NCBI RefSeq assembly: GCF_001687545.1
Contig: NZ_CP016545.1
Coordinates: 682,001-746,000, forward strand
Direction of reading: 5' to 3'
Length of the DNA: 64,000 bases
DNA from: Paraurantiacibacter namhicola
GTDB lineage: Bacteria > Pseudomonadota > Alphaproteobacteria > Sphingomonadales > Sphingomonadaceae
This document shows, piece after piece, positions 1-64,000 of the stretch (position 1 is the stretch's first letter; every line of letters starts with the position of its first letter). The notes below the pieces were generated by a model. That model made no database searches, was not told the DNA's origin, and worked only from the letters and a program-made list of their open reading frames with translations. A program made the position numbers and the translations under genes.

Positions 1-1899
1 GGCGTCCTCGCCCATCGCCTGAGTCACGAATTGCAGCGGCTGGACACCCGGCGCACTTCGCGAAGTCAGGGGCATTCCGGCGAAAGATTGCCCGTCCTTG
101 CCGATCTTCCAGCTGTCGGAGCTGTTGGCGCTGCTCTCGCCCGGATAGGCGATGGCGTAGCGGACGGTGCGCTTGCCCCGGGCCGACAATTCCATGCGGG
201 TCGGGATGGAGACGAGCTTGCCGGAACCGTAGTCCGTGTAAGTCAGCTCACCTGTCCATCCGGCGCCCATCGCAGGTTCGAATTGCGCCAGAGACAGTGG
301 GGCGATCTCGCCCTGCGGCGCCGCTTCCGCAGGTGCGGTGCCTGCGGTGAAAGGGATCGCTGCCAGCTGCAAGGCGGCCTCCAGCGCCGGGTCTCCGCCA
401 GACAGGAAGGCCTGGGCCGTCATCGGCGCGGCAATGTCGGGCGCGACGCCCAGTCCGGTCTCGAAAGCCGGCACATTGTTATACTGGAACAGGACCGGCA
501 GGCGGGCGGCAATGCCGCTTTCCGGCAGTTTGACCATGAACAAAATGCCCGCCGTCACGCCCTGCGCGCTGCCGCCTGTCGGGCTGCCGATGAAGGTCGC
601 GCGGTCATTGGCCTTCAGCCCGGCGATCAGATTGGTGCTGGCCGAGGAATTGGCATCGCCGATCAGGACGATCAGCCGTCCGCCGAACGCCAGTTCCTGC
701 GGCTCTATCTCACGCGTTCCCTCGACCAGCCCGGGCAGCAGGGACAGCGTGCCATCGTCATTTGCCGTGAAGGCGCGCGGATCGGGCTCCAGCGCCTGCG
801 GCTCCCAACTGGTCAGGTAAGGGCGCAGATCGTCCAGCTCGATCGTCGCCACGCGCACGTCCTTCATGGGCGTGTACGACTCTGCCAGCAGGTAGGACAT
901 CAGGCCGTAGGTCGCATCGTTCGACCCGCCGCCATTCTTGCGCAGGTCCAGGATCAGCGTGTCCTGCCCGCCTTGCGCCAGTGCCTCGAACACGGGATCG
1001 AGGATGGCTTCCGGATCGGCCGGGTTGCGGTAATTCACGAAGCTGTCGACGGCGAGATAGGCCGTGCGGGCATCGAGTTCTTCGAAGCGGATCGCATCGG
1101 GAAAGTTTGCCGCGCCTTCCTCCGGCGCAGCGAGGGCCAGCCAGCCGTCGTAATCGGTGCGCTGCACGGAGATTTCGCGGACACGCCCGCCTGTGCCCCG
1201 CACTTCCAGCCGTGCCTGCGGCTCATAATCCCACAGCAAGGAGCCGAAATGGTCGAGGCCGCCGCCCTGGTACTCGCGCGACTGCGAAATGGCGCCGCGG
1301 CGCGACCATTCGGTGTAGCCATCGATGGGCAGGTAAGGCGTGATTTCGGCCACCATGGCGGCGATTGGCCGGCCATCGACGGACAGGATCTCGTCGCCGC
1401 GTTGCAGGCCCGTGCCCGGCGCTGCATTTGCCACGAGCGCGCGCCCGTCCAGCCATGTCCAGCGCAGCGGCAGGTAGGGCGGTCTTTCGGCCCTTTGCGC
1501 GGCCAGTGCCTTTGGCAGCTCGGCCTTGGTGTGATCGCACCGGATCAGGGCCAGCGTCCGATTAAGCGCGAGGTAGAAATCGCCCAGGCTCATCCCGCCA
1601 TCGGCGCGGGCCCGGTCTATGATGCTGTCCCACGCGGCATCCATATCGGCTGCGCTGGTATAGCGGGTGTACCCCGGATGGATGCGCGCATAGGCAGAGC
1701 GGGCGATGCCGACATCGCGCGCCACCTGCTCAGCAGTAAGCATGGCTTCCTGCGGCTGCGCATGGGCCGTTGCGGCAAAAGTCGGCGCAGGCGCGGCGCC
1801 AAGGGCCAGCGCGCCGGTTCCCAGGGCCGCAAGAGTGGCAGCGGCAATCCGCGACTTGGTGTAGCTGCGGCCAGGAACAGTGTTCTTCATCATGCGCAT
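1..1899 (-). CDS. S41 family peptidase, secreted (C-terminus beyond window)
   Basis: Exported C-terminal-processing-type serine protease. 633 codons are visible and the frame is open to the window edge, so the C-terminus is missing. A signal peptide (about residues 1-45, hydrophobic run then 'AHAQ') is followed by a helical stretch, a PDZ-like segment near residue 160 ('QRGDEILSVDG') and the S41 core with 'LDLRKNGGGSND' and the nucleophile region 'NSSASTNLIAGL', as in tail-specific proteases. The start at 1899 ('MRMMKNT') sits about 5 nt after a GGGAGAGA ribosome site; ATGs at 1893 and 1890 are alternatives. It lies 81 nt downstream of the AraC-type regulator on the same strand, which may control it (inference). 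Substrate unknown. Confidence 0.9.
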   Translation of the reverse strand, partial: MRMMKNTVPGRSYTKSRIAAATLAALGTGALALGAAPAPTFAATAHAQPQEAMLTAEQVARDVGIARSAYARIHPGYTRYTSAADMDAAWDSIIDRARADGGMSLGDFYLALNRTLALIRCDHTKAELPKALAAQRAERPPYLPLRWTWLDGRALVANAAPGTGLQRGDEILSVDGRPIAAMVAEITPYLPIDGYTEWSRRGAISQSREYQGGGLDHFGSLLWDYEPQARLEVRGTGGRVREISVQRTDYDGWLALAAPEEGAANFPDAIRFEELDARTAYLAVDSFVNYRNPADPEAILDPVFEALAQGGQDTLILDLRKNGGGSNDATYGLMSYLLAESYTPMKDVRVATIELDDLRPYLTSWEPQALEPDPRAFTANDDGTLSLLPGLVEGTREIEPQELAFGGRLIVLIGDANSSASTNLIAGLKANDRATFIGSPTGGSAQGVTAGILFMVKLPESGIAARLPVLFQYNNVPAFETGLGVAPDIAAPMTAQAFLSGGDPALEAALQLAAIPFTAGTAPAEAAPQGEIAPLSLAQFEPAMGAGWTGELTYTDYGSGKLVSIPTRMELSARGKRTVRYAIAYPGESSANSSDSWKIGKDGQSFAGMPLTSRSAPGVQPLQFVTQAMGEDA

Positions 1900-1980
1900 T
1901 CAATCTCTCCCATCGGAATGCCCACGGCATCGGGGAGGCCGGGCAAAGACGCGACGCAAGCCGCATATTGCCGCCGGATT

Positions 1981-3117
1981 TCAGGAATTGAGACGTGCGC
2001 TGCGCCAACTGGAGGGGGCCATTCCGGCATGCAGGCGGAAAGCGCGGTTGAAGCTGGCCTTCGACCCGAAGCCGGCTTCCAGCGCGATGTCTATCAGCGG
2101 CACGTCTGTTCGTTTCATCAGCTCCTGCGCCCGCGCCACGCGGAGGCCGTTGACGAAATGGCCGAAGGTCTCGTCCCGGCCGCGGTTGAACGCCCGGCTG
2201 ACATAGGCCTGGTTGGTCGCGCAGCGCCGCGCGACGTCCTGCAGGGACAGCGCCGGTTCAAGAAACCACTCGCCGTCCCTGATGGCATTGCCGATCCGCT
2301 CCCCCTCCGCCTGCCAGTCGCGCGGCTGGTCGGTGTCGGCCTGAGCGCGTCCGGCGGCATCTACGGCAGTGTCCTGCGGCATCTTGGGATAGGGGCGCTG
2401 GATCCGGCCTAGCGCCTCCATGCACATGATGAAGATCACCGCCTGGAGGGCGAATTCCGGCCAGAATGTATCGACATAGCCAAGGCCGAGCTGCGGCCCT
2501 GCCAGCTCTATGAGTCCCCAGACAACGGCCAGCGGCACGGTCAGCTTCAGGAACGTGCCGATCCAGTTTGCCTCGAAAGCGTCGCCGTCGGACCGGGAAT
2601 CCTCCAGCCAGCCGACATATCTGCGGTGCATGCGGCGGACCGCCAAGAGAGCCCAGCCTGCCAGGACAAGCGCTGCCGCAGCGGCAAGCGGCATGATAAC
2701 CGGCTCGTGCCAGGCATTGTTGAAGTCCCACTTCGCCCGGTAATCGCCCAGCGAGGTAAAGGCCCACCACTGATACGCATAATGCAGCGCGAAGGGCAGG
2801 AACAGCAGCGGCTCGAAGGCCTTGCGCCCCTGCTCCATCAGGCGTGCTGCGTGCAGGTAGAACATCGGCCCTATGGCCAGGGTCAGGTTCACGGGCAGGA
2901 AGGTCAGTCCGGGCCAGATCTTGTATGCGCCGGAAAAGCCGATGATCATCGGTATGGAACTGACGAGGGCTGCAATCACGAAGGCGGCCAGCCAACGCAG
3001 GGCCGGTCGCTCCAGGTCGCGAATGTAGAGATGGGCAAGACAAAGCAGGCTCGCGATAGCCGGCATGGCCAGCATCACGCTGCGCCAGCTTATGATGATA
3101 TCCTGCGCCTGTTCCAT
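1981..3117 (-). CDS. Membrane-embedded AraC-family transcriptional regulator
   Basis: 378 aa. The first two thirds are strongly hydrophobic, with about six or seven predicted membrane segments between residues 10 and 240. The C-terminal 100 residues form an AraC/XylS double helix-turn-helix ('SLQDVARRCATNQAYVSRAF' and 'LIDIALEAGFGSKASFNRAF'). This is the known architecture of regulators with an integral membrane N-terminal half; the ligand is not identifiable from sequence. It is probably expressed before or with the S41 peptidase gene just downstream, suggesting envelope sensing tied to proteolysis (inference). Start ATG at 3117; no obviously strong ribosome site. Confidence 0.88.
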   Translation of the reverse strand: MEQAQDIIISWRSVMLAMPAIASLLCLAHLYIRDLERPALRWLAAFVIAALVSSIPMIIGFSGAYKIWPGLTFLPVNLTLAIGPMFYLHAARLMEQGRKAFEPLLFLPFALHYAYQWWAFTSLGDYRAKWDFNNAWHEPVIMPLAAAAALVLAGWALLAVRRMHRRYVGWLEDSRSDGDAFEANWIGTFLKLTVPLAVVWGLIELAGPQLGLGYVDTFWPEFALQAVIFIMCMEALGRIQRPYPKMPQDTAVDAAGRAQADTDQPRDWQAEGERIGNAIRDGEWFLEPALSLQDVARRCATNQAYVSRAFNRGRDETFGHFVNGLRVARAQELMKRTDVPLIDIALEAGFGSKASFNRAFRLHAGMAPSSWRSARLNS

Positions 3118-3224
3118 CGCCTGCCCCTATCCGTGCAAGGCACGGCCTAGCAATGCAGCGCAGCAATTTCGCACCGGGCAGGCCGGAAATTCAAGAATTG
3201 AGACGCCCGGCAGGCGCCTGCGGC

Positions 3225-3779
3225 TCACCAGCTGAAGCCGGCCTTCACTGCGCGTTTTTCGGCAGGCGTGCTGGTCCGGCCCAGCACGGCATTGCGATGC
3301 GGGAAGCGGCCGAAGCGGGCGATCATGCGGTGGTGGCTGCGCGCGAATGGGAAGCCGTAATTGCGGCCTAGCTCAGCGAAGTAATGGAGGCTCCAGCGCT
3401 GGTCCGAGATATGCTCGCTATGCATTAGCGGCATGGCCAGGAATTGGCGCTGCTGGCGGGTCATCCCGGCATCGAGGCCGCTGCCGATCGCTGCGCGGGT
3501 GATGCTGCGGGCCAGCGGATCGAACGCAAAGGCGCGGCGCGTATCGCGGTAGATGTTGCGCGGGACCTGGTCGAACAGCAGGACCCCGGCCAGCGCCATG
3601 TCGGCCGAGCCGAGAAATTCATGCGCTGGGCGGGGCCACAGGGCCAGCAGATCGCGCTCGAACCGGTCCTTCAGCAGGGCGTCGACTCGCCGCCCGCCGC
3701 GATACCAGTCTGCGGGTTTCAGGGCGTGGAACCAAATGTGCAGCAGCTCTGCCGCCCAGCGGCGCGGGGCGGCGGCCAT
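3225..3779 (-). CDS. DUF924 family protein
   Basis: 184 aa, full length for the family. It carries the DUF924 signature blocks: 'ELLHIWFHALKPADWY' at the N-terminus, 'LLFDQVPRNIYRDTRRAFAFD' type core (Asp-Gln-Phe/Val-Pro-Arg-Asn), and 'MPLMHSE' followed by 'HYFAELGRN'. These proteins are all-helical and TPR-like; their function is not established. The gene starts 5 nt after the lipoprotein gene's stop, so the two probably share a transcript. Confidence 0.88.
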   Translation of the reverse strand: MAAAPRRWAAELLHIWFHALKPADWYRGGRRVDALLKDRFERDLLALWPRPAHEFLGSADMALAGVLLFDQVPRNIYRDTRRAFAFDPLARSITRAAIGSGLDAGMTRQQRQFLAMPLMHSEHISDQRWSLHYFAELGRNYGFPFARSHHRMIARFGRFPHRNAVLGRTSTPAEKRAVKAGFSW

Positions 3780-3783
3780 GGCT

Positions 3784-4194
3784 TCAGCTGCCTTCGGGCT
3801 TGCGCCAGGGGACGAAGCTTTCGACCCGGATGAAGCCGGTGACGAAGCCGCCCATGCGGTCCAGCGTCTTGATCTGGTCCGACGTGCAGACGCGCGATCC
3901 GCCGAATTTCTCGATCAGCAGGATATCGTCATCGTCCAGGCTGCGCGTGTCGCTGGTGCGCGCGACCCAGATCGTGTCGCCATCGCGCAGGGTCAGCGCC
4001 GTGCGGTCGATGATCGTGAAATTTCGGCCAGAGAATGTGTTGACGCAGTTTTGCGGTTCGCCCGCGACGCGGCCTTCCAGCAGCGTGGCCAGTTCCGCCG
4101 CGCCCTTGTCCGCGCGGGAGGCATCGGTGGTGGCGCAGGCGGTGATCATGCCCAGTGCGGCCAGCGGCAGGAGGATCTTGGCAGGGATGGTCAT
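3784..4194 (-). CDS. Small hypothetical lipoprotein
   Basis: 136 aa. A type II signal peptide ends in the lipobox 'MITAC' with the acylated Cys at residue 20, so the product should sit in the envelope. The mature part has two further cysteines ('PQNCVNTF' and 'SRVCTSDQIK') that could form a disulfide. I recognise no family. It is co-directional and almost contiguous with the DUF924 gene downstream. Confidence 0.75.
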   Translation of the reverse strand: MTIPAKILLPLAALGMITACATTDASRADKGAAELATLLEGRVAGEPQNCVNTFSGRNFTIIDRTALTLRDGDTIWVARTSDTRSLDDDDILLIEKFGGSRVCTSDQIKTLDRMGGFVTGFIRVESFVPWRKPEGS

Positions 4195-4272
4195 GGCTTC
4201 GGACTCCGTCAGGCGGGGCGTTTTGCCTGCATCACACCCCTTTAACCCGCGCTGAAGGTCCGTGGTTCCGCT

Positions 4273-4572
4273 TCAGGCAACGCTGCCATCGGCCGGGGCA
4301 GGCAGGTCGCCTGCTTCCAGCTCGTGGATACCGGCCTGCTGGTGCGGGCCGCCTTCCAGCACGAAGCGCCGGTCGCAATAGCCGCAATCGGCATAGCCCT
4401 TCTCGTCGATCTTCATCCACACGCGGGGATGGCCCAGCGCGGCGGAGCGGAAGTTTTCGCCATTGCGAATGTCGCCCGCGCCGTCGCACCAGACGTCGCG
4501 CGTTTCCACCACGGTGGTTTCCGGCGCATCGCCGGCGATGATCTTGGGGTCGGCTTTGGGTACCTGGCTCAT
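4273..4572 (-). CDS. zf-CHCC zinc-finger protein (NDUFS6-like)
   Basis: 99 aa. Candidate Zn ligands are Cys29, His48, Cys63 and Cys66 ('VWCDG', 'LGHPRVW', 'DCGYCDRRF'), the CHCC pattern shared with the mitochondrial complex I subunit NDUFS6 and its short bacterial relatives. The bacterial role is not well defined; a link to complex I assembly is only inferred from homology. I start at the internal ATG 4572 ('MSQVPKADPK') because family members begin just upstream of this point and the 12 residues before it look non-coding. Confidence 0.85.
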   Translation of the reverse strand: MSQVPKADPKIIAGDAPETTVVETRDVWCDGAGDIRNGENFRSAALGHPRVWMKIDEKGYADCGYCDRRFVLEGGPHQQAGIHELEAGDLPAPADGSVA

Positions 4573-4620
4573 GCGCTTCGCCCTAAACCGGGCGCGCGGC
4601 AGAGGCAATATGGATGCAGG

Positions 4621-5235
4621 TCAGTTGTAATTGACCTGGACGTTCAGCGTCCCGGAATAGACGCCAGGCGTCTGCAAAGGATTGACCGTCAGGCGCCCGC
4701 CGATGCGGAAGCTGGCGCTGCCCGAATTGCTGGTGATGCGAAAGCGCCCCAGCGTGCCCGGCGGATTTCCGCCGCCGGCAACGGGCGTCATGTCGGTCAC
4801 ATCCATGGTGATGTTGTCCATCAGCATGGTTGCGCCGCCGGGCCCTGTCAGGGTGACGACGCCGCTGTTCTGCTCGCGAATGCGCACGCGCATGTTGCGG
4901 CGGCCGGTGACGATGAAGCTGGCGGGGCGGCATGGCCCAGCAACCTGCATCAAATCGCCTGTCAGCGTGCAGCTGCTGTCGGCCGGATCGATGGTGGAGG
5001 TCCCGCCGACGCCCAGCGTACCGATGCTGCCGAAGTTCATGTCCTCATCGACGAATACGGATGCCGGGCCCACCAATACGGCGCGCGCGTCGGTCGAATT
5101 GCCCTGCGCTGCGGCACTGGCTGCCACCAGCGCTGCAACCGCTGCCAGGAATGCCGCGATAACGCGCAGCATCATGCGCCCTGACAGGCGCATCGGCACG
5201 GCATCGCGTGCGATAAAGGCAGAATTCGGTCCCAT
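4621..5235 (-). CDS. DUF4402 domain protein, secreted
   Basis: 204 aa. A long N-terminus leads into a signal peptide ('MMLRVIAAFLAAVAALVAAS'), then a beta-rich domain with Gly/Thr/Asn-rich strands, two cysteines ('DSSCTLTG', 'AGPCRPA') and the ending 'GVYSGTLNVQVNYN' that is typical of DUF4402. Family members are exported, often pilus- or adhesin-like, but the function is unproven. Two internal Met residues (5193, 5175) could be the true start; 5235 is kept because a weak AGGA lies upstream. Confidence 0.8.
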   Translation of the reverse strand: MGPNSAFIARDAVPMRLSGRMMLRVIAAFLAAVAALVAASAAAQGNSTDARAVLVGPASVFVDEDMNFGSIGTLGVGGTSTIDPADSSCTLTGDLMQVAGPCRPASFIVTGRRNMRVRIREQNSGVVTLTGPGGATMLMDNITMDVTDMTPVAGGGNPPGTLGRFRITSNSGSASFRIGGRLTVNPLQTPGVYSGTLNVQVNYN

Positions 5236-5337
5236 TGGCCTGCATTCCTAAAGCGGCAAGGTTAAAGAGTGGTTAGGGCTTAGGGGTTTTGCGCACATGG
5301 TTGCGCTGCAGCATCCGGTGGGCCATGGCCTTGCGGT

Positions 5338-6276
5338 ATGAGCGAAGCTGCCATCTCCATCCGCAACCTGGTGAAGGAATATGCCGGGAGCGGCGATGCG
5401 CCGCCGAAACTGGCCCTGAAAGGCGTCAGTTTCGACGTGCCGCAGGGCGGGGTTTTCGGGCTGCTGGGCCCCAATGGTGCGGGCAAGTCCACGCTGATCA
5501 ACATCATGGCGGGGCTGGTCTCCAAGACTTCTGGCGAGGTGGAGATCTGGGGTCACGATATCGACCGCGACCATCGCAATGCGAAGCTGTCCATCGGCAT
5601 CGTGCCGCAGGAAATCGTCTTCGATCCCTTCTTCACGCCTTACGAGGTGCTGGAAAACCAGTCCGGCATGTATGGCGTGGCCAAGGCCCTGCGCCGCAGC
5701 GAGGAATTGCTGCAGGCGGTGCGGCTGGCGGACAAGCGCGACGCCTATGCCCGCACGCTTTCGGGCGGGATGAAGCGGCGCCTGCTGATTGCCAAGGCCA
5801 TGGTCCATTCGCCGCCCATCCTTGTGCTGGACGAGCCGACCGCAGGTGTGGATGTGGAACTGCGCCGCCAGCTGTGGGAGCTTGTCGAGGAGCTGAACGG
5901 CGAGGGGGTGACCGTGGTCCTGACCACGCATTACCTGGAAGAGGCCGAGGCCCTGTGCGAGCGCATCGCCATCATCGATCACGGCGAGCTGATCGCCAAC
6001 AAGACCACGCGCGAGCTGGTGGGCATGGCGCGCGAGAAGGTGGTGCGCGTGGGCGTGGACAAGGATCTTGGTGGACCGATCGTGGAAGCCGGCTTCGTGA
6101 AGGTCGAAGTGACCGATCCGCGCACGCTGGAAATCACCTATAACCGCGACGAGGTGAGCACGGGCCGCGTGCTCTCCATCGTCCAGTCGCATGGCTACGG
6201 CATCGAGGATGTCACCACGCGCGAGGCGGACCTCGAGGACGTGTTCGTCCAGCTGACAGGCAAGGGCGAGACCTAG
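5338..6276 (+). CDS. ABC transporter ATP-binding protein, orphan
   Basis: 312 aa cytoplasmic ATPase of the ABC-2 (drug/polysaccharide exporter, YadG-like) type. Walker A 'GPNGAGKST' lies near residue 44, signature 'LSGGMKRRL' near 142, Walker B 'ILVLDEPTAGVD' near 163 and the H-loop 'TTHYLEEAE' near 197; the C-terminal 90 residues form the accessory domain seen in this subfamily. No ABC-2 permease is next to it: the gene downstream is convergent and unrelated. The partner must be elsewhere, or the permease was lost here. Confidence 0.92.
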   Translation: MSEAAISIRNLVKEYAGSGDAPPKLALKGVSFDVPQGGVFGLLGPNGAGKSTLINIMAGLVSKTSGEVEIWGHDIDRDHRNAKLSIGIVPQEIVFDPFFTPYEVLENQSGMYGVAKALRRSEELLQAVRLADKRDAYARTLSGGMKRRLLIAKAMVHSPPILVLDEPTAGVDVELRRQLWELVEELNGEGVTVVLTTHYLEEAEALCERIAIIDHGELIANKTTRELVGMAREKVVRVGVDKDLGGPIVEAGFVKVEVTDPRTLEITYNRDEVSTGRVLSIVQSHGYGIEDVTTREADLEDVFVQLTGKGET

Positions 6277-6283
6277 GTAGCTC

Positions 6284-6469
6284 TCAGGCCCGCTTGCGCC
6301 AGCCGCCGGCAGTCCCGCGCACGATCTTGCCGCGGCACCTGATGCAGGTGCTGTAATGCAGTTCCCCGTCCCAGCCTACGCGGCGGCTTTCAGGGCGGTG
6401 GCGATCAAATCGGCAAAGCATGGAACCGACGAGGCGGTCCATTGCGGACAGCTTCGGCTGGAAGGACAT
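6284..6469 (-). CDS. Small CxxC protein
   Basis: 61 aa, basic, with a single zinc-ribbon-like half 'CIRCRGK' (Cys42, Cys45) plus Cys19 and several His. A strong AAGGAG ribosome site lies 8 nt before the ATG at 6469, which supports it as a real gene. It converges on the ABC ATPase (7-nt gap) and diverges from nadB. It resembles short DUF1660-like proteins in style only; function unknown. Confidence 0.6.
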   Translation of the reverse strand: MSFQPKLSAMDRLVGSMLCRFDRHRPESRRVGWDGELHYSTCIRCRGKIVRGTAGGWRKRA

Positions 6470-6581
6470 GGCGTCGTCTCCTTTATTCGCGCAGCACGCC
6501 GTGTGCGCGAAATCATGGTGGCTACGATGCGACCCAATTCTTCTTGCCATCAGTATTAACACGTAACTTGGTGAAAGCCAG

Positions 6582-6600
6582 TATATTGTGCGGCGCACAA
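6582..6600. promoter_or_regulatory. Candidate operator: 15-bp perfect palindrome over a -10-like box
   Basis: The palindrome TTGTGCGGCGCACAA (6586-6600, 7-bp arms about a central G) directly overlaps the end of TATATT (6582-6587), in the AT-richer gap between the divergent CxxC gene and nadB. The placement is that of a repressor site controlling nadB. The cognate regulator is not identifiable. Confidence 0.45.
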
Positions 6601-6667
6601 GAATTTCGCTGCAAGTGCGAAGGTGTGGGCGCTTGCCAGCCGCGCGGCTTGTGCGCATGAGGTGGGC

Positions 6668-8254
6668 ATGGATACGCACGAACATGACGTCCTCATCATC
6701 GGGTCCGGCGCCGCAGGGCTTTCGGCGGCACTGGAGCTGGCGACGCAGCGCAGCGTGCTGGTGCTGGCGAAGGGCGCGCTCAACAGCGGCAGCACGGCTT
6801 GGGCGCAGGGCGGCATCGCGGCGGTGCTGGATGCAGGCGACACATTCGAGAACCACATCCGCGACACCATGGTGGCTGGTGCTGGCCTCAATGACCGCGA
6901 CACGGTGGAATTCGTGATCGAGAACGCGCCGCAAGCGATCGACCGGCTGTGCGAGCTGGGCGTGCCCTTCAACCGCGAAGACAACGATCTGCACCTGACG
7001 CGCGAAGGCGGTCATTCGCATCGCCGCATCGTGCATGTGGACGATGCCACCGGCTGGGCCGTGCAGGCCGCGCTGCTCAAGGCGGCGGAGGAAAATCCCA
7101 ATATCACCCTGCTGCCGGACCAGACCTGCATCGACCTGATCACCGGGCGCAATGCGGAGAAATACTCCGGCGATGGCCGCGTGTGGGGCGCTTATGCGCT
7201 CGACACGAAGTCCGGGAAAGTCGCCGCCCATGTCGCGCGTGCAACGGTGCTGGCGGCGGGCGGGGCGGGCCGAGTCTACCAGTTCTCCACCGCGCCGCGC
7301 GGGGCCACGGGTGACGGGATCGCCATGGCCTGGCGCGCCGGCGCGCGCGTCTCGAACATGGAGATGATGCAGTTCCACCCGACCTGCCTCTATAATCTGG
7401 AGGTCAAGAACTTCCTGATTACAGAGGCCGTGCGCGGCGAGGGCGGGCGGCTGTTCAACCCCGTGACCGGCGAGCGGTACATGGAACAATACGATGCCGA
7501 GCGGATGGAGCTGGCCCCGCGCGACATCGTGGCGCGCGCCAATGACGACCAGATCAAGCGCCACGGCCTCGATTACGTCCATCTCGACATCAGCCACCAG
7601 CCGCCCGAATTCGTGAAGGAACACTTCCCCACGATCCATGAGAAGCTGCTGGGTCTTGGCATCGACATGACGAAGGAGCCGATCCCGGTCGTGCCCGCGC
7701 AGCATTACACCTGCGGCGGTGTCATCATCGGGCTGGACGCGCGCACGGATCTGCCCGGCCTATGGGCCGCTGGCGAATGCACGGAAAGCGGACTGCACGG
7801 CGCCAACCGGCTGGCCAGCAACTCGCTGCTCGAATGCTTCGTTTTCGGAGAGGCGGCGGGCCGCGACATCCTGGAATGCTGGGACAAGCTGGACGATCCG
7901 CCCGCCATCCGGGAGTGGGACGATACCCGCGTCACGGATTCGGACGAGGAGGTGGTCATCAAGCAAAACTGGACCGAGATCCGCCGCTTCATGTGGAATT
8001 ACGTCGGCATCGTGCGCACCACCAAGCGGCTGGAACGCGCGCGCCACCGCATCGCCATGCTGGGCCGCGAGATCGAGGATTACTACGGCTCCTTCCGCGT
8101 CACGACCGACCTGATCGAGCTGCGCAACCTCCACCAGTCGGCTTACCTGATCGTGGAAAGCGCCCTCAAGCGCCACGAAAGCCGCGGCCTGCACTTCACG
8201 CTGAATTATCCCGAAACGGACGAGGTCGCCCGCGACACCGTGCTGGTGCCTTAG
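6668..8254 (+). CDS. nadB: L-aspartate oxidase
   Basis: 528 aa FAD enzyme that oxidises L-aspartate to iminoaspartate, the first step of de novo NAD synthesis. The Rossmann FAD motif 'DVLIIGSGAAGLSAALELA' is at the N-terminus. The family blocks 'STAWAQGGIAA', 'EGGHSHRRIVHVDDATG', 'MQFHPT' and 'GLHGANRLASNSLLE' follow, and the helical C-terminal domain is complete. I start at ATG 6668 ('MDTHEHD') because GAGGTGG lies just upstream. nadA and nadC are not adjacent in this window. Confidence 0.96.
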   Translation: MDTHEHDVLIIGSGAAGLSAALELATQRSVLVLAKGALNSGSTAWAQGGIAAVLDAGDTFENHIRDTMVAGAGLNDRDTVEFVIENAPQAIDRLCELGVPFNREDNDLHLTREGGHSHRRIVHVDDATGWAVQAALLKAAEENPNITLLPDQTCIDLITGRNAEKYSGDGRVWGAYALDTKSGKVAAHVARATVLAAGGAGRVYQFSTAPRGATGDGIAMAWRAGARVSNMEMMQFHPTCLYNLEVKNFLITEAVRGEGGRLFNPVTGERYMEQYDAERMELAPRDIVARANDDQIKRHGLDYVHLDISHQPPEFVKEHFPTIHEKLLGLGIDMTKEPIPVVPAQHYTCGGVIIGLDARTDLPGLWAAGECTESGLHGANRLASNSLLECFVFGEAAGRDILECWDKLDDPPAIREWDDTRVTDSDEEVVIKQNWTEIRRFMWNYVGIVRTTKRLERARHRIAMLGREIEDYYGSFRVTTDLIELRNLHQSAYLIVESALKRHESRGLHFTLNYPETDEVARDTVLVP

Positions 8255-8261
8255 GCCCGGT

Positions 8262-8504
8262 TCAGGCCAGCCCCAGCAGCCTCGCGGCCAGGATCAGGGC
8301 CATCGCGCCCAATATGCTGGTGAGGCAGCCGGCGCGGTGGAAGCCGGGGCGGCCGCGGTGCGTCAGCAGGCCCGCCAGCAGCGATCCGCCAATGCCCAGC
8401 ATGATGGTGGTGAAAAGGCCCATGTCCACCGCGCCCGGATAGAAAAAGCGGGCGAGCGCGCCCACGACCAGTCCAGCAAGGATCGTGCCCAATATGTTCA
8501 GCAT
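8262..8504 (-). CDS. GlsB/YeaQ/YmgE family membrane protein
   Basis: 80 aa with three hydrophobic segments and the family pattern 'GTILAGLVVGALARFFYPG' and 'IMLGIGGSLLAGLL'. These transglycosylase-associated proteins are linked to general stress in other bacteria; the biochemical role is unknown. Start ATG 8504 follows AAAGGG. It converges with nadB (7-nt gap) and diverges from the serine hydrolase gene. Confidence 0.85.
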   Translation of the reverse strand: MLNILGTILAGLVVGALARFFYPGAVDMGLFTTIMLGIGGSLLAGLLTHRGRPGFHRAGCLTSILGAMALILAARLLGLA

Positions 8505-8666
8505 GGCTTTGCCCTTTCGCGGCGGAATGCACGCGCGCAGCCTGCCCGAATGCGCCGCTGCCTGCAATGTATGGCGCTGATCGAAGCGCGTCCGCCTTTC
8601 GTCCGAAGCGATTGGCCGGCCCGCGTCAGTGTGTTACATCGCTAATGCACTAATAGGGGAGCCATC

Positions 8667-10370
8667 ATGAAGCCGCATATCCTTACCGCCATCGCCCTGG
8701 CCAGCAGCGCATTGCTGCCCGTATCCGCGTTTGCGCACGATCCGGCAGCGCAGGCGGCCTCCACCGCCGCGCCCGCGATGGAAGCGGAATTCGAGCGGAT
8801 CATGGACGTCTATCCGGCCGATGAGCCTGGCGTGTCCGTAATCATGATGCGCGGGGACGAGGTGATTTTCAGCGGCTCGCGCGGGATTGCGAATGCCGCC
8901 ACGGGTGACGCGCTGACGCCGGACACGGTCTTCCGCTACGCCTCCATTTCCAAGCAGTTCGCCGCTGCCACGATCATGCAAATGGTGGACGAAGGCCTGC
9001 TGTCGCTGGATGATCCGCTGTCCAAATTCGTGCCGGACTTCCCCAACGGGGAGAACATTACGGTCCTGCAGCTGCTGAACCACACCTCCGGCATCAAATC
9101 CTATACCGGCATCCCCGGCTGGATGGTTGAGGCGAACACCGCCCGGGCCTTCTCCACGCAGGAACTGATCGCCGAATTCGCCGACCAACCGGTGGACTTC
9201 GCACCCGGCGCGAGCTTTTCCTACAACAACAGTGCCTACATCCTTGTCGGCGCCGTTATCGAGGCGGTCAGCGGGCGCCCTTGGTACGAGGAAGTCGATC
9301 GCCGGATCGCGCAGCCGCTTGGCTTGACGACACTCGGCTACCGCGTGGACGAAAGCGCCGTACCCGGCTTCGCCACGGGCTACACACGCGATGGGGACGA
9401 TGCCTTTGGAACGTCGCAGGCGGTCCATGCCAGCGTGCCCGGCCCGGCCGGAGCCCTGAGCGGCACGGTGGGGGACCTGGCGACCTGGGCGCGCGCCCTG
9501 CATGGCGGGCAGGTGGTCAGCGACGCCAGCTACGAGCTGATGACGACCCGCACGACTTATGGCGATGGCGAGATTTCGCCTTTCGGCCTCGGCCTCGTGA
9601 TGCAGGCGGTGCGCGGTTCGCCCGGCATCGGGCATAGCGGCGGCATCTTCGGCTTCAGCACGAACAGCATCTACCTGCCGGAGCACGACCTGTTCGTTGC
9701 CATATTCGCCAATACGGATAGCCCCGTGGTGGACCCGGGCACGACCATGCGCCGCTTGGCCGCAAGTGCCATCGGCAAACCCTATCCCGACTTCACCAGG
9801 ACGGACGTGGATATGGCTGCCCTCGCCCCGTATTTCGGGGAATATACCATCGATGAAGGCGCGACCCGCCAGTTCTATGAACGTGACGGCCAGCTCTACA
9901 CGATGCGCACCGGCTCCAACGAGAGCAAGGTGTATGCGGCTGGCGACAACCGCTTCTTCTATGGCGTTGAAAGCCTGACCTGGTTCGAACTGGTCACCGG
10001 CGACGATGACCAGCTCCGGATGGAGATGCACCATAACGGAGGGGATGAAGCCGAAATCGCGGTCCGCACCGGCGGTATCCCGGATGCGCCCGCAGTCGCT
10101 GTCTCGGCAGAGCAGCTTGCTTCCTATGCGGGCAGCTACGAATCGCAGATCGGCGTCATGGTACTCGCCGTGAATGAAGACGGGCAGCTGACCGGCAAGC
10201 TCGGCCCGCAGCCTGCCTTGCCGCTTTTCCCGGTCACAGAGACCGAATTTGGCGTGCAGGGCGTGGATGCGCGCGTGGCCATAGTGGTCGACGAGGGCGC
10301 AGTGACCGGCCTGGTGATCAAGCAGGGCGGGCAGGAACTGCCCTTCACCCGCCTGCCGGACGCGGACTAA
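8667..10370 (+). CDS. Secreted class C beta-lactamase-related serine hydrolase
   Basis: 567 aa. A signal peptide ends near residue 24 ('VSAFAHD'). The beta-lactamase/transpeptidase domain follows, with the catalytic 'SISK' tetrad at Ser93/Lys96, the Tyr motif 'SYNNSAYILVGAVIE' near residue 190 and the third motif as 'GHSGGIFGFS' (HSG replaces KTG). The last ~180 residues form an extra beta domain, as in esterase/D-aminopeptidase-like members. A good AGGGGAG site precedes the ATG. Penicillin resistance, peptidoglycan trimming and esterase activity are all possible; sequence alone does not decide. Confidence 0.9.
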   Translation: MKPHILTAIALASSALLPVSAFAHDPAAQAASTAAPAMEAEFERIMDVYPADEPGVSVIMMRGDEVIFSGSRGIANAATGDALTPDTVFRYASISKQFAAATIMQMVDEGLLSLDDPLSKFVPDFPNGENITVLQLLNHTSGIKSYTGIPGWMVEANTARAFSTQELIAEFADQPVDFAPGASFSYNNSAYILVGAVIEAVSGRPWYEEVDRRIAQPLGLTTLGYRVDESAVPGFATGYTRDGDDAFGTSQAVHASVPGPAGALSGTVGDLATWARALHGGQVVSDASYELMTTRTTYGDGEISPFGLGLVMQAVRGSPGIGHSGGIFGFSTNSIYLPEHDLFVAIFANTDSPVVDPGTTMRRLAASAIGKPYPDFTRTDVDMAALAPYFGEYTIDEGATRQFYERDGQLYTMRTGSNESKVYAAGDNRFFYGVESLTWFELVTGDDDQLRMEMHHNGGDEAEIAVRTGGIPDAPAVAVSAEQLASYAGSYESQIGVMVLAVNEDGQLTGKLGPQPALPLFPVTETEFGVQGVDARVAIVVDEGAVTGLVIKQGGQELPFTRLPDAD

Positions 10371-10385
10371 GGGGCAGCGCGCCCG

Positions 10386-10652
10386 TTAGCGTAGCAGCCG
10401 CTCGAAATCGGGCAGCATCTTGCGATAAATCTCGCCCAGCCCGCCGCTGCCCTGGTGGTTGCAGGTGCGGTAGGCGAAGAACAATTCGTTGCGGAGTTCG
10501 TCCAGCGTCTCCCGATTGCTGTTTTCCGCCGCCTCCGCGCAGGCGGCGAACGACCCGTGCCGCTCGTATCCGTTAAAGGATGCGGCAAATTCCACGACGG
10601 CGGCGTAATCGCCGGGTTCGGGTAGATCGGACGCTTGCAATTCCTTCGGCAT
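10386..10652 (-). CDS. Hypothetical 88-aa protein
   Basis: Acidic, helical, no signal peptide, starting 'MPKELQASDLPEPGDY'. TGGGGGT lies 6 nt before this ATG; a Met four codons upstream (10664) is the alternative. Two cysteines ('FAACAEAAE', 'RTCNHQG'). It converges with the serine hydrolase gene (15-nt gap). Codon use and composition match its neighbours, so I believe it is real, but I recognise no family. Confidence 0.6.
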   Translation of the reverse strand: MPKELQASDLPEPGDYAAVVEFAASFNGYERHGSFAACAEAAENSNRETLDELRNELFFAYRTCNHQGSGGLGEIYRKMLPDFERLLR

Positions 10653-10885
10653 GGCAACCCCCATATCACATTATTGCGCGGGCCGATTCGATTGATTCAA
10701 AGGCCCGGCCACCGCGTCTTCCGCAGAAAAATTTTTCCCACGATTCATTTTCCCGCTTGCACTGCGCGCCAGTCCAGCAATTCCGGCGCGTCGCTGCGTT
10801 GCAACGCGATAACACACCTGTGCGATCCGTCGCCCGGGCGCGTTAAATCGACCTTAACCCTCTTGCGTCCGACTTGCTGTTGATT

Positions 10886-10897
10886 CACTATCTAGTG
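10886..10897. promoter_or_regulatory. NrdR-like box upstream of nrdA
   Basis: CACTATCTAGTG, a palindrome with 5-bp arms, in the promoter region of nrdA. It matches the NrdR box upstream of nrdB in this window except that two bases (TA) are missing from the centre. NrdR is the general repressor of bacterial ribonucleotide reductase genes. No convincing second box is visible one spacing unit away. Confidence 0.5.
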
Positions 10898-10915
10898 GTT
10901 GGACATGGGGGTGTA

Positions 10916-11010
10916 CCCACAAGACCTTGTTACCTGCCTCGGCGAGACCCATCTTGCCGGAAGGGTGAGGAGTCTCGCGGAAACACGCTGATGCAAGGTC
11001 CGGCTGTGGG
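10916..11010 (+). promoter_or_regulatory. Candidate structured leader RNA of nrdA
   Basis: Three nested perfect helices are visible: CCCACA (10916) with TGTGGG (11005), GACCTTG (10923) with CAAGGTC (10994), and GCGAGAC (10942) with GTCTCGC (10972). An alternative pairing of ACCC (10947) with GGGT (10963) would compete with part of the innermost helix. The element ends about 120 nt before the nrdA start. It does not show the conserved boxes of cobalamin, TPP, FMN or glycine riboswitches. The rest of 10653-11133 shows only the NrdR-like box, this element and a GAAC-N7-GAAC match. Confidence 0.45.
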
Positions 11011-11133
11011 CAGTCAGGGGATAAGTTTTCCTCGGTCTTGCCGCGCGAATTGGTAGGATGGGCCTTCGTCCTGCGATTCGAACACATGAAGAACATGCGC
11101 GGCACCGACCGCGTTCGAACGGGGATGGATACG

Positions 11134-13191
11134 ATGGAATTTCGAGAGCGGGACGAGCAGGCAATGGAATTGGACGACATCCGCGAAGACGCCCCGGCTT
11201 CCGAAAGCAAGGCAGCAGGCGCAAAGCCGGCTGCGAAGCCCGCAAAGAAGAAGGCAGTGAGCATGGAAACCGAGGATCAAGGCAGCGACGCGCTGGTGGC
11301 CGAAAAGACCGCCGAAGCGATGGGCGAAGCCCTGAAGACAGCAGCGAAATCCGCCGCGGAACCGGATTCCAAGAAGGTCAATCCGCGCCGTTTCACCATC
11401 GAGATGGATGCAGAGCGTGACGCGAACCTGACCGAATTCGGCAAGGCCACGCTGAACGATCGCTACCTGCTTCCGGGCGAAAGCTACCAGGACCTGTTCG
11501 CCCGCGTGGCCGATGCCTATGCCGATGACCAGGACCATGCGCAGCGCCTGTACGATTACATCAGCCGCCTTTGGTTCATGCCGGCAACGCCCGTCCTCTC
11601 CAACGGCGGCACGGGCCGCGGCCTGCCCATTTCCTGCTATCTCAATTCCGTGTCCGACAGCCTCGATGGCATCGTGGGCACCTGGAACGAGAATGTCTGG
11701 CTGGCGTCCAAGGGCGGCGGCATCGGCACTTATTGGGGCAATGTGCGCGGCATCGGGGAGCCGGTCGGCCTGAACGGCAAGACCAGCGGCATCATTCCCT
11801 TCGTGCGCGTGATGGACAGCCTGACGCTGGCGATTTCGCAGGGTTCGCTGCGCCGCGGTTCGGCCGCCTGCTACCTCGACGTCAGCCACCCGGAAATCGA
11901 GGAGTTCCTCGAGATCCGCAAACCCTCGGGCGACTTCAATCGCAAGGCGCTGAACCTGCACCACGGCGTGCTTCTGACCGACGAATTCATGGAAGCCGTC
12001 CGCGCGGGCGAGAAGTTCGAGTTGAAATCGCCCAAGGATGGCAGCGTGCGCGGCGAAGTGGATGCGCGTTCGCTCTTCCAGAAACTGGTCGAAACGCGCC
12101 TTGCCACGGGTGAGCCCTACATCGTGTTCTCGGACACGGTGAACCGCATGATGCCCAAGCATCACCGCGAGCTGGGCCTGAAGGTTTCCACCTCCAACCT
12201 GTGCAGCGAAATCACCCTGCCCACCGGGATCGACCACCTCGGCAACGATCGCACGGCCGTGTGCTGCCTCTCCTCGCTCAACCTGGAAAAGTGGGACGAG
12301 TGGAACACTGACAAGCAGTTCATCGAAGACGTGATGCGCATGCTCGACAACGTGCTGCAGGACTATATCGACCGCGCGCCGGACGAGATGGCCCGCGCCA
12401 AGTATTCCGCTGCGCGCGAACGCAGCGTGGGCATGGGCGTGATGGGCTTCCACTCCTTCCTGCAGATGAAGAACATCGGCATGGAAAGCGCCATGGCCAA
12501 GGCCTGGAACATGAAGATGTTCAAGCACATCAGCTCCAAGGCGAACGAGGCCAGCCTGATGCTGGCGCAGGAACGCGGGCCGTGCCCCGATGCTGCCGAA
12601 ACCGGCGCGATGGAACGCTTCAGCTGCAAGATGGCAATCGCGCCCACCGCGTCGATCAGCATCATCTGCGGCGGCACCAGCGCCTGCATCGAGCCGATCC
12701 CGGCCAATATCTACACCCACAAGACGCTGTCCGGAAGCTTCGTGGTGAAGAACCCGTATCTGGAAAAGCTGCTGCAGAAGAAGAGCAAGGATTCCACCAA
12801 TGTCTGGAATTCGATCCTGGAGAAGGGCGGCAGCGTCCAGCACCTCGACTTCCTGACGGACGAGGAAAAGGCGGCCTTCAAGACCAGCTTCGAGATTGAC
12901 CAGCGGTGGCTGCTGGAATTCGCCGCCGACCGCGCGCCCTTCATCGATCAGGCGCAGAGCCTCAACCTCTTCATCCCTGCCGATGTCGACAAGTGGGACC
13001 TGATGATGCTGCACTTCCAGGCCTGGGAGAAGGGCATCAAGTCGCTCTACTACCTGCGCTCCAAGAGCGTGCAGCGCGCAGGGTTCGCCGGCGGCGTGGA
13101 AGCGGACAACACCGCCGATGCGCAGAAGATCGAGCTGTCCGCCGGTGCCGGGCAGGAAACCGATTACGAGGAATGCCTGAGCTGCCAGTAG
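11134..13191 (+). CDS. nrdA: Ribonucleoside-diphosphate reductase class Ia, alpha subunit
   Basis: 685 aa from ATG 11134 ('MEFRERDE'); ATGs at 11086, 11095, 11125 and 11164 are alternatives. It makes deoxynucleotides for DNA synthesis with NrdB. Visible: first substrate-site Cys ('GLPISCYLNSV'), catalytic-loop Cys ('NLCSEITLP'), second Cys ('AVCCLSSLNL') and the C-terminal redox tail ending 'CLSCQ'. The N-terminal ~80 residues are Ala/Lys-rich and low complexity, and the conserved fold starts at about 'RRFTIEMDAERDANLTEFG'. I see no ATP-cone domain, so the usual dATP off-switch appears absent. nrdB is 6.6 kb away instead of adjacent. The long leader and NrdR-like box upstream suggest layered control. 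Confidence 0.96.
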   Translation: MEFRERDEQAMELDDIREDAPASESKAAGAKPAAKPAKKKAVSMETEDQGSDALVAEKTAEAMGEALKTAAKSAAEPDSKKVNPRRFTIEMDAERDANLTEFGKATLNDRYLLPGESYQDLFARVADAYADDQDHAQRLYDYISRLWFMPATPVLSNGGTGRGLPISCYLNSVSDSLDGIVGTWNENVWLASKGGGIGTYWGNVRGIGEPVGLNGKTSGIIPFVRVMDSLTLAISQGSLRRGSAACYLDVSHPEIEEFLEIRKPSGDFNRKALNLHHGVLLTDEFMEAVRAGEKFELKSPKDGSVRGEVDARSLFQKLVETRLATGEPYIVFSDTVNRMMPKHHRELGLKVSTSNLCSEITLPTGIDHLGNDRTAVCCLSSLNLEKWDEWNTDKQFIEDVMRMLDNVLQDYIDRAPDEMARAKYSAARERSVGMGVMGFHSFLQMKNIGMESAMAKAWNMKMFKHISSKANEASLMLAQERGPCPDAAETGAMERFSCKMAIAPTASISIICGGTSACIEPIPANIYTHKTLSGSFVVKNPYLEKLLQKKSKDSTNVWNSILEKGGSVQHLDFLTDEEKAAFKTSFEIDQRWLLEFAADRAPFIDQAQSLNLFIPADVDKWDLMMLHFQAWEKGIKSLYYLRSKSVQRAGFAGGVEADNTADAQKIELSAGAGQETDYEECLSCQ

Positions 13192-13209
13192 GTTTTAGGC
13201 GGGAAGGAC

Positions 13210-13689
13210 ATGGCAGAGCAGGCTCCGGATCACGTCGAAAGCGCGTCGTGCCTGGGTGCGAAGGAAGCCTTCGACGCACTCAATCTTGCCCGTAGCAATT
13301 TCGGTACTTTATCGACCTTGTACATCACGGGTGTCGGCCTGACTTTCGCGATCTGGGCTGCGGTCTCCGACGTCCAGTTTCGCCAAGGGCTGATGATTTT
13401 TGCATTGCCGTTTCTGTTCTTCAATTACTGGGGTTTCCTGTCGAACCTGACGTTCCAAATGCGCAATTTCTCCTTCCTGGATGCACAAGTTCACCCTGCT
13501 GACCCGGCGCGCGCAATCGTGGATGCAATGCAGCCAATCGGCAGGGCAAAGATGACGCTGACCTACCTGCTTGTGACTGCCTTCGTTTTGGCCTTCGGCT
13601 GGTATTTTGCCGATGGTGGTCTCGAGGGCCTCAGGGACCAAATTCAATTGGGCGAACAAGATATCGACGCTGGGAGCCCGACCGCTTGA
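13210..13689 (+). CDS. Hypothetical membrane protein
   Basis: 159 aa with three clear hydrophobic segments (about residues 37-53, 58-78 and 115-135) and soluble ends. GGGAAGGAC precedes the ATG and the gene starts 18 nt after nrdA, so it may be read from the same transcript. Its base composition is clearly lower in GC than nrdA. No family recognised. Confidence 0.65.
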   Translation: MAEQAPDHVESASCLGAKEAFDALNLARSNFGTLSTLYITGVGLTFAIWAAVSDVQFRQGLMIFALPFLFFNYWGFLSNLTFQMRNFSFLDAQVHPADPARAIVDAMQPIGRAKMTLTYLLVTAFVLAFGWYFADGGLEGLRDQIQLGEQDIDAGSPTA

Positions 13690-13771
13690 GCCCACTCATG
13701 GCCATCGGCCTAGGAATGATGTTCGCCGTGCCAGAATTCGTAATTCGGAAAACTTGGGAAAGGGCACACAT

Positions 13772-14149
13772 ATGAAGACCACGCTCACCACATTCGCACT
13801 GGGACTTTCAGGCCTCGCGCTGGCAGCCTGCGGTTCGGCCGATGAGGCTGCCGGGGGCGAAGGCGCTGACGGCGGGGAAATGGCCACGACCATGGCCGCT
13901 TCGGGCGATGACTGTTCGGCCGAGAATGTCGTGACGAAGATCAGCCGCTCCGCAACGCTTGCGGGCGAGGTGCCGGAAACGCACCCGCAATATGACGAGG
14001 TGCGGGCGGCTGCCGGCGAAATGATCGACCGGTTCAACGAGCTCGACACGCCCGACAACGGCCTCTCCACCGAAGAGACCTTTGCGCAGATGTGCGCGGC
14101 TTACGACAAGTTTGCCGGCGTGGCGCGCGCGGCCGACATCATCGAATAA
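13772..14149 (+). CDS. Hypothetical lipoprotein
   Basis: 125 aa starting 'MKTTLTTFALG', with the lipobox 'LALAAC' at Cys20, a low-complexity Gly/Ala/Glu linker and then a small helical domain containing two cysteines ('GDDCSAENVV', 'AQMCAAYDKF'). I start at ATG 13772, after GGGAAAGGG. Envelope location is inferred from the lipobox; no function can be assigned. Confidence 0.75.
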   Translation: MKTTLTTFALGLSGLALAACGSADEAAGGEGADGGEMATTMAASGDDCSAENVVTKISRSATLAGEVPETHPQYDEVRAAAGEMIDRFNELDTPDNGLSTEETFAQMCAAYDKFAGVARAADIIE

Positions 14150-14334
14150 CGGGTCCCGCGCGGCCGCGACATCCATGGCATCCGGAGGCGCCGCTGATGC
14201 GGATCGCGGTCGGCGCTGCGTTCCTGCTGGCGCGATACTTCATCGCCTTTGCGCCGCAGCCCGAATGGAGGTCTTGATAAACAGCAAAATCATTCGCTAA
14301 CCTGCCCCGGTACGACCACAACGGGGAAGGCGGT

Positions 14335-15135
14335 ATGAGACGGCAGATTGCGGCAATCGGGACAGGACTGGCACTTTCCGGCGCGGCCATGGTCCTGGCC
14401 ATAGGGCACGCGCCCGCACAGGCCACGGCACAGGAACCGAATTACGATTTCAGCAATGTGTTGGCGCCGGGATACGATGCCGCGCCCGGTTATGACATCC
14501 TTGGGCTGAAACTGGGCATGACCATGCCAGAGACGATCCAGATCCTTGGCGACCGAGGGTTCCGCTTCTTGCAGAAACGGTTCCAGCGCACGGCGCGGGG
14601 GCGCGGGGCGATGCGCTATTACGATGCCGAGCGCGACCGCAGCGACGAACATCCCGCGTATGAGAAGATCACCGTCTATTTCGATTTCAGCGAGAAACCG
14701 CGTGTCCTCGCCGTCTATCGCAACAGCATGTATGGCCGGAGCAGCAAGCCCGCCTATACGAATGTGATGCAGGCGATCGCGGCGAAATATGGCGACGCGC
14801 CGGTCTGGGATACGCGCAACAACGAGGTGATGACCGCCTGGTATCCATCGGACCTGTCGCGCAAATGCGAGCCGATGAAGCACAATCTGCGCTATTTCCG
14901 CGCGCCGGAAGATATCGAGCAATACGAAGGCTGTTTCCGCGGACTGGCGATCAAGGTGGGCTATGACCGGCACTCGACCGGCAGACCAGTGGAATATACC
15001 CGCAGCTTCCTGGTCGACACGCGTCTGATGGATGCCAATTACAAGGAAACCTGGCGCCTGGCGGAGGAACAGGCCGCGCAGCGCGAGCGGCGGGAGCGCG
15101 AGAAGACCTATTCCAACGACGCGGCGGAATTCTGA
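14335..15135 (+). CDS. Hypothetical exported protein
   Basis: 266 aa with an N-terminal signal sequence or anchor (residues 5-30). The central part is rich in Tyr and Arg and carries two cysteines ('SRKCEPMK', 'YEGCFRGL'); the C-terminus is a charged helix ('AEEQAAQRERREREK'). 'ILGLKLGMTMPETIQIL' resembles the short motif found in SmpA/BamE-like exported proteins, but I cannot assign a family. A monocistronic unit between two other exported genes. Confidence 0.7.
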   Translation: MRRQIAAIGTGLALSGAAMVLAIGHAPAQATAQEPNYDFSNVLAPGYDAAPGYDILGLKLGMTMPETIQILGDRGFRFLQKRFQRTARGRGAMRYYDAERDRSDEHPAYEKITVYFDFSEKPRVLAVYRNSMYGRSSKPAYTNVMQAIAAKYGDAPVWDTRNNEVMTAWYPSDLSRKCEPMKHNLRYFRAPEDIEQYEGCFRGLAIKVGYDRHSTGRPVEYTRSFLVDTRLMDANYKETWRLAEEQAAQRERREREKTYSNDAAEF

Positions 15136-15166
15136 GCGCGCGGCGCAACCTTCCCGCCATTGTCAT

Positions 15167-15194
15167 TTGACCTGACCGGCCAGCTTCGTAACAT
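15167..15194 (+). promoter_or_regulatory. Predicted promoter of the TPR-CHAT gene
   Basis: TTGACC (15167-15172) and TAACAT (15189-15194) are separated by 16 nt, a good sigma-70-type pair 33 nt before the ATG of the TPR-CHAT gene. Confidence 0.4.
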
Positions 15195-15226
15195 CCGCCG
15201 CATGGTTTAAGCGGGGGGGGCAGGAC

Positions 15227-18184
15227 ATGCGGCGGATGGTGAACTTGGCCGCAGGGGCGATGCTGGCGGCGACGCCGCTGGCGGCTCTCGCGCAGGACGC
15301 AGAGGACAGCGAGGCGGCTGCCGCCGCCCCCGCCGCGCAGCTCGATCCCGAAACCGCCGCGCTTTCGCAGGAGATCGCCACCCTCGAAGGGCAGGATCCT
15401 GCGCGCGATCCGGCAGGCGATTTGCCGAAACTGATCGACCTGCATGCAAGGGCCACGGCCAATGGCAAGGTCCCGCCGCTCGACATGGGGCTGCTCGCGT
15501 CCGAAATCGGCGGGCGGCATTTCTACCTGCGCGACTATCCCGAAGCGGCCCGCTGGTACCAGCGCGCAGGCGTCTGGCTGGAGAAAGGCGGCGCCTCGCC
15601 CGAAGAGATGTCCGGCCTCTATAACAACACGGCCACCATCCTTGCCGCCAGCGGCCAGTACGAAGAAGCGCGCGCCACGCATGAAAAGGCGCTGGCCATC
15701 CGCATGGAGATGGAAGGCGGGCGCGGGGCGAAGACCGCCTCCTCGCTGTTCGGCATCGGCTATGTCCTCTTCCGCCAGGGCCGGGTGGAGGAATCCGTGC
15801 CCTATTTCCGCGAATCCGTGGTGCAGCAGGTGGAGTTCGCACCGCCGGACGATCCCAACACCGTGATCCGCATGACCTCGCTGGCGTCCGTGCTGGGCCG
15901 GTCCGGGCGCGAGGGAGAGGCGCTGTCTTGGGCTCGCCGGGCCGAGGCGATCGGGCGTGAATACCTGGGCGAGGATCACCAGACCTATGCCGTCGCGCTC
16001 AACAACCTCGGCAATTCACTGATCGAGAACGGACTTTACCAGGAAGCCCTGCCCATCCTGCGCCAAACGCTGACCGTGCGGCGCAACACCGTGGGCCCGG
16101 ACGCGCCGGGCACGGCGATCTCCATGCGTAACCTCGCCACAGTCCTGAAAGTTACGGGGCAGACGGAGGAGGCCGAGGCGCTGAACGCCGATGCCATCAC
16201 CGTGCTGGAAGCCAGCGGCGACACCGAAACGCCTGACGCGCTGCCTTACATGTATGCCGATGCGGCCGGATTTGCTGCCATGCGCGGAGACTGGCCGGAA
16301 TACGACCGGCTGGCCGCCCGCGCCATCGCGCTGGCCGATGCGGCGCTGGGGCCGGATGACCACAACCGCGCGATGATCCACCTCTACCACGCGCGCTGGC
16401 TGTCCGAACGGGGGCAGCATGCAGAGGCGCTGGCCATCGCCCAGGAATGGGTGCCGGTCATGGCCGCCGCCCTGATCGACACGCATCCCGACCGGCTGTG
16501 GGCAGAGATGCTGCTGCAATCGCTGAAGGCGCGGGTGGACGGCGCGCCGGACTGGGCCGCCGCCGATGGCGCGCTGGGGCGGCTGGAAGGCAAGCTGACG
16601 GATCTCGCCACGCCGGACCGGCAATTGGTGCGCGAGGCCCGCACGCACCGCGATGCCGCGATGCTGTACATGGATTTTGCCCTGCGCAGCCGCGATCACG
16701 CACGCGCAGTGCGCGCCATGCAGCTGGTCTCGATGACGGACCTGGCGCTGGGCCAGCAATTTGGTGGCGGCGATGCCGCCGGCGGGGAGGCGGACACGGC
16801 CGCGGACGCCGATGCCTTTACCGCGCGGCGCGTTTTCCTGGCCCTGTCGCGCAAGACGGACGAGCTGGCGCTGCGCGAGGCGAGCGCGCTGGAGGCCGGT
16901 GACGAGGACCTCGCCGCGCAAATCGCACAGCAGCGTGCCGCCAGCAGCGATGCGCGCGACGCGGCCCGCTCGGCCTTGCTGGCGGAACACCCCGGCTTCG
17001 TGGAGCGGTACCGCCCGCGGCCCGTGGAGCTGGCCGAGCTGCAGGCCCGGCTGGGCGAGCGCGATATCCTGCTGATCCCGATCGAGGGGGAACGCACGGG
17101 CTGGATGATCCGGATCGAGCGGGACCGCGTATCCGCGCACCCATTCGAACTCGCGCCTATGCGCGGCCATGTCTTGGCCATTCGCGAAGCCGTGGATCCG
17201 CCGGGCGGCGGCGCCCTGCCGGCCTTCCCCCGCGCCGATGCGCTGGGCCTGTACCGCATGCTGTTCCCGCAGGGCATTAAGCAGGATGCGAACGTGCTGC
17301 TGTATGGCGGGCAGACGCTGGCCAGCGTGCCCTTCGCCCTGATGCTGACCGACGATTGGGACGGCCCGCTTGCCGATGCGCCCTGGCTGCTGCGCCGTGC
17401 ATCGGTGCAGGTGGTGGGCAATCTGGGCCTGCTGCGCCGCGAACCTGCAGCCATGGAAGCGCAGGTGGAACTGCCGCGCTTTGCCGGCATTGGCGGCGTG
17501 GCATTCCCGGACGGCCCGGGCAATGCAGCACCAGACGCGGACGGAACAATGCAGCTGGCCGGAATCTTCCGCTCCGGCCGACCGGAGGCAGAACTGATCG
17601 CGGACCTGCCCCCGCTGCCGGAAGCCCCGGCCGAATTGCGCGCCATCGCCTCGGCCCTTGGCGGGCAGGACGAACTGGTCCTGCTGGGCGGGGACGCGGC
17701 GGAGGAGAATTTCAAGCGCGCGGACCTGTCCGGATATTCGGTCATCGCCTTTGCCACGCACGGCCTGGTCGCGGGCGAACTGCGCGGGCTGTGGGAGCCG
17801 GCGCTGCTGCTGGGCACAGGCGAGGGCAGCGGCGAGGACGGCCTGCTGGGCGCGAGCGAGATCGCGCAATTGCGGCTGGATGCGGACCTGGTGATCCTGT
17901 CCGCCTGCAACACCGCCGCCGGGCTGGACGGGCAGGCGCCGGTCTATTCCGGGCTCGCCACATCCTTCGCCCAGGCTGGTGCGCGCAGCCTGATGCTGAG
18001 CCATTGGCGCGTGCGGGACGATGCCGCCGCCCGCCTGACGGTGGGGACGGTAGAGGGCATGGTGTCCGGGCTCAGCCGGCCCGATGCGCTGCGCCGCGCG
18101 CAATTGTCGCTGATGGCGGACGAGGGCGTGCCCGATGCGGCCCATCCGGCCATCTGGGCACCCTTCGTCATCATCGAGAACTGA
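15227..18184 (+). CDS. Secreted TPR-CHAT domain protein (caspase-like protease candidate)
   Basis: 985 aa. A signal peptide (residues 1-23, ending 'LAALAQ') directs export. Residues 60-480 hold tetratricopeptide-like repeats ('LYNNTATILAASGQYEEARA', 'ALNNLGNSLIENGLYQEAL', 'SMRNLATVLKVTGQTEEAE'). The C-terminal ~280 residues form a CHAT domain (clan CD caspase/separase fold) with the expected dyad His845 ('ATHGLV') and Cys894 ('LSACNTAAG') and the typical ending 'IWAPFVIIEN'. The protein is intact and both catalytic residues are present. Known CHAT proteins include the bacterial separase-like TPR-CHAT proteases, but those usually act in the cytoplasm; here the substrate is unknown. No gasdermin or effector gene is adjacent. 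Confidence 0.9.
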   Translation: MRRMVNLAAGAMLAATPLAALAQDAEDSEAAAAAPAAQLDPETAALSQEIATLEGQDPARDPAGDLPKLIDLHARATANGKVPPLDMGLLASEIGGRHFYLRDYPEAARWYQRAGVWLEKGGASPEEMSGLYNNTATILAASGQYEEARATHEKALAIRMEMEGGRGAKTASSLFGIGYVLFRQGRVEESVPYFRESVVQQVEFAPPDDPNTVIRMTSLASVLGRSGREGEALSWARRAEAIGREYLGEDHQTYAVALNNLGNSLIENGLYQEALPILRQTLTVRRNTVGPDAPGTAISMRNLATVLKVTGQTEEAEALNADAITVLEASGDTETPDALPYMYADAAGFAAMRGDWPEYDRLAARAIALADAALGPDDHNRAMIHLYHARWLSERGQHAEALAIAQEWVPVMAAALIDTHPDRLWAEMLLQSLKARVDGAPDWAAADGALGRLEGKLTDLATPDRQLVREARTHRDAAMLYMDFALRSRDHARAVRAMQLVSMTDLALGQQFGGGDAAGGEADTAADADAFTARRVFLALSRKTDELALREASALEAGDEDLAAQIAQQRAASSDARDAARSALLAEHPGFVERYRPRPVELAELQARLGERDILLIPIEGERTGWMIRIERDRVSAHPFELAPMRGHVLAIREAVDPPGGGALPAFPRADALGLYRMLFPQGIKQDANVLLYGGQTLASVPFALMLTDDWDGPLADAPWLLRRASVQVVGNLGLLRREPAAMEAQVELPRFAGIGGVAFPDGPGNAAPDADGTMQLAGIFRSGRPEAELIADLPPLPEAPAELRAIASALGGQDELVLLGGDAAEENFKRADLSGYSVIAFATHGLVAGELRGLWEPALLLGTGEGSGEDGLLGASEIAQLRLDADLVILSACNTAAGLDGQAPVYSGLATSFAQAGARSLMLSHWRVRDDAAARLTVGTVEGMVSGLSRPDALRRAQLSLMADEGVPDAAHPAIWAPFVIIEN

Positions 18185-18204
18185 GCGGGCGCTCGCCCAC
18201 GCAA

Positions 18205-18239
18205 AAGCCCCGCCACCCGAGGGGCCGGGGGCGGGGCTT
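18205..18239. terminator. Terminator hairpin between convergent genes
   Basis: AAGCCCCGCC (18205-18214) pairs with GGCGGGGCTT (18230-18239). The A-run on the left gives a T-run when read on the minus strand, so it best fits the end of the DUF2171 gene but probably stops both transcripts. Confidence 0.7.
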
Positions 18240-18280
18240 CGTGTGACCCGCACAATTGCGCGGGCGAGAGAACTTTATCG

Positions 18281-18523
18281 TCAGGCGGCTTCCGTCGCCT
18301 TGTTGCCAAGGCCTTCCGGGATGCGCGCATCCTGCTTCAGGTAGACGCGGTTGTCTTCGACCTTCTCGACATCTTCCATGCTCAGGAAGTGGTGCATGTC
18401 ATCCATGCTGTCGGACTTGGTCAGCTTGATCTGGCCGTCATCGACATCGTCGACGGTGCCGACGTGCTGGCCTTCGAAATTGCTGACTTCCATGTGCTCC
18501 TTGATGCGCCACTTCTCGAACAT
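18281..18523 (-). CDS. DUF2171 domain protein
   Basis: 80 aa, soluble and acidic, matching the PRC-barrel-like DUF2171 pattern: 'MEVSNFEGQHVGTVDDVDDG' followed by 'IKLTKSDS' and a 'FLSMEDVEKVEDNRVYL' strand. Family function is not established; relatives are often stress- or envelope-associated. It converges on the TPR-CHAT gene across the hairpin at 18205-18239. Confidence 0.85.
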   Translation of the reverse strand: MFEKWRIKEHMEVSNFEGQHVGTVDDVDDGQIKLTKSDSMDDMHHFLSMEDVEKVEDNRVYLKQDARIPEGLGNKATEAA

Positions 18524-18700
18524 GTTTTATCCTTTTTCCTTAATGGGTTATGTGAGGATAACGGCCAGGGCAGGCAGGTCGTTCCGCAGCCCGTCGCAGC
18601 CATGAAACAGCTCGCTGCAATGGTGAGGTCTCAGGGCGTGACGCAAAGGGTAATGGTCCACCGGGGGCCAGCCTAAGAGATATTTAACCACCCTGCGGCT

Positions 18701-19087
18701 ATGCCCGCCGTCATGGCTACGCGCCCATCATCTGCCACGCCCGCTCGGCGTGCTGCGCCCGGTTCCCGCTATCATGGATCGCGGGACCTCAACTGGTCGC
18801 GCTATGTTGCCTTGTACCTGGCCCAGGCAGGCTGGGTGATCCTGGGCGTCTACCTCTGGCAGAACGCCTTCTGGCCATCGACCTGCCAGCCCGAAGGCCT
18901 GCTGGACACAGCACTTTGCAGCCTGCGCCTGCCGGACAACCGGGGCTGGGTGGAAGCCGCGCTGATGACCTGGCTGTGGTCCACCCCGATCCTGATCCTG
19001 CTGGAATTCAGCCGCTGGACCAAGATCTGGGAAAAGCGGCGCGAGGCGACCAAGCTTCCGCCGCGCGGCAAGCACCGCAAGGACTGA
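18701..19087 (+). CDS. Hypothetical membrane protein
   Basis: 128 aa with two hydrophobic segments (about residues 34-52 and 86-101) separated by a short loop containing two cysteines ('STCQPEG', 'ALCSLR'), and a basic C-terminal tail. Starts at 18701 or 18713; neither has a strong ribosome site. No family recognised. It converges with the next gene with a 15-nt gap. Confidence 0.6.
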   Translation: MPAVMATRPSSATPARRAAPGSRYHGSRDLNWSRYVALYLAQAGWVILGVYLWQNAFWPSTCQPEGLLDTALCSLRLPDNRGWVEAALMTWLWSTPILILLEFSRWTKIWEKRREATKLPPRGKHRKD

Positions 19088-19102
19088 ACCGGACGAGCCC
19101 CG

Positions 19103-19480
19103 TCAGTCGGTCGGCTGCGGATGCCCGCGGTCCAGTTTCTCCAGGCGCTCCTCGCCTTCCGCACCATAACCGCGGTCGCTCGGCTTGGGGGCATCGCCCT
19201 TGTCCTGCCCGTCGCCATGCGCGGCATGTTCCTTGGCCTGCAGCTGGTATTGCTGCGCTTCGGGCAGTCGGCTGGGGTGCGTTTCTTCGGCCTGCTGCTG
19301 GCGCGGTGCATCGGCGCCGTGGCCTTCTTCGCTCCCCGCATCCGCATCGTCCTGGCTGGCCTGGCGCGCATCGGCACGCGCCGCATCCTCGCGCGGCCCG
19401 GTCCGCTCGATCCCGCCCGGCTCGCTGCCATTGGGGTTAAACGTCACATTGCGCGAATCCTTCGGTTCATACTGGCCCAT
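19103..19480 (-). CDS. Disordered hydrophilic protein
   Basis: 125 aa from ATG 19480 with an excellent AAAAGGAG ribosome site. The composition is extreme: rich in Asp, Glu, Gln, Ala, Gly and Pro, with no Cys or Trp and almost no hydrophobic residues, so it is almost certainly intrinsically disordered. The N-terminus 'MGQYEPKDSRNVTFNPN' looks more ordered. Such proteins can be hydrophilin-like stress protectants, but nothing here proves that. Confidence 0.65.
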   Translation of the reverse strand: MGQYEPKDSRNVTFNPNGSEPGGIERTGPREDAARADARQASQDDADAGSEEGHGADAPRQQQAEETHPSRLPEAQQYQLQAKEHAAHGDGQDKGDAPKPSDRGYGAEGEERLEKLDRGHPQPTD

Positions 19481-19638
19481 TGCTCGTCTCCTTTTCGTGG
19501 AGTCCAATGGATGGCGCCGCGCAGGTGTTCCGGCTTTGCGCTTTCCTCCACATCTTTATCCCCGATAAAGCGCCCGGCGGCCCCTTCGCATGCAGGCCGC
19601 GCGTGGCATAATCCCTGGTCTAGGAAAGATTCGCACCG

Positions 19639-19686
19639 ATCCCGTAATTTGTGGGATTCACAAGTGCGAAACACTATCTATAGTGG
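19639..19686. promoter_or_regulatory. Paired NrdR boxes upstream of nrdB
   Basis: ACACTATCTATAGTGG (19671-19686) is one base away from the core of the NrdR consensus. Exactly 32 nt upstream, 19639-19654 ends in the same half-site GTGG and keeps several other positions, which fits the usual tandem arrangement of NrdR boxes three helical turns apart. Confidence 0.65.
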
Positions 19687-19743
19687 TGCACGGCCCCGCG
19701 CTGCCACCACATGCATGCTGCAAACCGCAAGGAATTTGATCCG

Positions 19744-20799
19744 ATGTCCCTTCTCGAAGCCCGCAAGACCTACAAGCCCTTCGAATATCCCTGGGCCTAC
19801 GAATTCTGGAAGCGCCAGCAGCAGATCCACTGGATGCCGGAAGAGGTGCCGCTGGGCGAGGATTGCCGCGACTGGGCGCAGAACCTGTCCGATCACGAGC
19901 GCAACCTGCTCACGCAGATCTTCCGCTTCTTCACGCAGGCGGACGTGGAAGTGCAGGATTGCTACCACGAGAAATACGGCCGCGTGTTCAAGCCGACCGA
20001 GATCAAGATGATGCTCGCCGCCTTCTCCAACATGGAGACGGTGCATATCGCGGCCTATTCCCACCTGCTCGACACGATCGGCATGCCGGAAAGCGAATAC
20101 GGCATGTTCCTCGAATATGAGGAGATGAAGGACAAGCACGATTACCTGCAGGAATTCGGCGTCGACACGGACGAGGATATCGCCCGCACGCTCGCCATGT
20201 TCGGTGGCTTCACCGAAGGGCTGCAGCTGTTCGCCAGCTTCGCCATGCTGATGAACTTCCCGCGCTTCAACAAGATGAAGGGCATGGGGCAGATCGTCAG
20301 CTGGTCCGTGCGCGACGAGAGCCTGCACTGCGAAGGCATCATCAAGATGTTTCACACCTTCTGCGAGGAGCGCGACTGCCTGACCAAGTCCGTGAAGGAA
20401 GACATCATGGACATGTGCCAGAAGACGGTGCGACTGGAAGATGCCTTCATCGACCTCGCCTTCGACGCCGGCCCCGTGCCCGGCATGACGGCGAAGGAGA
20501 TCAAGAAGTATATCCGCTACATCGCGGACTGGCGCCTGGGCCAGCTGGGCCTGCCCAGCATCTATATGGTGGAAGACCACCCCCTGCCCTGGCTCGCCCC
20601 GCTGCTGAACGGCGTGGAGCACGCCAACTTCTTCGAAACCCGCGCGACCGAATATTCCAAGGGCGCCACCAAGGGCGACTGGCAGAGCGTGTGGTCGAGC
20701 TTCGACAAGCGCAAGGGCGCGGGCGCTGCGGCGAATGCCGAGAACGACGCCGAGGCGGACGGGCCGGGGCTGTTCGGGGAGACCGAGGCGGCGGAGTAG
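19744..20799 (+). CDS. nrdB: Ribonucleoside-diphosphate reductase class Ia, beta subunit
   Basis: 351 aa diiron radical subunit. Visible ligands: Asp67 ('TQADVEV'), Glu98 and His101 ('METVHIAAYSHLL'), a later Glu in 'GGFTEG', and Glu/His in 'RDESLHCEG'. Tyr105 aligns with the radical Tyr122 of the E. coli enzyme, so a tyrosyl radical is expected. There is no N-terminal ATP-cone, as in NrdA here. Start ATG 19744 follows AAGGAA. The C-terminal tail ('GPGLFGETEAAE') is the part expected to bind NrdA. Confidence 0.96.
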   Translation: MSLLEARKTYKPFEYPWAYEFWKRQQQIHWMPEEVPLGEDCRDWAQNLSDHERNLLTQIFRFFTQADVEVQDCYHEKYGRVFKPTEIKMMLAAFSNMETVHIAAYSHLLDTIGMPESEYGMFLEYEEMKDKHDYLQEFGVDTDEDIARTLAMFGGFTEGLQLFASFAMLMNFPRFNKMKGMGQIVSWSVRDESLHCEGIIKMFHTFCEERDCLTKSVKEDIMDMCQKTVRLEDAFIDLAFDAGPVPGMTAKEIKKYIRYIADWRLGQLGLPSIYMVEDHPLPWLAPLLNGVEHANFFETRATEYSKGATKGDWQSVWSSFDKRKGAGAAANAENDAEADGPGLFGETEAAE

Positions 20800-20814
20800 T
20801 CGAAATTTCTTAGG

Positions 20815-20829
20815 TTGATCTCAGATCAA
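20815..20829. repeat. Palindrome TTGATCTCAGATCAA, left copy
   Basis: A 7-bp-arm perfect palindrome (8-bp arms if the flanking G/C at 20814/20830 is included), 41 nt before the toxin-candidate ATG. The same 15-bp core with a different central base recurs at 21798-21812, just after the antitoxin-candidate stop. It could be an autoregulatory operator or a boundary mark of the cassette. Confidence 0.7.
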
Positions 20830-20870
20830 CGAATCGTTAAGGTCTTGGAGCCAGTAAGAGGAATCTGAGG

Positions 20871-21170
20871 ATGGCAGACCCAGCCCTTTCGATTACAGAT
20901 GAGTATGTCCAGAACGTTTTGGCACTCGTGGGTTGCGGGATTAGCTGGCCGGTCGCGGTCAGCAAGTCCGTTCAGGAGCAAGGTCTCCATCCCTTTGATG
21001 TGACTTATGTCATGACTCATGGCAAGGTTGTAGAAACAGAAAAGGAGACAGCGGATGGGGCGAATTACGTCATGATTGGGCGCAACTGTGACGAAGTTCA
21101 AATCCGCGTCGAGTTTTGGCTCGACCCAAATCATTTCGATGTGCGGATACTTACCGTCCAACGCATCTAG
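20871..21170 (+). CDS. DUF4258-like protein, candidate toxin
   Basis: 99 aa, no signal peptide. The layout follows DUF4258 proteins (BECR-fold toxins of the BrnT/MqsR kind): an N-terminal helix 'ITDEYVQNVLALVG', a central 'FDVTYVMTHGKVVETE' block, then strands 'NYVMIGRNCDEVQIRVEFW' and 'DVRILTVQ'. It sits 10 nt before a gene with an MqsA/YgiT-like helix-turn-helix, the usual toxin-first order of MqsRA-type modules. GC is about 45-50%, far below the window, indicating transfer. The RNase activity of MqsR-type toxins is known for the family; here it is only inferred. Confidence 0.65.
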   Translation: MADPALSITDEYVQNVLALVGCGISWPVAVSKSVQEQGLHPFDVTYVMTHGKVVETEKETADGANYVMIGRNCDEVQIRVEFWLDPNHFDVRILTVQRI

Positions 21171-21180
21171 GAGTTCAAAA

Positions 21181-21792
21181 ATGTCCAAAACAATGAAGGG
21201 TGCGGCCAGCGCTCCTTCTGAGTATTGCCTGGACGATCTTGGAACTTCATTCAAGGTTGTCTTGGTGGACTCGGTACAGGAGCGGAATGGCCCCATGGGA
21301 CCTGAGGTTTACATTCCCGACTACCAAGGACTGCTCAAGCAGATAGCTGTGGTTCGCGCGTTTCACCCAGCTAAATTGAAAGCGGGCGACATACAGTTTT
21401 TGCGGAAGAGCCTCGGAATAAAGTCAAAAGAGTTAGCGGTAAGGCTTGATATCTCACCTGAGCACATGTCGCGTTGTGAATCCGGTGATAAAACACTTGC
21501 TCCCAATAGCGAGAAAGTTTTGCGCTATCTGATTGTCTGGGAGGCGCTTTCTGTCGCACAGAAGGCGCTGCAGAAAGCTGCCGAGAAGTCGGATGCAGAG
21601 CTAGACCATTTTCTGTCCAAAATATCGGAGATTACCGAGAGAGTTGAGAAGTTGATGGACGGCTTAACGATCGATCCGCTTCATAATGCAGAGGAGGAGT
21701 TGGTCTTCCACTTCACATTGGTCTCGCACGACGAAAGCGCGCCTGCCAACGATGATGGGGAGGCGCCAGCACGAGAATGGCTGGCTGCTTAA
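21181..21792 (+). CDS. MqsA/YgiT-like helix-turn-helix protein, candidate antitoxin
   Basis: 203 aa from ATG 21181. The middle matches the antitoxin pattern: 'IPDYQGLLKQIAVV' leads to 'AGDIQFLRKSLGIKSKELAV' and then 'RLDISPEHMSRCESGDKTL', where the usual 'SRWE.G' is 'SRCESG'. The N-terminal part lacks the two CxxC zinc motifs of MqsA. The C-terminal ~70 residues form a helical, acidic extension ending 'EAPAREWLAA'. Low GC like its partner. It probably binds the toxin candidate and autoregulates through the palindromes on either side (inference). Confidence 0.65.
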   Translation: MSKTMKGAASAPSEYCLDDLGTSFKVVLVDSVQERNGPMGPEVYIPDYQGLLKQIAVVRAFHPAKLKAGDIQFLRKSLGIKSKELAVRLDISPEHMSRCESGDKTLAPNSEKVLRYLIVWEALSVAQKALQKAAEKSDAELDHFLSKISEITERVEKLMDGLTIDPLHNAEEELVFHFTLVSHDESAPANDDGEAPAREWLAA

Positions 21793-21797
21793 TCTTC

Positions 21798-21812
21798 TTG
21801 ATCTAAGATCAA
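21798..21812. repeat. Palindrome TTGATCTAAGATCAA, right copy
   Basis: Same 15-bp palindrome as at 20815-20829 apart from the central base, beginning 6 nt after the antitoxin-candidate stop. The two copies lie 983 bp apart and exactly bracket the two-gene cassette. Confidence 0.7.
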
Positions 21813-21838
21813 TCCCGCTTTATAGCCTGAAATGCGAA

Positions 21839-21867
21839 GGGCGGGTGCCGTTCCAGCGGCCCCGCCC
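21839..21867 (+). terminator. Terminator after the toxin-antitoxin-like pair
   Basis: GGGCGGG (21839-21845) pairs with CCCGCCC (21861-21867); inside, GCCG pairs with CGGC around a 6-nt loop, with one bulged T. TTGTT follows shortly after. A second palindrome, CACCCACTCAGTGGGTG at 21876-21892, lies immediately downstream. Nothing else coding was seen in 21793-21976. Confidence 0.5.
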
Positions 21868-21976
21868 TCCTTGTTCACCCACTCAGTGGGTGGCTTGGTG
21901 AGGAGCATGCCTCAGCTAGCGCAGTTCGCATAGCTCCTGAATCGCAGCAAAGCAATGTGATGTAAGGAGCAGCTAT

Positions 21977-22183
21977 ATGGCCTACTATTATGTTAACAGG
22001 AACGCGCAAACTAACGGTGATCATGAGGTGCATCGCGTAGGATGCAATTTCATGCCGAAGCCTGAGAATCGTCAATACGTTGGCGATCATATGACGTGTG
22101 GTCCCGCAGTGCGCGAAGCAAAGCGTTTCTACGCGAAGGCGAATGGTTGCTACTATTGTAGCAATGCATGCCATACGACTTGA
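21977..22183 (+). CDS. Small Cys/His-rich protein of unknown function
   Basis: 68 aa with an excellent AAGGAG site. Ordered pattern of potential metal ligands: His17 and His20, Cys24 ('HRVGCNFMP'), His38 and Cys41 ('GDHMTCGPAV'), then 'GCYYCSNACHTT' with Cys58, Cys61, Cys65 and His66. I recall similar short proteins starting 'MAYYYVN' with a final 'CS..CHT' in diverse bacteria, but know no function. GC is low like the adjacent cassette, and it stands alone between two hairpin regions, suggesting acquired DNA. Confidence 0.7.
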   Translation: MAYYYVNRNAQTNGDHEVHRVGCNFMPKPENRQYVGDHMTCGPAVREAKRFYAKANGCYYCSNACHTT

Positions 22184-22195
22184 CTCTAAGAACCG

Positions 22196-22505
22196 CCCCT
22201 CCCGCTTGCGGGAGGGGTTGCAGAGCTTGGCGAACGGAGTGAGCCTAGCGGCGCGGGGTGGGCGCGGCGGGTCCGGCGGTTTTTTGCGGAGGTGCTGGGG
22301 GTGTTGGTCTGTTATTCGCCCACCCGGCTTCGCTAGGCGGCGCGCCGCCAAGCTGCGCTGCCGCTGGCGCCTACGCGCCATCTTCGACTCCCCGCAGGCG
22401 GGAGGGGGTTCTTGGGCTTTCTCATTACTGTTGCGCTGGCCCACCCCGCTGCGACTAACCAGCTTTGCTGGTAAGTCTCGCTCCCCTCCCGCTGGCGGGA
22501 GGGGG
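22196..22505. repeat. Hairpin-rich repeat cluster (REP-like)
   Basis: A non-coding stretch of about 320 nt with three related GC hairpins: CCCCTCCCGC/GCGGGAGGGG at 22196-22217, a related CTCCC...GGGAG hairpin at 22389-22408, and TCCCCTCCCGC/GCGGGAGGGGG at 22482-22505. A short ACCAGC/GCTGGT hairpin lies at 22458-22472. The first can terminate the 68-aa gene; the last abuts the DUF559 stop. I saw no ORF with coding character here. Confidence 0.6.
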
Positions 22506-22898
22506 TTACTGGCGCTCCTTTTTCAGGCGGTCGACTTCGGAGCGGATTGTCGTGATGACCGCTTCCGTGTCTTGCAGCACGTCCTCGTTCAGGAAGCGTA
22601 GCACGGTGTAGCCTTCGCGCTGCATCCAGGCGTCGCGCCTGGCGTCTGCCTCCGGGCGGGCATCGTGGCTCTCGCCGTCGCATTCCACCACCAGCTTCAG
22701 GCTGCGGCAGAGGAAGTCTGCGAAGAACGGGCCGACCGGCATCTGGCGGCTGAACTTCGCGCCTTGCCGGCTGGCGGAAAGGTGCTGCCACAACACGCGC
22801 TCCGCCGGAGTGGCGGCGCGGCGAAGTGTGCGGGCGCGTGCGGTGTTGCGGGGTTGCCAGCCGGGCATAGGCAATATCTGACCCGAGGGGCCCAACAT
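22506..22898 (-). CDS. DUF559 (VSR-like) endonuclease-fold protein
   Basis: 130 aa. Family blocks: 'RRAATPAERVLWQHLSA' at the N-terminus, then the PD-(D/E)XK-like core 'FFADFLCRSLKLVVECDGES' with acidic residues Asp and Glu, and 'REGYTVLRFLNEDVLQD'. DUF559 proteins are Vsr-related and often travel with repeats and mobile DNA; the activity is generally untested. Start 22898 follows GAGG; an ATG at 22868 is an alternative. It is embedded next to the hairpin cluster. Confidence 0.88.
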   Translation of the reverse strand: MLGPSGQILPMPGWQPRNTARARTLRRAATPAERVLWQHLSASRQGAKFSRQMPVGPFFADFLCRSLKLVVECDGESHDARPEADARRDAWMQREGYTVLRFLNEDVLQDTEAVITTIRSEVDRLKKERQ

Positions 22899-23062
22899 TG
22901 CAATCCTCGTGCACCCCCAAAGCTAACCCCGTAAAATCCAATGAAAAGGGTACTGGCGCGTTTCCGGCCCCTACTGGCTCGGTTCGGGGAGGGCGCGGCA
23001 AGCTAATGCTGGCGGGCTCCCCACATCAGGTGTGGCCATTCCGGCCGCGAAGGACACAGTCT

Positions 23063-23257
23063 ATGACCGATCACAACAAGGATCACGACAACAAGCAGGC
23101 CCAGGGCAACAAGCCCGCCAACGCCCCCGGCCAGGCGCAGCAGGGCGAAAAGTCCGGCCAGGCCCAGCAGGGCGAGAAGTCCGGCCAGGGCGACAAGGGC
23201 GACCACGGCTCCAAGGACAAGCAGCCGCAGCAGGGCAAGCCCTCCGCAAACGGCTGA
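23063..23257 (+). CDS. Small hydrophilic repeat protein
   Basis: 64 aa from ATG 23063 with AAGGA 8 nt upstream. Almost entirely Asp, Lys, Gln, Gly, Asn and His, with the internal duplication 'QAQQGEKSG' twice in tandem. It must be disordered and resembles hydrophilin-type stress proteins in composition only. It is followed by a GC hairpin at 23293-23323. Confidence 0.55.
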   Translation: MTDHNKDHDNKQAQGNKPANAPGQAQQGEKSGQAQQGEKSGQGDKGDHGSKDKQPQQGKPSANG

Positions 23258-23292
23258 CGCGCCTTTACGCACACCGGTGACGTAACCGGACA

Positions 23293-23323
23293 GGCGGCCG
23301 CTCCTTACGCAGGGGGCGGCCGC
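23293..23323 (+). terminator. GC hairpin downstream of the 64-aa gene
   Basis: GCGGCCGC at 23294-23301 pairs with GCGGCCGC at 23316-23323 (8 bp perfect). There is no long T-run, so terminator strength is uncertain. A second hairpin, GGCCCCGC/GCGGGGCC, lies about 30 nt further on. Confidence 0.4.
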
Positions 23324-23450
23324 TGCGCGTTTGGCGCATTGGGGCGGCCCGATGGCCCCGCGCCGCAGCGGGGCCGCCGTCCTGCGCGCCTGTGATTTGC
23401 CTCTCCGCAGGCCTGTGATACGCTCACTCCGGATTTCGAGGGGACGCATC

Positions 23451-24005
23451 ATGAAAGACACAATCATCCTGATCGCTTCGGCGGCCTTGGTCGCTGGGCT
23501 GGGCTCCGGGCTGGAGGGTGCTCCGGCGGCTGCGCAGGATGTGGATTTGCAGCGGACGCTGAATGAGGCGACGGCCGAGCCTGACAGCTACGAGGAGACC
23601 GTCACGGTCGAGATCGATGCCGAGGTCGAGGAAGAGGCGCCCGCAGAGGGCGACGGCGACGATTACCTCTCCAAGATGTTCTCCGGTAAACCCTTCCTAG
23701 AAGGCGATGCGATGGCAGCGGCGCTCGCGGAGGCGGACAAATTTCCGCTCGGCAGCAGCAAGAACCCCGTCCGTGTCAGCCAGCCGCAGGGCCAGCGCGC
23801 TTACCTGCGCCGCCTCCGCTGCCCCGGCGGCGACCAACCCGCATTCGGCCGCGTCGGCAATGTCGGCCCGGGCGTGTTCGATAGCATCGTGGACCTTTAC
23901 GAGGTGGAATGCGCAGACGGATCGGTGCACGAAATCTACATGGACATGTACCACGCTGGCCATGTGGAAGACCGGCCCGTGCCCGGCTTCACCATCACGC
24001 CCTGA
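23451..24005 (+). CDS. Hypothetical secreted protein
   Basis: 184 aa from ATG 23451 ('MKDTIILIASAALVAG'). A signal peptide ends about residue 28 ('APAAAQ'), followed by a very acidic linker (residues 48-68) and a C-terminal domain with two cysteines ('RRLRCPGGD', 'YEVECADGS') and a Tyr/Asp/His-rich end. The C-terminal domain looks folded, with probable disulfide. No family recognised. It converges with the Sel1/Hcp-like gene. Confidence 0.75.
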   Translation: MKDTIILIASAALVAGLGSGLEGAPAAAQDVDLQRTLNEATAEPDSYEETVTVEIDAEVEEEAPAEGDGDDYLSKMFSGKPFLEGDAMAAALAEADKFPLGSSKNPVRVSQPQGQRAYLRRLRCPGGDQPAFGRVGNVGPGVFDSIVDLYEVECADGSVHEIYMDMYHAGHVEDRPVPGFTITP

Positions 24006-24050
24006 TCGCGCCGGGCCAGGCTTCCGCCGCGGGCCCTGCGCTCGCCCCCC

Positions 24051-25487
24051 TTACAGCCCGTCCTGCACCTTGAAATCGCACAGGCCGTTCACGTCCCGGT
24101 GGCACACCAGGAACCGCGTGTTGCGGCCCAGGCTGCCGACGTAGCGTGTGGGCGTATTGCTGCTGTACAGTTCGGCCCGGCGCTGGCGTTCTGCCGCTGC
24201 GGCGCGCGCATTGTGGTCGGCCAGCCGGCCACGCACGATGCGCTCTGCCAGCAACCGGTCATTCGAAGGCGCGGTGGTCCACAGGCTGTAAGCGGTCAGG
24301 TCGATATCGCGCAGCTGGTCCAGCCTGTTGCCGGCCTTCGCGCGGCTGAACACGTAATTCGCCGCCGGGCCGGACCGGAAATCGTTGATCGCGATGTAGA
24401 ATGCGCCCGTCCAGTCGCCATAGGCCAGCATCCGGTCCAGCAGGACGATGCGTGCGCCATCCTTCTGGCCATGCTGCTGCGACCAGCGCGGGAAGCTGGC
24501 CCAGCGCTGCTGTTCGTCGCAGGCCTGCTTCAGCCCCAGCCGGCACCCTTCCGCAAAGGCGGGCAGGACCTCGGCGTAATCCTCCGCCACGATCAGCACG
24601 CTGGCCTTGTTGAAGCAGCTGACCGCCGTGCCCAGCCGGCAGGCGGCGTCGGAATACATCCGGCCGCGATCGGGGTCGTAAGCGCGGCTGGCAGGGTTGG
24701 AGAACATGTGCTCTCCCGCCGTGCAGCCCTGGATCACGCGGTTCTTGCAGGCGGACAGCGCATTGCGATCGGCCAGCTGCCAGTCCACCGCCTGCGGGAA
24801 TTCGCCATTGCCGCCATCGAAGGCCAGCACCGTCGCCACCGAGCAGGTGCTGACCAGCCCGGCCTCGCAGGCCTTGCCCCAGCTATCCGCTACCTCCTTC
24901 GCGCGGGCCTGGCGCGCGGGCACTTCGTCGATCAGCAGGTTGAACAGGACATCGCAGCTGTCCTTGTGCGGTGTCTCGCAGCCCAGCTTGAAATAGGCGA
25001 TGCCGCGTTCCCTGTCCGGCACCAGGCCGACGGCGCCATCCAGGTGGGCAGAGCCGAGCAGCTGGCAGGAATAGCCGTCCTTCATGCGGCAGGCCTTGTC
25101 CAGATACGCCACGCCCTTGGGGTGGTTGGCCGTCATGCCGCGCCCGTTCGATACGAACAGCTGGCCCGCCACGCCGCAGCTGCGCCTGTCGCCCAGCTCG
25201 CATCCGCGTTCGAACAATGCACGCCCGGCCACCAGGTCGCCTGCGGGATTGGTCTTGTCGATCAGGACCATGCCGGCATCGAAGCACGCTTTGGCATCGC
25301 CCGCGCGGCAGGCGGCGGCAGACTGCGTGGCGGTGCCCCCGGCAGGAGCAGCCCCCTGTGCCGATACGGCCGGCGCAGTAGCGATTACGGCGGCGAACAC
25401 GGCGCCGGACATGGCGAGAAGCGTGACGAAACGCGTGACGAGGGTCGTGAAAGGGCTCGTGACAAGGCTCGTGACAAGGCGGCGCAT
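24051..25487 (-). CDS. Exported Sel1/Hcp-like cysteine-repeat protein
   Basis: 478 aa from ATG 25487 (AGGGGAG 7 nt upstream). Signal peptide (about residues 1-43) built from an unusual internal repeat, 'LVTSLVTS' then 'LVTRFVTLL'. The mature part contains eight copies of a (Ala/Gly)-Cys-x7-Cys motif, e.g. 'ACRAGDAKAC', 'GCELGDRRSC', 'ACRLGTAVSC', each in a helical Sel1-like repeat. This is the disulfide-bridged arrangement of Helicobacter cysteine-rich (Hcp) proteins. The C-terminal 120 residues lack the repeats but keep two cysteines. Role in the periplasm unknown. A 12-bp tandem repeat lies upstream. Confidence 0.85.
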   Translation of the reverse strand: MRRLVTSLVTSPFTTLVTRFVTLLAMSGAVFAAVIATAPAVSAQGAAPAGGTATQSAAACRAGDAKACFDAGMVLIDKTNPAGDLVAGRALFERGCELGDRRSCGVAGQLFVSNGRGMTANHPKGVAYLDKACRMKDGYSCQLLGSAHLDGAVGLVPDRERGIAYFKLGCETPHKDSCDVLFNLLIDEVPARQARAKEVADSWGKACEAGLVSTCSVATVLAFDGGNGEFPQAVDWQLADRNALSACKNRVIQGCTAGEHMFSNPASRAYDPDRGRMYSDAACRLGTAVSCFNKASVLIVAEDYAEVLPAFAEGCRLGLKQACDEQQRWASFPRWSQQHGQKDGARIVLLDRMLAYGDWTGAFYIAINDFRSGPAANYVFSRAKAGNRLDQLRDIDLTAYSLWTTAPSNDRLLAERIVRGRLADHNARAAAAERQRRAELYSSNTPTRYVGSLGRNTRFLVCHRDVNGLCDFKVQDGL

Positions 25488-25575
25488 GCGGAACTCCCCT
25501 GTGTTGCAGGTGGGATCTGCTCCCGCCGCGCCGCGCCGTCCAATGACAATTGTCGTTAGCCCCCTGCTGCCGTCC

Positions 25576-25671
25576 CCGCCGCCGTCCCCGCCGCCGTCCC
25601 TGCCGCCGTCCCCGCCGCCGTCCCTGCCGCCGTCCCTGCCGCCGTCCCTGCCGCCGTCCCTGCCGCCGTCC
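25576..25671. repeat. 12-bp tandem repeat, eight units
   Basis: Eight contiguous copies of C(C/T)GCCGCCGTCC, 89 nt upstream of the start of the Sel1/Hcp-like gene. Only the second base varies. Between 25488 and 25948 I see no other gene; the remainder is plain GC-rich sequence. Confidence 0.9.
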
Positions 25672-25921
25672 CAACCCTCTCGCGCGCCGGGGCGGTTGGC
25701 GGTGATGCCCGTTCCCCGCGCAGGTGAGCGGCCTGTCCTACAAGGGGCGCGCCATGCTTCGCGGCGGGGCATGGTTATCCTGTCCTGCCCGATCTCCCCC
25801 TTGTCGCCCCCCGGCTGGCCCGGATGCAAAGGTGCGCCAGGGGCGCGGTTTTTGTCCTCTGGACTGTGTAACACCTGTAACACCTTCAGCTTCGCCTTCC
25901 CGAAGCTGAACGGATGGGCGG

Positions 25922-25960
25922 GTCAGCGTGCCCAGTCAGCGTGCCCAGTCATCGTGCCGG
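25922..25960. repeat. 13-bp tandem repeat with stops in three frames
   Basis: GTCAGCGTGCCCA occurs at 25922-25934 and 25935-25947, with a diverged third copy at 25948-25960. Each copy gives a TGA on the minus strand; because 13 is not a multiple of 3, the three stops fall in three different frames at the end of the SNase-like gene. Confidence 0.8.
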
Positions 25961-26548
25961 GTCGCACCAGTCGATGGGCGATTCGCCCCAGCCGCTGCCG
26001 CCCGCCAGGCCCGCGCCTCGCATGTGCTCTGCCAGCAGGCTGCGCGTGCCGTCGGGAGCTGTGCGGCGGGCATTGCGCAGTTCGCGGCCGTACTGGTCGC
26101 GGGGAGGCTCCGCCCCGCCGTTCCATTCGAAGGGCCCCGCGCGCAGCCATGCCAGCAGCGCGCCGCGCGCGGCGATGGCGGCGGTGCGCTCGGCCTCGCA
26201 GGCGCCTTCCAGCTCCGGCGCGTCGAAGCCGGCCAGGCGGATGCGGCGCGGCGGCGCGCCCTTGGCTGAACCGGCAGGCGGGGGCAGCCATACGGTGTCG
26301 CCATCGATCACGCAGGCGGCGCTCGACTGGCCGCGCCCGCACAGGCTGAAGGCGCGCTGCACCTGCACCCACTCGCCACCCGCATCGCCATCCCCGTGCC
26401 ACCAGCGCAGGCCCAGCGTCAGCGCGGCGGTGACCAGGACCAGCCCGGCGATCCGGCTCCAGCGCCGCCAGCCAGCCTTGCGCCTTCGCTTCGCCTGCCA
26501 TCTGGCATCGAAGCGCGGGGCAGGCGGGGAGGATCTGCGGCGGCTCAT
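25949..26548 (-). CDS. Membrane-anchored SNase-like nuclease
   Basis: 199 aa. A basic N-terminus is followed by one membrane segment (about residues 33-49) and a staphylococcal-nuclease fold: 'CVIDGDTVWL', then 'IRLAGFDAPELEGACEAE' (Arg and Glu of the active site) and 'DQYGREL' (second catalytic Arg). Three cysteines lie outside the core. It is likely to degrade nucleic acid on the outer face of the inner membrane (inference). The stop is provided by the last copy of a 13-bp tandem repeat. A second SNase-like gene lies 2 kb away. Confidence 0.85.
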   Translation of the reverse strand: MSRRRSSPPAPRFDARWQAKRRRKAGWRRWSRIAGLVLVTAALTLGLRWWHGDGDAGGEWVQVQRAFSLCGRGQSSAACVIDGDTVWLPPPAGSAKGAPPRRIRLAGFDAPELEGACEAERTAAIAARGALLAWLRAGPFEWNGGAEPPRDQYGRELRNARRTAPDGTRSLLAEHMRGAGLAGGSGWGESPIDWCDPAR

Positions 26549-26644
26549 CCCGCTGCCTTACCCGAACGGGCGAAATCGGCTAGGCTGGCGGGCGCAGAAT
26601 CGACGGGTCGCTTCCACCTGATGCTTGAAGAGGGGAGTGAGACG

Positions 26645-27301
26645 ATGAGTGACGATCAGCCAGGCGCTGCATTGGGCCGCAGGGCGGTTGTGATGGGCGG
26701 TCTGGCGGCGGCGATGCTGCCGGGCGTGGCCCGCGCGGATGTCGTGTGCCGCGACAATCCGTACCACGGCATCCGCCAGTGCAGCAGCGGGATCCGCCGC
26801 ATACAGCTGGTCCAGGCGATGCAGGAATGCCCGCAATGGTGCTGGGCGGCATGCATCCAGATGGCGTTTGCGAAGTACGGCTGGCGCGTGCCGCAGACCG
26901 ACATCGTGCAGCGCCTGTTCGGCGATATGCGCTGCGCCCCGGCGAACGGGTCGCAGATCGTCGCCACTGTGAACAGCGGCCCCTGGCGGGACGTGCGCGG
27001 GCGCATGTTCAGGGCGCGCGCCGCGCCGCTCGCGGACCTCGATTTCGGCATGTCGAACGGCAACGCCCTGCGCGATGCGGCTTGGCACCTGGCGGACGGC
27101 ATACCGCTGATCAACGGCGCGCTGAACCATGCGACCCTGCTGACATCGATGACCTACGCCATCGACCGCCAGGGCCGCGTGTTCCTGCAAGAGATGATCG
27201 TGCGCGATCCCTATCCCTACCAGGACGCACGCCCATCGCGCCGATCGCTGACGCAGCGGGAGGTTTCAGGCACCCGCCTGCTCGTATCGATCAGGGTCTG
27301 A
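26645..27301 (+). CDS. Tat-exported papain-like cysteine protease
   Basis: 218 aa from ATG 26645 (GAGGGGAGTGAG upstream). The N-terminus 'LGRRAVVMGGLAAAMLPG' has the twin arginine of a Tat signal. The mature domain has the papain-like/C39-2-like active-site block 'ECPQWCWAACIQMAF' with probable nucleophile Cys66 and a downstream 'NHATLLTSM' with probable catalytic His162. Five more cysteines (35, 46, 62, 70, 97) could form disulfides. The fold assignment is good; substrate and role are not known. It stands between two reverse-strand genes. Confidence 0.75.
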   Translation: MSDDQPGAALGRRAVVMGGLAAAMLPGVARADVVCRDNPYHGIRQCSSGIRRIQLVQAMQECPQWCWAACIQMAFAKYGWRVPQTDIVQRLFGDMRCAPANGSQIVATVNSGPWRDVRGRMFRARAAPLADLDFGMSNGNALRDAAWHLADGIPLINGALNHATLLTSMTYAIDRQGRVFLQEMIVRDPYPYQDARPSRRSLTQREVSGTRLLVSIRV

Positions 27302-27328
27302 CGTCTCGGCCGCTGCTTCTGCGTCTGC

Positions 27329-28099
27329 CTAGCTATCGGGGAAGTCGGGGATGGGCGTCAGGCTGGTGAAGGCCTCGTCTAGCGGTGGGTGGCCCAGCGC
27401 GGGCCAGTCGATGGCGGGCGGGTCGACCCTTGTATCCGGTAGGCGGTCCAGCAGGTCACGGATCAGGGTCAGGCGGCCGCGCTTCTGGTCGTTGAAGTCC
27501 ACCACAGTCCATGGCGCGTGGTCGGTATGCGTGGCGGCGAACATGGCCTCGCGCGCGGCGCTGTAATCGGCAAAGCGGGTGCGGGCGGCCACGTCGATGG
27601 GGGAGAGCTTCCAGCGCTTCAGGGGATCGGCCAGCCGTTCGGCGAAGCGTTCTTCCTGGCTCTCCTGGTCGCAGCTGAGCCAGTACTTGAACAGGCGGAT
27701 GCCGTCATCGGCCAGCAGCTTCTCGAACACCGGGGCCTGCTGCAGGAAAGCATCGACCTGTTGCTGGTCGGCAAAGCCCATCACCCGCTCCACCCCGGCG
27801 CGGTTGTACCAGCTGCGGTCGAACAGCACGATTTCGCCCGCCGTTGGCAGGTGCTGGACATAACGCTGGAAGTACCACTGGCCCTGCTCGGCCTCGGTCG
27901 GCTTGCCCAGCGCGACGGTGCGGCACTGGCGCGGGTTCAGCTTCTCGCGGATCGCCTTGATCGTTCCGCCCTTGCCGGCCGTGTCCCGCCCTTCAAACAG
28001 CACGCAGATGCGCTGCCCGGTTGTGCGGGCCCAGCGGGCCATGGAAACCAGTTCGTGGGTGAGCGGCTCCAAGGCCGCGTTATATGTCTTGCCCTTCAT
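27329..28099 (-). CDS. ppk2: Polyphosphate kinase 2 family protein
   Basis: 256 aa, single PPK2 domain. It transfers phosphate between polyphosphate and nucleotides. Walker A 'FEGRDTAGKGGTIKAI' and the lid/Walker B block 'VLFDRSWYNRAGVERVMGF' are intact, followed by 'QEERFAERLADPLKRWKLS'. The direction (NDP or NMP phosphorylation) cannot be fixed from sequence. I start at ATG 28099; an in-frame TTG at 28135, 3 nt after the upstream SNase stop, is the alternative. Probably co-transcribed with that gene. Confidence 0.93.
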   Translation of the reverse strand: MKGKTYNAALEPLTHELVSMARWARTTGQRICVLFEGRDTAGKGGTIKAIREKLNPRQCRTVALGKPTEAEQGQWYFQRYVQHLPTAGEIVLFDRSWYNRAGVERVMGFADQQQVDAFLQQAPVFEKLLADDGIRLFKYWLSCDQESQEERFAERLADPLKRWKLSPIDVAARTRFADYSAAREAMFAATHTDHAPWTVVDFNDQKRGRLTLIRDLLDRLPDTRVDPPAIDWPALGHPPLDEAFTSLTPIPDFPDS

Positions 28100-28138
28100 G
28101 GCCTGCACGATGCGCGAAGAGGCGCGGCGCGGCAAGCC

Positions 28139-28579
28139 TCAGGCGCTGGCGCACCAGCGGTTCGCGCGGCGGCCCTGCCATGGCTCGGCCAGCCCTTCCT
28201 CCACCAGCACCATGCCCAGGCTCTGCCCGCCGCGCGTGACGACGCGCAGCTTGCGCCCGAAGCGGTCGGTGTCGCGCGCTCCTGCAGCTTCCAGCTGGAA
28301 CGGCCCTGCGTTGAGTAGCTGGGTGAAACGCCGTGTCGCCTGCTCGCCCAGGGCGCGTTCGGCGGCGCAGGCGGGGCGGTGCGTCTCCGGCGTGTTGATA
28401 TCGGCAACGCGCACCTTGGTTCCGTCCAGCCAGAAGGTGTCGCCGTCCACCACGCAGGTGACGCGCGGGGCGGAAGTGCAGGGCGCAAAGGTGGAGGGCG
28501 TGCCGGGTCTTCCCGCCTCCTGCCCTGCATTCGCCAGGAGGATGGGTACCGCAAGGCAGGACAGGAGGCGGGCCGACAT
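28139..28579 (-). CDS. Secreted SNase-like nuclease
   Basis: 146 aa. A short signal peptide (residues 1-19) precedes a thermonuclease fold: 'CVVDGDTFWLDGTKVRVADI' with catalytic Arg, 'NTPETHRP' with Glu, and 'TDRFGRKLR' with the second Arg. Paired cysteines 'CTSAPRVTC' and 'CAAE' suggest disulfides in the periplasm. Related to but clearly diverged from the anchored SNase gene at 25949-26548. Followed closely by ppk2. Confidence 0.87.
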   Translation of the reverse strand: MSARLLSCLAVPILLANAGQEAGRPGTPSTFAPCTSAPRVTCVVDGDTFWLDGTKVRVADINTPETHRPACAAERALGEQATRRFTQLLNAGPFQLEAAGARDTDRFGRKLRVVTRGGQSLGMVLVEEGLAEPWQGRRANRWCASA

Positions 28580-28728
28580 GACACCGACCTATCCCTGCGG
28601 CGCGGCGGCGGGCATCCGGACCACTACTGATCCGTATCAGCCCTTATCAGGTGGTCAGCTGGCGCTAGGCATGGCGCAATCGGTGGGTTAGGGCTGCATC
28701 CGCAACGCAATCCGAGGGACCACCGGCC

Positions 28729-29640
28729 ATGACCGCGCCGCAGCACAATTCCGGCGATAACCGCCACATGCTGGCCAAGGCGGAAACGCTGATCGAGGCG
28801 CTGCCCTATTTCCAGCGTTATGCGGGCCGCAGCTTCGTGGTGAAATATGGCGGCCATGCCATGGGCGATCCCGCCGCCGCGCGCGACTTTGCCGAAGATA
28901 TCGTGTTGCTGAAGGCCGTGGGCATCAACCCGGTGGTAGTGCATGGCGGAGGCCCGCAGATCGGCGCCATGCTGGAGAAGCTGGGCGTGGAGACCACCTT
29001 CGTCGACGGGCTTCGCGTCACGGACGAGGAGACGGCCAAGATCGCCGAGATGGTCCTGTCCGGCGCGATCAACAAGGAACTGGTCGGCTGGATCGCCAAG
29101 GCAGGCGGCAAGGCGATCGGCATTTCCGGCAAGGACGGAAACCTCGTCACCGCCACCAAGGCGCAGCGCAGCACGCGCGACGCGGACAGCAATATCGAGC
29201 GCGCGGTGGATCTGGGCTTCGTTGGCGAGCCGAGCCATGTCGACACCACGATACTGGAAACCGCCAGCGGCGCGGGCATGATCCCCATCATCGCCCCCAT
29301 CGCGGTGGGAGAAGACGGGCACACTTACAACATCAACGCCGACACGATGGCGGGCGCGATTGCATCGGCGCTGGGCGCGGCACGGCTTTTCCTGCTGACG
29401 GACGTGGCGGGCGTGCTGGATAAGCAGGGCGAGCTGCTGACGGATTTGAACCCAGCGGATATCGCGCGGCTGAAGGAAGACGGCACGATTGGCGGCGGCA
29501 TGATTCCCAAGCTGGAAACATGCGTGCACGCCGTGGAGGCAGGCTGCGATGCCGCCGTGGTGCTGGACGGGCGTGTGCCGCACGCCATGCTGCTGGAATT
29601 CTTTACCGCACGCGGTGCAGGCACGCTGGTGCGGGCGTGA
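28729..29640 (+). CDS. argB: Acetylglutamate kinase
   Basis: 303 aa amino-acid kinase, second step of arginine synthesis (N-acetylglutamate to its gamma-phosphate). Signature blocks: '[11 protein letters not shown]', '[11 protein letters not shown]', '[12 protein letters not shown]', '[15 protein letters not shown]' and '[11 protein letters not shown]'. The C-terminal '[17 protein letters not shown]' fits the arginine-sensitive type. ATG 28729 follows GAGGGACC. Its stop overlaps the GTG of the lipoprotein gene, so the two are coupled. Confidence 0.97.
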
Positions 29641-30164
29641 GGAGGCTCGGCACCGTGGCGGTCGCTGCGATGGCAATGGCCCTTTCTGCCTGCGGCGGAA
29701 ACGATGCGCCCGAGCAGCCGCAGGATGGTGCGGAGCTGGCGGGGCAGGGCCTGTCCGGTCCGACAATTGCCGATTTTCCCGTGCTGCAAAGCGATGACTG
29801 CGCGGATGTGGCGCAATTCTATTTCGATGCCATCGCCGCGCGCGAGTTCGATAGGGCGGCCCTTGTGTGGGACGATCCCGTGGTTGACGATGCCCGCCTT
29901 GGCGCGCTTTTCGCAGGCTACACCCAGCCGAAATTCACCGTGTCGGACATCCGCCGCGACGAGGCCGGGCCGTCCGAAAGCTGCACGATCACCGGGGCGC
30001 TGGCAGACCTGGCCGATCCGGCACGCGTGCTGCGCGAAGGCACGGTCATCCTCCAGCGCGCGGCTGGTGACCAGGCCTCCACCCCCGACCAGCAACGCTG
30101 GCGCGTCCAATCGAGCGATTTCATCGAGGAGATGCAGCGCGCGGGGCGGGGTGGGCCGGCATGA
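29637..30164 (+). CDS. Hypothetical lipoprotein
   Basis: 175 aa beginning at GTG 29637, which shares GTGA with the argB stop. The lipobox 'ALSAC' places the acylated Cys at residue 19. The mature part, with two cysteines ('SDDCADVAQ', 'SESCTITG'), resembles SnoaL-like small exported domains only weakly. No functional call possible; coupling to argB is probably incidental. Confidence 0.72.
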
Positions 30165-30258
30165 TCGCGCCCATGCGTGTTAGTCGCTTGATACACCTGC
30201 GCGCCGCGCCTATCTTTGGTTGCAGCTCACTCCATTCAATCCGAAGGCGGTTCCCCTG

Positions 30259-30534
30259 ATGCAAGCGATACTCCAGATCATCGGCCTGCTGGCCAACGTC
30301 CTGATCATGCTGGTCATCGTGCAATTCGTGATCAGCCTGCTGTTCTCCTTCAACGTGGTGAGCACCAGCAACCAGTTTGCGGTGCAGATCTACAATTCGA
30401 TCGACGCGCTGCTGCGGCCGATCCTCGACCCTATCCGGCGCATATTGCCGCAGACCGGGGCCATCGATTTCTCGCCGCTGGTGCTGATCCTCGGCCTGAA
30501 CATTCTCATGATCATTCTGGGGAATCTTGCATGA
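30259..30534 (+). CDS. YggT family membrane protein
   Basis: 91 aa with two hydrophobic segments (about residues 4-27 and 70-88) separated by the family's amphipathic loop '[20 protein letters not shown]' and '[14 protein letters not shown]'. YggT proteins are linked to osmotic tolerance or cell division placement in other bacteria; the mechanism is unclear. Its stop overlaps the folD start (ATGA), indicating translational coupling. Confidence 0.92.
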
Positions 30535-31424
30535 GTGAAGCCACACGCATCGACGGCAAGGCCTTTGCCGCGAAATTACGCGAGCGCGTTGGCGCGCTGG
30601 CGGAAGCGTTTGCCGAAACGGCCGGGCGCAAGCCAGGCCTTGCAGTGGTGCTGGTGGGGGAAGATGCCGCCAGCCAGGTTTATGTCGGGGCTAAGGGCAA
30701 GGCTACGGTCGCCGCGAACATGGAAAGCTTCGAGCACCGCCTGCCCGCCGATACGGACGAGGGCACGCTGCTGGCGCTGGTCGCACAGCTGAATGCAGAC
30801 GAAGCGGTGGACGGCATACTGGTGCAGCTGCCGCTGCCCGGTCACCTTAACGAACAGGCCGTGATCGGCGCGATCGATCCGGGCAAGGATGTGGACGGGT
30901 TCCATGTCATCAACGCCGGGCGGCTCAGCGTTGGGCAGACCGGTTTCGTGCCCTGCACGCCGCTTGGCTGCATGATGTTGCTGGCGGACCGGCTCGGTGA
31001 CCTGTCCGGGCTGGAAGCCGTGGTCATCGGCCGCTCCAACATCGTGGGCAAGCCGATGGCGCAGCTTCTTCTTGATGCCAACGCCACTGTCACCATCGCG
31101 CACAGCCGCACCAAGGATCTGCCCGGCGTGGTGCGCCGCGCGGATATCGTGGTCGCTGCCGTGGGGCGGCCGGAAATGGTAAAGGCTGACTGGCTGAAGC
31201 CCGGCGCCACCGTAATCGATGTGGGCATCAATCGCCTGCCGCCCGAACCCGGCTCCGACAAGGGCCGGCTGGTCGGCGACGTGGCCTTTGCCGAGGCCAG
31301 CGAAACGGCCGCCGCCATCACGCCCGTGCCCGGCGGTGTGGGCCCGATGACCATTGCCGTGCTGCTGCGCAATACTCTGGTTGCGGCATACGAGCACGCC
31401 GGGCTGGATACGCCGGAGATCTGA
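30531..31424 (+). CDS. folD: Bifunctional methylenetetrahydrofolate dehydrogenase/cyclohydrolase
   Basis: 297 aa cytoplasmic enzyme interconverting 5,10-methylene-, methenyl- and 10-formyl-tetrahydrofolate. Catalytic Lys in 'YVGAKGKA', '[10 protein letters not shown]', NADP-fold motif '[17 protein letters not shown]' and the C-terminal '[18 protein letters not shown]' are all intact. Start ATG 30531 overlaps the yggT stop. The next gene begins directly after its stop. Confidence 0.97.
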
Positions 31425-32195
31425 ATGCGCAAGCGGTCAATCCTTGCCGCAAGCCTTGCCACCCTCGCCCTCGCAGGGTGCATGGCCAGCGGCCCGCCGC
31501 GTATCCCGGTGGAGCGGATCGACCGCGCGCTGGAGGGCGCTCCCGGAGAGGCGCAGCCGAGCAAGCTCGTAGCGACAGAACTCGCCTTCGCGCGCGCGGC
31601 GCAGGAAGACGGGCAGTGGACGGCCACGCGCGCCTTTGCTGGCCCCGGCGCGATGATCCATGGCCCGAACGGCGCGATTCCAGCTCTGCCCTGGTTGCAA
31701 AAACAGTCCGATCCCGCGCAGGCCGCCAAATGGGCACCCCGGGAAATCTGGATGAGCTGCGATGGCGCGCTGGCGGTGAGCAGCGGCCGGTTCGTGGATC
31801 CGGAAGGGCTGGTGGGAACTTACCTGACCGTGTGGCAGCGGCAGGGGCGCGAGGATTACCGCTGGGTCTATGACAGCGCGCAGCCGGACAATCCGCAGCC
31901 GCCCGCGCGGTTCCGGCCAGAGGCGCAGGAAGGCGACATCGTCGTGACTGCGCTGGATGCGGTCCAAGGCAATGTGGCCGATTGCCCGCGCGGTGCGACT
32001 GCGCCGGACGAGAAAGCCGTCGCCGCTATGACCGCAGGCCGCCAGCAGGCCACACGCACCTCGCCCGACGGCACGCTGGCCTATCGCTGGGAACACCGCA
32101 GCGGCGCCAATGGTCCGGAGCGCTATTTCACCGCCTACTGGCTGCATGAAGGCAAATGGCAGGTCGCTGTGGAAGAGGTATGGGCCGGGTCCTGA
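31425..32195 (+). CDS. Hypothetical lipoprotein, NTF2/SnoaL-like
   Basis: 256 aa beginning immediately after the folD stop. The lipobox 'LALAGC' gives an acylated Cys19. Residues 45-150 ('LVATELAFARAAQEDGQWTA', 'WMSCDGALAVSSGR', 'GTYLTVWQRQGREDYRWVYD') look like an NTF2-like DUF4440/SnoaL-type fold; the last 60 residues form a second small beta unit ('YFTAYWLHEGKWQVAVEEVW'). Ligand unknown. Confidence 0.75.
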   Translation: MRKRSILAASLATLALAGCMASGPPRIPVERIDRALEGAPGEAQPSKLVATELAFARAAQEDGQWTATRAFAGPGAMIHGPNGAIPALPWLQKQSDPAQAAKWAPREIWMSCDGALAVSSGRFVDPEGLVGTYLTVWQRQGREDYRWVYDSAQPDNPQPPARFRPEAQEGDIVVTALDAVQGNVADCPRGATAPDEKAVAAMTAGRQQATRTSPDGTLAYRWEHRSGANGPERYFTAYWLHEGKWQVAVEEVWAGS

Positions 32196-32215
32196 AACTT
32201 CGCTAAGGGCGGCGC

Positions 32216-32839
32216 GTGACCGAGCTTTTCTTCTCCGCCTTCATCACGCTGTTCGTCGTGATCGACCCCCCCGGCTGCGCGCCGATCTATGCCGGGCTGA
32301 CGAAGGGTGCGACGGCGGCGCAGGCGCGCAACATGGCCATCCGCGCCTGCATCATTGCCGCAATCATCCTGCTGATCTTCGCCCTGTTCGGGCAGGACCT
32401 GCTTGGCGCGCTGCATATCGAGCTTGACAGTTTCCGCATCGCAGGCGGCCTGATGCTGTTCTGGATCGCGTGGGAAATGGTGTTCGAGAAGCGCACCCAG
32501 CGGCGCGAGGAGCGCGCTGAGAAAGTCGCCGCGACGCCCGAAGTGGAGGACGTGTCCGTCTTCCCGATGGCCATGCCCATGCTGGCCGGCCCTGGTGCCA
32601 TCGCCGCAATCATGCTGCTGCAGAACGAAGCGGAGGGGCTGGAAGAATCGCTCGTCGTGCTTGGCGCACTGGGCGCCGTCCTGCTGCTGACCATGCTGGC
32701 GCTGATCGCGGCCGGACCGCTGATCCGCCTGCTGGGCCACCGGGTAGAAGCGGTCATCACACGCCTCCTCGGCGTGCTGCTGGCTGCGCTGGCGGCGCAA
32801 TATGTCATCGATGGCCTGCGGGGCAGCTTCGGGGTGTAG
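32216..32839 (+). CDS. MarC family membrane protein
   Basis: 207 aa with about six membrane segments, GTG start at 32216 after AAGGG. Family motifs 'FITLFVVIDPPGCAPIYAGL' and 'FPMAMPMLAGPGAIAAIML' are present; a charged loop follows TM3. MarC was once linked to multidrug resistance, but that was not upheld; its function is unknown. It converges on the Lon-N gene with a 6-nt gap. Confidence 0.9.
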   Translation: MTELFFSAFITLFVVIDPPGCAPIYAGLTKGATAAQARNMAIRACIIAAIILLIFALFGQDLLGALHIELDSFRIAGGLMLFWIAWEMVFEKRTQRREERAEKVAATPEVEDVSVFPMAMPMLAGPGAIAAIMLLQNEAEGLEESLVVLGALGAVLLLTMLALIAAGPLIRLLGHRVEAVITRLLGVLLAALAAQYVIDGLRGSFGV

Positions 32840-32845
32840 CCTTCG

Positions 32846-33463
32846 CTACTGCAGCGTCACCCGTTCCTCGTCGGGGTCGCCGCGGCCGAAGAACTGCATC
32901 AGCTGGACCAGCAGGTCGCAGCGCTGGCGCAGGTCGGGGGCTTCCAGCAGGGCTTGCTTGGCCGCCGGGTCGAAGGGCGCGATCTGCGATACGCCGTTGA
33001 CCAGGCTGGCATCGTCCAGCTGGCCGACCGAATCCCAGTCCACTGCATAACCTTGCCGGTCGGCGAAATCGCGGGATTCTGCCTCCAGGCTCGCGCGTTC
33101 TCCCAGCGTCAGGTACTCGTCCTGCGGTTCGTCCAGCAGCTCCGCCTCCACCTGGCGGAACTGCGTATTGGGCTGGATCTCGCGGATCACGCGGAAGCGT
33201 TGCTCGCCGGACAGAACGATGTTGTAGCGCCCGTCCTCCATCGCCTCGACATCCTCGATCCGGCCCACGCAGCCGACATCGTATAGCGGCGCGCCGTCGA
33301 CCGGCTCGCGCGGCTGGATCATGGCAATCTTGCGGTCACGCGCCAATGCGCTGCCCACCAGCTCGCGGTATCGCGGCTCGAAGATATGCAGCGGCAATTG
33401 CAGGCCCGGAAACAGGATGGCCCCGGTCAGCGGGAAGATGGAAAGGCGCGTGGGCTTGCTCAT
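32846..33463 (-). CDS. LON substrate-binding domain protein
   Basis: 205 aa consisting of the Lon N-terminal domain only: 'LSIFPLTGAILFPGLQLPLH' at the start, 'YDVGCVGRIEDVEAMEDGRY' in the middle and a helical C-terminus 'LLEAPDLRQRCDLLVQLMQF'. There is no AAA+ or protease domain. Such stand-alone Lon-N proteins are widespread and of uncertain role. It follows the thioredoxin-TPR gene (1-nt gap) and is probably co-transcribed. Confidence 0.9.
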   Translation of the reverse strand: MSKPTRLSIFPLTGAILFPGLQLPLHIFEPRYRELVGSALARDRKIAMIQPREPVDGAPLYDVGCVGRIEDVEAMEDGRYNIVLSGEQRFRVIREIQPNTQFRQVEAELLDEPQDEYLTLGERASLEAESRDFADRQGYAVDWDSVGQLDDASLVNGVSQIAPFDPAAKQALLEAPDLRQRCDLLVQLMQFFGRGDPDEERVTLQ

Positions 33464-33464
33464 G

Positions 33465-34391
33465 TCAGCCGAACAGCAACAGCGAGAGGCGGCGGCGCGT
33501 TGCGGAAACCCACGGGTCTTCCAGGCCTACAGCCTCGAACATTTGCAGCAGTTTGGCCCTGGCCGCGCCCTCGTTCCATTCCGGATCGGTTTCGATGGAG
33601 CGCAGCAGTGTGTCAGCGGCGTCATCGCGCTGGCCTGCGGCAAAGGCGGCCTCGGCAAAGGCCATCTGCGCTTCCATGTCAGCGGGGCGTTCCGCGGCGG
33701 CGGCACGCAGGGCGGCAAGCTCGCTCTCGTCAACCTGCGTGCCAGCCAGTTCCAGCGCGCTGCCGGCCTGCTGCACGAGCGGATCGGATTTCAGATCCTC
33801 GGACAGGGCATCATGCACGACGCGCGCCTCTTCCACCCGGTCCGCAGCGACGAGCGCGCGGATCAGGCCGGACTGCACGGCTGCATTTTCCGGCGCCATG
33901 CCGGCAATCTGCTGGAACACGCTGGCGGCGCGCTCTGCATCGCCATCGGCCAGCACCTGTTCGCCCATGGCGATCAGCTGGTCGAGGTCGGGAGCGCCAT
34001 CTGGAGCTCCTTGCCCACCCGCATTGGCCCCGATTGGCAATTGCTCCAGCAGCTGGTCCAGCGCCTGCTTCATCTGCGTTTCGCTGCGGGCGGAGGTCAG
34101 GTCGGCCACCGGCTGGCCCTGGAAGATCGCGTAGATCGTGGGGATGGACTTCACTTGGAACTGGCTGGCGATAAAGCCTTCCTCGTCCACGTTCAGCTTG
34201 GCCAGCACCACGCCCTTGTCGGCATATTCGGCGGCGATCTTCTCCAACATGGGGGCGATGGCCTTGCACGGCCCGCACCATTCGGCCCAGAAATCCAGGA
34301 TGACGAGCTTGTCCTGCGAAGGCGTAACGACATCCTTCTGGAATCGCTCCACCGCCTTCTGCTCGTCGATCGAAAGGCCCATGCTTGCCAA
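33465..34391 (-). CDS. Thioredoxin-TPR protein (CnoX/YbbN-like)
   Basis: 308 aa. The N-terminal thioredoxin domain carries 'WAEWCGPCKA' (Cys39, Cys42), followed by helical TPR-like repeats (residues 130-300). This is the CnoX/YbbN architecture: a chaperone-like protein that hands substrates to GroEL/DnaK in E. coli; unlike the E. coli protein, both active-site cysteines are kept, so redox activity is plausible. The TTG at 34391 has AGGAG at good spacing; ATG 34382 is the alternative. Confidence 0.9.
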   Translation of the reverse strand: MASMGLSIDEQKAVERFQKDVVTPSQDKLVILDFWAEWCGPCKAIAPMLEKIAAEYADKGVVLAKLNVDEEGFIASQFQVKSIPTIYAIFQGQPVADLTSARSETQMKQALDQLLEQLPIGANAGGQGAPDGAPDLDQLIAMGEQVLADGDAERAASVFQQIAGMAPENAAVQSGLIRALVAADRVEEARVVHDALSEDLKSDPLVQQAGSALELAGTQVDESELAALRAAAAERPADMEAQMAFAEAAFAAGQRDDAADTLLRSIETDPEWNEGAARAKLLQMFEAVGLEDPWVSATRRRLSLLLFG

Positions 34392-34586
34392 GGTAACGCT
34401 CCTGTCAGGTAATCTCGTAAGCCGCCAATGTGGCCATTCGCGGGCGATTGTGAAGGGCGCATCCGGCCTTTTCCCGACAAGGCGGCAAACCGCGCAATTT
34501 CCGCTTGCAGGGTGCAGGGGCCGGTGCTAACCGCGCCGCTCCCCACCACGACAGGCCCTTGGGCACACGTGGTAGAGCGCCAGTGA

Positions 34587-34661
34587 GCGGGCGTAGCTCA
34601 GGGGTAGAGCACAACCTTGCCAAGGTTGGGGTCGGGCGTTCGAATCGCCTCGCCCGCTCCA
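34587..34661 (+). tRNA. tRNA-Gly (GCC)
   Basis: 75 nt including an encoded CCA. Acceptor stem GCGGGCG/CGCCCGC, D arm GCTC/GAGC, anticodon stem CAACC/GGTTG with loop TTGCCAA (anticodon GCC), and T arm with TTCGAAT. A short T-run follows at 34662. Confidence 0.97.
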
Positions 34662-34739
34662 TTTTCTCCTATTCGACCGAATGCCATGATCGCGCGACGA
34701 AGCGCGCTTTTCAGGGTTGTGCGAAAGCGTGCAGGCTCT

Positions 34740-34756
34740 ATGTGACAGTATAACAT
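34740..34756. promoter_or_regulatory. Zur-box-like site upstream of the TonB receptor
   Basis: ATGTGACAGTATAACAT, matching the alphaproteobacterial Zur pattern ATGTTATANTATAACAT at 14 of 16 defined positions, 31 nt before the TonB receptor start. Zinc-dependent repression of this receptor is the expected outcome. Confidence 0.6.
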
Positions 34757-34787
34757 CTGCCACCGCTTCCTCGGAGATAGCGTTTCC

Positions 34788-36944
34788 ATGATTTTGTCCC
34801 GCCTCCTCGCCGGCACTGCCGCGCTGACTTTCCTCGTGCCGAACGGCGCGGCCCTTGCCCAAGACGCGGAAGTGCAGCGTCAAGACACTGCCGAAACCTC
34901 TCAGGAACGCGCGAGCGGCGATGATTTCCATGGCGAGATCGTGGTCCGCGCGGGCGGCCTTGCGCGGCTGGACATGCTGGCGGGCACATCTGTGCTGCAG
35001 GGCGATGAACTGCAGCGCAACCTCGATGGCCAGATCGGCGAGGTGCTGGCGAAGCTGCCGGGCGTTTCCGCCACCAGCTTCTCTCCCGGTGCATCGCGCC
35101 CTGTCCTGCGCGGCTTCCAGGGTGACAGGGTGCGCGTGCTGGTTGACGGAATCGGCGCAATCGACGCCTCCAACACCAGCGCCGACCATGCCGTGACGAT
35201 CGACCCGCTGACCGCGGAGCGTATCGAGGTCCTGCGCGGCCCTGCCGTGCTGCTTTACGGTTCCAGCGCCATCGGCGGCGCGGTCAATGTCATCGACCGC
35301 CGCATCCCGCAGGCGCGCCCGGACGAGCCGCTTCATGTCGATGCCATCGTCGGCTTCGATACGGCGCACCATCTGCGCGAAGGCGGCGTCTCCTTCGACC
35401 TGCCCGTAGGCGGCGGCTTTGCACTGCATGTCGATGGCAGCATCCGCCGCACGGACAATGTCGAGATACCCGGCTTTGCCGTTTCCGGCCCGCTGCGCGC
35501 CGACCTGCTGGCAGAAGCTGCCGAGGAAGAGGCGGACGAGCCGGAGGAAGCGGCCGAACTGCGTGAGGCAGCCGGCCGGAAGGGGTCCGTCCCCGGCACT
35601 TACACTGCGACGGAATCGGCCGGTGTCGGCCTCGCCTGGTTCGGCAATGGCGCGAACCTGGGCGTCTCCTTCGGCTATTACGATAGCGATTACGGCATCC
35701 CCCTGCGCCCCGGCACGGAGCATGCGCATGAGGAAGACGGCGCTGCGCCAGGTGCCGAAGAAGAGGAAGAGATCGAGGACGTGCGCATCGGCCTCGTCCA
35801 GAAGCGCGTGGATTTCCGCGGCGGCGTCCAGCTGGGCGGCGGCTTCTTCGAAGAGCTGACCACGCGTTGGGGCTATGCCGATTACACGCATACCGAATTC
35901 GAGAATGGCGAAGTCGGCACGGTCTTCGACGTCGAGGGCGTCGAGGGACGCGTCGAGCTGGTGCAGCGCGAACGAAACGGCTGGCGCGGGTCGATTGGCG
36001 CGCAGTTCCTTTACAAGGACTTCGTTGCCGTGGGCGAGGAAGCTTACGTCCCGCCCAACACGACCGAGCAGTTCGCCGTCTTCACCTTGCAGGAAGTCGA
36101 GCTGGGCAATGCCGAGTTCGAGTTTGGCGCGCGCTATGAAAACGTCTCGCTGGAGAATGTCACCAGCGGGTTGAAGCGTGACTTCGACGCCTATTCGCTG
36201 GCCGGCGGCCTGTCCTACTCCCCGTCCTATGGCTGGCGCGTTGGTGTGAATCTTTCACATTCCGAACGCGCGCCCACATCGGAAGAACTGTTTGCAGACG
36301 GACCGCATATCGCCTCGCAGCAGTTCGAGATCGGCGATGCCGGCCTGGTGAAGGAAAAGGCAAACGGCGTGGAGGGCTACGCCCGCTGGAATAGCGGCCC
36401 TGCCGATTTCGGCATCGCGGTCTATCACACGTGGTTCGACGATTTCATCTACCTGCAGTCCACGGGAATGGAGGAAGACGGGCTGCCGGTCTTCATGCAG
36501 CGCCAGCAGGATGCCAAGCATTTCGGTGTGGAGGCGGAAGCCACTTTCCCGCTGCTGCGCGGCGACGGCTGGTCGCTGGTGGGCGAAGCGCGCGGCGATT
36601 ATGTGCGAGCAACGCTGGATAATGGCGATCCGGTCCCCCGCATCCCGCCGGTCAGCCTGCTGGGCGCAGCCGAATATCGCACCGATGCCTTCGATGTGCG
36701 CGCAGAGGTCCAGTGGTTCGGCGAGCAGGACCGTGTCGCACCGCTTGAACTGCCGACGGACAGCTTTGCTTTGGTGAACATGGCGCTGACATGGAAGCCG
36801 GTGCGCGGCGACGGCAATCTGACTGTCATCCTGCAGGGCAACAATTTGTTCGACGTGACCGGGCGCCGCCACGCCAGCTTCACCAAGGATTACGTGCCCA
36901 TGGCCGGGCGCAATGTGAAGGTGACGGCGCGCCTCAGCCTGTAG
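34788..36944 (+). CDS. TonB-dependent receptor, ZnuD-like (zinc uptake candidate)
   Basis: 718 aa outer-membrane receptor. A signal peptide (residues 1-24) precedes the plug domain ('EVLAKLPGVSATSFSPGA', 'PVLRGFQGDRVRVLVDGIGA', 'RIEVLRGPAVLLYGSSAIGG'), then a 22-strand barrel ending 'GRNVKVTARLSL'. Two extracellular-loop regions are extremely acidic: one near residue 245 ('AEEEADEPEEAAEL') and one near residue 310 with 'EHAHEEDG' and 'AEEEEEIED', as expected of metal-binding loops in ZnuD-type receptors. The Zur-box-like site just upstream supports zinc uptake. Other metals cannot be excluded from sequence. Its end overlaps the convergent reductase gene by 11 nt. Confidence 0.9.
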   Translation: MILSRLLAGTAALTFLVPNGAALAQDAEVQRQDTAETSQERASGDDFHGEIVVRAGGLARLDMLAGTSVLQGDELQRNLDGQIGEVLAKLPGVSATSFSPGASRPVLRGFQGDRVRVLVDGIGAIDASNTSADHAVTIDPLTAERIEVLRGPAVLLYGSSAIGGAVNVIDRRIPQARPDEPLHVDAIVGFDTAHHLREGGVSFDLPVGGGFALHVDGSIRRTDNVEIPGFAVSGPLRADLLAEAAEEEADEPEEAAELREAAGRKGSVPGTYTATESAGVGLAWFGNGANLGVSFGYYDSDYGIPLRPGTEHAHEEDGAAPGAEEEEEIEDVRIGLVQKRVDFRGGVQLGGGFFEELTTRWGYADYTHTEFENGEVGTVFDVEGVEGRVELVQRERNGWRGSIGAQFLYKDFVAVGEEAYVPPNTTEQFAVFTLQEVELGNAEFEFGARYENVSLENVTSGLKRDFDAYSLAGGLSYSPSYGWRVGVNLSHSERAPTSEELFADGPHIASQQFEIGDAGLVKEKANGVEGYARWNSGPADFGIAVYHTWFDDFIYLQSTGMEEDGLPVFMQRQQDAKHFGVEAEATFPLLRGDGWSLVGEARGDYVRATLDNGDPVPRIPPVSLLGAAEYRTDAFDVRAEVQWFGEQDRVAPLELPTDSFALVNMALTWKPVRGDGNLTVILQGNNLFDVTGRRHASFTKDYVPMAGRNVKVTARLSL

Positions 36945-38124
36945 GCGCGTCTTCCACTCCGAAGCTGATGTCCGCATGCTCGCGCAGGCGGTCCACCAGC
37001 GACGCGCCGAGATGCGATCCGGGCGTGCCGATGCCGCCCTTTCCGCTGCCTTCCAGCAGACCGATGCCGGTCTGCGCCAGCATGCGGCAGGTCGAGCCGT
37101 AGCCCGGATCGTATTTGCCTTTCACGCCGTAGCGCAGGGAGGTCCCGTCCGGATTGTTGCCGACGAACAGGATATCGTAAAAGCCGTTCTCGCGCTCTTC
37201 TTCGGTTGGGCCTTCGCCCGGCTTGGGGCCGCCATCGGAGAAGGGCGCCTTCAGCGCAGCGGTCATGGCCTTGGCCGCCGTCTTGCCCATTTCGCCAGGG
37301 CTGGTCAGCACCATCTCGTCGTACCGGAAATCCTCGCCATAGGGGAAATCGCGCAAGAAATTGGTGCGGTGGACGTTCTTGGTATTGATCGTCGCCATGA
37401 TGAAAGGCGCGCACCAGCTTTCCAGCTGGTCGTCATAGACCGGGATCAGGCCGCCGGGCTGGTCCGGCCCGGAGAAGCCGGGCGTCAGCGCGAAGGGATC
37501 GGCTGAAAGCTTGAACAGCGAGGGATCCTTCATCGCGGCAGCGATGCTGGCCTTGAAACTGGCCGCCGTGCCGCCAGAGAACGTGCCCTGCATCTTGCGC
37601 ACGCGGCCCTTCACGCGCTGGAAGGGCTTGCCGAAGCGGCTCTTCGCTTCTTCCTGCAGCATCAGCACGCCGAGGTCGAAGGGGATGGAGTCGAAGCCGC
37701 TGGAAAAGGCGATGCGCGCGCCGCTCGCCTCGGCAGCCGCGCCGTATTTCTCGATCATCTGAGCCATCCATGCCGGCTCGCCGCACAGGTCGGCATAGTG
37801 CGTGCCTGACTTGACGCAGGCGGCCAGCAAGGGCTCGCCATAAAGCTGGTAGGGGCCGACCGTGGTGACGACCACTTTCGTGCGCTCAACCATGGCGTCC
37901 AGTGTTTCGGGGGCGGAGGCATCGGCCACCACCAGCATGACGCTGTCCGGGATGCCCATCTCGCTGCGCACGGCATTCAGCTTCTGCAGGTTGCGGCCGG
38001 CCATTGCCCAGGTCGGGCCATCATCCCGCCCGGAATAATGTTCGTGCAGATATTGCGCGACGAGCCGGCCGGTATAGCCGGTGGCGCCGTAGACGATCAG
38101 GTCAAATTCTGGGTGCTCTGACAT
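36934..38124 (-). CDS. Saccharopine dehydrogenase-like (trans-acting enoyl reductase type) protein
   Basis: 396 aa. N-terminal NADP-binding Rossmann fold 'DLIVYGATGYTGRLVAQYL', followed by 'VVVTTVGPYQLYGEPLLAAC' and 'YADLCGEPAWM', the pattern shared by the saccharopine dehydrogenase-like family that includes mycobacterial trans-acting enoyl reductases. The substrate here is probably a lipid or polyketide-like intermediate, but this is inference. Its 3' end overlaps the TonB receptor gene tail by 11 nt. Confidence 0.9.
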   Translation of the reverse strand: MSEHPEFDLIVYGATGYTGRLVAQYLHEHYSGRDDGPTWAMAGRNLQKLNAVRSEMGIPDSVMLVVADASAPETLDAMVERTKVVVTTVGPYQLYGEPLLAACVKSGTHYADLCGEPAWMAQMIEKYGAAAEASGARIAFSSGFDSIPFDLGVLMLQEEAKSRFGKPFQRVKGRVRKMQGTFSGGTAASFKASIAAAMKDPSLFKLSADPFALTPGFSGPDQPGGLIPVYDDQLESWCAPFIMATINTKNVHRTNFLRDFPYGEDFRYDEMVLTSPGEMGKTAAKAMTAALKAPFSDGGPKPGEGPTEEERENGFYDILFVGNNPDGTSLRYGVKGKYDPGYGSTCRMLAQTGIGLLEGSGKGGIGTPGSHLGASLVDRLREHADISFGVEDAPTG

Positions 38125-38191
38125 GGGATTACCCTCCTCTTTGGAGGATTAGCGCGCAAGGGACGCGGGTGTTCCCTCACAGCCGCAGCGC

Positions 38192-38746
38192 TTAGAGCCT
38201 CGGCAGGGTGACGCCGCGCTGGCCCATGTATTTGCCCGCCCTGTCGGCATAGGTCACCTCGGGCCGCTCATTGCCCTGCAGGAACAGGAATTGGCAGGCG
38301 CCTTCATTGGCGTAAATCTTGGCGGGAAGCGGCGTGGTGTTCGAAAATTCCAGCGTCACATGGCCTTCCCAGCCCGGCTCCAGCGGGGTGACGTTCACGA
38401 TGATACCGCAGCGGGCGTAAGTGGACTTGCCAAGGCAGATAACCAGCACATCGTCCGGGATGCGGAAATATTCCACCGTGCGGGCCAGCGCAAAGCTGTT
38501 GGGCGGGATGATGCAACAATCCGTCTGCCGGTCCACCAGGCTGTCCCCGTCGAAGTTCTTCGGGTCGACGACGGCAGAATTGACGTTGGTGAAGATCTTG
38601 AACTCGTCCGCCACGCGCGCGTCATAGCCGAAGCTGCTGACCCCGTAAGAGATGCAGCCGTCGCGCCGCTGCGCCTCCACGAACGGCTCGATCATCCCTT
38701 CGTTCAGGGCCTTTTCGCGGATCCACTTGTCGGAAAGAATCGCCAT
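38192..38746 (-). CDS. dcd: dCTP deaminase
   Basis: 184 aa trimeric enzyme converting dCTP to dUTP for thymidylate synthesis. Conserved blocks '[20 protein letters not shown]', '[17 protein letters not shown]', '[20 protein letters not shown]' (catalytic region) and '[19 protein letters not shown]' are complete. I start at ATG 38746 ('MAILSDKW'), the usual N-terminus. A monocistronic unit close to putA. Confidence 0.96.
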
Positions 38747-38794
38747 GCAAAGGGGATTCCCGACGCGGACCGCCCGCACAAGGCGTGCGCGAAC

Positions 38795-41700
38795 TTATCC
38801 CCCAGCCAGCAGGCTCGCATTGCCGCCGGCGGCGGTGGTGTCGATGGTCGTCACCCGCTCGGTCGCGAAGCGTTCCACGTAATGCGGGCCGCCGGCCTTG
38901 GGGCCGGTTCCGGACAGGCCCTCGCCGCCGAACGGCTGCGTGCCCACCACCGCGCCGATCTGGTTACGGTTGACGTAGAGGTTTCCGACATGCGCGCGCG
39001 CCTCCACGAAGCGGCGGGTCGAGGCGATGCGGCTGTGCAGGCCTAGCGTCAGGCCATAGCGCGTGCGGTTGATCCGCTCGATCACCTTGCCAAGGTCCTC
39101 CGCCTTGTACCTGCGCACGTGCAGGACGGGGCCGAAGTTTTCGCGCTTGAGCTGGTCGATGGCGTCCAGCTCGATGATGGTGGGCGCGACATAGCTGCCA
39201 GGCTCGCACTCGGCTGGCAGGCCGAGCCGCATGACCGGCAGGCCCAGTTGCTCCATCTCGGCGATGTGGTCTTCAAGCTTGCCTTGCGCTTCCTCGTCGA
39301 TGACGGGCCCGATATCGGTCGCGAGGTCGCGCGGCTGGCCCACGTCCTGCGCGGCGAATGCGCCCTTGATCATGTCCAGCATGGAATCCGCGATCTCTTC
39401 CTGCAGGTATAGGACGCGCAGCGCGCTGCAGCGTTGTCCGGCGCTCTGGAAGGCGCTTGCCACCACGTCGCGGGTGACCTGTTCGGGCAGGGCGGAGCTG
39501 TCCACGATCATGCAGTTCTGGCCGCCGGTTTCGGCGATGAAGGTGGCGATCGGCCCCTCGCGGTCGGCCAGCGAGCGGTTGATCTTGTGCGCCGTTTCGG
39601 TGGAGCCGGTGAAGGAGATACCGTCGATCCGTTCATCCCCGCTCAGCATGGCGCCGACGCGCCCGTCGCCCGGCACCAGCTGGATGACATCGTCAGGGAT
39701 ACCGGCCTCGTGGCATAGCTTCACGGCCAGCGCGGCGATCAGCGGTGTCTGCTCGGCGGGCTTTGCCAGCACGCAATTGCCCGCTGCCAGCGCGGCGGCG
39801 GCGGGGCCGATGAAAATGGCGAGTGGGAAATTCCAGGGGCTAATGCAGCCGAACACGCCGCGGCCGTGCAGGCGCAAAAGGTTCTCCTCGCCTGTCGGGC
39901 CCGGCAGCGGCATCGGGCTGCCGAACAGCATGCGCGCCTCGCAGGCATAATAGCGCAGGAAGTCCACGGCCTCGCGCACTTCCAGCACGCCGTCCACCAG
40001 CGTCTTGCCGGCCTCGCGCTGGCACAGGCTGAGGAATTCCGGCGTGTGCTCCTCAAACAGGTCCGCCACGCGGTCCAGCAGGTGGCCACGTGCAATCCCG
40101 CCGCGCCGGTCCCACTCGGCCTGAGCATCCTTGGCCCGGACCAGGGCCAGGTCCACATCCGCCTCGGTTGCTTCCAGCACGCTGCCCACGACATCGCGCC
40201 GGTCCTGCGGGCTGGTGATGGGCCGGGCGGGGCCGTGGTCTTCCGCCAGCACGGTGGGCGTTGCCGCCCAGTCGCGCGCGGCGAGCTTGTCCAGCTGTTC
40301 CAGCAGAGGCTCGCGCACCAGCGGGTCTGCCAGGTCGACGCCTGCGCTGTTGAGCCGGTTGGGATAGATGTAAGCGGGCAGCGGGATCTGCGGGTTTCGC
40401 AGCGGCTCCAGCGCGGCGAGGTCGCGCACCGGATCGGTGGTCATTTCCTCGACCGGCACGCCTGCGTCGGCCATGCGGTTGACGAAGCTGGAATTGGCCC
40501 CGTTCTCCAGCAGGCGGCGCACGAGGTAGGCCAGCAGTTCCTTATGCCCGCCAACGGGCGCGTAAATGCGCACGCGGGTCGGCGTTTCACCGGCGCGGCG
40601 TTCCAGCTCCGCCAGCTCCTCGTAAACTTCCTCGCCCATGCCGTGCAGGCGCTGGAATTCGAAGTCGCGCCCGCCCACGCCTTCCTCGGCTGCCAGCGCC
40701 TTGATGGCGCCCACGGTGTAGGCGTTGTGCGTGGCAAAGGCGGGATACAGCACGTCGGCCGTCGCCATCAGCTTCGCGGCGCAGGCGAGGTAGGAGACAT
40801 CGGTGCCGATCTTGCGGGTGAAGACGGGGTAATCGTCAAAGCCGCCGACCTGGCTCAGCTTCACTTCCGTATCCCAATATGCGCCCTTCACCAGCCGCAC
40901 CATCAGCTTGCGCGAATGGCGCCGGGCCAACCTGGCGACCCAGTCGCACAGCGGCACGGCGCGCTTCTGGTAAGCCTGCAGCGCCATGCCGAAGCCTTCC
41001 CATTGCCCGCCGCCGGGCAGGTCGAACAGGCTGTCGTCCGCGACCAGTTCCTCGATGATGTCCATCGAGAGTTCCAGCCGCTCTGCCTCTTCCGCGTCGA
41101 TCGTGAAGTGGATGTTGCAGTCACGCGCCTGCGCGGCGAGTTCTCGCACCATGGGCACCAGAGCCGCACGCGCGGCTTCGGCATGCAGGTAATCGTATTT
41201 CGGGTAGAGCGCGCTCAGCTTCACGGAAATGCCCGGGCTGGGGCGGATGCCGCCCTCCGCCTCGCTCGCCAGCCGCTCGATCGCGGACTGGTAGCTTTGG
41301 CGGTATTTCTCCGCATCATCGAAGGTCATGGCCGCTTCGCCCAGCATGTCGAAGCTGTGCGTCCAGCCTTTCTTGCGCTCTGGCCGGGCGCGCTTCAGCG
41401 CTTCGTCGATCGTGCGCCCGAACACGAACTGCCCGCCAAGGATGCGCATGGCCTGCAGTGTTGCCTTGCGAATCACCGGCTCGCCCAGCTGGCCCACGGT
41501 GCGGCGCAGGGTGTTGGAAAGGCCCGCTTCGGCGTTGCGCCCGGCGTCCAGCACCTGGCCCGTCAGCATCAGCGAGAAGGTCGCCGCATTGACGAAGGTG
41601 GAGGAGCTTTCACCGAGATGTTCGGCCCAATCGATATCGGCCAGCTTGTCCGTGATCAGCGCATCGGCGGTGTCGATGTCCGGGATCCGCAGCAGCGCTT

Positions 41701-41932
41701 CGGCAAGGCACATCAGCGCGATGCCCTCTTCCGTGCCGAGGCCGTAATTCTGCAGGAAAGCATCGAGGCCCGATGCCGTGCGCTTGCGAGCCCCGGTGAT
41801 AAGATCGCCTGCGAGCGCGGCGGCCTGCGGATGTACGCGGCTGGCAGGTCCGGCCTGCTTGATGCGCGTCTCGAGGCAGGCGTCCTCGTCGAATCTGTAA
41901 GCTTGTCGCAGCTCGGTACGGTCGATTGGCAT
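38795..41932 (-). CDS. putA: Bifunctional proline dehydrogenase / delta-1-pyrroline-5-carboxylate dehydrogenase
   Basis: 1045 aa from ATG 41932 ('MPIDRTELRQ'). It oxidises proline to glutamate in two steps, FAD then NAD dependent. The proline dehydrogenase barrel (about residues 130-440) shows 'PGISVKLSALYPKYDY' and 'LVKGAYWDTEVK'. The aldehyde dehydrogenase part (about 510-1030) shows 'PWNFPLAIFIGPAAAALAAG', the Glu motif 'FIAETGGQN' and the catalytic Cys in 'FQSAGQRCSALRVL'. The length and lack of an N-terminal ribbon-helix-helix identify the short, non-DNA-binding type A. Divergent from the Nmad3 gene. Confidence 0.96.
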   Translation of the reverse strand: MPIDRTELRQAYRFDEDACLETRIKQAGPASRVHPQAAALAGDLITGARKRTASGLDAFLQNYGLGTEEGIALMCLAEALLRIPDIDTADALITDKLADIDWAEHLGESSSTFVNAATFSLMLTGQVLDAGRNAEAGLSNTLRRTVGQLGEPVIRKATLQAMRILGGQFVFGRTIDEALKRARPERKKGWTHSFDMLGEAAMTFDDAEKYRQSYQSAIERLASEAEGGIRPSPGISVKLSALYPKYDYLHAEAARAALVPMVRELAAQARDCNIHFTIDAEEAERLELSMDIIEELVADDSLFDLPGGGQWEGFGMALQAYQKRAVPLCDWVARLARRHSRKLMVRLVKGAYWDTEVKLSQVGGFDDYPVFTRKIGTDVSYLACAAKLMATADVLYPAFATHNAYTVGAIKALAAEEGVGGRDFEFQRLHGMGEEVYEELAELERRAGETPTRVRIYAPVGGHKELLAYLVRRLLENGANSSFVNRMADAGVPVEEMTTDPVRDLAALEPLRNPQIPLPAYIYPNRLNSAGVDLADPLVREPLLEQLDKLAARDWAATPTVLAEDHGPARPITSPQDRRDVVGSVLEATEADVDLALVRAKDAQAEWDRRGGIARGHLLDRVADLFEEHTPEFLSLCQREAGKTLVDGVLEVREAVDFLRYYACEARMLFGSPMPLPGPTGEENLLRLHGRGVFGCISPWNFPLAIFIGPAAAALAAGNCVLAKPAEQTPLIAALAVKLCHEAGIPDDVIQLVPGDGRVGAMLSGDERIDGISFTGSTETAHKINRSLADREGPIATFIAETGGQNCMIVDSSALPEQVTRDVVASAFQSAGQRCSALRVLYLQEEIADSMLDMIKGAFAAQDVGQPRDLATDIGPVIDEEAQGKLEDHIAEMEQLGLPVMRLGLPAECEPGSYVAPTIIELDAIDQLKRENFGPVLHVRRYKAEDLGKVIERINRTRYGLTLGLHSRIASTRRFVEARAHVGNLYVNRNQIGAVVGTQPFGGEGLSGTGPKAGGPHYVERFATERVTTIDTTAAGGNASLLAGG

Positions 41933-42004
41933 GACGGCGCGTTTGAACCCGGTTTCAGCCGTAATCAAGTTTTGTGACGCGGTGTCAGGTGGTAAGGGCC
42001 AGCC

Positions 42005-42736
42005 ATGAAGATCATCCTCAGCCGCAAGGGGTTCGACAGCGGGAGCGGAGGCGGGCCTTCGCCGATCGTGGATGGACGCCCGCTCAGCCTGCCGATCCCG
42101 GCGGGCGATGGCCCCTCGCGCACCACATACGGCGCGTTGGGTCTGGCCGATCACGCCGCGCAGGCCAGCCGCGGGAAGCTGGGCGGCGAGGATGCCTGCC
42201 ATCACGATCCCATGTTCCTGGAAGACGGCACCTGCCTGTTCGGACAATGCGGTGCGGCGCAGACGCATCTGGAAAACCGCGGCGTGGGCGTGGGCGATAC
42301 TTTCGTTTTCTTCGGCCTGTTCCGCGCCCCCGGCGAAGCGCCGCATCACCGCATCTTCGGCTACCTGCGCGTGGATGCCATCACGCGCCTGGCGGATGGA
42401 AGCGAGCGGGACCGCGCGAGGCTGGCAGGCCATGGCCACCCCCACGCAATCGGCATGCTGGCGAAGAACGATGTGATTTACGAGGGCGCAGGGCGGACCG
42501 CCCGGTCCAGCCCCGATGGCCTGCGGCTGAGCGTGCCAGGCGCTTCACCCAGTCTTTGGGCGGTGCCTTCATGGCTGCGCGCGAGCGGCCTCTCCTACCA
42601 TGACAGGCCGGAGCGCTGGCTGCGCGGCGGGCGCTTGCAGAGCGTGGCGCGGGGGCAGGAATTCGTTGCCGATGTCGGCCGCCGCAAGGCGCCGCGCGAA
42701 TGGCTGGATGCGGTCGTGGCGCTGATCGAAGCTTAA
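42005..42736 (+). CDS. Nucleotide modification associated domain 3 (Nmad3) protein
   Basis: 243 aa. The N-terminus 'MKIILSRKGFDSGSGGGPSP' is the diagnostic Nmad3 opening, followed by 'CHHDPMFLEDG', 'LFGQCGAAQTHLENRGVGVG' and 'DTFVFFGLFR'. The family was defined by computational work on modified-base biosynthesis in phages and bacteria (Iyer, Aravind and colleagues); no activity is proven here. Many conserved His/Asp/Cys residues suggest a metal or nucleotide site. No DNA modification partner or phage gene lies near it. AAGGG precedes the ATG; its stop overlaps the next gene's stop tail-to-tail by 4 nt. Confidence 0.85.
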   Translation: MKIILSRKGFDSGSGGGPSPIVDGRPLSLPIPAGDGPSRTTYGALGLADHAAQASRGKLGGEDACHHDPMFLEDGTCLFGQCGAAQTHLENRGVGVGDTFVFFGLFRAPGEAPHHRIFGYLRVDAITRLADGSERDRARLAGHGHPHAIGMLAKNDVIYEGAGRTARSSPDGLRLSVPGASPSLWAVPSWLRASGLSYHDRPERWLRGGRLQSVARGQEFVADVGRRKAPREWLDAVVALIEA

Positions 42737-43308
42737 CGCACCACGATGAAGACGCTGGCCGGACGCTCGCCGCGATTGGTCAGCGTGATGGCGAAGCGTT
42801 CGGTGAAGCGCGGCAGCCAAAGGCACTTGGCCTTCGGGCTCAGCGAGCGGGCGCAGACGCGTTTCGTATCACGGTCACTGATGGTGAGTTCGACCCGCGC
42901 GCCCTTGCTGGCATGGGCTGCGATCTCGGCCTTCTGGCCGGCATAGAACACCTGCTCCATCTCCATGCTCTCGCCCGGTGCAAGCCGCGCGCGGCGATAG
43001 GCGGGGCCGAGCGTGCGGCCCCGCCAGGGGGTAGAGGTGCTGGTATCCGCCGCGCGCCATGCGGCTAGCGGGTCGTCGCTCTCGCCCTCTGCCACCTGCA
43101 CGCCAAGGCCATTCAGCCGGGCTAGGTAAGGTGCGCGCGTCGCCTCGTCTCCCGCAGCCTCTGCCGTCGCCAGCAGGGCGGCTCCGAATTCGGCGGGGCT
43201 CTCGGCTTCGGCTTCCAGCTGCACAACGCTGGGCAGCGGCGCGGTGTCGGGCACGCTGGCACAGGCCGCCACGAGTGCGGACAGCATGGTGAGGATCGTC
43301 GCGCGCAT
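42733..43308 (-). CDS. Hypothetical lipoprotein, in two-component operon
   Basis: 191 aa. The lipobox 'ALVAAC' gives an acylated Cys16. The C-terminal half is beta-rich ('ESMEMEQVFYAGQKAEIAAH', 'RVELTISDRDTKRVCARSLS', 'FAITLTNRGERPASVFIVV') and resembles pre-peptidase-like beta domains. Its ATG overlaps the histidine kinase stop (ATGA), so it belongs to the same operon and may be the envelope partner of the sensor (inference). Confidence 0.75.
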   Translation of the reverse strand: MRATILTMLSALVAACASVPDTAPLPSVVQLEAEAESPAEFGAALLATAEAAGDEATRAPYLARLNGLGVQVAEGESDDPLAAWRAADTSTSTPWRGRTLGPAYRRARLAPGESMEMEQVFYAGQKAEIAAHASKGARVELTISDRDTKRVCARSLSPKAKCLWLPRFTERFAITLTNRGERPASVFIVVR

Positions 43309-44684
43309 CAGACCGCCCCCTTCGCAGACCGGACGCGGAAATGTGCGCCCGTCTCGCTATCCAATAGCACCACCTCCATGCCGTGTCGCGCCGCGATGGC
43401 CTGCACCAGCGCAAGGCCGAGGCCATGGCTGGAGCGGCCATCGACCGCATGGCTGGCACGGAAGCGCTCGAACAGGACCGGGCGCAGGGCAGGGGGGATG
43501 CCGGGGCCGTCGTCCACCACCTCGATGAGCGGGCCCGGCGCGACGCGCAGCAGCAACTCGCCGCCGGAGGGCACATATTTCAGCGCATTGTCGAGCAGGT
43601 TGGAGAGCAGGCGGCCGATCTGCATGCGCTCGCCCAGCATCGTGGTTCCGGGCGCGATGTCGGTGCGGAAGGTTAGGCCGGCCTCTTCCGCGCTGTCCTC
43701 GTACAGCTCGGCCATGTCGCCGGCGAGCTTTGAGAGGTCGAACTCCTCCAGCCCTTCCGCTTCGCCAATGCGGGCCTCGCTCGATGCGATGTCCAGCAGG
43801 CTTTCCAGCATGGCGACGAGGTCGCGGATGTCGCTCCGGCTTTGCTCCACGCCGTCCAGTTCCGTGCCGGGTGGCAGCTGCGTGCGCAGCGCCGCCAGCC
43901 GGTTATCGAGATGCGTCAGCGGGGTGCGCACCTCATGCGCCAGCTGGTCCGACATGTGCCGATGCGTGCGCGCGAGGCTGGCCATGCGGGTAAGCGCGCG
44001 GGCGGAATGGCCGGTCAGTTCCGAGATTTCGTCGCCGCGGTCATCCTCTGGCAGCGCGGGGACGTCCTCCCCGCTGGCGCCGCGGAAAGCGAGGTTCACC
44101 GCATCAACACGGCGGCGCAGGCGGGCCGCCGCGCGGCGCGCCAGCCAGGTCACGATTATGACGATAACGAGCGCACCGGCCAAGAATGTCAGGGCCAGCC
44201 GCCACATGGCCGCGCGGTCCTGCGCATATTCGCGCGCGACGGCAAGGTTCAAATCCGGCCCCAAGCGCGTTGCGCGGCCATAGGCCTTGGTCCCGTCCGT
44301 CAGCGTCACGAAGCCGTCCTGGCTGACGGCGGGGTCGAGACCGGGCCATGCGCGGCCATCGGCCAGCAGGCTGGTGCCATCGGCCCGCACGACCCAGTAA
44401 TGCGCACGCCGCCCGTCGCTGGGGATTAGCGCAGTGCGGTCTTCCAAACGGCGCAGCAGCTCCGCCTCCCCGCCGGTCACATAGATATCGGCAAGCGCGG
44501 CGACGTCCGTATCGAGCTGTACTGCCAGCGCCGCTTCCCTTGCACGCCAGCTTTCGGCCAGCACGATCGCGCCCAGCACGGCCAGCGCCAGCAGCGTCGT
44601 CACCACCGCGCCGCGCAGCATGCGGCCGAAGATCGAACGCCGCGTTCCGGCAGTCGCCGTCAGGTGCTGGCTGGCAGCCGTCAT
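43308..44684 (-). CDS. Sensor histidine kinase
   Basis: 458 aa inner-membrane kinase. TM1 at about residues 24-44, periplasmic sensor 45-160, TM2 161-181, a HAMP linker, then the HisKA box 'LAHEVRTPLTHLDN' with the phospho-acceptor His250 and the ATPase domain ('LLSNLLDNALKYVPSGGEL', 'VDDGPGIPPALRP', 'SHGLGLALVQAIAARHG'). Its ATG overlaps the regulator stop, so the pair is translationally coupled. The input signal is not evident. Confidence 0.94.
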   Translation of the reverse strand: MTAASQHLTATAGTRRSIFGRMLRGAVVTTLLALAVLGAIVLAESWRAREAALAVQLDTDVAALADIYVTGGEAELLRRLEDRTALIPSDGRRAHYWVVRADGTSLLADGRAWPGLDPAVSQDGFVTLTDGTKAYGRATRLGPDLNLAVAREYAQDRAAMWRLALTFLAGALVIVIIVTWLARRAAARLRRRVDAVNLAFRGASGEDVPALPEDDRGDEISELTGHSARALTRMASLARTHRHMSDQLAHEVRTPLTHLDNRLAALRTQLPPGTELDGVEQSRSDIRDLVAMLESLLDIASSEARIGEAEGLEEFDLSKLAGDMAELYEDSAEEAGLTFRTDIAPGTTMLGERMQIGRLLSNLLDNALKYVPSGGELLLRVAPGPLIEVVDDGPGIPPALRPVLFERFRASHAVDGRSSHGLGLALVQAIAARHGMEVVLLDSETGAHFRVRSAKGAV

Positions 44685-45370
44685 CCGGCCTGACCCGTGC
44701 CGGGAAGGAAGCGGTATCCCTTGCCCCATACCGTCTCCAGCGCGGGATGTTCGTGGCCTTCTTCCAGCTTGCGCCGCATGCGCCCGATGTTGACGTCCAC
44801 GACATTGGTCTGCGGATCGAAATTCATGTTCCACACATCGCGCAGCAGCATTTCGCGGGTCACTACTTCGCCTGCATTTTCCATGAAGTAGCGGAACAGC
44901 GCGAACTCCTTGGGGCTGAGCGCGATGTGCTGTCCGCCGCGAAAGGCCGTGCGGTTCTTCACATGGCACTCGAACGCGCCGTACAGGATTACGGCGCTGT
45001 GGGCGCGCCCCTCCGCCCGGCGGACCAGTGCGCGGATCCGGGCGACCAGCTCTTCCGCTTCATATGGCTTGGCGAGGTAATCGTCGACGCCGGCATCCAG
45101 CCCTTCCACCCTGTTGCCCGCCCGGCCCAGCGCGCTGAGCATCAGCACGGGCGCATCCACGCCGCTGGCGCGCAGCCGCTGCACGATTTCCAGCCCGTCC
45201 ATGTCGGGCAGCATGCGGTCTAGAATGATGGCGTCGAATTCCTCCCCCGCGGCACGGCGCAGGCCCGGCTCGCCCGCCTGCTCCCAAACCACATCAGCAC
45301 CCTCGCGCCCCAGCAGCTCGCGCACGTCGGCCGCCGCTTCCGGGTTGTCCTCGACATATAGCAGTTTCAC
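44681..45370 (-). CDS. OmpR-type response regulator
   Basis: 229 aa from GTG 45370 ('VKLLYVEDN'), with AGGGGG 6 nt upstream; a start further up would add an unconserved 16-residue tail. The receiver domain has acidic pocket Glu7/Asp8 and phospho-acceptor Asp51 ('IILDRMLPDMDG'). The winged-helix DNA-binding domain spans about 130-225 ('ALSPKEFALFRYFMENAG', 'LLRDVWNMNFDPQTNVVDVN'). It heads the operon regulator-kinase-lipoprotein. Confidence 0.93.
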   Translation of the reverse strand: MKLLYVEDNPEAAADVRELLGREGADVVWEQAGEPGLRRAAGEEFDAIILDRMLPDMDGLEIVQRLRASGVDAPVLMLSALGRAGNRVEGLDAGVDDYLAKPYEAEELVARIRALVRRAEGRAHSAVILYGAFECHVKNRTAFRGGQHIALSPKEFALFRYFMENAGEVVTREMLLRDVWNMNFDPQTNVVDVNIGRMRRKLEEGHEHPALETVWGKGYRFLPGTGQAG

Positions 45371-45564
45371 GAAGGCCCCCTCGCGCGATTGGCAGACGTC
45401 AGAAGGGTTAGCAGGCAAGGGCAGCCGAAATCACGCGACAATTGCCGTTAGGATTGGCTTGGACCGCAAGGCCGTGCCATGCGTTGTGGCAATTGGGCGG
45501 CTTAAATGTGCTCGCCTGCCGCGCCATTTCCGCCTCTCGCGGGCGAACCAGCAGAAAGACTTTC

Positions 45565-46911
45565 ATGAGCAGCTACGATTACGACCTTTTCACCATCGGC
45601 GCGGGTTCGGGCGGAGTGCGCGCCAGCCGCGTCGCCGCAGCGCATGGCGCGAAAGTGGCCATTGCGGAGGAGCACCGCATCGGCGGCACCTGCGTGATCC
45701 GCGGCTGCGTGCCCAAGAAGATGCTCGTTTACGGCGCGCATTTTGCCGAGGACCTGGAAGACGCGCAGAAGTTTGGCTGGACGGTGGGCGAATGCAAGTT
45801 CGACTGGGGCAAGCTGCGCGACCATGTGATGTCTGACGTGGACCGCCTGAATGGCCTCTACCGCGAAACGCTGGAGGGCCATGACGTACGCATCTTCGAC
45901 GAGCGTGCGGAGATCACCGGCGACCACGAAATTACCCTGGCCAGCGGCAAGGTGGTGACGGCAAAGCACATCCTCATCGCCACGGGCGCCACGCCCTATG
46001 TGCCCGAATGCCCGGGCCACGAACACGGCATCACCAGCAACGAGGCGTTCCATCTGGACGAGCTGCCGGAACGCATCCTGATCGCGGGCGGCGGCTATAT
46101 CGCCAATGAATTTGCCGGCATCTTCAACCAGTTCGGCACCAAGGTGACGATCATCAACCGCACGGAGACGATCCTGCGGCAGTACGATCACTCGCTGCGC
46201 GACCGGCTGATGCAGATCAGCATATTGAAAGGCATCGACTTCCGCTTCCGCGCCGAATTCCGCGGGATAGAGAAGACCAAGGATGGCTGCCTGCGCGTCT
46301 CCATGACCAATCACGACGATCTTGAGGTCGATTGCGTAATGTTCGCCACGGGCCGCGTTCCGCACACCGAGGGACTGGGACTGGACAAGGCGGGTGTCGA
46401 AATGGGCGAGAAGGGCGAGATCAAGGTCGACCGCTTCAGCAAGACCAATGTCGATTACATCTATGCCGTGGGCGATTGCACCGACCGCGTGCAGCTGACC
46501 CCGGTGGCCATCCGCGAAGGCCAGGCCTTTGCCGACACCGTGTTCGGGAACAAGCCCACCAGCGTGAATTACGATCACATCCCCAGCGCGGTGTTTAGCC
46601 ATCCGCCCATCGCCAGCGTCGGCATGACGGAGGGTGAGGCGAAGAACAAGCTCGGCTCCATCAAGACCTACACCTCCGACTTCCGGCCGATGAAGAACGT
46701 GGTCGCGGACCGGAACGAGCGCAGCCTCTATAAGATGATCTGCGACGGCGATAACGGGCGCATCGTGGGCCTGCACATGATCGGACCGGATTCGCCGGAG
46801 ATCATGCAGGCCGCCGCTGTTGCCGTGCGCGCCGGGCTGACGAAGGAAGACTTCGACAACACCATGGCGCTGCATCCAACCATGGCGGAAGAACTCGTCC
46901 TGATGCGCTGA
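45565..46911 (+). CDS. gor: Glutathione-disulfide reductase
   Basis: 448 aa flavoprotein that keeps glutathione reduced with NADPH. FAD motif '[20 protein letters not shown]', redox-active '[14 protein letters not shown]' (Cys43, Cys48), NADP motif '[18 protein letters not shown]', and the C-terminal '[11 protein letters not shown]' with the catalytic His are intact. I start at ATG 45565 ('MSSYDYD'), the family's normal N-terminus. It lies between the two-component operon and the propionyl-CoA block, unlinked to either in function. Confidence 0.95.
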
Positions 46912-46972
46912 GCTTGCCCGCCGCGCGCGCGCAAGTTACCGCAGAAACGAAATATCAGAGGGGAACGCCGCT

Positions 46973-48505
46973 TTGTCCGCCAACATCGCCGAAATGGAAC
47001 GTCGCCGCGAAGCTGCCCGGCAGGGAGGCGGGCAGAAGCGCATCGATGCGCAGCACGCCAAGGGCAAACTGACCGCGCGCGAGCGGCTGGACGTGCTGCT
47101 GGACGAGGATAGCTTCGAGGAACTGGACGCCTATGTCACGCATGACTGCGTCGATTTTGGCATGGCGGACCAGCAGATCCCGGGTGACGGCGTGGTCACC
47201 GGCAGCGGCACGATCAACGGCCGGCTGGTCTATGTGTTCAGCCAGGATTTCACCGTCTTTGGCGGCAGCCTGTCTAAGCGCCACGCGGAAAAGATCCTGA
47301 AGGTGATGGACCAGGCGATGAAGGTGGGCGCACCGGTCATCGGCCTCAATGACAGCGGCGGCGCGCGCATCCAGGAAGGCGTCGCCAGCCTTGGCGGCTA
47401 TGCCGAAGTCTTCCAGCAGAACGTGCTCGCCAGCGGCGTCATCCCGCAGATCAGCCTGATTATGGGCCCCTGCGCGGGCGGCGCGGTGTACAGCCCCGCC
47501 ATGACGGACTTCATCTTCATGGTGAAGGACAGCTCCTACATGTTCGTGACCGGCCCCGAAGTGGTGAAAACGGTGACGAACGAGGTGGTCACGCAGGAAG
47601 AGCTTGGCGGCGCGGTGACGCACTCGACCAAGACCAGCGTGGCGGACCTCGCCTTCGAGAACGATATCGAGACGCTGCTGGCAACGCGCGACTTCTTCGA
47701 CTTCCTGCCGCTTTCAAACCGGGAAGCCGTGCCGCAGCGCCCGACCAGCGACCCGTGGGACCGCGAGGAGCACAGCCTCGACACGCTGATCCCGGACAAT
47801 GCCAACCAGCCTTACGACATGCACGAGGTGATCCGTAAGGTGCTGGACGAAGGCGATTTCTTCGAGATTCAGCCGGGCCATGCCGGCAACATCATCTGCG
47901 GCTTCGGCCGGGTGGAGGGGCGCACGGTGGGCGTGGTCGCCAACCAGCCGATGGTGCTGGCGGGCGTGCTGGACATCAACAGCTCCAAGAAAGCCGCGCG
48001 CTTCGTGCGTTTCTGCGATGCCTTCGATATCCCGATCGTGACCTTCGTGGATTTCCCCGGCTTCCTGCCCGGCACGGCGCAGGAACTGGGCGGCATCATC
48101 AAGCACGGGGCCAAGCTGCTCTTCGCCTATGGCGAGGCGACCGTGCCCAAGATCACGATCATCACGCGCAAGGCCTATGGCGGCGCGTATGACGTGATGG
48201 CGTCCAAGCACCTTCGCGGCGATCTCAACCTCGCCTGGCCGACGGCGGAGATTGCGGTGATGGGCGCGAAGGGCGCGGTGGAGATCATCTTCCGCCAGGA
48301 CCGCGACGACCCGGACAAGATCGCCGAGAAAACGAAGGAATACGAAGACCGCTTCGCCAACCCCTTCGTCGCCGCCTCACGCGGCTATATCGACGAGGTG
48401 ATCTACCCGCATTCCACGCGCCGCCGCATCGCGATGGGCCTGCGGAAGCTGAAGACCAAGCAGCTCGAGAACCCGTGGAAGAAGCATGACAATATCCCGT
48501 TGTGA
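46973..48505 (+). CDS. pccB: Propionyl-CoA carboxylase beta subunit
   Basis: 510 aa carboxyltransferase subunit: moves carboxyl from biotin on PccA to propionyl-CoA, giving (S)-methylmalonyl-CoA. Crotonase-fold motifs '[20 protein letters not shown]', '[20 protein letters not shown]' and '[19 protein letters not shown]' are complete. TTG start at 46973 with AGAGGGG at good spacing, which gives the '[16 protein letters not shown]' N-terminus usual for relatives; ATG 46994 is the alternative. First gene of the propionate block. Confidence 0.96.
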
Positions 48506-48513
48506 GATAATCG

Positions 48514-48762
48514 ATGGATAGTTTCGATGCTTTCGGCCTGTTCTGGTCTGGTGGCGTGCTTCTGATGATGGTGGTCTCCACCGTATGGGCAATCAACGAT
48601 CTTAAGAGGGGTTCTGCGCGCCTGAATATGTGGGGTTTCGGCGACCGGGTGGAGCGCGATGAGGAGCCATTTGAATTCTGGTTGGCAGTGGGTTCGAAAC
48701 TTTTGGCGCTGCCTGCGGGCTGCTTCATGCTTTGGTTCGCGTCGGACATTTTCTGGAGTTAA
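48514..48762 (+). CDS. Small hypothetical membrane protein
   Basis: 82 aa with two hydrophobic segments (about residues 7-26 and 60-78) and a charged loop ('LKRGSARLN', 'RVERDEEPFEF'). It lies 8 nt after pccB and 3 nt before mce, so it must be transcribed with them, but it has no evident place in propionyl-CoA metabolism. No family recognised. Confidence 0.7.
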   Translation: MDSFDAFGLFWSGGVLLMMVVSTVWAINDLKRGSARLNMWGFGDRVERDEEPFEFWLAVGSKLLALPAGCFMLWFASDIFWS

Positions 48763-48765
48763 GAA

Positions 48766-49227
48766 ATGAAACTCGGCCGCCTCAACCACATCGGCATCGC
48801 CGTGCCGGATATCGATGCTGCTATCGCGCATTACCGCGATGTGCTGGGCGCTACCGACATTACCGAGCCATTCGACCTTCCGGAGCAGGGTGTACGGGTC
48901 TGCTTCGTCAACACGCCTACGCAATCCGGGCCAAACAGCGAACTGCACGGCACGCAGCTGGAACTGCTCGCGCCGCTGGACGAAAATTCGCCCGTGCACG
49001 GCTTCATGCAGAAGAACCCGGCGGGCGGGCAGCATCACTTGTGCTTCGAGGTGGAGGATATCGCCGAAGCGCGGACCTATTTCGAGAGCCTCGGCAAGCG
49101 GATACTCGGCCCCACGCGCATCGGTGCGCATGGCACGCCGATCTTCTTCCTGCATCCCAAGGACATGCTCGGCCAGCTGACGGAAATCATGGAAACGCCC
49201 AAGGAAGACGCGCACTGGTCGAATTAG
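48766..49227 (+). CDS. mce: Methylmalonyl-CoA epimerase
   Basis: 153 aa of the glyoxalase/VOC fold; interconverts (S)- and (R)-methylmalonyl-CoA so that the mutase can act. Metal-binding His in 'LNHIGIAVPDID' and 'GGQHHLCFEVEDI', and the Glu near the end ('LTEIMETP') match the family. Placement between pccB and scpA supports the call. Confidence 0.95.
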   Translation: MKLGRLNHIGIAVPDIDAAIAHYRDVLGATDITEPFDLPEQGVRVCFVNTPTQSGPNSELHGTQLELLAPLDENSPVHGFMQKNPAGGQHHLCFEVEDIAEARTYFESLGKRILGPTRIGAHGTPIFFLHPKDMLGQLTEIMETPKEDAHWSN

Positions 49228-49243
49228 CGCGGAAATAACCACC

Positions 49244-49333
49244 CCGCTCGTGCTGAGCCTGTCGAAGCACCGTCCTTCTCTCGGACGCGGGATCAAACGA
49301 AAAGCGGTCCTTCGACAAGCTCAGGACGAACGG
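49244..49333. repeat. 90-bp inverted repeat element
   Basis: Left arm 49244-49272 contains CTGAGCCTGTCGAAG and right arm 49305-49333 contains CTTCGACAAGCTCAG; the arms pair over about 29 bp with a few mismatches around a 32-nt centre. This palindrome, with its CCTTCGACAAGCTCAGGACG core, recurs in many sphingomonad genomes (known from experience). It fills the gap between mce and the crotonase gene. Confidence 0.75.
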
Positions 49334-49347
49334 AAATAGAGGACGCC

Positions 49348-50127
49348 ATGTCAGACCCCGTAACCTATTCGCTGGCCGACAATGTGGCCACCATCACGCT
49401 TAACCGCCCGGACCGGCTGAATGCGCTCAGCCCGTCGCTGTTCGAGGCGTGGCATGCCGCGCTGGACAAGGCCGAGGCCGAGGGCGCGCGGGCCGTGGTC
49501 CTGACGGGCGAGGGGCGCGCCTTCTGCGCGGGCGCGGACCTGCAGCCGGACGAGGCGAGCAAGCTGGACCCCGACCTGGGCGTCACGATCGACAAATATT
49601 ACAACCCGATGATCCGCCGTCTTGCCGCGTTGGACATCCCCATCGTCACCGCCGTCAACGGACCGGCCGTGGGCGCAGGAATGGGCTTCGCGTTGGCTGG
49701 GGACATCGTGGTGGCGGCGCAGAGCGCCTATTTCCTGCTCGCCTTCGTCAATATCGGGCTGGTGCCGGATGCCGGTGCGACCTGGCTGATTGCCAAGTCC
49801 GTCGGGCGGGCGAAGACCATGGAGCTGGCCCTGCTGGGCGACCGTGTCCCCGCCGGTGACGCGCTGGCCATGGGGCTGGTGAACCGCGTGGCGCCGGACG
49901 ACCAGGTGCTGCCTGTCGCTACCGAAATCGCACGCAAGCTCGCCGCCGGGCCGAGCGTGGCCATCGGCATGATCCGCAAGCAGGTGGACGCAGCGATGGA
50001 CAGCGATCTGGACACGGTGCTGGAAGCGGAAAAGTCGAACCAGTCCAAGGCGGGCCGGACCAAGGATTTCCGCGAGGCTGTGACCGCCTTCGTCCAGAAA
50101 CGCGAACCGCAGTTCAAGGGCGAGTAA
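49348..50127 (+). CDS. Enoyl-CoA hydratase/isomerase family protein
   Basis: 259 aa crotonase-fold enzyme. 'VATITLNRPDRLNALSPSLF', oxyanion-hole segments 'FCAGADL' and 'NGPAVGAGMGFALAGDIVVA', and the C-terminal helical trimerisation part are present. The Glu residues of a true hydratase are not clearly placed, so an isomerase or ring-opening PaaG-like activity is also possible. It lies within the propionate block, 9 nt before scpA. Confidence 0.9.
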   Translation: MSDPVTYSLADNVATITLNRPDRLNALSPSLFEAWHAALDKAEAEGARAVVLTGEGRAFCAGADLQPDEASKLDPDLGVTIDKYYNPMIRRLAALDIPIVTAVNGPAVGAGMGFALAGDIVVAAQSAYFLLAFVNIGLVPDAGATWLIAKSVGRAKTMELALLGDRVPAGDALAMGLVNRVAPDDQVLPVATEIARKLAAGPSVAIGMIRKQVDAAMDSDLDTVLEAEKSNQSKAGRTKDFREAVTAFVQKREPQFKGE

Positions 50128-50136
50128 TCGGGGCGA

Positions 50137-52356
50137 ATGATGGCTGACAAGAGCGACTGGGAAGAACGCGCGGCGAAAGAGGTCAAGGGCCGCGACCTGA
50201 CCTGGCACACGCCGGAAGGCATCGACGTGCAGCCGCTCTACACGGCGGAAGATGCCGAGTGGCTGGACCCCGGCATGCCTGGTTTTGCGCCCTTCACGCG
50301 CGGGCCCTATGCCAGCATGTATACCGGCCGCCCGTGGACCATCCGGCAATATGCGGGCTTCTCCACCGCCGAGGAATCGAACGCCTTTTACCGCCGCAAC
50401 CTCGCCGCCGGGCAGAAGGGTCTCTCGGTCGCTTTCGACCTCGCCACGCACCGCGGATATGACAGCGACCACAGCCGCGTTGTCGGCGATGTCGGCAAGG
50501 CAGGCGTCGCCATCGACACCGTGCGCGACATGGAAATCCTGTTCGACCAGATCCCGCTCGACACGATGAGCGTCAGCATGACGATGAACGGCGCGGTGAT
50601 CCCCGTGCTGGCCTTCTACATCGTCGCGGCGGAGCGGCAGGGGGTGAGCCAGGACAAGCTCGCCGGGACCATCCAGAACGACATCCTGAAGGAGTTCATG
50701 GTCCGCAACACCTATATCTATCCGCCCGAACCCAGCATGCGGATCGTCAGCGACATCATCGCCTACACCTCGGCTAACATGCCGAAATTCAACAGCATTT
50801 CGATATCCGGCTATCACATGCACGAGGCCGGGGCGACGGCGGTGCAGGAACTCGCCTTCACCATCGCGGATGGCAAGGAATACGCCAAGCGCGCGATGGA
50901 AGCGGGGCTGGACATCGACGCCTTCGCGCCGCGCCTGTCCTTCTTCTGGGGCATCGGCATGAACTTCTTCATGGAGATCGCCAAGATGCGCGCGGCGCGT
51001 GCGCTGTGGCATGACGTGATGGACGGGCTGGGGGCGCAGAACCCCAAGTCGAAGATGCTGCGTACGCATTGCCAGACGAGCGGTGTCTCGCTGCAGGAGC
51101 AGGACCCCTACAACAACGTCATTCGCACCACGATCGAAGCGATGGCAGCAGTGCTGGGCGGCACGCAGTCGCTCCACACCAATGCGTTGGACGAAGCCAT
51201 CGCGTTGCCGACCGACTTCTCCGCCCGCATTGCGCGCAATACGCAGCTGGTGATCCAGGAGGAGACCGGCATCACCAATGTCGCCGACCCGCTGGGCGGG
51301 TCCTACTATATCGAAAGCCTCACCGCCGCGCTGGTGGAGAAGGCAAAGGCCATGCTGGACGAGGTCGAGGCGGCAGGCGGCATGACCGCCTATGTCGCTA
51401 GCGGCGCGCCCAAGGCCGCTATCGAAACCGCCGCCGCTGCCAAGCAGGCGAGAGTGGACCGGGGCGAGACCGTCATCGTGGGCGTGAACAAATATCGCCG
51501 CGACGAGGAAGACGATATCGACACGCTCGATATCGACAACCACGCCGTGCGCGCCAGCCAGATCGCCCGGCTGGAGAAAGTCCGCGCCGGGCGCGACGAG
51601 GCGGCATGTCAGGCGGCCTTGGATGCGCTGCGCGAAGGTGCGCAGCAAGGCATGAGTCCCCGCGCAGGCGGGGACCTCCCTCAGCAAAGCGCCAAGCCGA
51701 ATGAGACCCCTGCCTCCGCAGGGGTTCACAACCTCCTCGCCCTCGCCGTCGACGCTGCCCGCCACGATGCGACGCTGGGCGAGATCAGCAAGGCGATGGA
51801 AGACGCCTTCGGCCGCTACGACACCGTGCCTACTCCCGTACGCGGCGTCTATGCCGCCGCTTACGCAGGCGATCCGCGCTACGAGCAGGTGCTGGACGGG
51901 GTGGAAGCCGTGGAGCGCCGCCTAGGCCGCAAGCCGAAGATCATGGTCGCGAAGATGGGCCAGGACGGCCACGACCGCGGCGCCAATGTGATTGCCTCCG
52001 CTTTTGCCGACATGGGCTTTGCCGTCGTCAGCGGCCCGCTGTTCCAGACGCCGGAAGAAACGCGCGACATGGCGCTGGCCGAAGACGTGGACGCCATCGG
52101 CGCGAGTTCGCTCGCCGCAGGCCACAAGACGCTGATTCCCGAACTGATCGGCCACCTGCGCGAAGCTGGCCGTGCCGATATCAAGGTGGTCGCAGGCGGC
52201 GTGATCCCGCCCGCCGATTACGATTTCCTGCGCGAGGCAGGCGTTCAGGGCATTTACGGCCCGGGAAGCAACGTCGTCGAATGCGCGGCGGACGTGCTGC
52301 GCCTGCTGGGCCACAACATGCCGCCCGCCGATGGCGATGCGGAGACGGCGGAGTGA
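50137..52356 (+). CDS. scpA: Methylmalonyl-CoA mutase (with in-frame insertion)
   Basis: 739 aa adenosylcobalamin enzyme converting (R)-methylmalonyl-CoA to succinyl-CoA. The substrate barrel (residues about 40-500) shows '[18 protein letters not shown]' and '[20 protein letters not shown]'. The cobalamin domain (about 600-735) has '[15 protein letters not shown]' with the cofactor-ligating His, then '[17 protein letters not shown]'. Residues ~507-530, in the linker between barrel and cobalamin domain, are encoded by a repeat element: the usual 'GEGNLLALA' context is interrupted by '[12 protein letters not shown]' and 'ETPASAGV'. The frame stays open. ATG at 50137 or 50140. Confidence 0.95.
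51656..51725. repeat. 70-bp two-hairpin repeat inside scpA
   Basis: GTCCCCGC-GCAG-GCGGGGAC (51656-51675) and ACCCCTGC-CTCC-GCAGGGGT (51706-51725) are two perfect 8-bp hairpins with 4-nt loops, 30 nt apart: the form of a REP doublet. The element lies wholly within the scpA coding sequence and is read through in frame. Confidence 0.8.
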
Positions 52357-52370
52357 GCCCTGCTATCTCT

Positions 52371-52458
52371 CGTCACCCCGGACTTGATCCGGGGTCCCGC
52401 TTTAACTCTGGTGGTGCGCCGGAAGGCAGCGGGACGCCGGATACAGTCCGGCATGACG
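52371..52458. repeat. 88-bp inverted repeat element
   Basis: Left arm 52371-52401 (contains CGGACTTGATCCGGGG) and right arm 52428-52458 (contains GCCGGATACAGTCCGGC) pair imperfectly over about 31 bp, ending CGTCA/TGACG. Each arm is itself partly palindromic. It fills the space between scpA and the esterase gene; this CCGGACTTGATCCGG type is common in sphingomonad genomes. Confidence 0.75.
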
Positions 52459-52463
52459 GATTA

Positions 52464-53330
52464 ATGAAGTCCGTGACGAGAATGCTAATGCGGTCATGCG
52501 CGGCGCTTCTTGTATCCGCAGCTTTGTCCATCGCACCCGCTGCCGCCCAAACCCCCATCACCATCGGCGAGACGCACATTCTCGCCTATGCCGATGGCGA
52601 GGCGCGGCAGGTGAATGTGTACCTGCCGGAAGGCTATGCGGAGGGTGAAGAGAGATACCCCGTCCTCTACCTCATCGATGGCGGGCTTTCGCAGGACTTC
52701 CTGCATGTCACCGGCACGACAGCGCTGGGTGCCTTGTGGGGGCGCTCGCAGCCGGTGATCGTCGTCGGGATCGAGACGAAGGACCGGCGCGCCGAGCTGA
52801 TCGGGACGAAGGGCAATGCAGAGGAGCGCGAGGCCTTCCCCACCGCCGGGGACAGCGCCGCCTTCCGCACCTGGCTGCGCGATAAGGTGAAGCCGCTGGT
52901 CACGCAGACCTATCGTACCAATGGCACCGACGCGGTGATGGGCGAGAGCCTGGCGGGCCTGTTCATCGTCGAGACCTGGCTGGACGAGCCGGCTCTGTTC
53001 GACCGCTACGCCGCGATCAATCCCAGCCTGTGGTGGCAGGGCAACGCGCTGGCCGAGCGAGCGCAGGGCGCTGCGCTGCGGGGGCTGGCCCCACCGCCAC
53101 TCTTCATCACTTATTCCAATGAGGGCCCGGAAACGGAGCGCGGCGTTCGGCTGGTCGCACAGGCGGGCGGCGATGCGGCCTGCCTTGTGCCGACGCCGGA
53201 CCTGACGCATGCCACTGCGTATCACATCCTGACTCCGCAGGCCCTGCAGTTCCTGTTCCCGACCGACTATGATTTTGACCCCGAGTTGGGCTTCGAGGTG
53301 GGATGCGAGCGAGGGAAGGTGTCTGAGTGA
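52464..53330 (+). CDS. Exported alpha/beta hydrolase (esterase D/IroE-like)
   Basis: 288 aa from ATG 52464, with ATG 52482 as alternative. A signal peptide (to about residue 28, 'APAAAQ') precedes the esterase-D-like fold: 'RQVNVYLPEGYAEGEERYPV', 'LYLIDGG', nucleophile elbow 'GESLAGLF' with catalytic Ser, and a late His ('LTHATAYHIL'). Related enzymes trim siderophores or hydrolyse acyl esters in the periplasm. No link to propionate metabolism is apparent; it probably shares the transcript by position only. Confidence 0.85.
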   Translation: MKSVTRMLMRSCAALLVSAALSIAPAAAQTPITIGETHILAYADGEARQVNVYLPEGYAEGEERYPVLYLIDGGLSQDFLHVTGTTALGALWGRSQPVIVVGIETKDRRAELIGTKGNAEEREAFPTAGDSAAFRTWLRDKVKPLVTQTYRTNGTDAVMGESLAGLFIVETWLDEPALFDRYAAINPSLWWQGNALAERAQGAALRGLAPPPLFITYSNEGPETERGVRLVAQAGGDAACLVPTPDLTHATAYHILTPQALQFLFPTDYDFDPELGFEVGCERGKVSE

Positions 53331-53617
53331 GCAAGGACGAACCCTTTCTGCGCGTCTTCCCCGGCAATGCCGCGATTGACGTGATCCATGTCTCCAGAGA
53401 AGACGGTCCGCAACTTCGGGCCTGGAAAGCAGATGGGTTCAAGGGCGATGAGCTTTGTGCACCAGACATTTGGTATGAAGAATTCGATCTCTTCCTGCGT
53501 CATCTCAATCAATACATTGTCGAAAGCGATGATTGGCAGAACGCTGTCACCGGTGAAGACATCACCTATTTTTCAGCCATCAAACTCTTGACCTCTGACC
53601 CACCGAAAGCCGCATAA
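53327..53617 (+). CDS. Hypothetical 96-aa protein
   Basis: GTG start at 53327 overlapping the esterase stop (GTGA); stop abuts the pccA ATG. Acidic soluble protein with aromatic residues ('APDIWYEEFDLFLRHLNQYI') and 'EDITYFSAIKLL'. GC is somewhat lower than in pccA. No family recognised; tight packing shows it is translated with its neighbours. Confidence 0.7.
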   Translation: MSKDEPFLRVFPGNAAIDVIHVSREDGPQLRAWKADGFKGDELCAPDIWYEEFDLFLRHLNQYIVESDDWQNAVTGEDITYFSAIKLLTSDPPKAA

Positions 53618-55669
53618 ATGTTCAAAAAAATCCTGATCGCCAATCGTGGTGAAATCGCCTGCCGGGTCATCAAGACGGCGCGGCGCATGGGGATCGAGAC
53701 CGTCGCGGTCTATTCCGATGCGGATGCCCGTGCGCCCTTCGTGAAGATGGCGGACGAGGCGGTGCATATCGGGCCGCCCCCTGCGGCCGAGAGCTACCTT
53801 TTGGCGGACAAGATCATCGAGGCGTGCAAGCAGACCGGCGCCGAAGCGGTGCATCCCGGCTATGGTTTCCTGTCCGAGCGGGCGAGCTTCGTGGAAGCGC
53901 TCGCCAAGGAGAACATCGCCTTTATCGGCCCGCCCGCGGGTGCGATCGCGGCGATGGGCGACAAGATCGAATCCAAGAAGTTGGCGCGCGAGGCTGGAGT
54001 GAATGTCGTGCCCGGCTTCGTGGGCGAAATCCGCGACACCGAACATGCGGTCGAGATCAGCGCGGACATCGGTTACCCGGTGATGATGAAGGCCAGCGCC
54101 GGCGGCGGGGGCAAGGGCATGCGCCTCGCCTATTCCGAAAGGGACGTGCGCGAAGGCTTCGAGGCAACGAAGCGCGAGGGCCTGAACAGCTTCGGCGACG
54201 ACCGCGTCTTCATCGAGAAGTTCATCGAGGATCCGCGGCATATCGAGATCCAGGTGATCGGCGACAAGCACGGCAATATAGTCTATCTGAACGAGCGCGA
54301 ATGCAGCATCCAGCGCCGCCACCAGAAGGTGGTGGAGGAAGCGCCTTCGCCTTTCGTCACGCCCAAGATGCGCAAGGCGATGGGCGAGCAGTCCGTCGCG
54401 CTGGCCCGCGCGGTGGATTACCATTCCGCCGGAACGATGGAGCTGATTGTCTCCGGCGCGGATACGACCGGGGAGAGTTTCTACTTCCTGGAAATGAACA
54501 CCCGCTTGCAGGTGGAGCATCCCGTCACCGAAGCCATCACCGGGGTGGACCTAGTCGAACAGATGATCCGCGTCGCCTATGGCGAGAAACTGCCGTTCAC
54601 GCAGGACGAGATCGGCATCGATGGCTGGGCGATCGAGAACCGCGTCTATGCCGAAGACCCCTATCGCGGCTTCCTGCCCAGCATCGGGCGGCTGGTGCAT
54701 TACGATCCGCCGGTGGACGGCTGGACCGATGATGGCAGCGCGAACGGACGGCGGGGCATGAACGGCGTGCGCGTTGACGACGGCGTCTATGAAGGCGGCG
54801 AAGTGTCGATGTTCTACGACCCGATGATCGCCAAGCTGGTGACCTGGGCCCCTACGCGCGACGAGGCGGCGGACCTGCAGGTGCAGGCGCTCGACGCCTT
54901 TCGCATCGAAGGGCTGGGCCACAATGTCGATTTCCTCTCTGCCATCATGCAACACCCCCGCTTCCGCAGCGGCGAGCTGACGACCGGCTTCATTGCGGAA
55001 GAATATCCCGATGGCTTCGAAGGCGCGCCGGCGGACGAGCAGCTGACCGCTGTGCTGAGCGCCGTGGCCGGCATCATGGCGACCGCCGATGCGGACCGCG
55101 CCCGCCGTATCGACCAGAAGCTGCACGAGGAGATATATGCCCCGGGCGACTGGACCGTGCGCCTTGGCGGCGAGGATCACGACGTGCGGCTGGAGGAAAG
55201 TGCCATCACGGTGGACGGCAATCCGGTGGTGCTGGAGATGTCCTACACGCCGGGCGACCGCTTCGTGGATGCGGCGCTGTTTGCACCGGACGGGGATGAG
55301 GATGCCCTCCCGCTGGCCGAATACGGCATGCAGGTGCGGCCCACGTATACCGGCTATGCCATCACCACACGCGGTGCCACGCACCAGCTACGTGTGTTGC
55401 AGGCCCGCATTGCGCACCTGGCCGATCACATGTTCGAAAAGACCCCGCCGGACCTGTCGCGCATGCTGATCTGCCCGATGCCCGGCCTGCTGGTGAAGCT
55501 GCATGTGGCAGAGGGCGAGGACGTCCAGCCCGGCCAGCCGCTCGCCACGGTGGAAGCGATGAAGATGGAAAATATCCTGCGCGCCGAAAAGGAAGGCACC
55601 ATCGCGAAGATCAACGCCGGCGAAGGCGACAGCCTGGCAGTGGATGAGGTGATCCTGGAGCTGGAATAG
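53618..55669 (+). CDS. pccA: Propionyl-CoA carboxylase alpha subunit (biotin carboxylase + BCCP)
   Basis: 683 aa. N-terminal biotin carboxylase (1-450) begins 'MFKKILIANRGEIACRVIKT' and has the ATP-grasp loop 'MMKASAGGGGKGMRLA' and 'EMNTRLQVEHPVTEAITGVD'. A linker/BT domain follows (470-600), then a C-terminal biotinyl domain with 'VEAMKMEN', where the Lys carries biotin. It starts one base after the preceding stop. With pccB at 46973 it forms the enzyme, though 5 kb of other genes lie between them. Confidence 0.96.
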   Translation: MFKKILIANRGEIACRVIKTARRMGIETVAVYSDADARAPFVKMADEAVHIGPPPAAESYLLADKIIEACKQTGAEAVHPGYGFLSERASFVEALAKENIAFIGPPAGAIAAMGDKIESKKLAREAGVNVVPGFVGEIRDTEHAVEISADIGYPVMMKASAGGGGKGMRLAYSERDVREGFEATKREGLNSFGDDRVFIEKFIEDPRHIEIQVIGDKHGNIVYLNERECSIQRRHQKVVEEAPSPFVTPKMRKAMGEQSVALARAVDYHSAGTMELIVSGADTTGESFYFLEMNTRLQVEHPVTEAITGVDLVEQMIRVAYGEKLPFTQDEIGIDGWAIENRVYAEDPYRGFLPSIGRLVHYDPPVDGWTDDGSANGRRGMNGVRVDDGVYEGGEVSMFYDPMIAKLVTWAPTRDEAADLQVQALDAFRIEGLGHNVDFLSAIMQHPRFRSGELTTGFIAEEYPDGFEGAPADEQLTAVLSAVAGIMATADADRARRIDQKLHEEIYAPGDWTVRLGGEDHDVRLEESAITVDGNPVVLEMSYTPGDRFVDAALFAPDGDEDALPLAEYGMQVRPTYTGYAITTRGATHQLRVLQARIAHLADHMFEKTPPDLSRMLICPMPGLLVKLHVAEGEDVQPGQPLATVEAMKMENILRAEKEGTIAKINAGEGDSLAVDEVILELE

Positions 55670-55678
55670 GCCCGGGGG

Positions 55679-56338
55679 TCAGTCGCAATTGCCCTTGCCG
55701 TAAGCACGGCAGAACACCTCCACCGCACCGACAACCCGGTCGCGGTCGCGTTCTTCGTCCTGCGGCATGCCGAAGCGCCGATCGATATCGCCCATGCCCT
55801 TGCACATGGCGGCGAACTGCTCGGCGGCCAGCATCGTGTCCTCGATCTCCACCTCGCCCGCCTCGTTCATGGCGGCGAGTAGCTCCGAAAAGGCGCGCTT
55901 CATGCGGTGCGGGCCGGCCTCCAGGAACGCGGCGCCGATGCCTGGCTCGCGCTCCGTTTCCGATGCCACGCGGCGCTCGAAACTGACCATTTCCGGGCGC
56001 GAGAGGAAGGCGGACATGGCCTCGCCAATCGTTGTCAGCTTCTCGCGCAGGCTGGTTCCGCCAACATCATCGATGCTGAAATGTCCGCGTATGCGCTCGC
56101 ATTCGGCCTCCACCGCTGCGGCAAAAAGCGCGGGCTTGCCGCCGAACTGGTTGTAGATGGTGACCTTGGAAACCTCGGCCGTGGCGGCGACCTGTTCGAT
56201 GGATGTCGCGGCATAGCCCGAGTCGAAGAAATGCCTGGTCGCTGCGCGGATGATATCGGCCCGCTTGCCCGGATCGGTCGGGCGGCCGAGGCGCGTTTCG
56301 CCCTTGGTATCGGCTGGTTTGTCCGCAGGTGTTGACAA
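55679..56338 (-). CDS. TetR family regulator of the efflux operon
   Basis: 219 aa. TetR helix-turn-helix at residues 30-75 ('ATSIEQVAATAEVSKVTIYN', 'FGGKPALFAAAV'), followed by a helical ligand domain. There is no ATG near the N-terminus; TTG at 56338 gives 'MSTPADKPAD'. It diverges from the MacAB/TolC-like operon, with a double palindrome between them, so it almost certainly represses that operon and itself. The inducer is unknown, presumably an efflux substrate. Confidence 0.9.
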   Translation of the reverse strand: MSTPADKPADTKGETRLGRPTDPGKRADIIRAATRHFFDSGYAATSIEQVAATAEVSKVTIYNQFGGKPALFAAAVEAECERIRGHFSIDDVGGTSLREKLTTIGEAMSAFLSRPEMVSFERRVASETEREPGIGAAFLEAGPHRMKRAFSELLAAMNEAGEVEIEDTMLAAEQFAAMCKGMGDIDRRFGMPQDEERDRDRVVGAVEVFCRAYGKGNCD

Positions 56339-56339
56339 A

Positions 56340-56375
56340 GTGAACGGCTCCGTTCAATTAAACGCTGTCGTTCAC
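56340..56375. promoter_or_regulatory. Double TetR-type operator
   Basis: 36 bp with GTGAACG at the left end and CGTTCAC at the right (perfect 7-bp inverted repeat), made of two adjacent palindrome-like units, GAACGGCTCCGTTC and AACGCTGTCGTT. It directly abuts the regulator's start codon. Confidence 0.65.
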
Positions 56376-56430
56376 TAATGGCCCCTGCAGCTTCGCAGCG
56401 CAAGGGTGGCCGGGTTCAGGAGCTTTGCCG

Positions 56431-57563
56431 ATGCAATGGATCGCCATCCGCATGCTCACGGGCGACAAGCAGAAATTTTATGGCCTGGTGTTCGGCATCG
56501 CCTTTTCCGCGCTGCTGATCACGCAGCAGCTGACCATCTTCGTCAATCTGATCGAGCGCGGGGCAAGCGGCGTGTTCAACGTGCCATCGGCCGAGGTATG
56601 GGTGATGGACGAGGTCAGCCGCACGACGGATGTGAACTATCCCATGCCTGCCACCGCGCTCGACAAGGTGCGCGGCGTGCCCGGCGTCGCATGGGCCGTG
56701 CCGCATCTGCGCGCCGGGGCCAGCGTGCGCACCGGCGATGGCGACCTGGAAGGGGTCAGCATCATCGGGGTAGACGATGCCACGCTGATCGGCCTGCCTT
56801 CGCGCATGGCGGAAGGCTCCAGCGATGCCCTGTCCATGCCGGACAGCGTCATCATCGACGATGTCGGCGCCACCCGGATGTTCGAAAACGGGCAGGACCC
56901 GATTGGCGAGCGGCTGGAGCTGAACGACCAGCGCGCCGTGATCCGCGGCGTGTCCGATGCCATCCCCAGCTTCACCAGCCAGGTAACGCTGTATACAAAG
57001 TACAGCCGCGCGCTGAATTACGTGCCCGGCACGCGCAACCGCATGAGCTTCGTGCTGGTGGGCACGGCGGACGGCGTGACGGCAGAAGAGCTTGCCAGCC
57101 GTATCGAGGAGCAGACCGGGCTGCGCGCTCGCACGCGCGACCAGTTTGTCAAGGACGGCGTCGATTTCATCATCCAGAACACCGGCATTCCGCTGAACTT
57201 CGGCATCACCGTGGTGCTGGGCTTCATCGTCGGCGTGGCCATCGTGGGCTTGACCTTCAGCCTGTTTATCCGCGACAACATCAAGCAGTTCGGCGCGCTG
57301 AAAGCCATCGGTGTGACGAACGGCAAGATCCGCAAGATGGTGGCCGGGCAGGCGGGGCTGGTGGGCCTGATCGGATACGGGCTGGGCCTGCTGGGTACAG
57401 TCGCCTTCATCTGGGGCTTTTCCGCTGACCCGACATTCAAAGGCTTCTACATCCCGTGGCAGGTGCCGCTAATCAGCCTGCTTGCGGTGGCCATCATCCT
57501 GGCGCTGACCGGCTGGCTGGCACTGCGCAACGTCCTGAAGACGGAACCCGCGGCGGTGTTCCG

Positions 57564-57567
<4 letters not shown>
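56431..57567 (+). CDS. ABC efflux permease (MacB/DevC-like FtsX fold)
   Basis: 378 aa with a TM segment near residues 18-38, a large periplasmic domain (40-255) and three TM segments at the C-terminus, the MacB/FtsX-type layout. 'DNIKQFGALKAIGVTNGKI' is the family's conserved C-terminal motif. I start at ATG 56431 ('MQWIAIRM'), with CAGGAG 8 nt upstream. Its stop overlaps the ATPase GTG. It lacks a fused ATPase, which is encoded by the next gene, as in the DevBCA arrangement. Confidence 0.92.
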
Positions 57568-58273
<706 letters not shown>

Positions 58274-58274
<1 letters not shown>

Positions 58275-59305
58275 TGGCACTGCTACCCGAAGGTTTCAGC
58301 TTTTCCCGCAAGGGCCTGCCGATCATCGCGATTGCCGGGCTGGTGGCGGCCGCCCTGTTCATCTGGGCCGGGATGCCGGATCGCAAGCTGGAAGAGCCCG
58401 ACCGCGAACCCCCGCGCGCCACGGGTGCGCTGGCGAACGAGGCGCGCGTGGCAGGCGCTGGCGTGGTCGAACCCTCCAGCGAGACGATCGAGATCGGCAC
58501 CGCCATTCCCGGCCTCGTGACGCAGGTCCTGGTGAAACCGGGCGATTACGTGACGCGCGGCCAGCCACTTTTCATCGTCGACACGCGCGCCATCGACAGC
58601 CGCGTGCGCGAGGCGCAATCGCAGGTGGGTGAGGCGCAGGCGGCCATCGCCGAGGCCGAGGCCGGCATCGCCGAAGCGCGCGCCGCCGAAGCGACTGCTG
58701 CCCGCCAGCTCGACCTCTACCGCAATATCGGTGACCCGGCCGCCGTCAGCCGGTCCGAAGTCATCCGCGCCGAAGGCGATGCGAGCGCCGCGCGCGAACG
58801 CCGCCAGCTGGCTCAGGCGCGCGCCTCTGCTGCCCGTGCGCGCTTGCAGAGCGCGCAGGCGCTGGTCTCTTCCGCTCGCACGGAACGCGAGCGGGCGACC
58901 GTACGCGCGCCCATTTCCGGCGAGATCCTCGCGGTGAATATCCGCCCCGGCGAATACCTCTCCACACAGGGCGGCGGCGGGAACGCGGAGGCGTTCATCG
59001 CGATGGGCGAAACACGTCCGCTGCATATCCGGATCGATATCGACGAGGAGCAGGCCCCGCGCGTCGCTCTGGGAGAGCCTGCGCTTGTCTCTCCGCGAGG
59101 AGCGGCCGGGCGGCAGGTGAAAGCGACATTCGTGCGCGCGGAGCCGCAGGTCGTGCCCAAGCGGTCGCTCACCAATTCGGCGTCGGAGCGCGTGGATGTG
59201 CGCGTGTTGCAGGTGATCTACGAGTTGCCGCAGACCGATGGCCTGTTCCGCGTGGGTCAGCAGGTCGATGCCTTCATCCCCGCACGTAAGGACAGCGCAG
59301 AGTGA
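58274..59305 (+). CDS. Periplasmic adaptor subunit (HlyD/MacA family)
   Basis: 343 aa with one N-terminal TM segment (about 17-35), a biotinyl-lipoyl-like domain ('VKPGDYVTRGQPLFIVDTRA'), an Ala/Glu/Arg-rich coiled-coil hairpin (105-215), the returning lipoyl half ('RAPISGEILAVNIRPGEYLS') and a beta-barrel. It bridges the inner-membrane ABC pump to the outer-membrane channel encoded next. ATG 58274 overlaps the ATPase stop. Confidence 0.93.
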
Positions 59306-60705
59306 TCCGGCTCGCCCTTGCCGGCCTGCCCGCACTGGCGCTGGCCGCATGCGTCGCCGCGCCGCCGCCGGAGATCGCCACGCCTGCGCCCGTGTTGCCG
59401 GAGAGCTTTGCTTACGCGCCTGATGCGCCGACTGCCGGGGCGCTGGAAGCCTTGCTCCCCTATGGCGATCCGGCCTTTGCCGATATCGCGGCCATCGCCC
59501 TGGCGCAGGCGCCGACGCTGGAGGTTGCCCTGGGCCGGATCGAGGTTGCGCGTGCCGGGGCAGCCCGGTCGGGCGCGAACCGCCTGCCGCTCGTCTCTGC
59601 CGATGCTTCCGTCACGGCGACGCGCACCAGCCCCGAGCAGTTCGGCGGCGGCCTGCCGCCCGGCGTGACAATCGACACGGAGCGGGTGAGCTACGGCGCG
59701 AACCTGTCCGCCGTCTGGGATCCGGACCTGTTCGGCCGGGTGCGGGCGCAGGAGCGCGCGGCGCAGGCGCGGCTGGATGCTGCTACTTTCGAGGCTGTGG
59801 GCGTGCGCAACACGCTGCTGGCGGAGATTGCGACCGCCGTGATCGACTGGCGCACCCTGGAAGCGCGGCAGGTCGCCATCGAGAGCGATCTTGGCGCCGC
59901 GCAGGAGCTGGTGCGGCTGTCCCGCCTGCGGGAAGAGGCAGGCATTGCGCCCGGTTTCGACCGGGTGAGGGCCGAGGGCGCCGCCGATGCCAGCCGCAGC
60001 CGCCTTGCCGCGCTGGAGAGCGAAAAGGCGCGCATTACCGGGCGGCTGGTTACGCTGACGGGACTTCCCGCGCAGCGCATCCTGCCGCTTCTGGCGCAGC
60101 CTGCGGGCCTCCCCGCACAGCCCGCTGCGCCTGCTTCCATGCCCAGCCTGCTGCTGGCCAACCGGCCGGACGTGCTGGCGGCGGCTGCCAACCTTGCTGC
60201 GGTTGATGCGGACCTTGCCGCCACGGCGGCGCAGCGTTTCCCGCAATTCACCCTGTCGGCGGCGCTGGGCCTGCTGGCCTTCGACCTCGGCAGCCTGTTC
60301 GACGAGGATGCGGTGGTGGGATCGGTCGGCGGCAGCCTGCTCGCCCCGATCCTGGATTTCGGGCGCATCCAGGCGGAAATCGACGGCGCGGCGGCGGAGA
60401 AGCGCGTGGCCTTTGCGCGCTATCGCAACAGCGTGTTCACCGCGCTGGGCGAGGCGGAGACGGCTTACGGCGTGATTGCCGCCGCGGACCGCGAACTGGC
60501 GCTGGCGGAGCGCGAGCTGGCCAGCGCAAGGCGCGCGGCGGAGATCGCCGATACGCGCTACCGCGCCGGCCTGTCCGATTTCCTCACCGTGCTGGAAGCC
60601 CGCCGTGTGGCCGAGGCGAGCGCGGAGCGGGCGGTGGCGGCACGCGGACGCTCCGAACGCGCGCGGGTGCTGCTATGGCTGGCGCTGGGCGGCGGGCAGG
60701 GCTGA
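59302..60705 (+). CDS. Outer-membrane efflux lipoprotein (TolC/NodT-like)
   Basis: 467 aa. GTG start at 59302 overlapping the adaptor stop (GTGA). The lipobox 'LALAAC' gives Cys17, as in NodT/OprM-type channels. Two repeats of the long alpha-helical hairpin and strands follow ('SYGANLSAVWDPDLFGRVRA', 'LTGLPAQRILPLLAQP', 'RYRAGLSDFLTVLEARR'). It completes an ABC-type tripartite pump for export across both membranes. Confidence 0.94.
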   Translation: MIRLALAGLPALALAACVAAPPPEIATPAPVLPESFAYAPDAPTAGALEALLPYGDPAFADIAAIALAQAPTLEVALGRIEVARAGAARSGANRLPLVSADASVTATRTSPEQFGGGLPPGVTIDTERVSYGANLSAVWDPDLFGRVRAQERAAQARLDAATFEAVGVRNTLLAEIATAVIDWRTLEARQVAIESDLGAAQELVRLSRLREEAGIAPGFDRVRAEGAADASRSRLAALESEKARITGRLVTLTGLPAQRILPLLAQPAGLPAQPAAPASMPSLLLANRPDVLAAAANLAAVDADLAATAAQRFPQFTLSAALGLLAFDLGSLFDEDAVVGSVGGSLLAPILDFGRIQAEIDGAAAEKRVAFARYRNSVFTALGEAETAYGVIAAADRELALAERELASARRAAEIADTRYRAGLSDFLTVLEARRVAEASAERAVAARGRSERARVLLWLALGGGQG

Positions 60706-60774
60706 GGGCCGGGCTGAGCGCAGGGCCACAGCTCGCCTGTCTCTCGAAATCGCAGCGGCATGACCGGGGCCATG

Positions 60775-60820
60775 TTGACTCTGCCATGGTGGTAAAACTA
60801 CTATGGAACATATAGTGAAC
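60775..60820 (+). promoter_or_regulatory. imuA: SOS promoter and LexA box of imuA
   Basis: TTGACT (60775-60780), an 18-nt spacer and TACTAT (60799-60804) form a promoter. The LexA site GAAC-ATATAGT-GAAC (60806-60820), the alphaproteobacterial GTTC-N7-GTTC box on the other strand, covers the expected transcription start. Confidence 0.75.
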
Positions 60821-61561
60821 AGCAATGCGATTCTCGACCCGCCCGATGCGGACCCCAATGGACCCGATGCGGCCGCTGCGCCGCTGGCAGGCCTCGCCCT
60901 GCCTCCCGGGCTGGCGGAGGCCTTTGCCGATTTCCGCGATCTGGGCGTGGCCGGTTTCGCCCTCGCGCAGGTGCCGCGCGGCGGGCGTATTCTCTGGGTG
61001 CAGGAACGCATGGCGCAGCTGGAAACGGGCCGTCCCTTCGGCCTTGGCTGCCAACGCTATGGCCACGACCCGGCGCAGCTGGCGCTGGTATGTTCGCGCA
61101 ATACCGCGCAATTGCTCTGGACGATGGAGGAAGGCCTGAGATGTGCTTCGCTTTCCGCCATTATCGGGGAAGTGTGGGGCAATCCGCGCGCGCTGGATTT
61201 TACCGCGACCAAGCGGCTGGCCATGCGCGCCCGGCGGCAGGGTGTGCAGGTCTTCCTGCTGCGCTTCAACGCCTCGCCGGATCTGTCGGCGGCGCGGCAG
61301 CGCTGGACGGTGCGCTCCGCCCCCTCCGCGCCCAACCCCTACGATCCTTCCGCGCCGGGCGAACCGTGCTGGCAGGTGGAACTGTTCCGCGGGCGCGACA
61401 TGCGGCCCGGCCTGTGGGATGCCAGCTATGACCGGGCGGCGCATCGTCTCGATCTGGTTCCCGCATTTCGCGATCCAGCGCTGGCACAGCAGGCGAGGAT
61501 TCCGCAGCGAGGGGCAGGTCCTTCCTGGTTCGGCGCCCGCCGCGCCGCCAACGAAGGATGA
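60803..61561 (+). CDS. imuA: SOS mutagenesis protein ImuA
   Basis: 252 aa RecA-like-fold protein, part of the damage-induced translesion complex with ImuB and DnaE2. 'LWVQERMAQLETGRPFGLG', 'RNTAQLLWTMEEGLRCASL' and 'TKRLAMRARRQGVQVFLLRF' are family blocks. The ATG at 60803 is the only nearby ATG and is given as the conventional start, but it lies within the -10 box. A GTG at 60815 ('VNSNAILD') is a better start for a nearly leaderless mRNA. The last 44 codons overlap imuB in another frame. Confidence 0.88.
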   Translation: MEHIVNSNAILDPPDADPNGPDAAAAPLAGLALPPGLAEAFADFRDLGVAGFALAQVPRGGRILWVQERMAQLETGRPFGLGCQRYGHDPAQLALVCSRNTAQLLWTMEEGLRCASLSAIIGEVWGNPRALDFTATKRLAMRARRQGVQVFLLRFNASPDLSAARQRWTVRSAPSAPNPYDPSAPGEPCWQVELFRGRDMRPGLWDASYDRAAHRLDLVPAFRDPALAQQARIPQRGAGPSWFGARRAANEG

Positions 61562-63059
61562 TACGCCCGAGCTGCCACTGGTGCTGGCGCGCGAAGGCAC
61601 GCACGGCCCCGTCGTCCATGCGGTGAACCGCGCCGCCGCGCTGCAGGATATCGGCGTGGGCGCGCGCGTCACGGACATGCGATCGCTGCTGCCCAGCCTG
61701 CAGGTAGAGGATGCCGAGGAACAGGCCGACGTGGCCGACCTGGCGCGGCTTTGCGCCTGGGTGCGCCGCTGGTGCCCGTGGAGCCAGGTGGACGGGGCGG
61801 ACGGGGCGGATGGCCTGCTGCTGGACAGCACCGGCTCCGATCACCTGCACGGCGGGGAGGCGGCGATGGCGCGCGACATGCGCCGGGCGCTGGGCGCTGC
61901 GGGCCTGACCGCGCGGGTCGCCATTGCCCCCACCATCGGCGCAGCATGGGCGCTGGCCCGCTATGGCGGCAAGCAGCCTGCCCCCTGCCCGGAGGATGCG
62001 ATTGCGCGGCAGCTCGCCCCGCTGCCGGTCCACGCGCTGCGGCTGGACGGCCCCACCGTGCTGCTGCTGCGCCGCCTTGGCATCAAGACCGTGGGCGCGC
62101 TGGCCGATGTGCCGCGCGATGCGCTGGTGCGCCGTTTCCGCCGGGTGGAGAAGCTGGCGTCCAACCCCGTGCTGCGGCTGGACCAGGCAACGGGCCGCCA
62201 GCGCGAGCTGCTCGTCTCCCACGCCCTGCGCCCGCCGATGCGCGCGGCGCGGCGCATGGCGGAACCCTTAGGTGACCTCGCCGGACTGGAACAGGTGCTC
62301 GGCGACCTGTGCGGCGATCTGTGCGCCATGCTGGAAAAGGCCGGCAGCGGCGCGCGCGCCGTGGTTTTCACCGCATACCGCGTGGACGGGGAGACGCACG
62401 GCGTGGAGGCCCGCACCAGCCGCGCCACGCGCGATGCGGCGCATCTCGCCGCGCTGTTCGATGGCAAGCTGGACGCCATCGACCCCGGCTTCGGGATAGA
62501 GGCCGCCACGCTGGAGGCAGTGGACGGCGAAGGCCTGGGCGCGCGCCAGGCCGGGCTGGTGCAGGACGAGGCTGGCCAAGGCGGCGAGGACGGCGAGGAC
62601 GACATGGCCTTTGCCCGCATGATCGACCGGCTGGTGGCGCGGCTGGGCGAATGGTCCGTCCTGCGCCCGGTGCGCAAGGGCAGCCACTGGCCAGAACGCG
62701 GCGAGGTGCTGGTGCCGGTGTCCGGTGCGCAGGAGACTGTACCCCATCCCGCCACCCCCAATTCCCCTCGCCCGCTGCGCCTGTTGCCCAATCCGGAGGA
62801 GACGCAGGTAATGCACGCCGTGCCCGATGGCCCGCCCGCGCGCTTTCGCTGGCGGCACCGGATGCACAACATCACGCGCAGTTCCGGTCCGGAACGCATC
62901 GCGCCCGAATGGTGGCGCGAGCGGGCGGGCGCGCGGCTGCGCGATTACTACCATGTCGAGGATACGGAGGGCCGCCGCTACTGGTTGTACCGCGAAGGCG
63001 TGGCGGGTGACGGGCGCGGCGATGTGACGCGCTGGTTCGTCCACGGGCTGGACGCCTGA
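61428..63059 (+). CDS. imuB: ImuB, Y-family polymerase-like mutasome protein
   Basis: 543 aa. It starts at ATG 61428 ('MTGRRIVSIWFPHFAIQRW'), the standard ImuB N-terminus; ATG 61419 is the alternative. The polymerase-fold palm lacks the catalytic acidic residues, as in all ImuB, and 'LLLDSTGSDHLHGGEAAMAR' replaces the active site. The thumb/finger helix-hairpin-helix 'LGIKTVGALADVPRDALVRR' is present, and the C-terminal domain ends 'DYYHVEDTEGRRYWLYREG'. It acts as the hub binding the sliding clamp, ImuA and DnaE2. It overlaps imuA by 134 nt. Confidence 0.92.
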   Translation: MTGRRIVSIWFPHFAIQRWHSRRGFRSEGQVLPGSAPAAPPTKDDTPELPLVLAREGTHGPVVHAVNRAAALQDIGVGARVTDMRSLLPSLQVEDAEEQADVADLARLCAWVRRWCPWSQVDGADGADGLLLDSTGSDHLHGGEAAMARDMRRALGAAGLTARVAIAPTIGAAWALARYGGKQPAPCPEDAIARQLAPLPVHALRLDGPTVLLLRRLGIKTVGALADVPRDALVRRFRRVEKLASNPVLRLDQATGRQRELLVSHALRPPMRAARRMAEPLGDLAGLEQVLGDLCGDLCAMLEKAGSGARAVVFTAYRVDGETHGVEARTSRATRDAAHLAALFDGKLDAIDPGFGIEAATLEAVDGEGLGARQAGLVQDEAGQGGEDGEDDMAFARMIDRLVARLGEWSVLRPVRKGSHWPERGEVLVPVSGAQETVPHPATPNSPRPLRLLPNPEETQVMHAVPDGPPARFRWRHRMHNITRSSGPERIAPEWWRERAGARLRDYYHVEDTEGRRYWLYREGVAGDGRGDVTRWFVHGLDA

Positions 63060-63066
63060 GCCCGCC

Positions 63067-64000
63067 ATGCCCGACGCCCCGCTCACCCCGGCCAAGCGGA
63101 CCATCGCCCCCGATGCCCGCCGCCATCGCCATCCCCCTTCGGCCTATGTCGAGCTGGGTCTGGCGAGCTGTTTCTCCTTCCTGCGCGGCGTGTCGGACGC
63201 GGTGGATTATGCCGAGGCGGCGTACCTGATGGGGTATGATGCGCTGGGCGTTGCGGACCGCAATTCCATGGCTGGCCTGGTCCGTCACTGGAGCGAGATG
63301 CGCAATGTGGCGCAGCGCCCGCTGGCAGGCTGCCGGCTGGTGACGGCGGCGGACGAGGAGGAGCCGGAACGCGAGTTCCTGGCCTATCCCAGGACGCGCG
63401 ATGGCTATGGCCGCCTTACCGAAATGCTGTCTGCCTCCAAGATGCATGACCGCGACGGGGTGTGGCAGGACAAGGGCGCCTGTGACCTGACGCTGGACAT
63501 GGTGGCGCAGGCTGTCGGGCAGCCGGAGCACGAGGTCGTGCTGATCGCCATCCCCCCACCGGACCTCGATAGCTTTGCAGGGGACCTTGCCGCGCTGGTG
63601 GAGCGGCTTCCCGCCATCAGCCATATCGCCGCCAGCTGGCTGTATCGCGGGGACGACCGGGCGCGGATCAACCGGTTGGACCGGCTGGCGCGCGGCCACG
63701 GCCTGCAGATCGTGACAACCAATGACGTGCTGTATCACGATCCGTCCTGCCGCCCGCTGGCGGACGTGATGGCCTGCATTCGTGAGAAATGCCTGCTGAA
63801 GGATGCCGGCACGCTGCTGGAGGCGAATGGCGAGCGGCACCTGAAGAGCCCGCAGGAAATGCAGCGCCTGTTCAGCGCATGGCCGCATGCCATCGCCCAG
63901 ACGCGCGCCATTGCCGATGCCATCCACTTCGACCTTGGCCAGCTGCGCTACGAATATCCCGAAGCCGACCTGCCCGAAGGCGCATCGCCGGACGATCACC
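63067..64000 (+). CDS. dnaE2: Error-prone DNA polymerase III alpha-like subunit (partial)
   Basis: 311 codons visible; continues past the window. The N-terminal PHP domain opens 'YVELGLASCFSFLRGVSDAV', with the first metal-binding HxH pair missing as is normal for DnaE2, and continues with 'GYDALGVADRNSMAGLVRHW' and 'LQIVTTNDVLYHDPSCRPLA'. It is the translesion polymerase of the ImuA-ImuB-DnaE2 mutasome. It starts 7 nt after imuB and should be expressed from the same SOS promoter. Confidence 0.94.
   Translation, partial: MPDAPLTPAKRTIAPDARRHRHPPSAYVELGLASCFSFLRGVSDAVDYAEAAYLMGYDALGVADRNSMAGLVRHWSEMRNVAQRPLAGCRLVTAADEEEPEREFLAYPRTRDGYGRLTEMLSASKMHDRDGVWQDKGACDLTLDMVAQAVGQPEHEVVLIAIPPPDLDSFAGDLAALVERLPAISHIAASWLYRGDDRARINRLDRLARGHGLQIVTTNDVLYHDPSCRPLADVMACIREKCLLKDAGTLLEANGERHLKSPQEMQRLFSAWPHAIAQTRAIADAIHFDLGQLRYEYPEADLPEGASPDDH

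Follow-up and report, generated by a model that had tools for sequence, protein, structure and literature searches.

What does the DNA between the promoter and the start codon of a ribonucleotide reductase (RNR) gene encode: a structured RNA, a set of protein-binding sites, or both at once? RNR sets the dNTP pool of the cell, and its usual control is allosteric, combined with transcription factors. The question arises in a stretch of 64,000 nucleotides of Paraurantiacibacter namhicola DNA (‘the window’, whose numbering is used throughout). An initial annotation, made from the letters alone, placed three nested helices—outer, middle and inner—between an NrdR-like box and the nrdA start, and proposed that they form a structured leader RNA that tunes RNR. 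Part of that proposal stands. The nrdA leader is structured, and its structure covaries in relatives; the specific nested helices fail, and three other hairpins, P2, P3 and P4, take their place.

The gene and its predicted promoter are as follows.

11134–13191, forward strand: nrdA, the class I ribonucleotide reductase large subunit, without an ATP-cone.
10863–10868, forward strand: TTGCGT, the −35-like hexamer of the promoter predicted for nrdA, 17 bp 5′ of the −10-like one.

The ATG at 11134 is the start that relatives have in common, and GGGG at 11120–11123 is a possible ribosome site. Domain searches find two domains in NrdA, all-alpha and barrel; the ATP-cone off-switch is absent, as the annotation had stated. 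The genome holds a single ATP-cone match (C1:1628730-1628987), within a 159-codon NrdR-like frame, and since this is probably NrdR, the repressor may be alone in sensing dATP. For comparison, we gathered 122 distinct nrdA leaders by a DNA search of the family and by protein searches, and read sequence conservation from an alignment of 74 of these. CTTGCG of the −35-like element and the −10-like CACTAT are conserved in the alignment, the former at up to 2 bits. A strict sigma70 consensus scan does not call this promoter. The predicted transcript start is at ~10898. Other conserved blocks are CTGTGGG, GGGGATAAG and GATTCGAAC-N7-GAAC.

The three hairpins lie 3′ of the predicted start.

10926–10972, forward strand: hairpin P2, ~18 pairs, with an apical stem CGGCGAGA-CCCA-UCUUGCCG at 10940–10959; identified by swap tests and fold z-scores.
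11017–11033, forward strand: hairpin P3, GGGGA UAAGUUU UCCUC, with the conserved GGGGATAAG on its 5′ side; identified by covariation and sense-strand bias.
11046–11080, forward strand: hairpin P4, with an upper stem UAGGAUGG-GCCU-UCGUCCUG and a lower stem CGAAUUG/CGAUUCG; identified by covariation, sense-strand bias and folding.

Compensatory changes occur in all three among 59 nrdA leaders from this family. Pair counts in MAFFT columns detected no covariation for the helices of the initial annotation, and hid P2 as well, because its sequence varies. We replaced them with swap tests, which need no alignment of the variable part, and in which the duplex energy of a leader's own arms is compared with that of arms exchanged between leaders. 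Among 52 representatives, swap z is −7.3 for P2, −3.7 for P3 and −7.1 for P4 (negative control, −0.8), in tests that treat leaders as exchangeable and correct for phylogeny only in part. When arms are exchanged between nearest relatives, p is 2e-6, 0.003 and 2e-4, respectively (negative control, 0.39). These nearest-relative swaps and the flat controls speak against a phylogenetic artefact. RNAalifold, applied to the plain 55-row alignment of P3/P4, returned no consensus structure.

Folding gives a similar picture. Sliding fold z-scores peak at P2, P3 and P4, with means of about −1.7, −1.9 and −1.3, and windows upstream in the same leaders lie between −0.25 and 0.2. P2 has pair probabilities of 0.90 to 0.9999 in the predicted transcript from 10898. 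Among the hairpins of the window itself P2 dominates, and P3 is weak (z −0.29). Across leaders P2 has a median of 16 pairs and an apex at a near-constant distance 3′ of the second NrdR-like box. It is conserved mainly as a shape. At least 14 pairs together with the fixed apex occur in 44 of 59 leaders versus 26% of shuffles, by a joint criterion of size and place chosen after P2 sizes and apex positions had been seen. For P3 and P4 the sense strand gives a better fold than the antisense (p = 9e-7 and 4e-5), which points to RNA; for P2 the strand bias is not significant (p = 0.14), and the upstream control shows none. The apex of P2 reads CCCAT or CCATAT in about a third of leaders, including the window's own, and is a possible protein or kissing-loop site. 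TAGGAT at 11054–11059, first taken for a second −10 hexamer, is now doubtful as such because it lies within the covarying P4.

A covariance model of P3/P4, built from 55 leaders, matches 66 of 200 genomes of the family, in 35 of 89 genera, once per genome. In every case where the position of nrdA was compared (63/63), the match lies directly upstream of nrdA on the same strand. A class-wide search matched 2 of 241 genomes, both of the same family. For 23 held-out sequences, a set that may still include near relatives of the seed sequences, swap z is −3.2 for P3 and −5.2 for P4. The held-out covariation score is 0.291, as high as none of 500 shuffles, and 15 cells are changed on both sides versus 4.3 expected, in an alignment fitted to the model. 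P2–P4 covary, P3 and P4 are sense-biased, and the P3/P4 unit is found only before nrdA. A literature search, with subscription journals mostly outside its reach, found no paper on an nrdA leader RNA.

The same stretch is also dense in candidate DNA sites, listed here without strand.

10843–10858: CtrA-like TTAA-N7-TTAA, tentative, just 5′ of the −35 element and partly conserved in relatives.
10882–10886: GANTC (CcrM-type), overlapping the −10 region; in 61/74 leaders.
10886–10897: NrdR-like box 1, CACTATCTAGTG, overlapping the −10-like CACTAT; most of its positions vary little or not at all across the 74 leaders.
10919–10930: NrdR-like box 2, ACAAGACCTTGT (ACTAGACCTAGT in relatives), its centre 33 bp from that of box 1.
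10970–10974: GANTC (as GAGTC), at the 3′ foot of P2; GANTC nearby in 48/74 leaders.
11005–11013: conserved block TGTGGGCAG, with a weak likeness to a DnaA box; TGTGGG within it serves as the 3′ arm in the annotation's outer helix.
11075–11079: GANTC (as GATTC), immediately 5′ of the LexA box; in 64/74 leaders.
11080–11094: alphaproteobacterial LexA box GAACACATGAAGAAC (GAAC-N7-GAAC); motif in 98/122 leaders.

In Pseudomonas aeruginosa, NrdR box 1 of nrdA overlaps the −10 element and box 2 is functional (PMC4409342). The arrangement here is alike, with two NrdR-like boxes, the first on the −10-like element, and also an nrdR-like gene and a canonical, full-length NrdR box, CACTATCTATAGTG, upstream of nrdB (19672–19685). 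nrdB does not adjoin nrdA; it lies ~6.6 kb 3′ of the nrdA end. Judged as a putative NrdR operator (a paired, CACTATATATAGTG-type palindrome on a promoter), box 1 is shortened yet conserved, 2 bp shorter than the P. aeruginosa boxes, and box 2 is degenerate and inside the predicted leader, unlike its counterpart. The LexA box is the reverse form of the alphaproteobacterial GTTC-N7-GTTC. It is present in most leaders and also upstream of recA and lexA here, as a LexA operator would be, and its conservation before nrdA suggests SOS control of nrdA in the family. Unlike the usual LexA box, it lies ~185 bp 3′ of the predicted start, beside P4 and off the predicted promoter.

The GANTC sites, conserved across species at the predicted promoter, are likely CcrM-type sites. 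They recall Caulobacter, where nrdA is listed as an essential gene whose promoter carries a conserved GANTC motif, whose expression drops without CcrM and which belongs to the DnaA regulon (PMC3973325). Conserved GANTC sites likewise lie 5′ of nrdA here; the Caulobacter passages concern the promoter, whereas a structured leader is the feature here. An apparent long-range helix between two GANTC blocks was rejected, since GANTC is self-complementary and such pairing is meaningless. The other assignments are weaker. The exact CtrA-like motif occurs in 9 of 61 leaders. DnaA-like blocks near nrdA recall the E. coli nrdAB promoter with its DnaA boxes (PMC8203912), but here they are weak matches only: no block reaches TTWTNCACA or close to it, there is no exact TTATCCACA in the window, and the blocks match 6–7 of 9 positions by eye.

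Could these sites be the whole story? The stretch would then be a stacked promoter (CtrA-like, GANTC, an NrdR pair, DnaA-like, LexA), and the hairpins by-products of dyads and of G+C-rich sequence. The conserved columns do coincide with operator motifs, GANTC and LexA boxes are conserved, and Caulobacter nrdA provides a precedent, in its GANTC promoter motif, DnaA regulon membership and CcrM dependence (PMC3973325). In the reading favoured below, too, NrdR, GANTC and LexA sites account for the greater part of the strictly conserved sequence, with the 5′ arms of the annotation's outer and middle helices included. Even P3 is affected. GGGGATAA, on its 5′ side, is common to nrdA and nrdB in opposite orientation, occurring upstream of nrdB in 16 of 30 genomes, so that part of P3's conservation is at the level of DNA; the block probably has a DNA role too. 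The nrdB copies are those of the window, at ~19556, and of 15 of 29 other nrdB upstream regions; the window copy forms an inverted repeat, CTTTATC-CCC-GATAAAG. Operators alone nonetheless appear unlikely to suffice. Operator arms are fixed, whereas the arms of P2–P4 vary with compensation, and in P3 and P4 there is the bias towards the sense strand. Each of P3/P4 and the LexA box also occurs alone: a strict LexA box is missing from eight leaders that have P3/P4, and P3/P4 from 22 that have the box. The RNA unit is thus no by-product of the LexA box. Ten leaders of Porphyrobacter/Erythrobacter type without P3/P4 have a promoter-like TTGGCA-N18-TATAGA, its −10 abutting the LexA box.

If RNA is involved, it might be a riboswitch. 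P2–P4 would then be the aptamer, binding a nucleotide-related ligand and thereby switching nrdA translation, perhaps through a P3 3′ arm that alternates between the P3 5′ arm and the GGGG ribosome site. Riboswitches for 2′-deoxyguanosine and adenosylcobalamin (AdoCbl) control RNR genes elsewhere, and so the gene class fits. Like those, the present element is a structured leader before an RNR gene, and P2–P4 show one mark of a riboswitch, a secondary structure that is conserved through compensatory changes at the 5′ end of an mRNA (transcription being predicted). Conserved unpaired blocks lie between the covarying stems, and base pairing between the P3 3′ arm and the G-rich ribosome site is possible. 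That pairing, however, does not covary (own arms −11.83, swapped arms −11.96), and the leader's sense strand holds no terminator; neither form of expression platform, a terminator or covarying sequestration of the ribosome site, was found. The conserved blocks can also be read as DNA motifs, and P2 is kept mainly in shape. The architecture differs from that of the AdoCbl and 2′-deoxyguanosine riboswitches, and Rfam 15 has no match to the leader, at the gathering threshold or at E <= 10, which bears out the annotation's remark that the leader fits no known riboswitch consensus. (The window's sole Rfam match is a tRNA gene at 34587–34658.) Nothing observed speaks for control by a ligand, and we consider a riboswitch very unlikely.

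The nested fold proposed at the outset fares worse still.

10916–11010, forward strand: three nested complementary helices, with arms CCCACA (10916–10921) and TGTGGG (11005–11010) in the outer, GACCTTG (10923–10929) and CAAGGTC (10994–11000) in the middle, and GCGAGAC (10942–10948) and GTCTCGC (10972–10978) in the inner; the outer and middle without covariation, and the whole disfavoured in a longer transcript.

The complementary segments are indeed there, over 95 nt, and their order exceeds chance as was claimed: in isolation the segment folds into the nested form at −42.6 kcal/mol (z = −3.11), and none of 200 dinucleotide shuffles is as stable. RNAalifold predicts a comparable closing helix for some subgroups. 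The covariation that the annotation looked to for support is lacking in the outer and middle arms (own versus swapped arms, nearest relatives, p = 0.91; swap z −0.9). Counted by alignment column, pairing is 71% for the outer arms, which is what randomly dealt arms give; it is 46% for the middle helix and 44% for the inner. The middle 3′ arm and both inner arms show little conservation: most columns are under 0.6 bit and none exceeds ~1 bit. The middle helix's 5′ arm lies inside box 2, as does the end of the outer 5′ arm, and the complementarity of the outer and middle arms is attributable to two conserved blocks that match by chance; one group of leaders has CTGGGGACA in place of CTGTGGG, which breaks the outer helix. 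When the transcript is extended to its predicted start at 10898, no pair probability of the nested helices exceeds 0.1 and most are under 0.02, since the competing hairpin at 10926–10972, P2, wins; P2 also excludes the inner helix. The nested fold now has only a slim chance of being correct. The annotation had named an upstream small ORF as a possible refutation. Translation attenuation through such an ORF is scarcely credible: the leader contains some ATG and GTG codons, but no alignment position has a start codon in more than 36 of the 74 leaders, the commonest start (a GTG) falls in the TGTGGG block, the lengths of the variable part spread across all three frames, and no conserved upstream ORF that could account for the leader emerges from the 74.

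The account we favour, and hold to be moderately probable, is that P2–P4 form a covarying, cis-acting leader RNA of nrdA, transcribed from an NrdR-controlled promoter and overlapping a DNA control region. The promoter, at ~10863–10891, would transcribe nrdA with a 5′ untranslated leader of ~236 nt. In this genome and in many relatives the leader would fold, in order, into the long P2 right after box 2, P3 with its conserved AU-rich loop, and P4 just 5′ of the LexA box. It would act in cis, after initiation, to tune nrdA mRNA stability, translation, or both. Because terminator, conserved upstream ORF and covarying pairing of P3 with the ribosome site are all absent, control by a protein or nuclease is preferred to a riboswitch, and as effector a small ligand is less likely than an RNA-binding protein or a ribonuclease. 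As DNA, the same stretch would be read by NrdR for dNTP level, through GANTC and CcrM for the cell cycle, and by LexA for DNA damage. A bolder version, that this is a new class of cis-regulatory RNA, confined to nrdA and to one alphaproteobacterial family, which senses a nucleotide-related signal and adjusts RNR synthesis where the ATP-cone switch is missing, strikes us as quite unlikely.

What lies before this ATP-cone-less NrdA, then, is a covarying RNA leader set amid NrdR, GANTC and LexA sites. If functional, it would offer a new RNA family that can be tested directly and already has a covariance model, and would add a layer of RNA to the control of dNTP supply in a widespread group: Erythrobacter, Qipengyuania, Altererythrobacter, Novosphingobium and their relatives.
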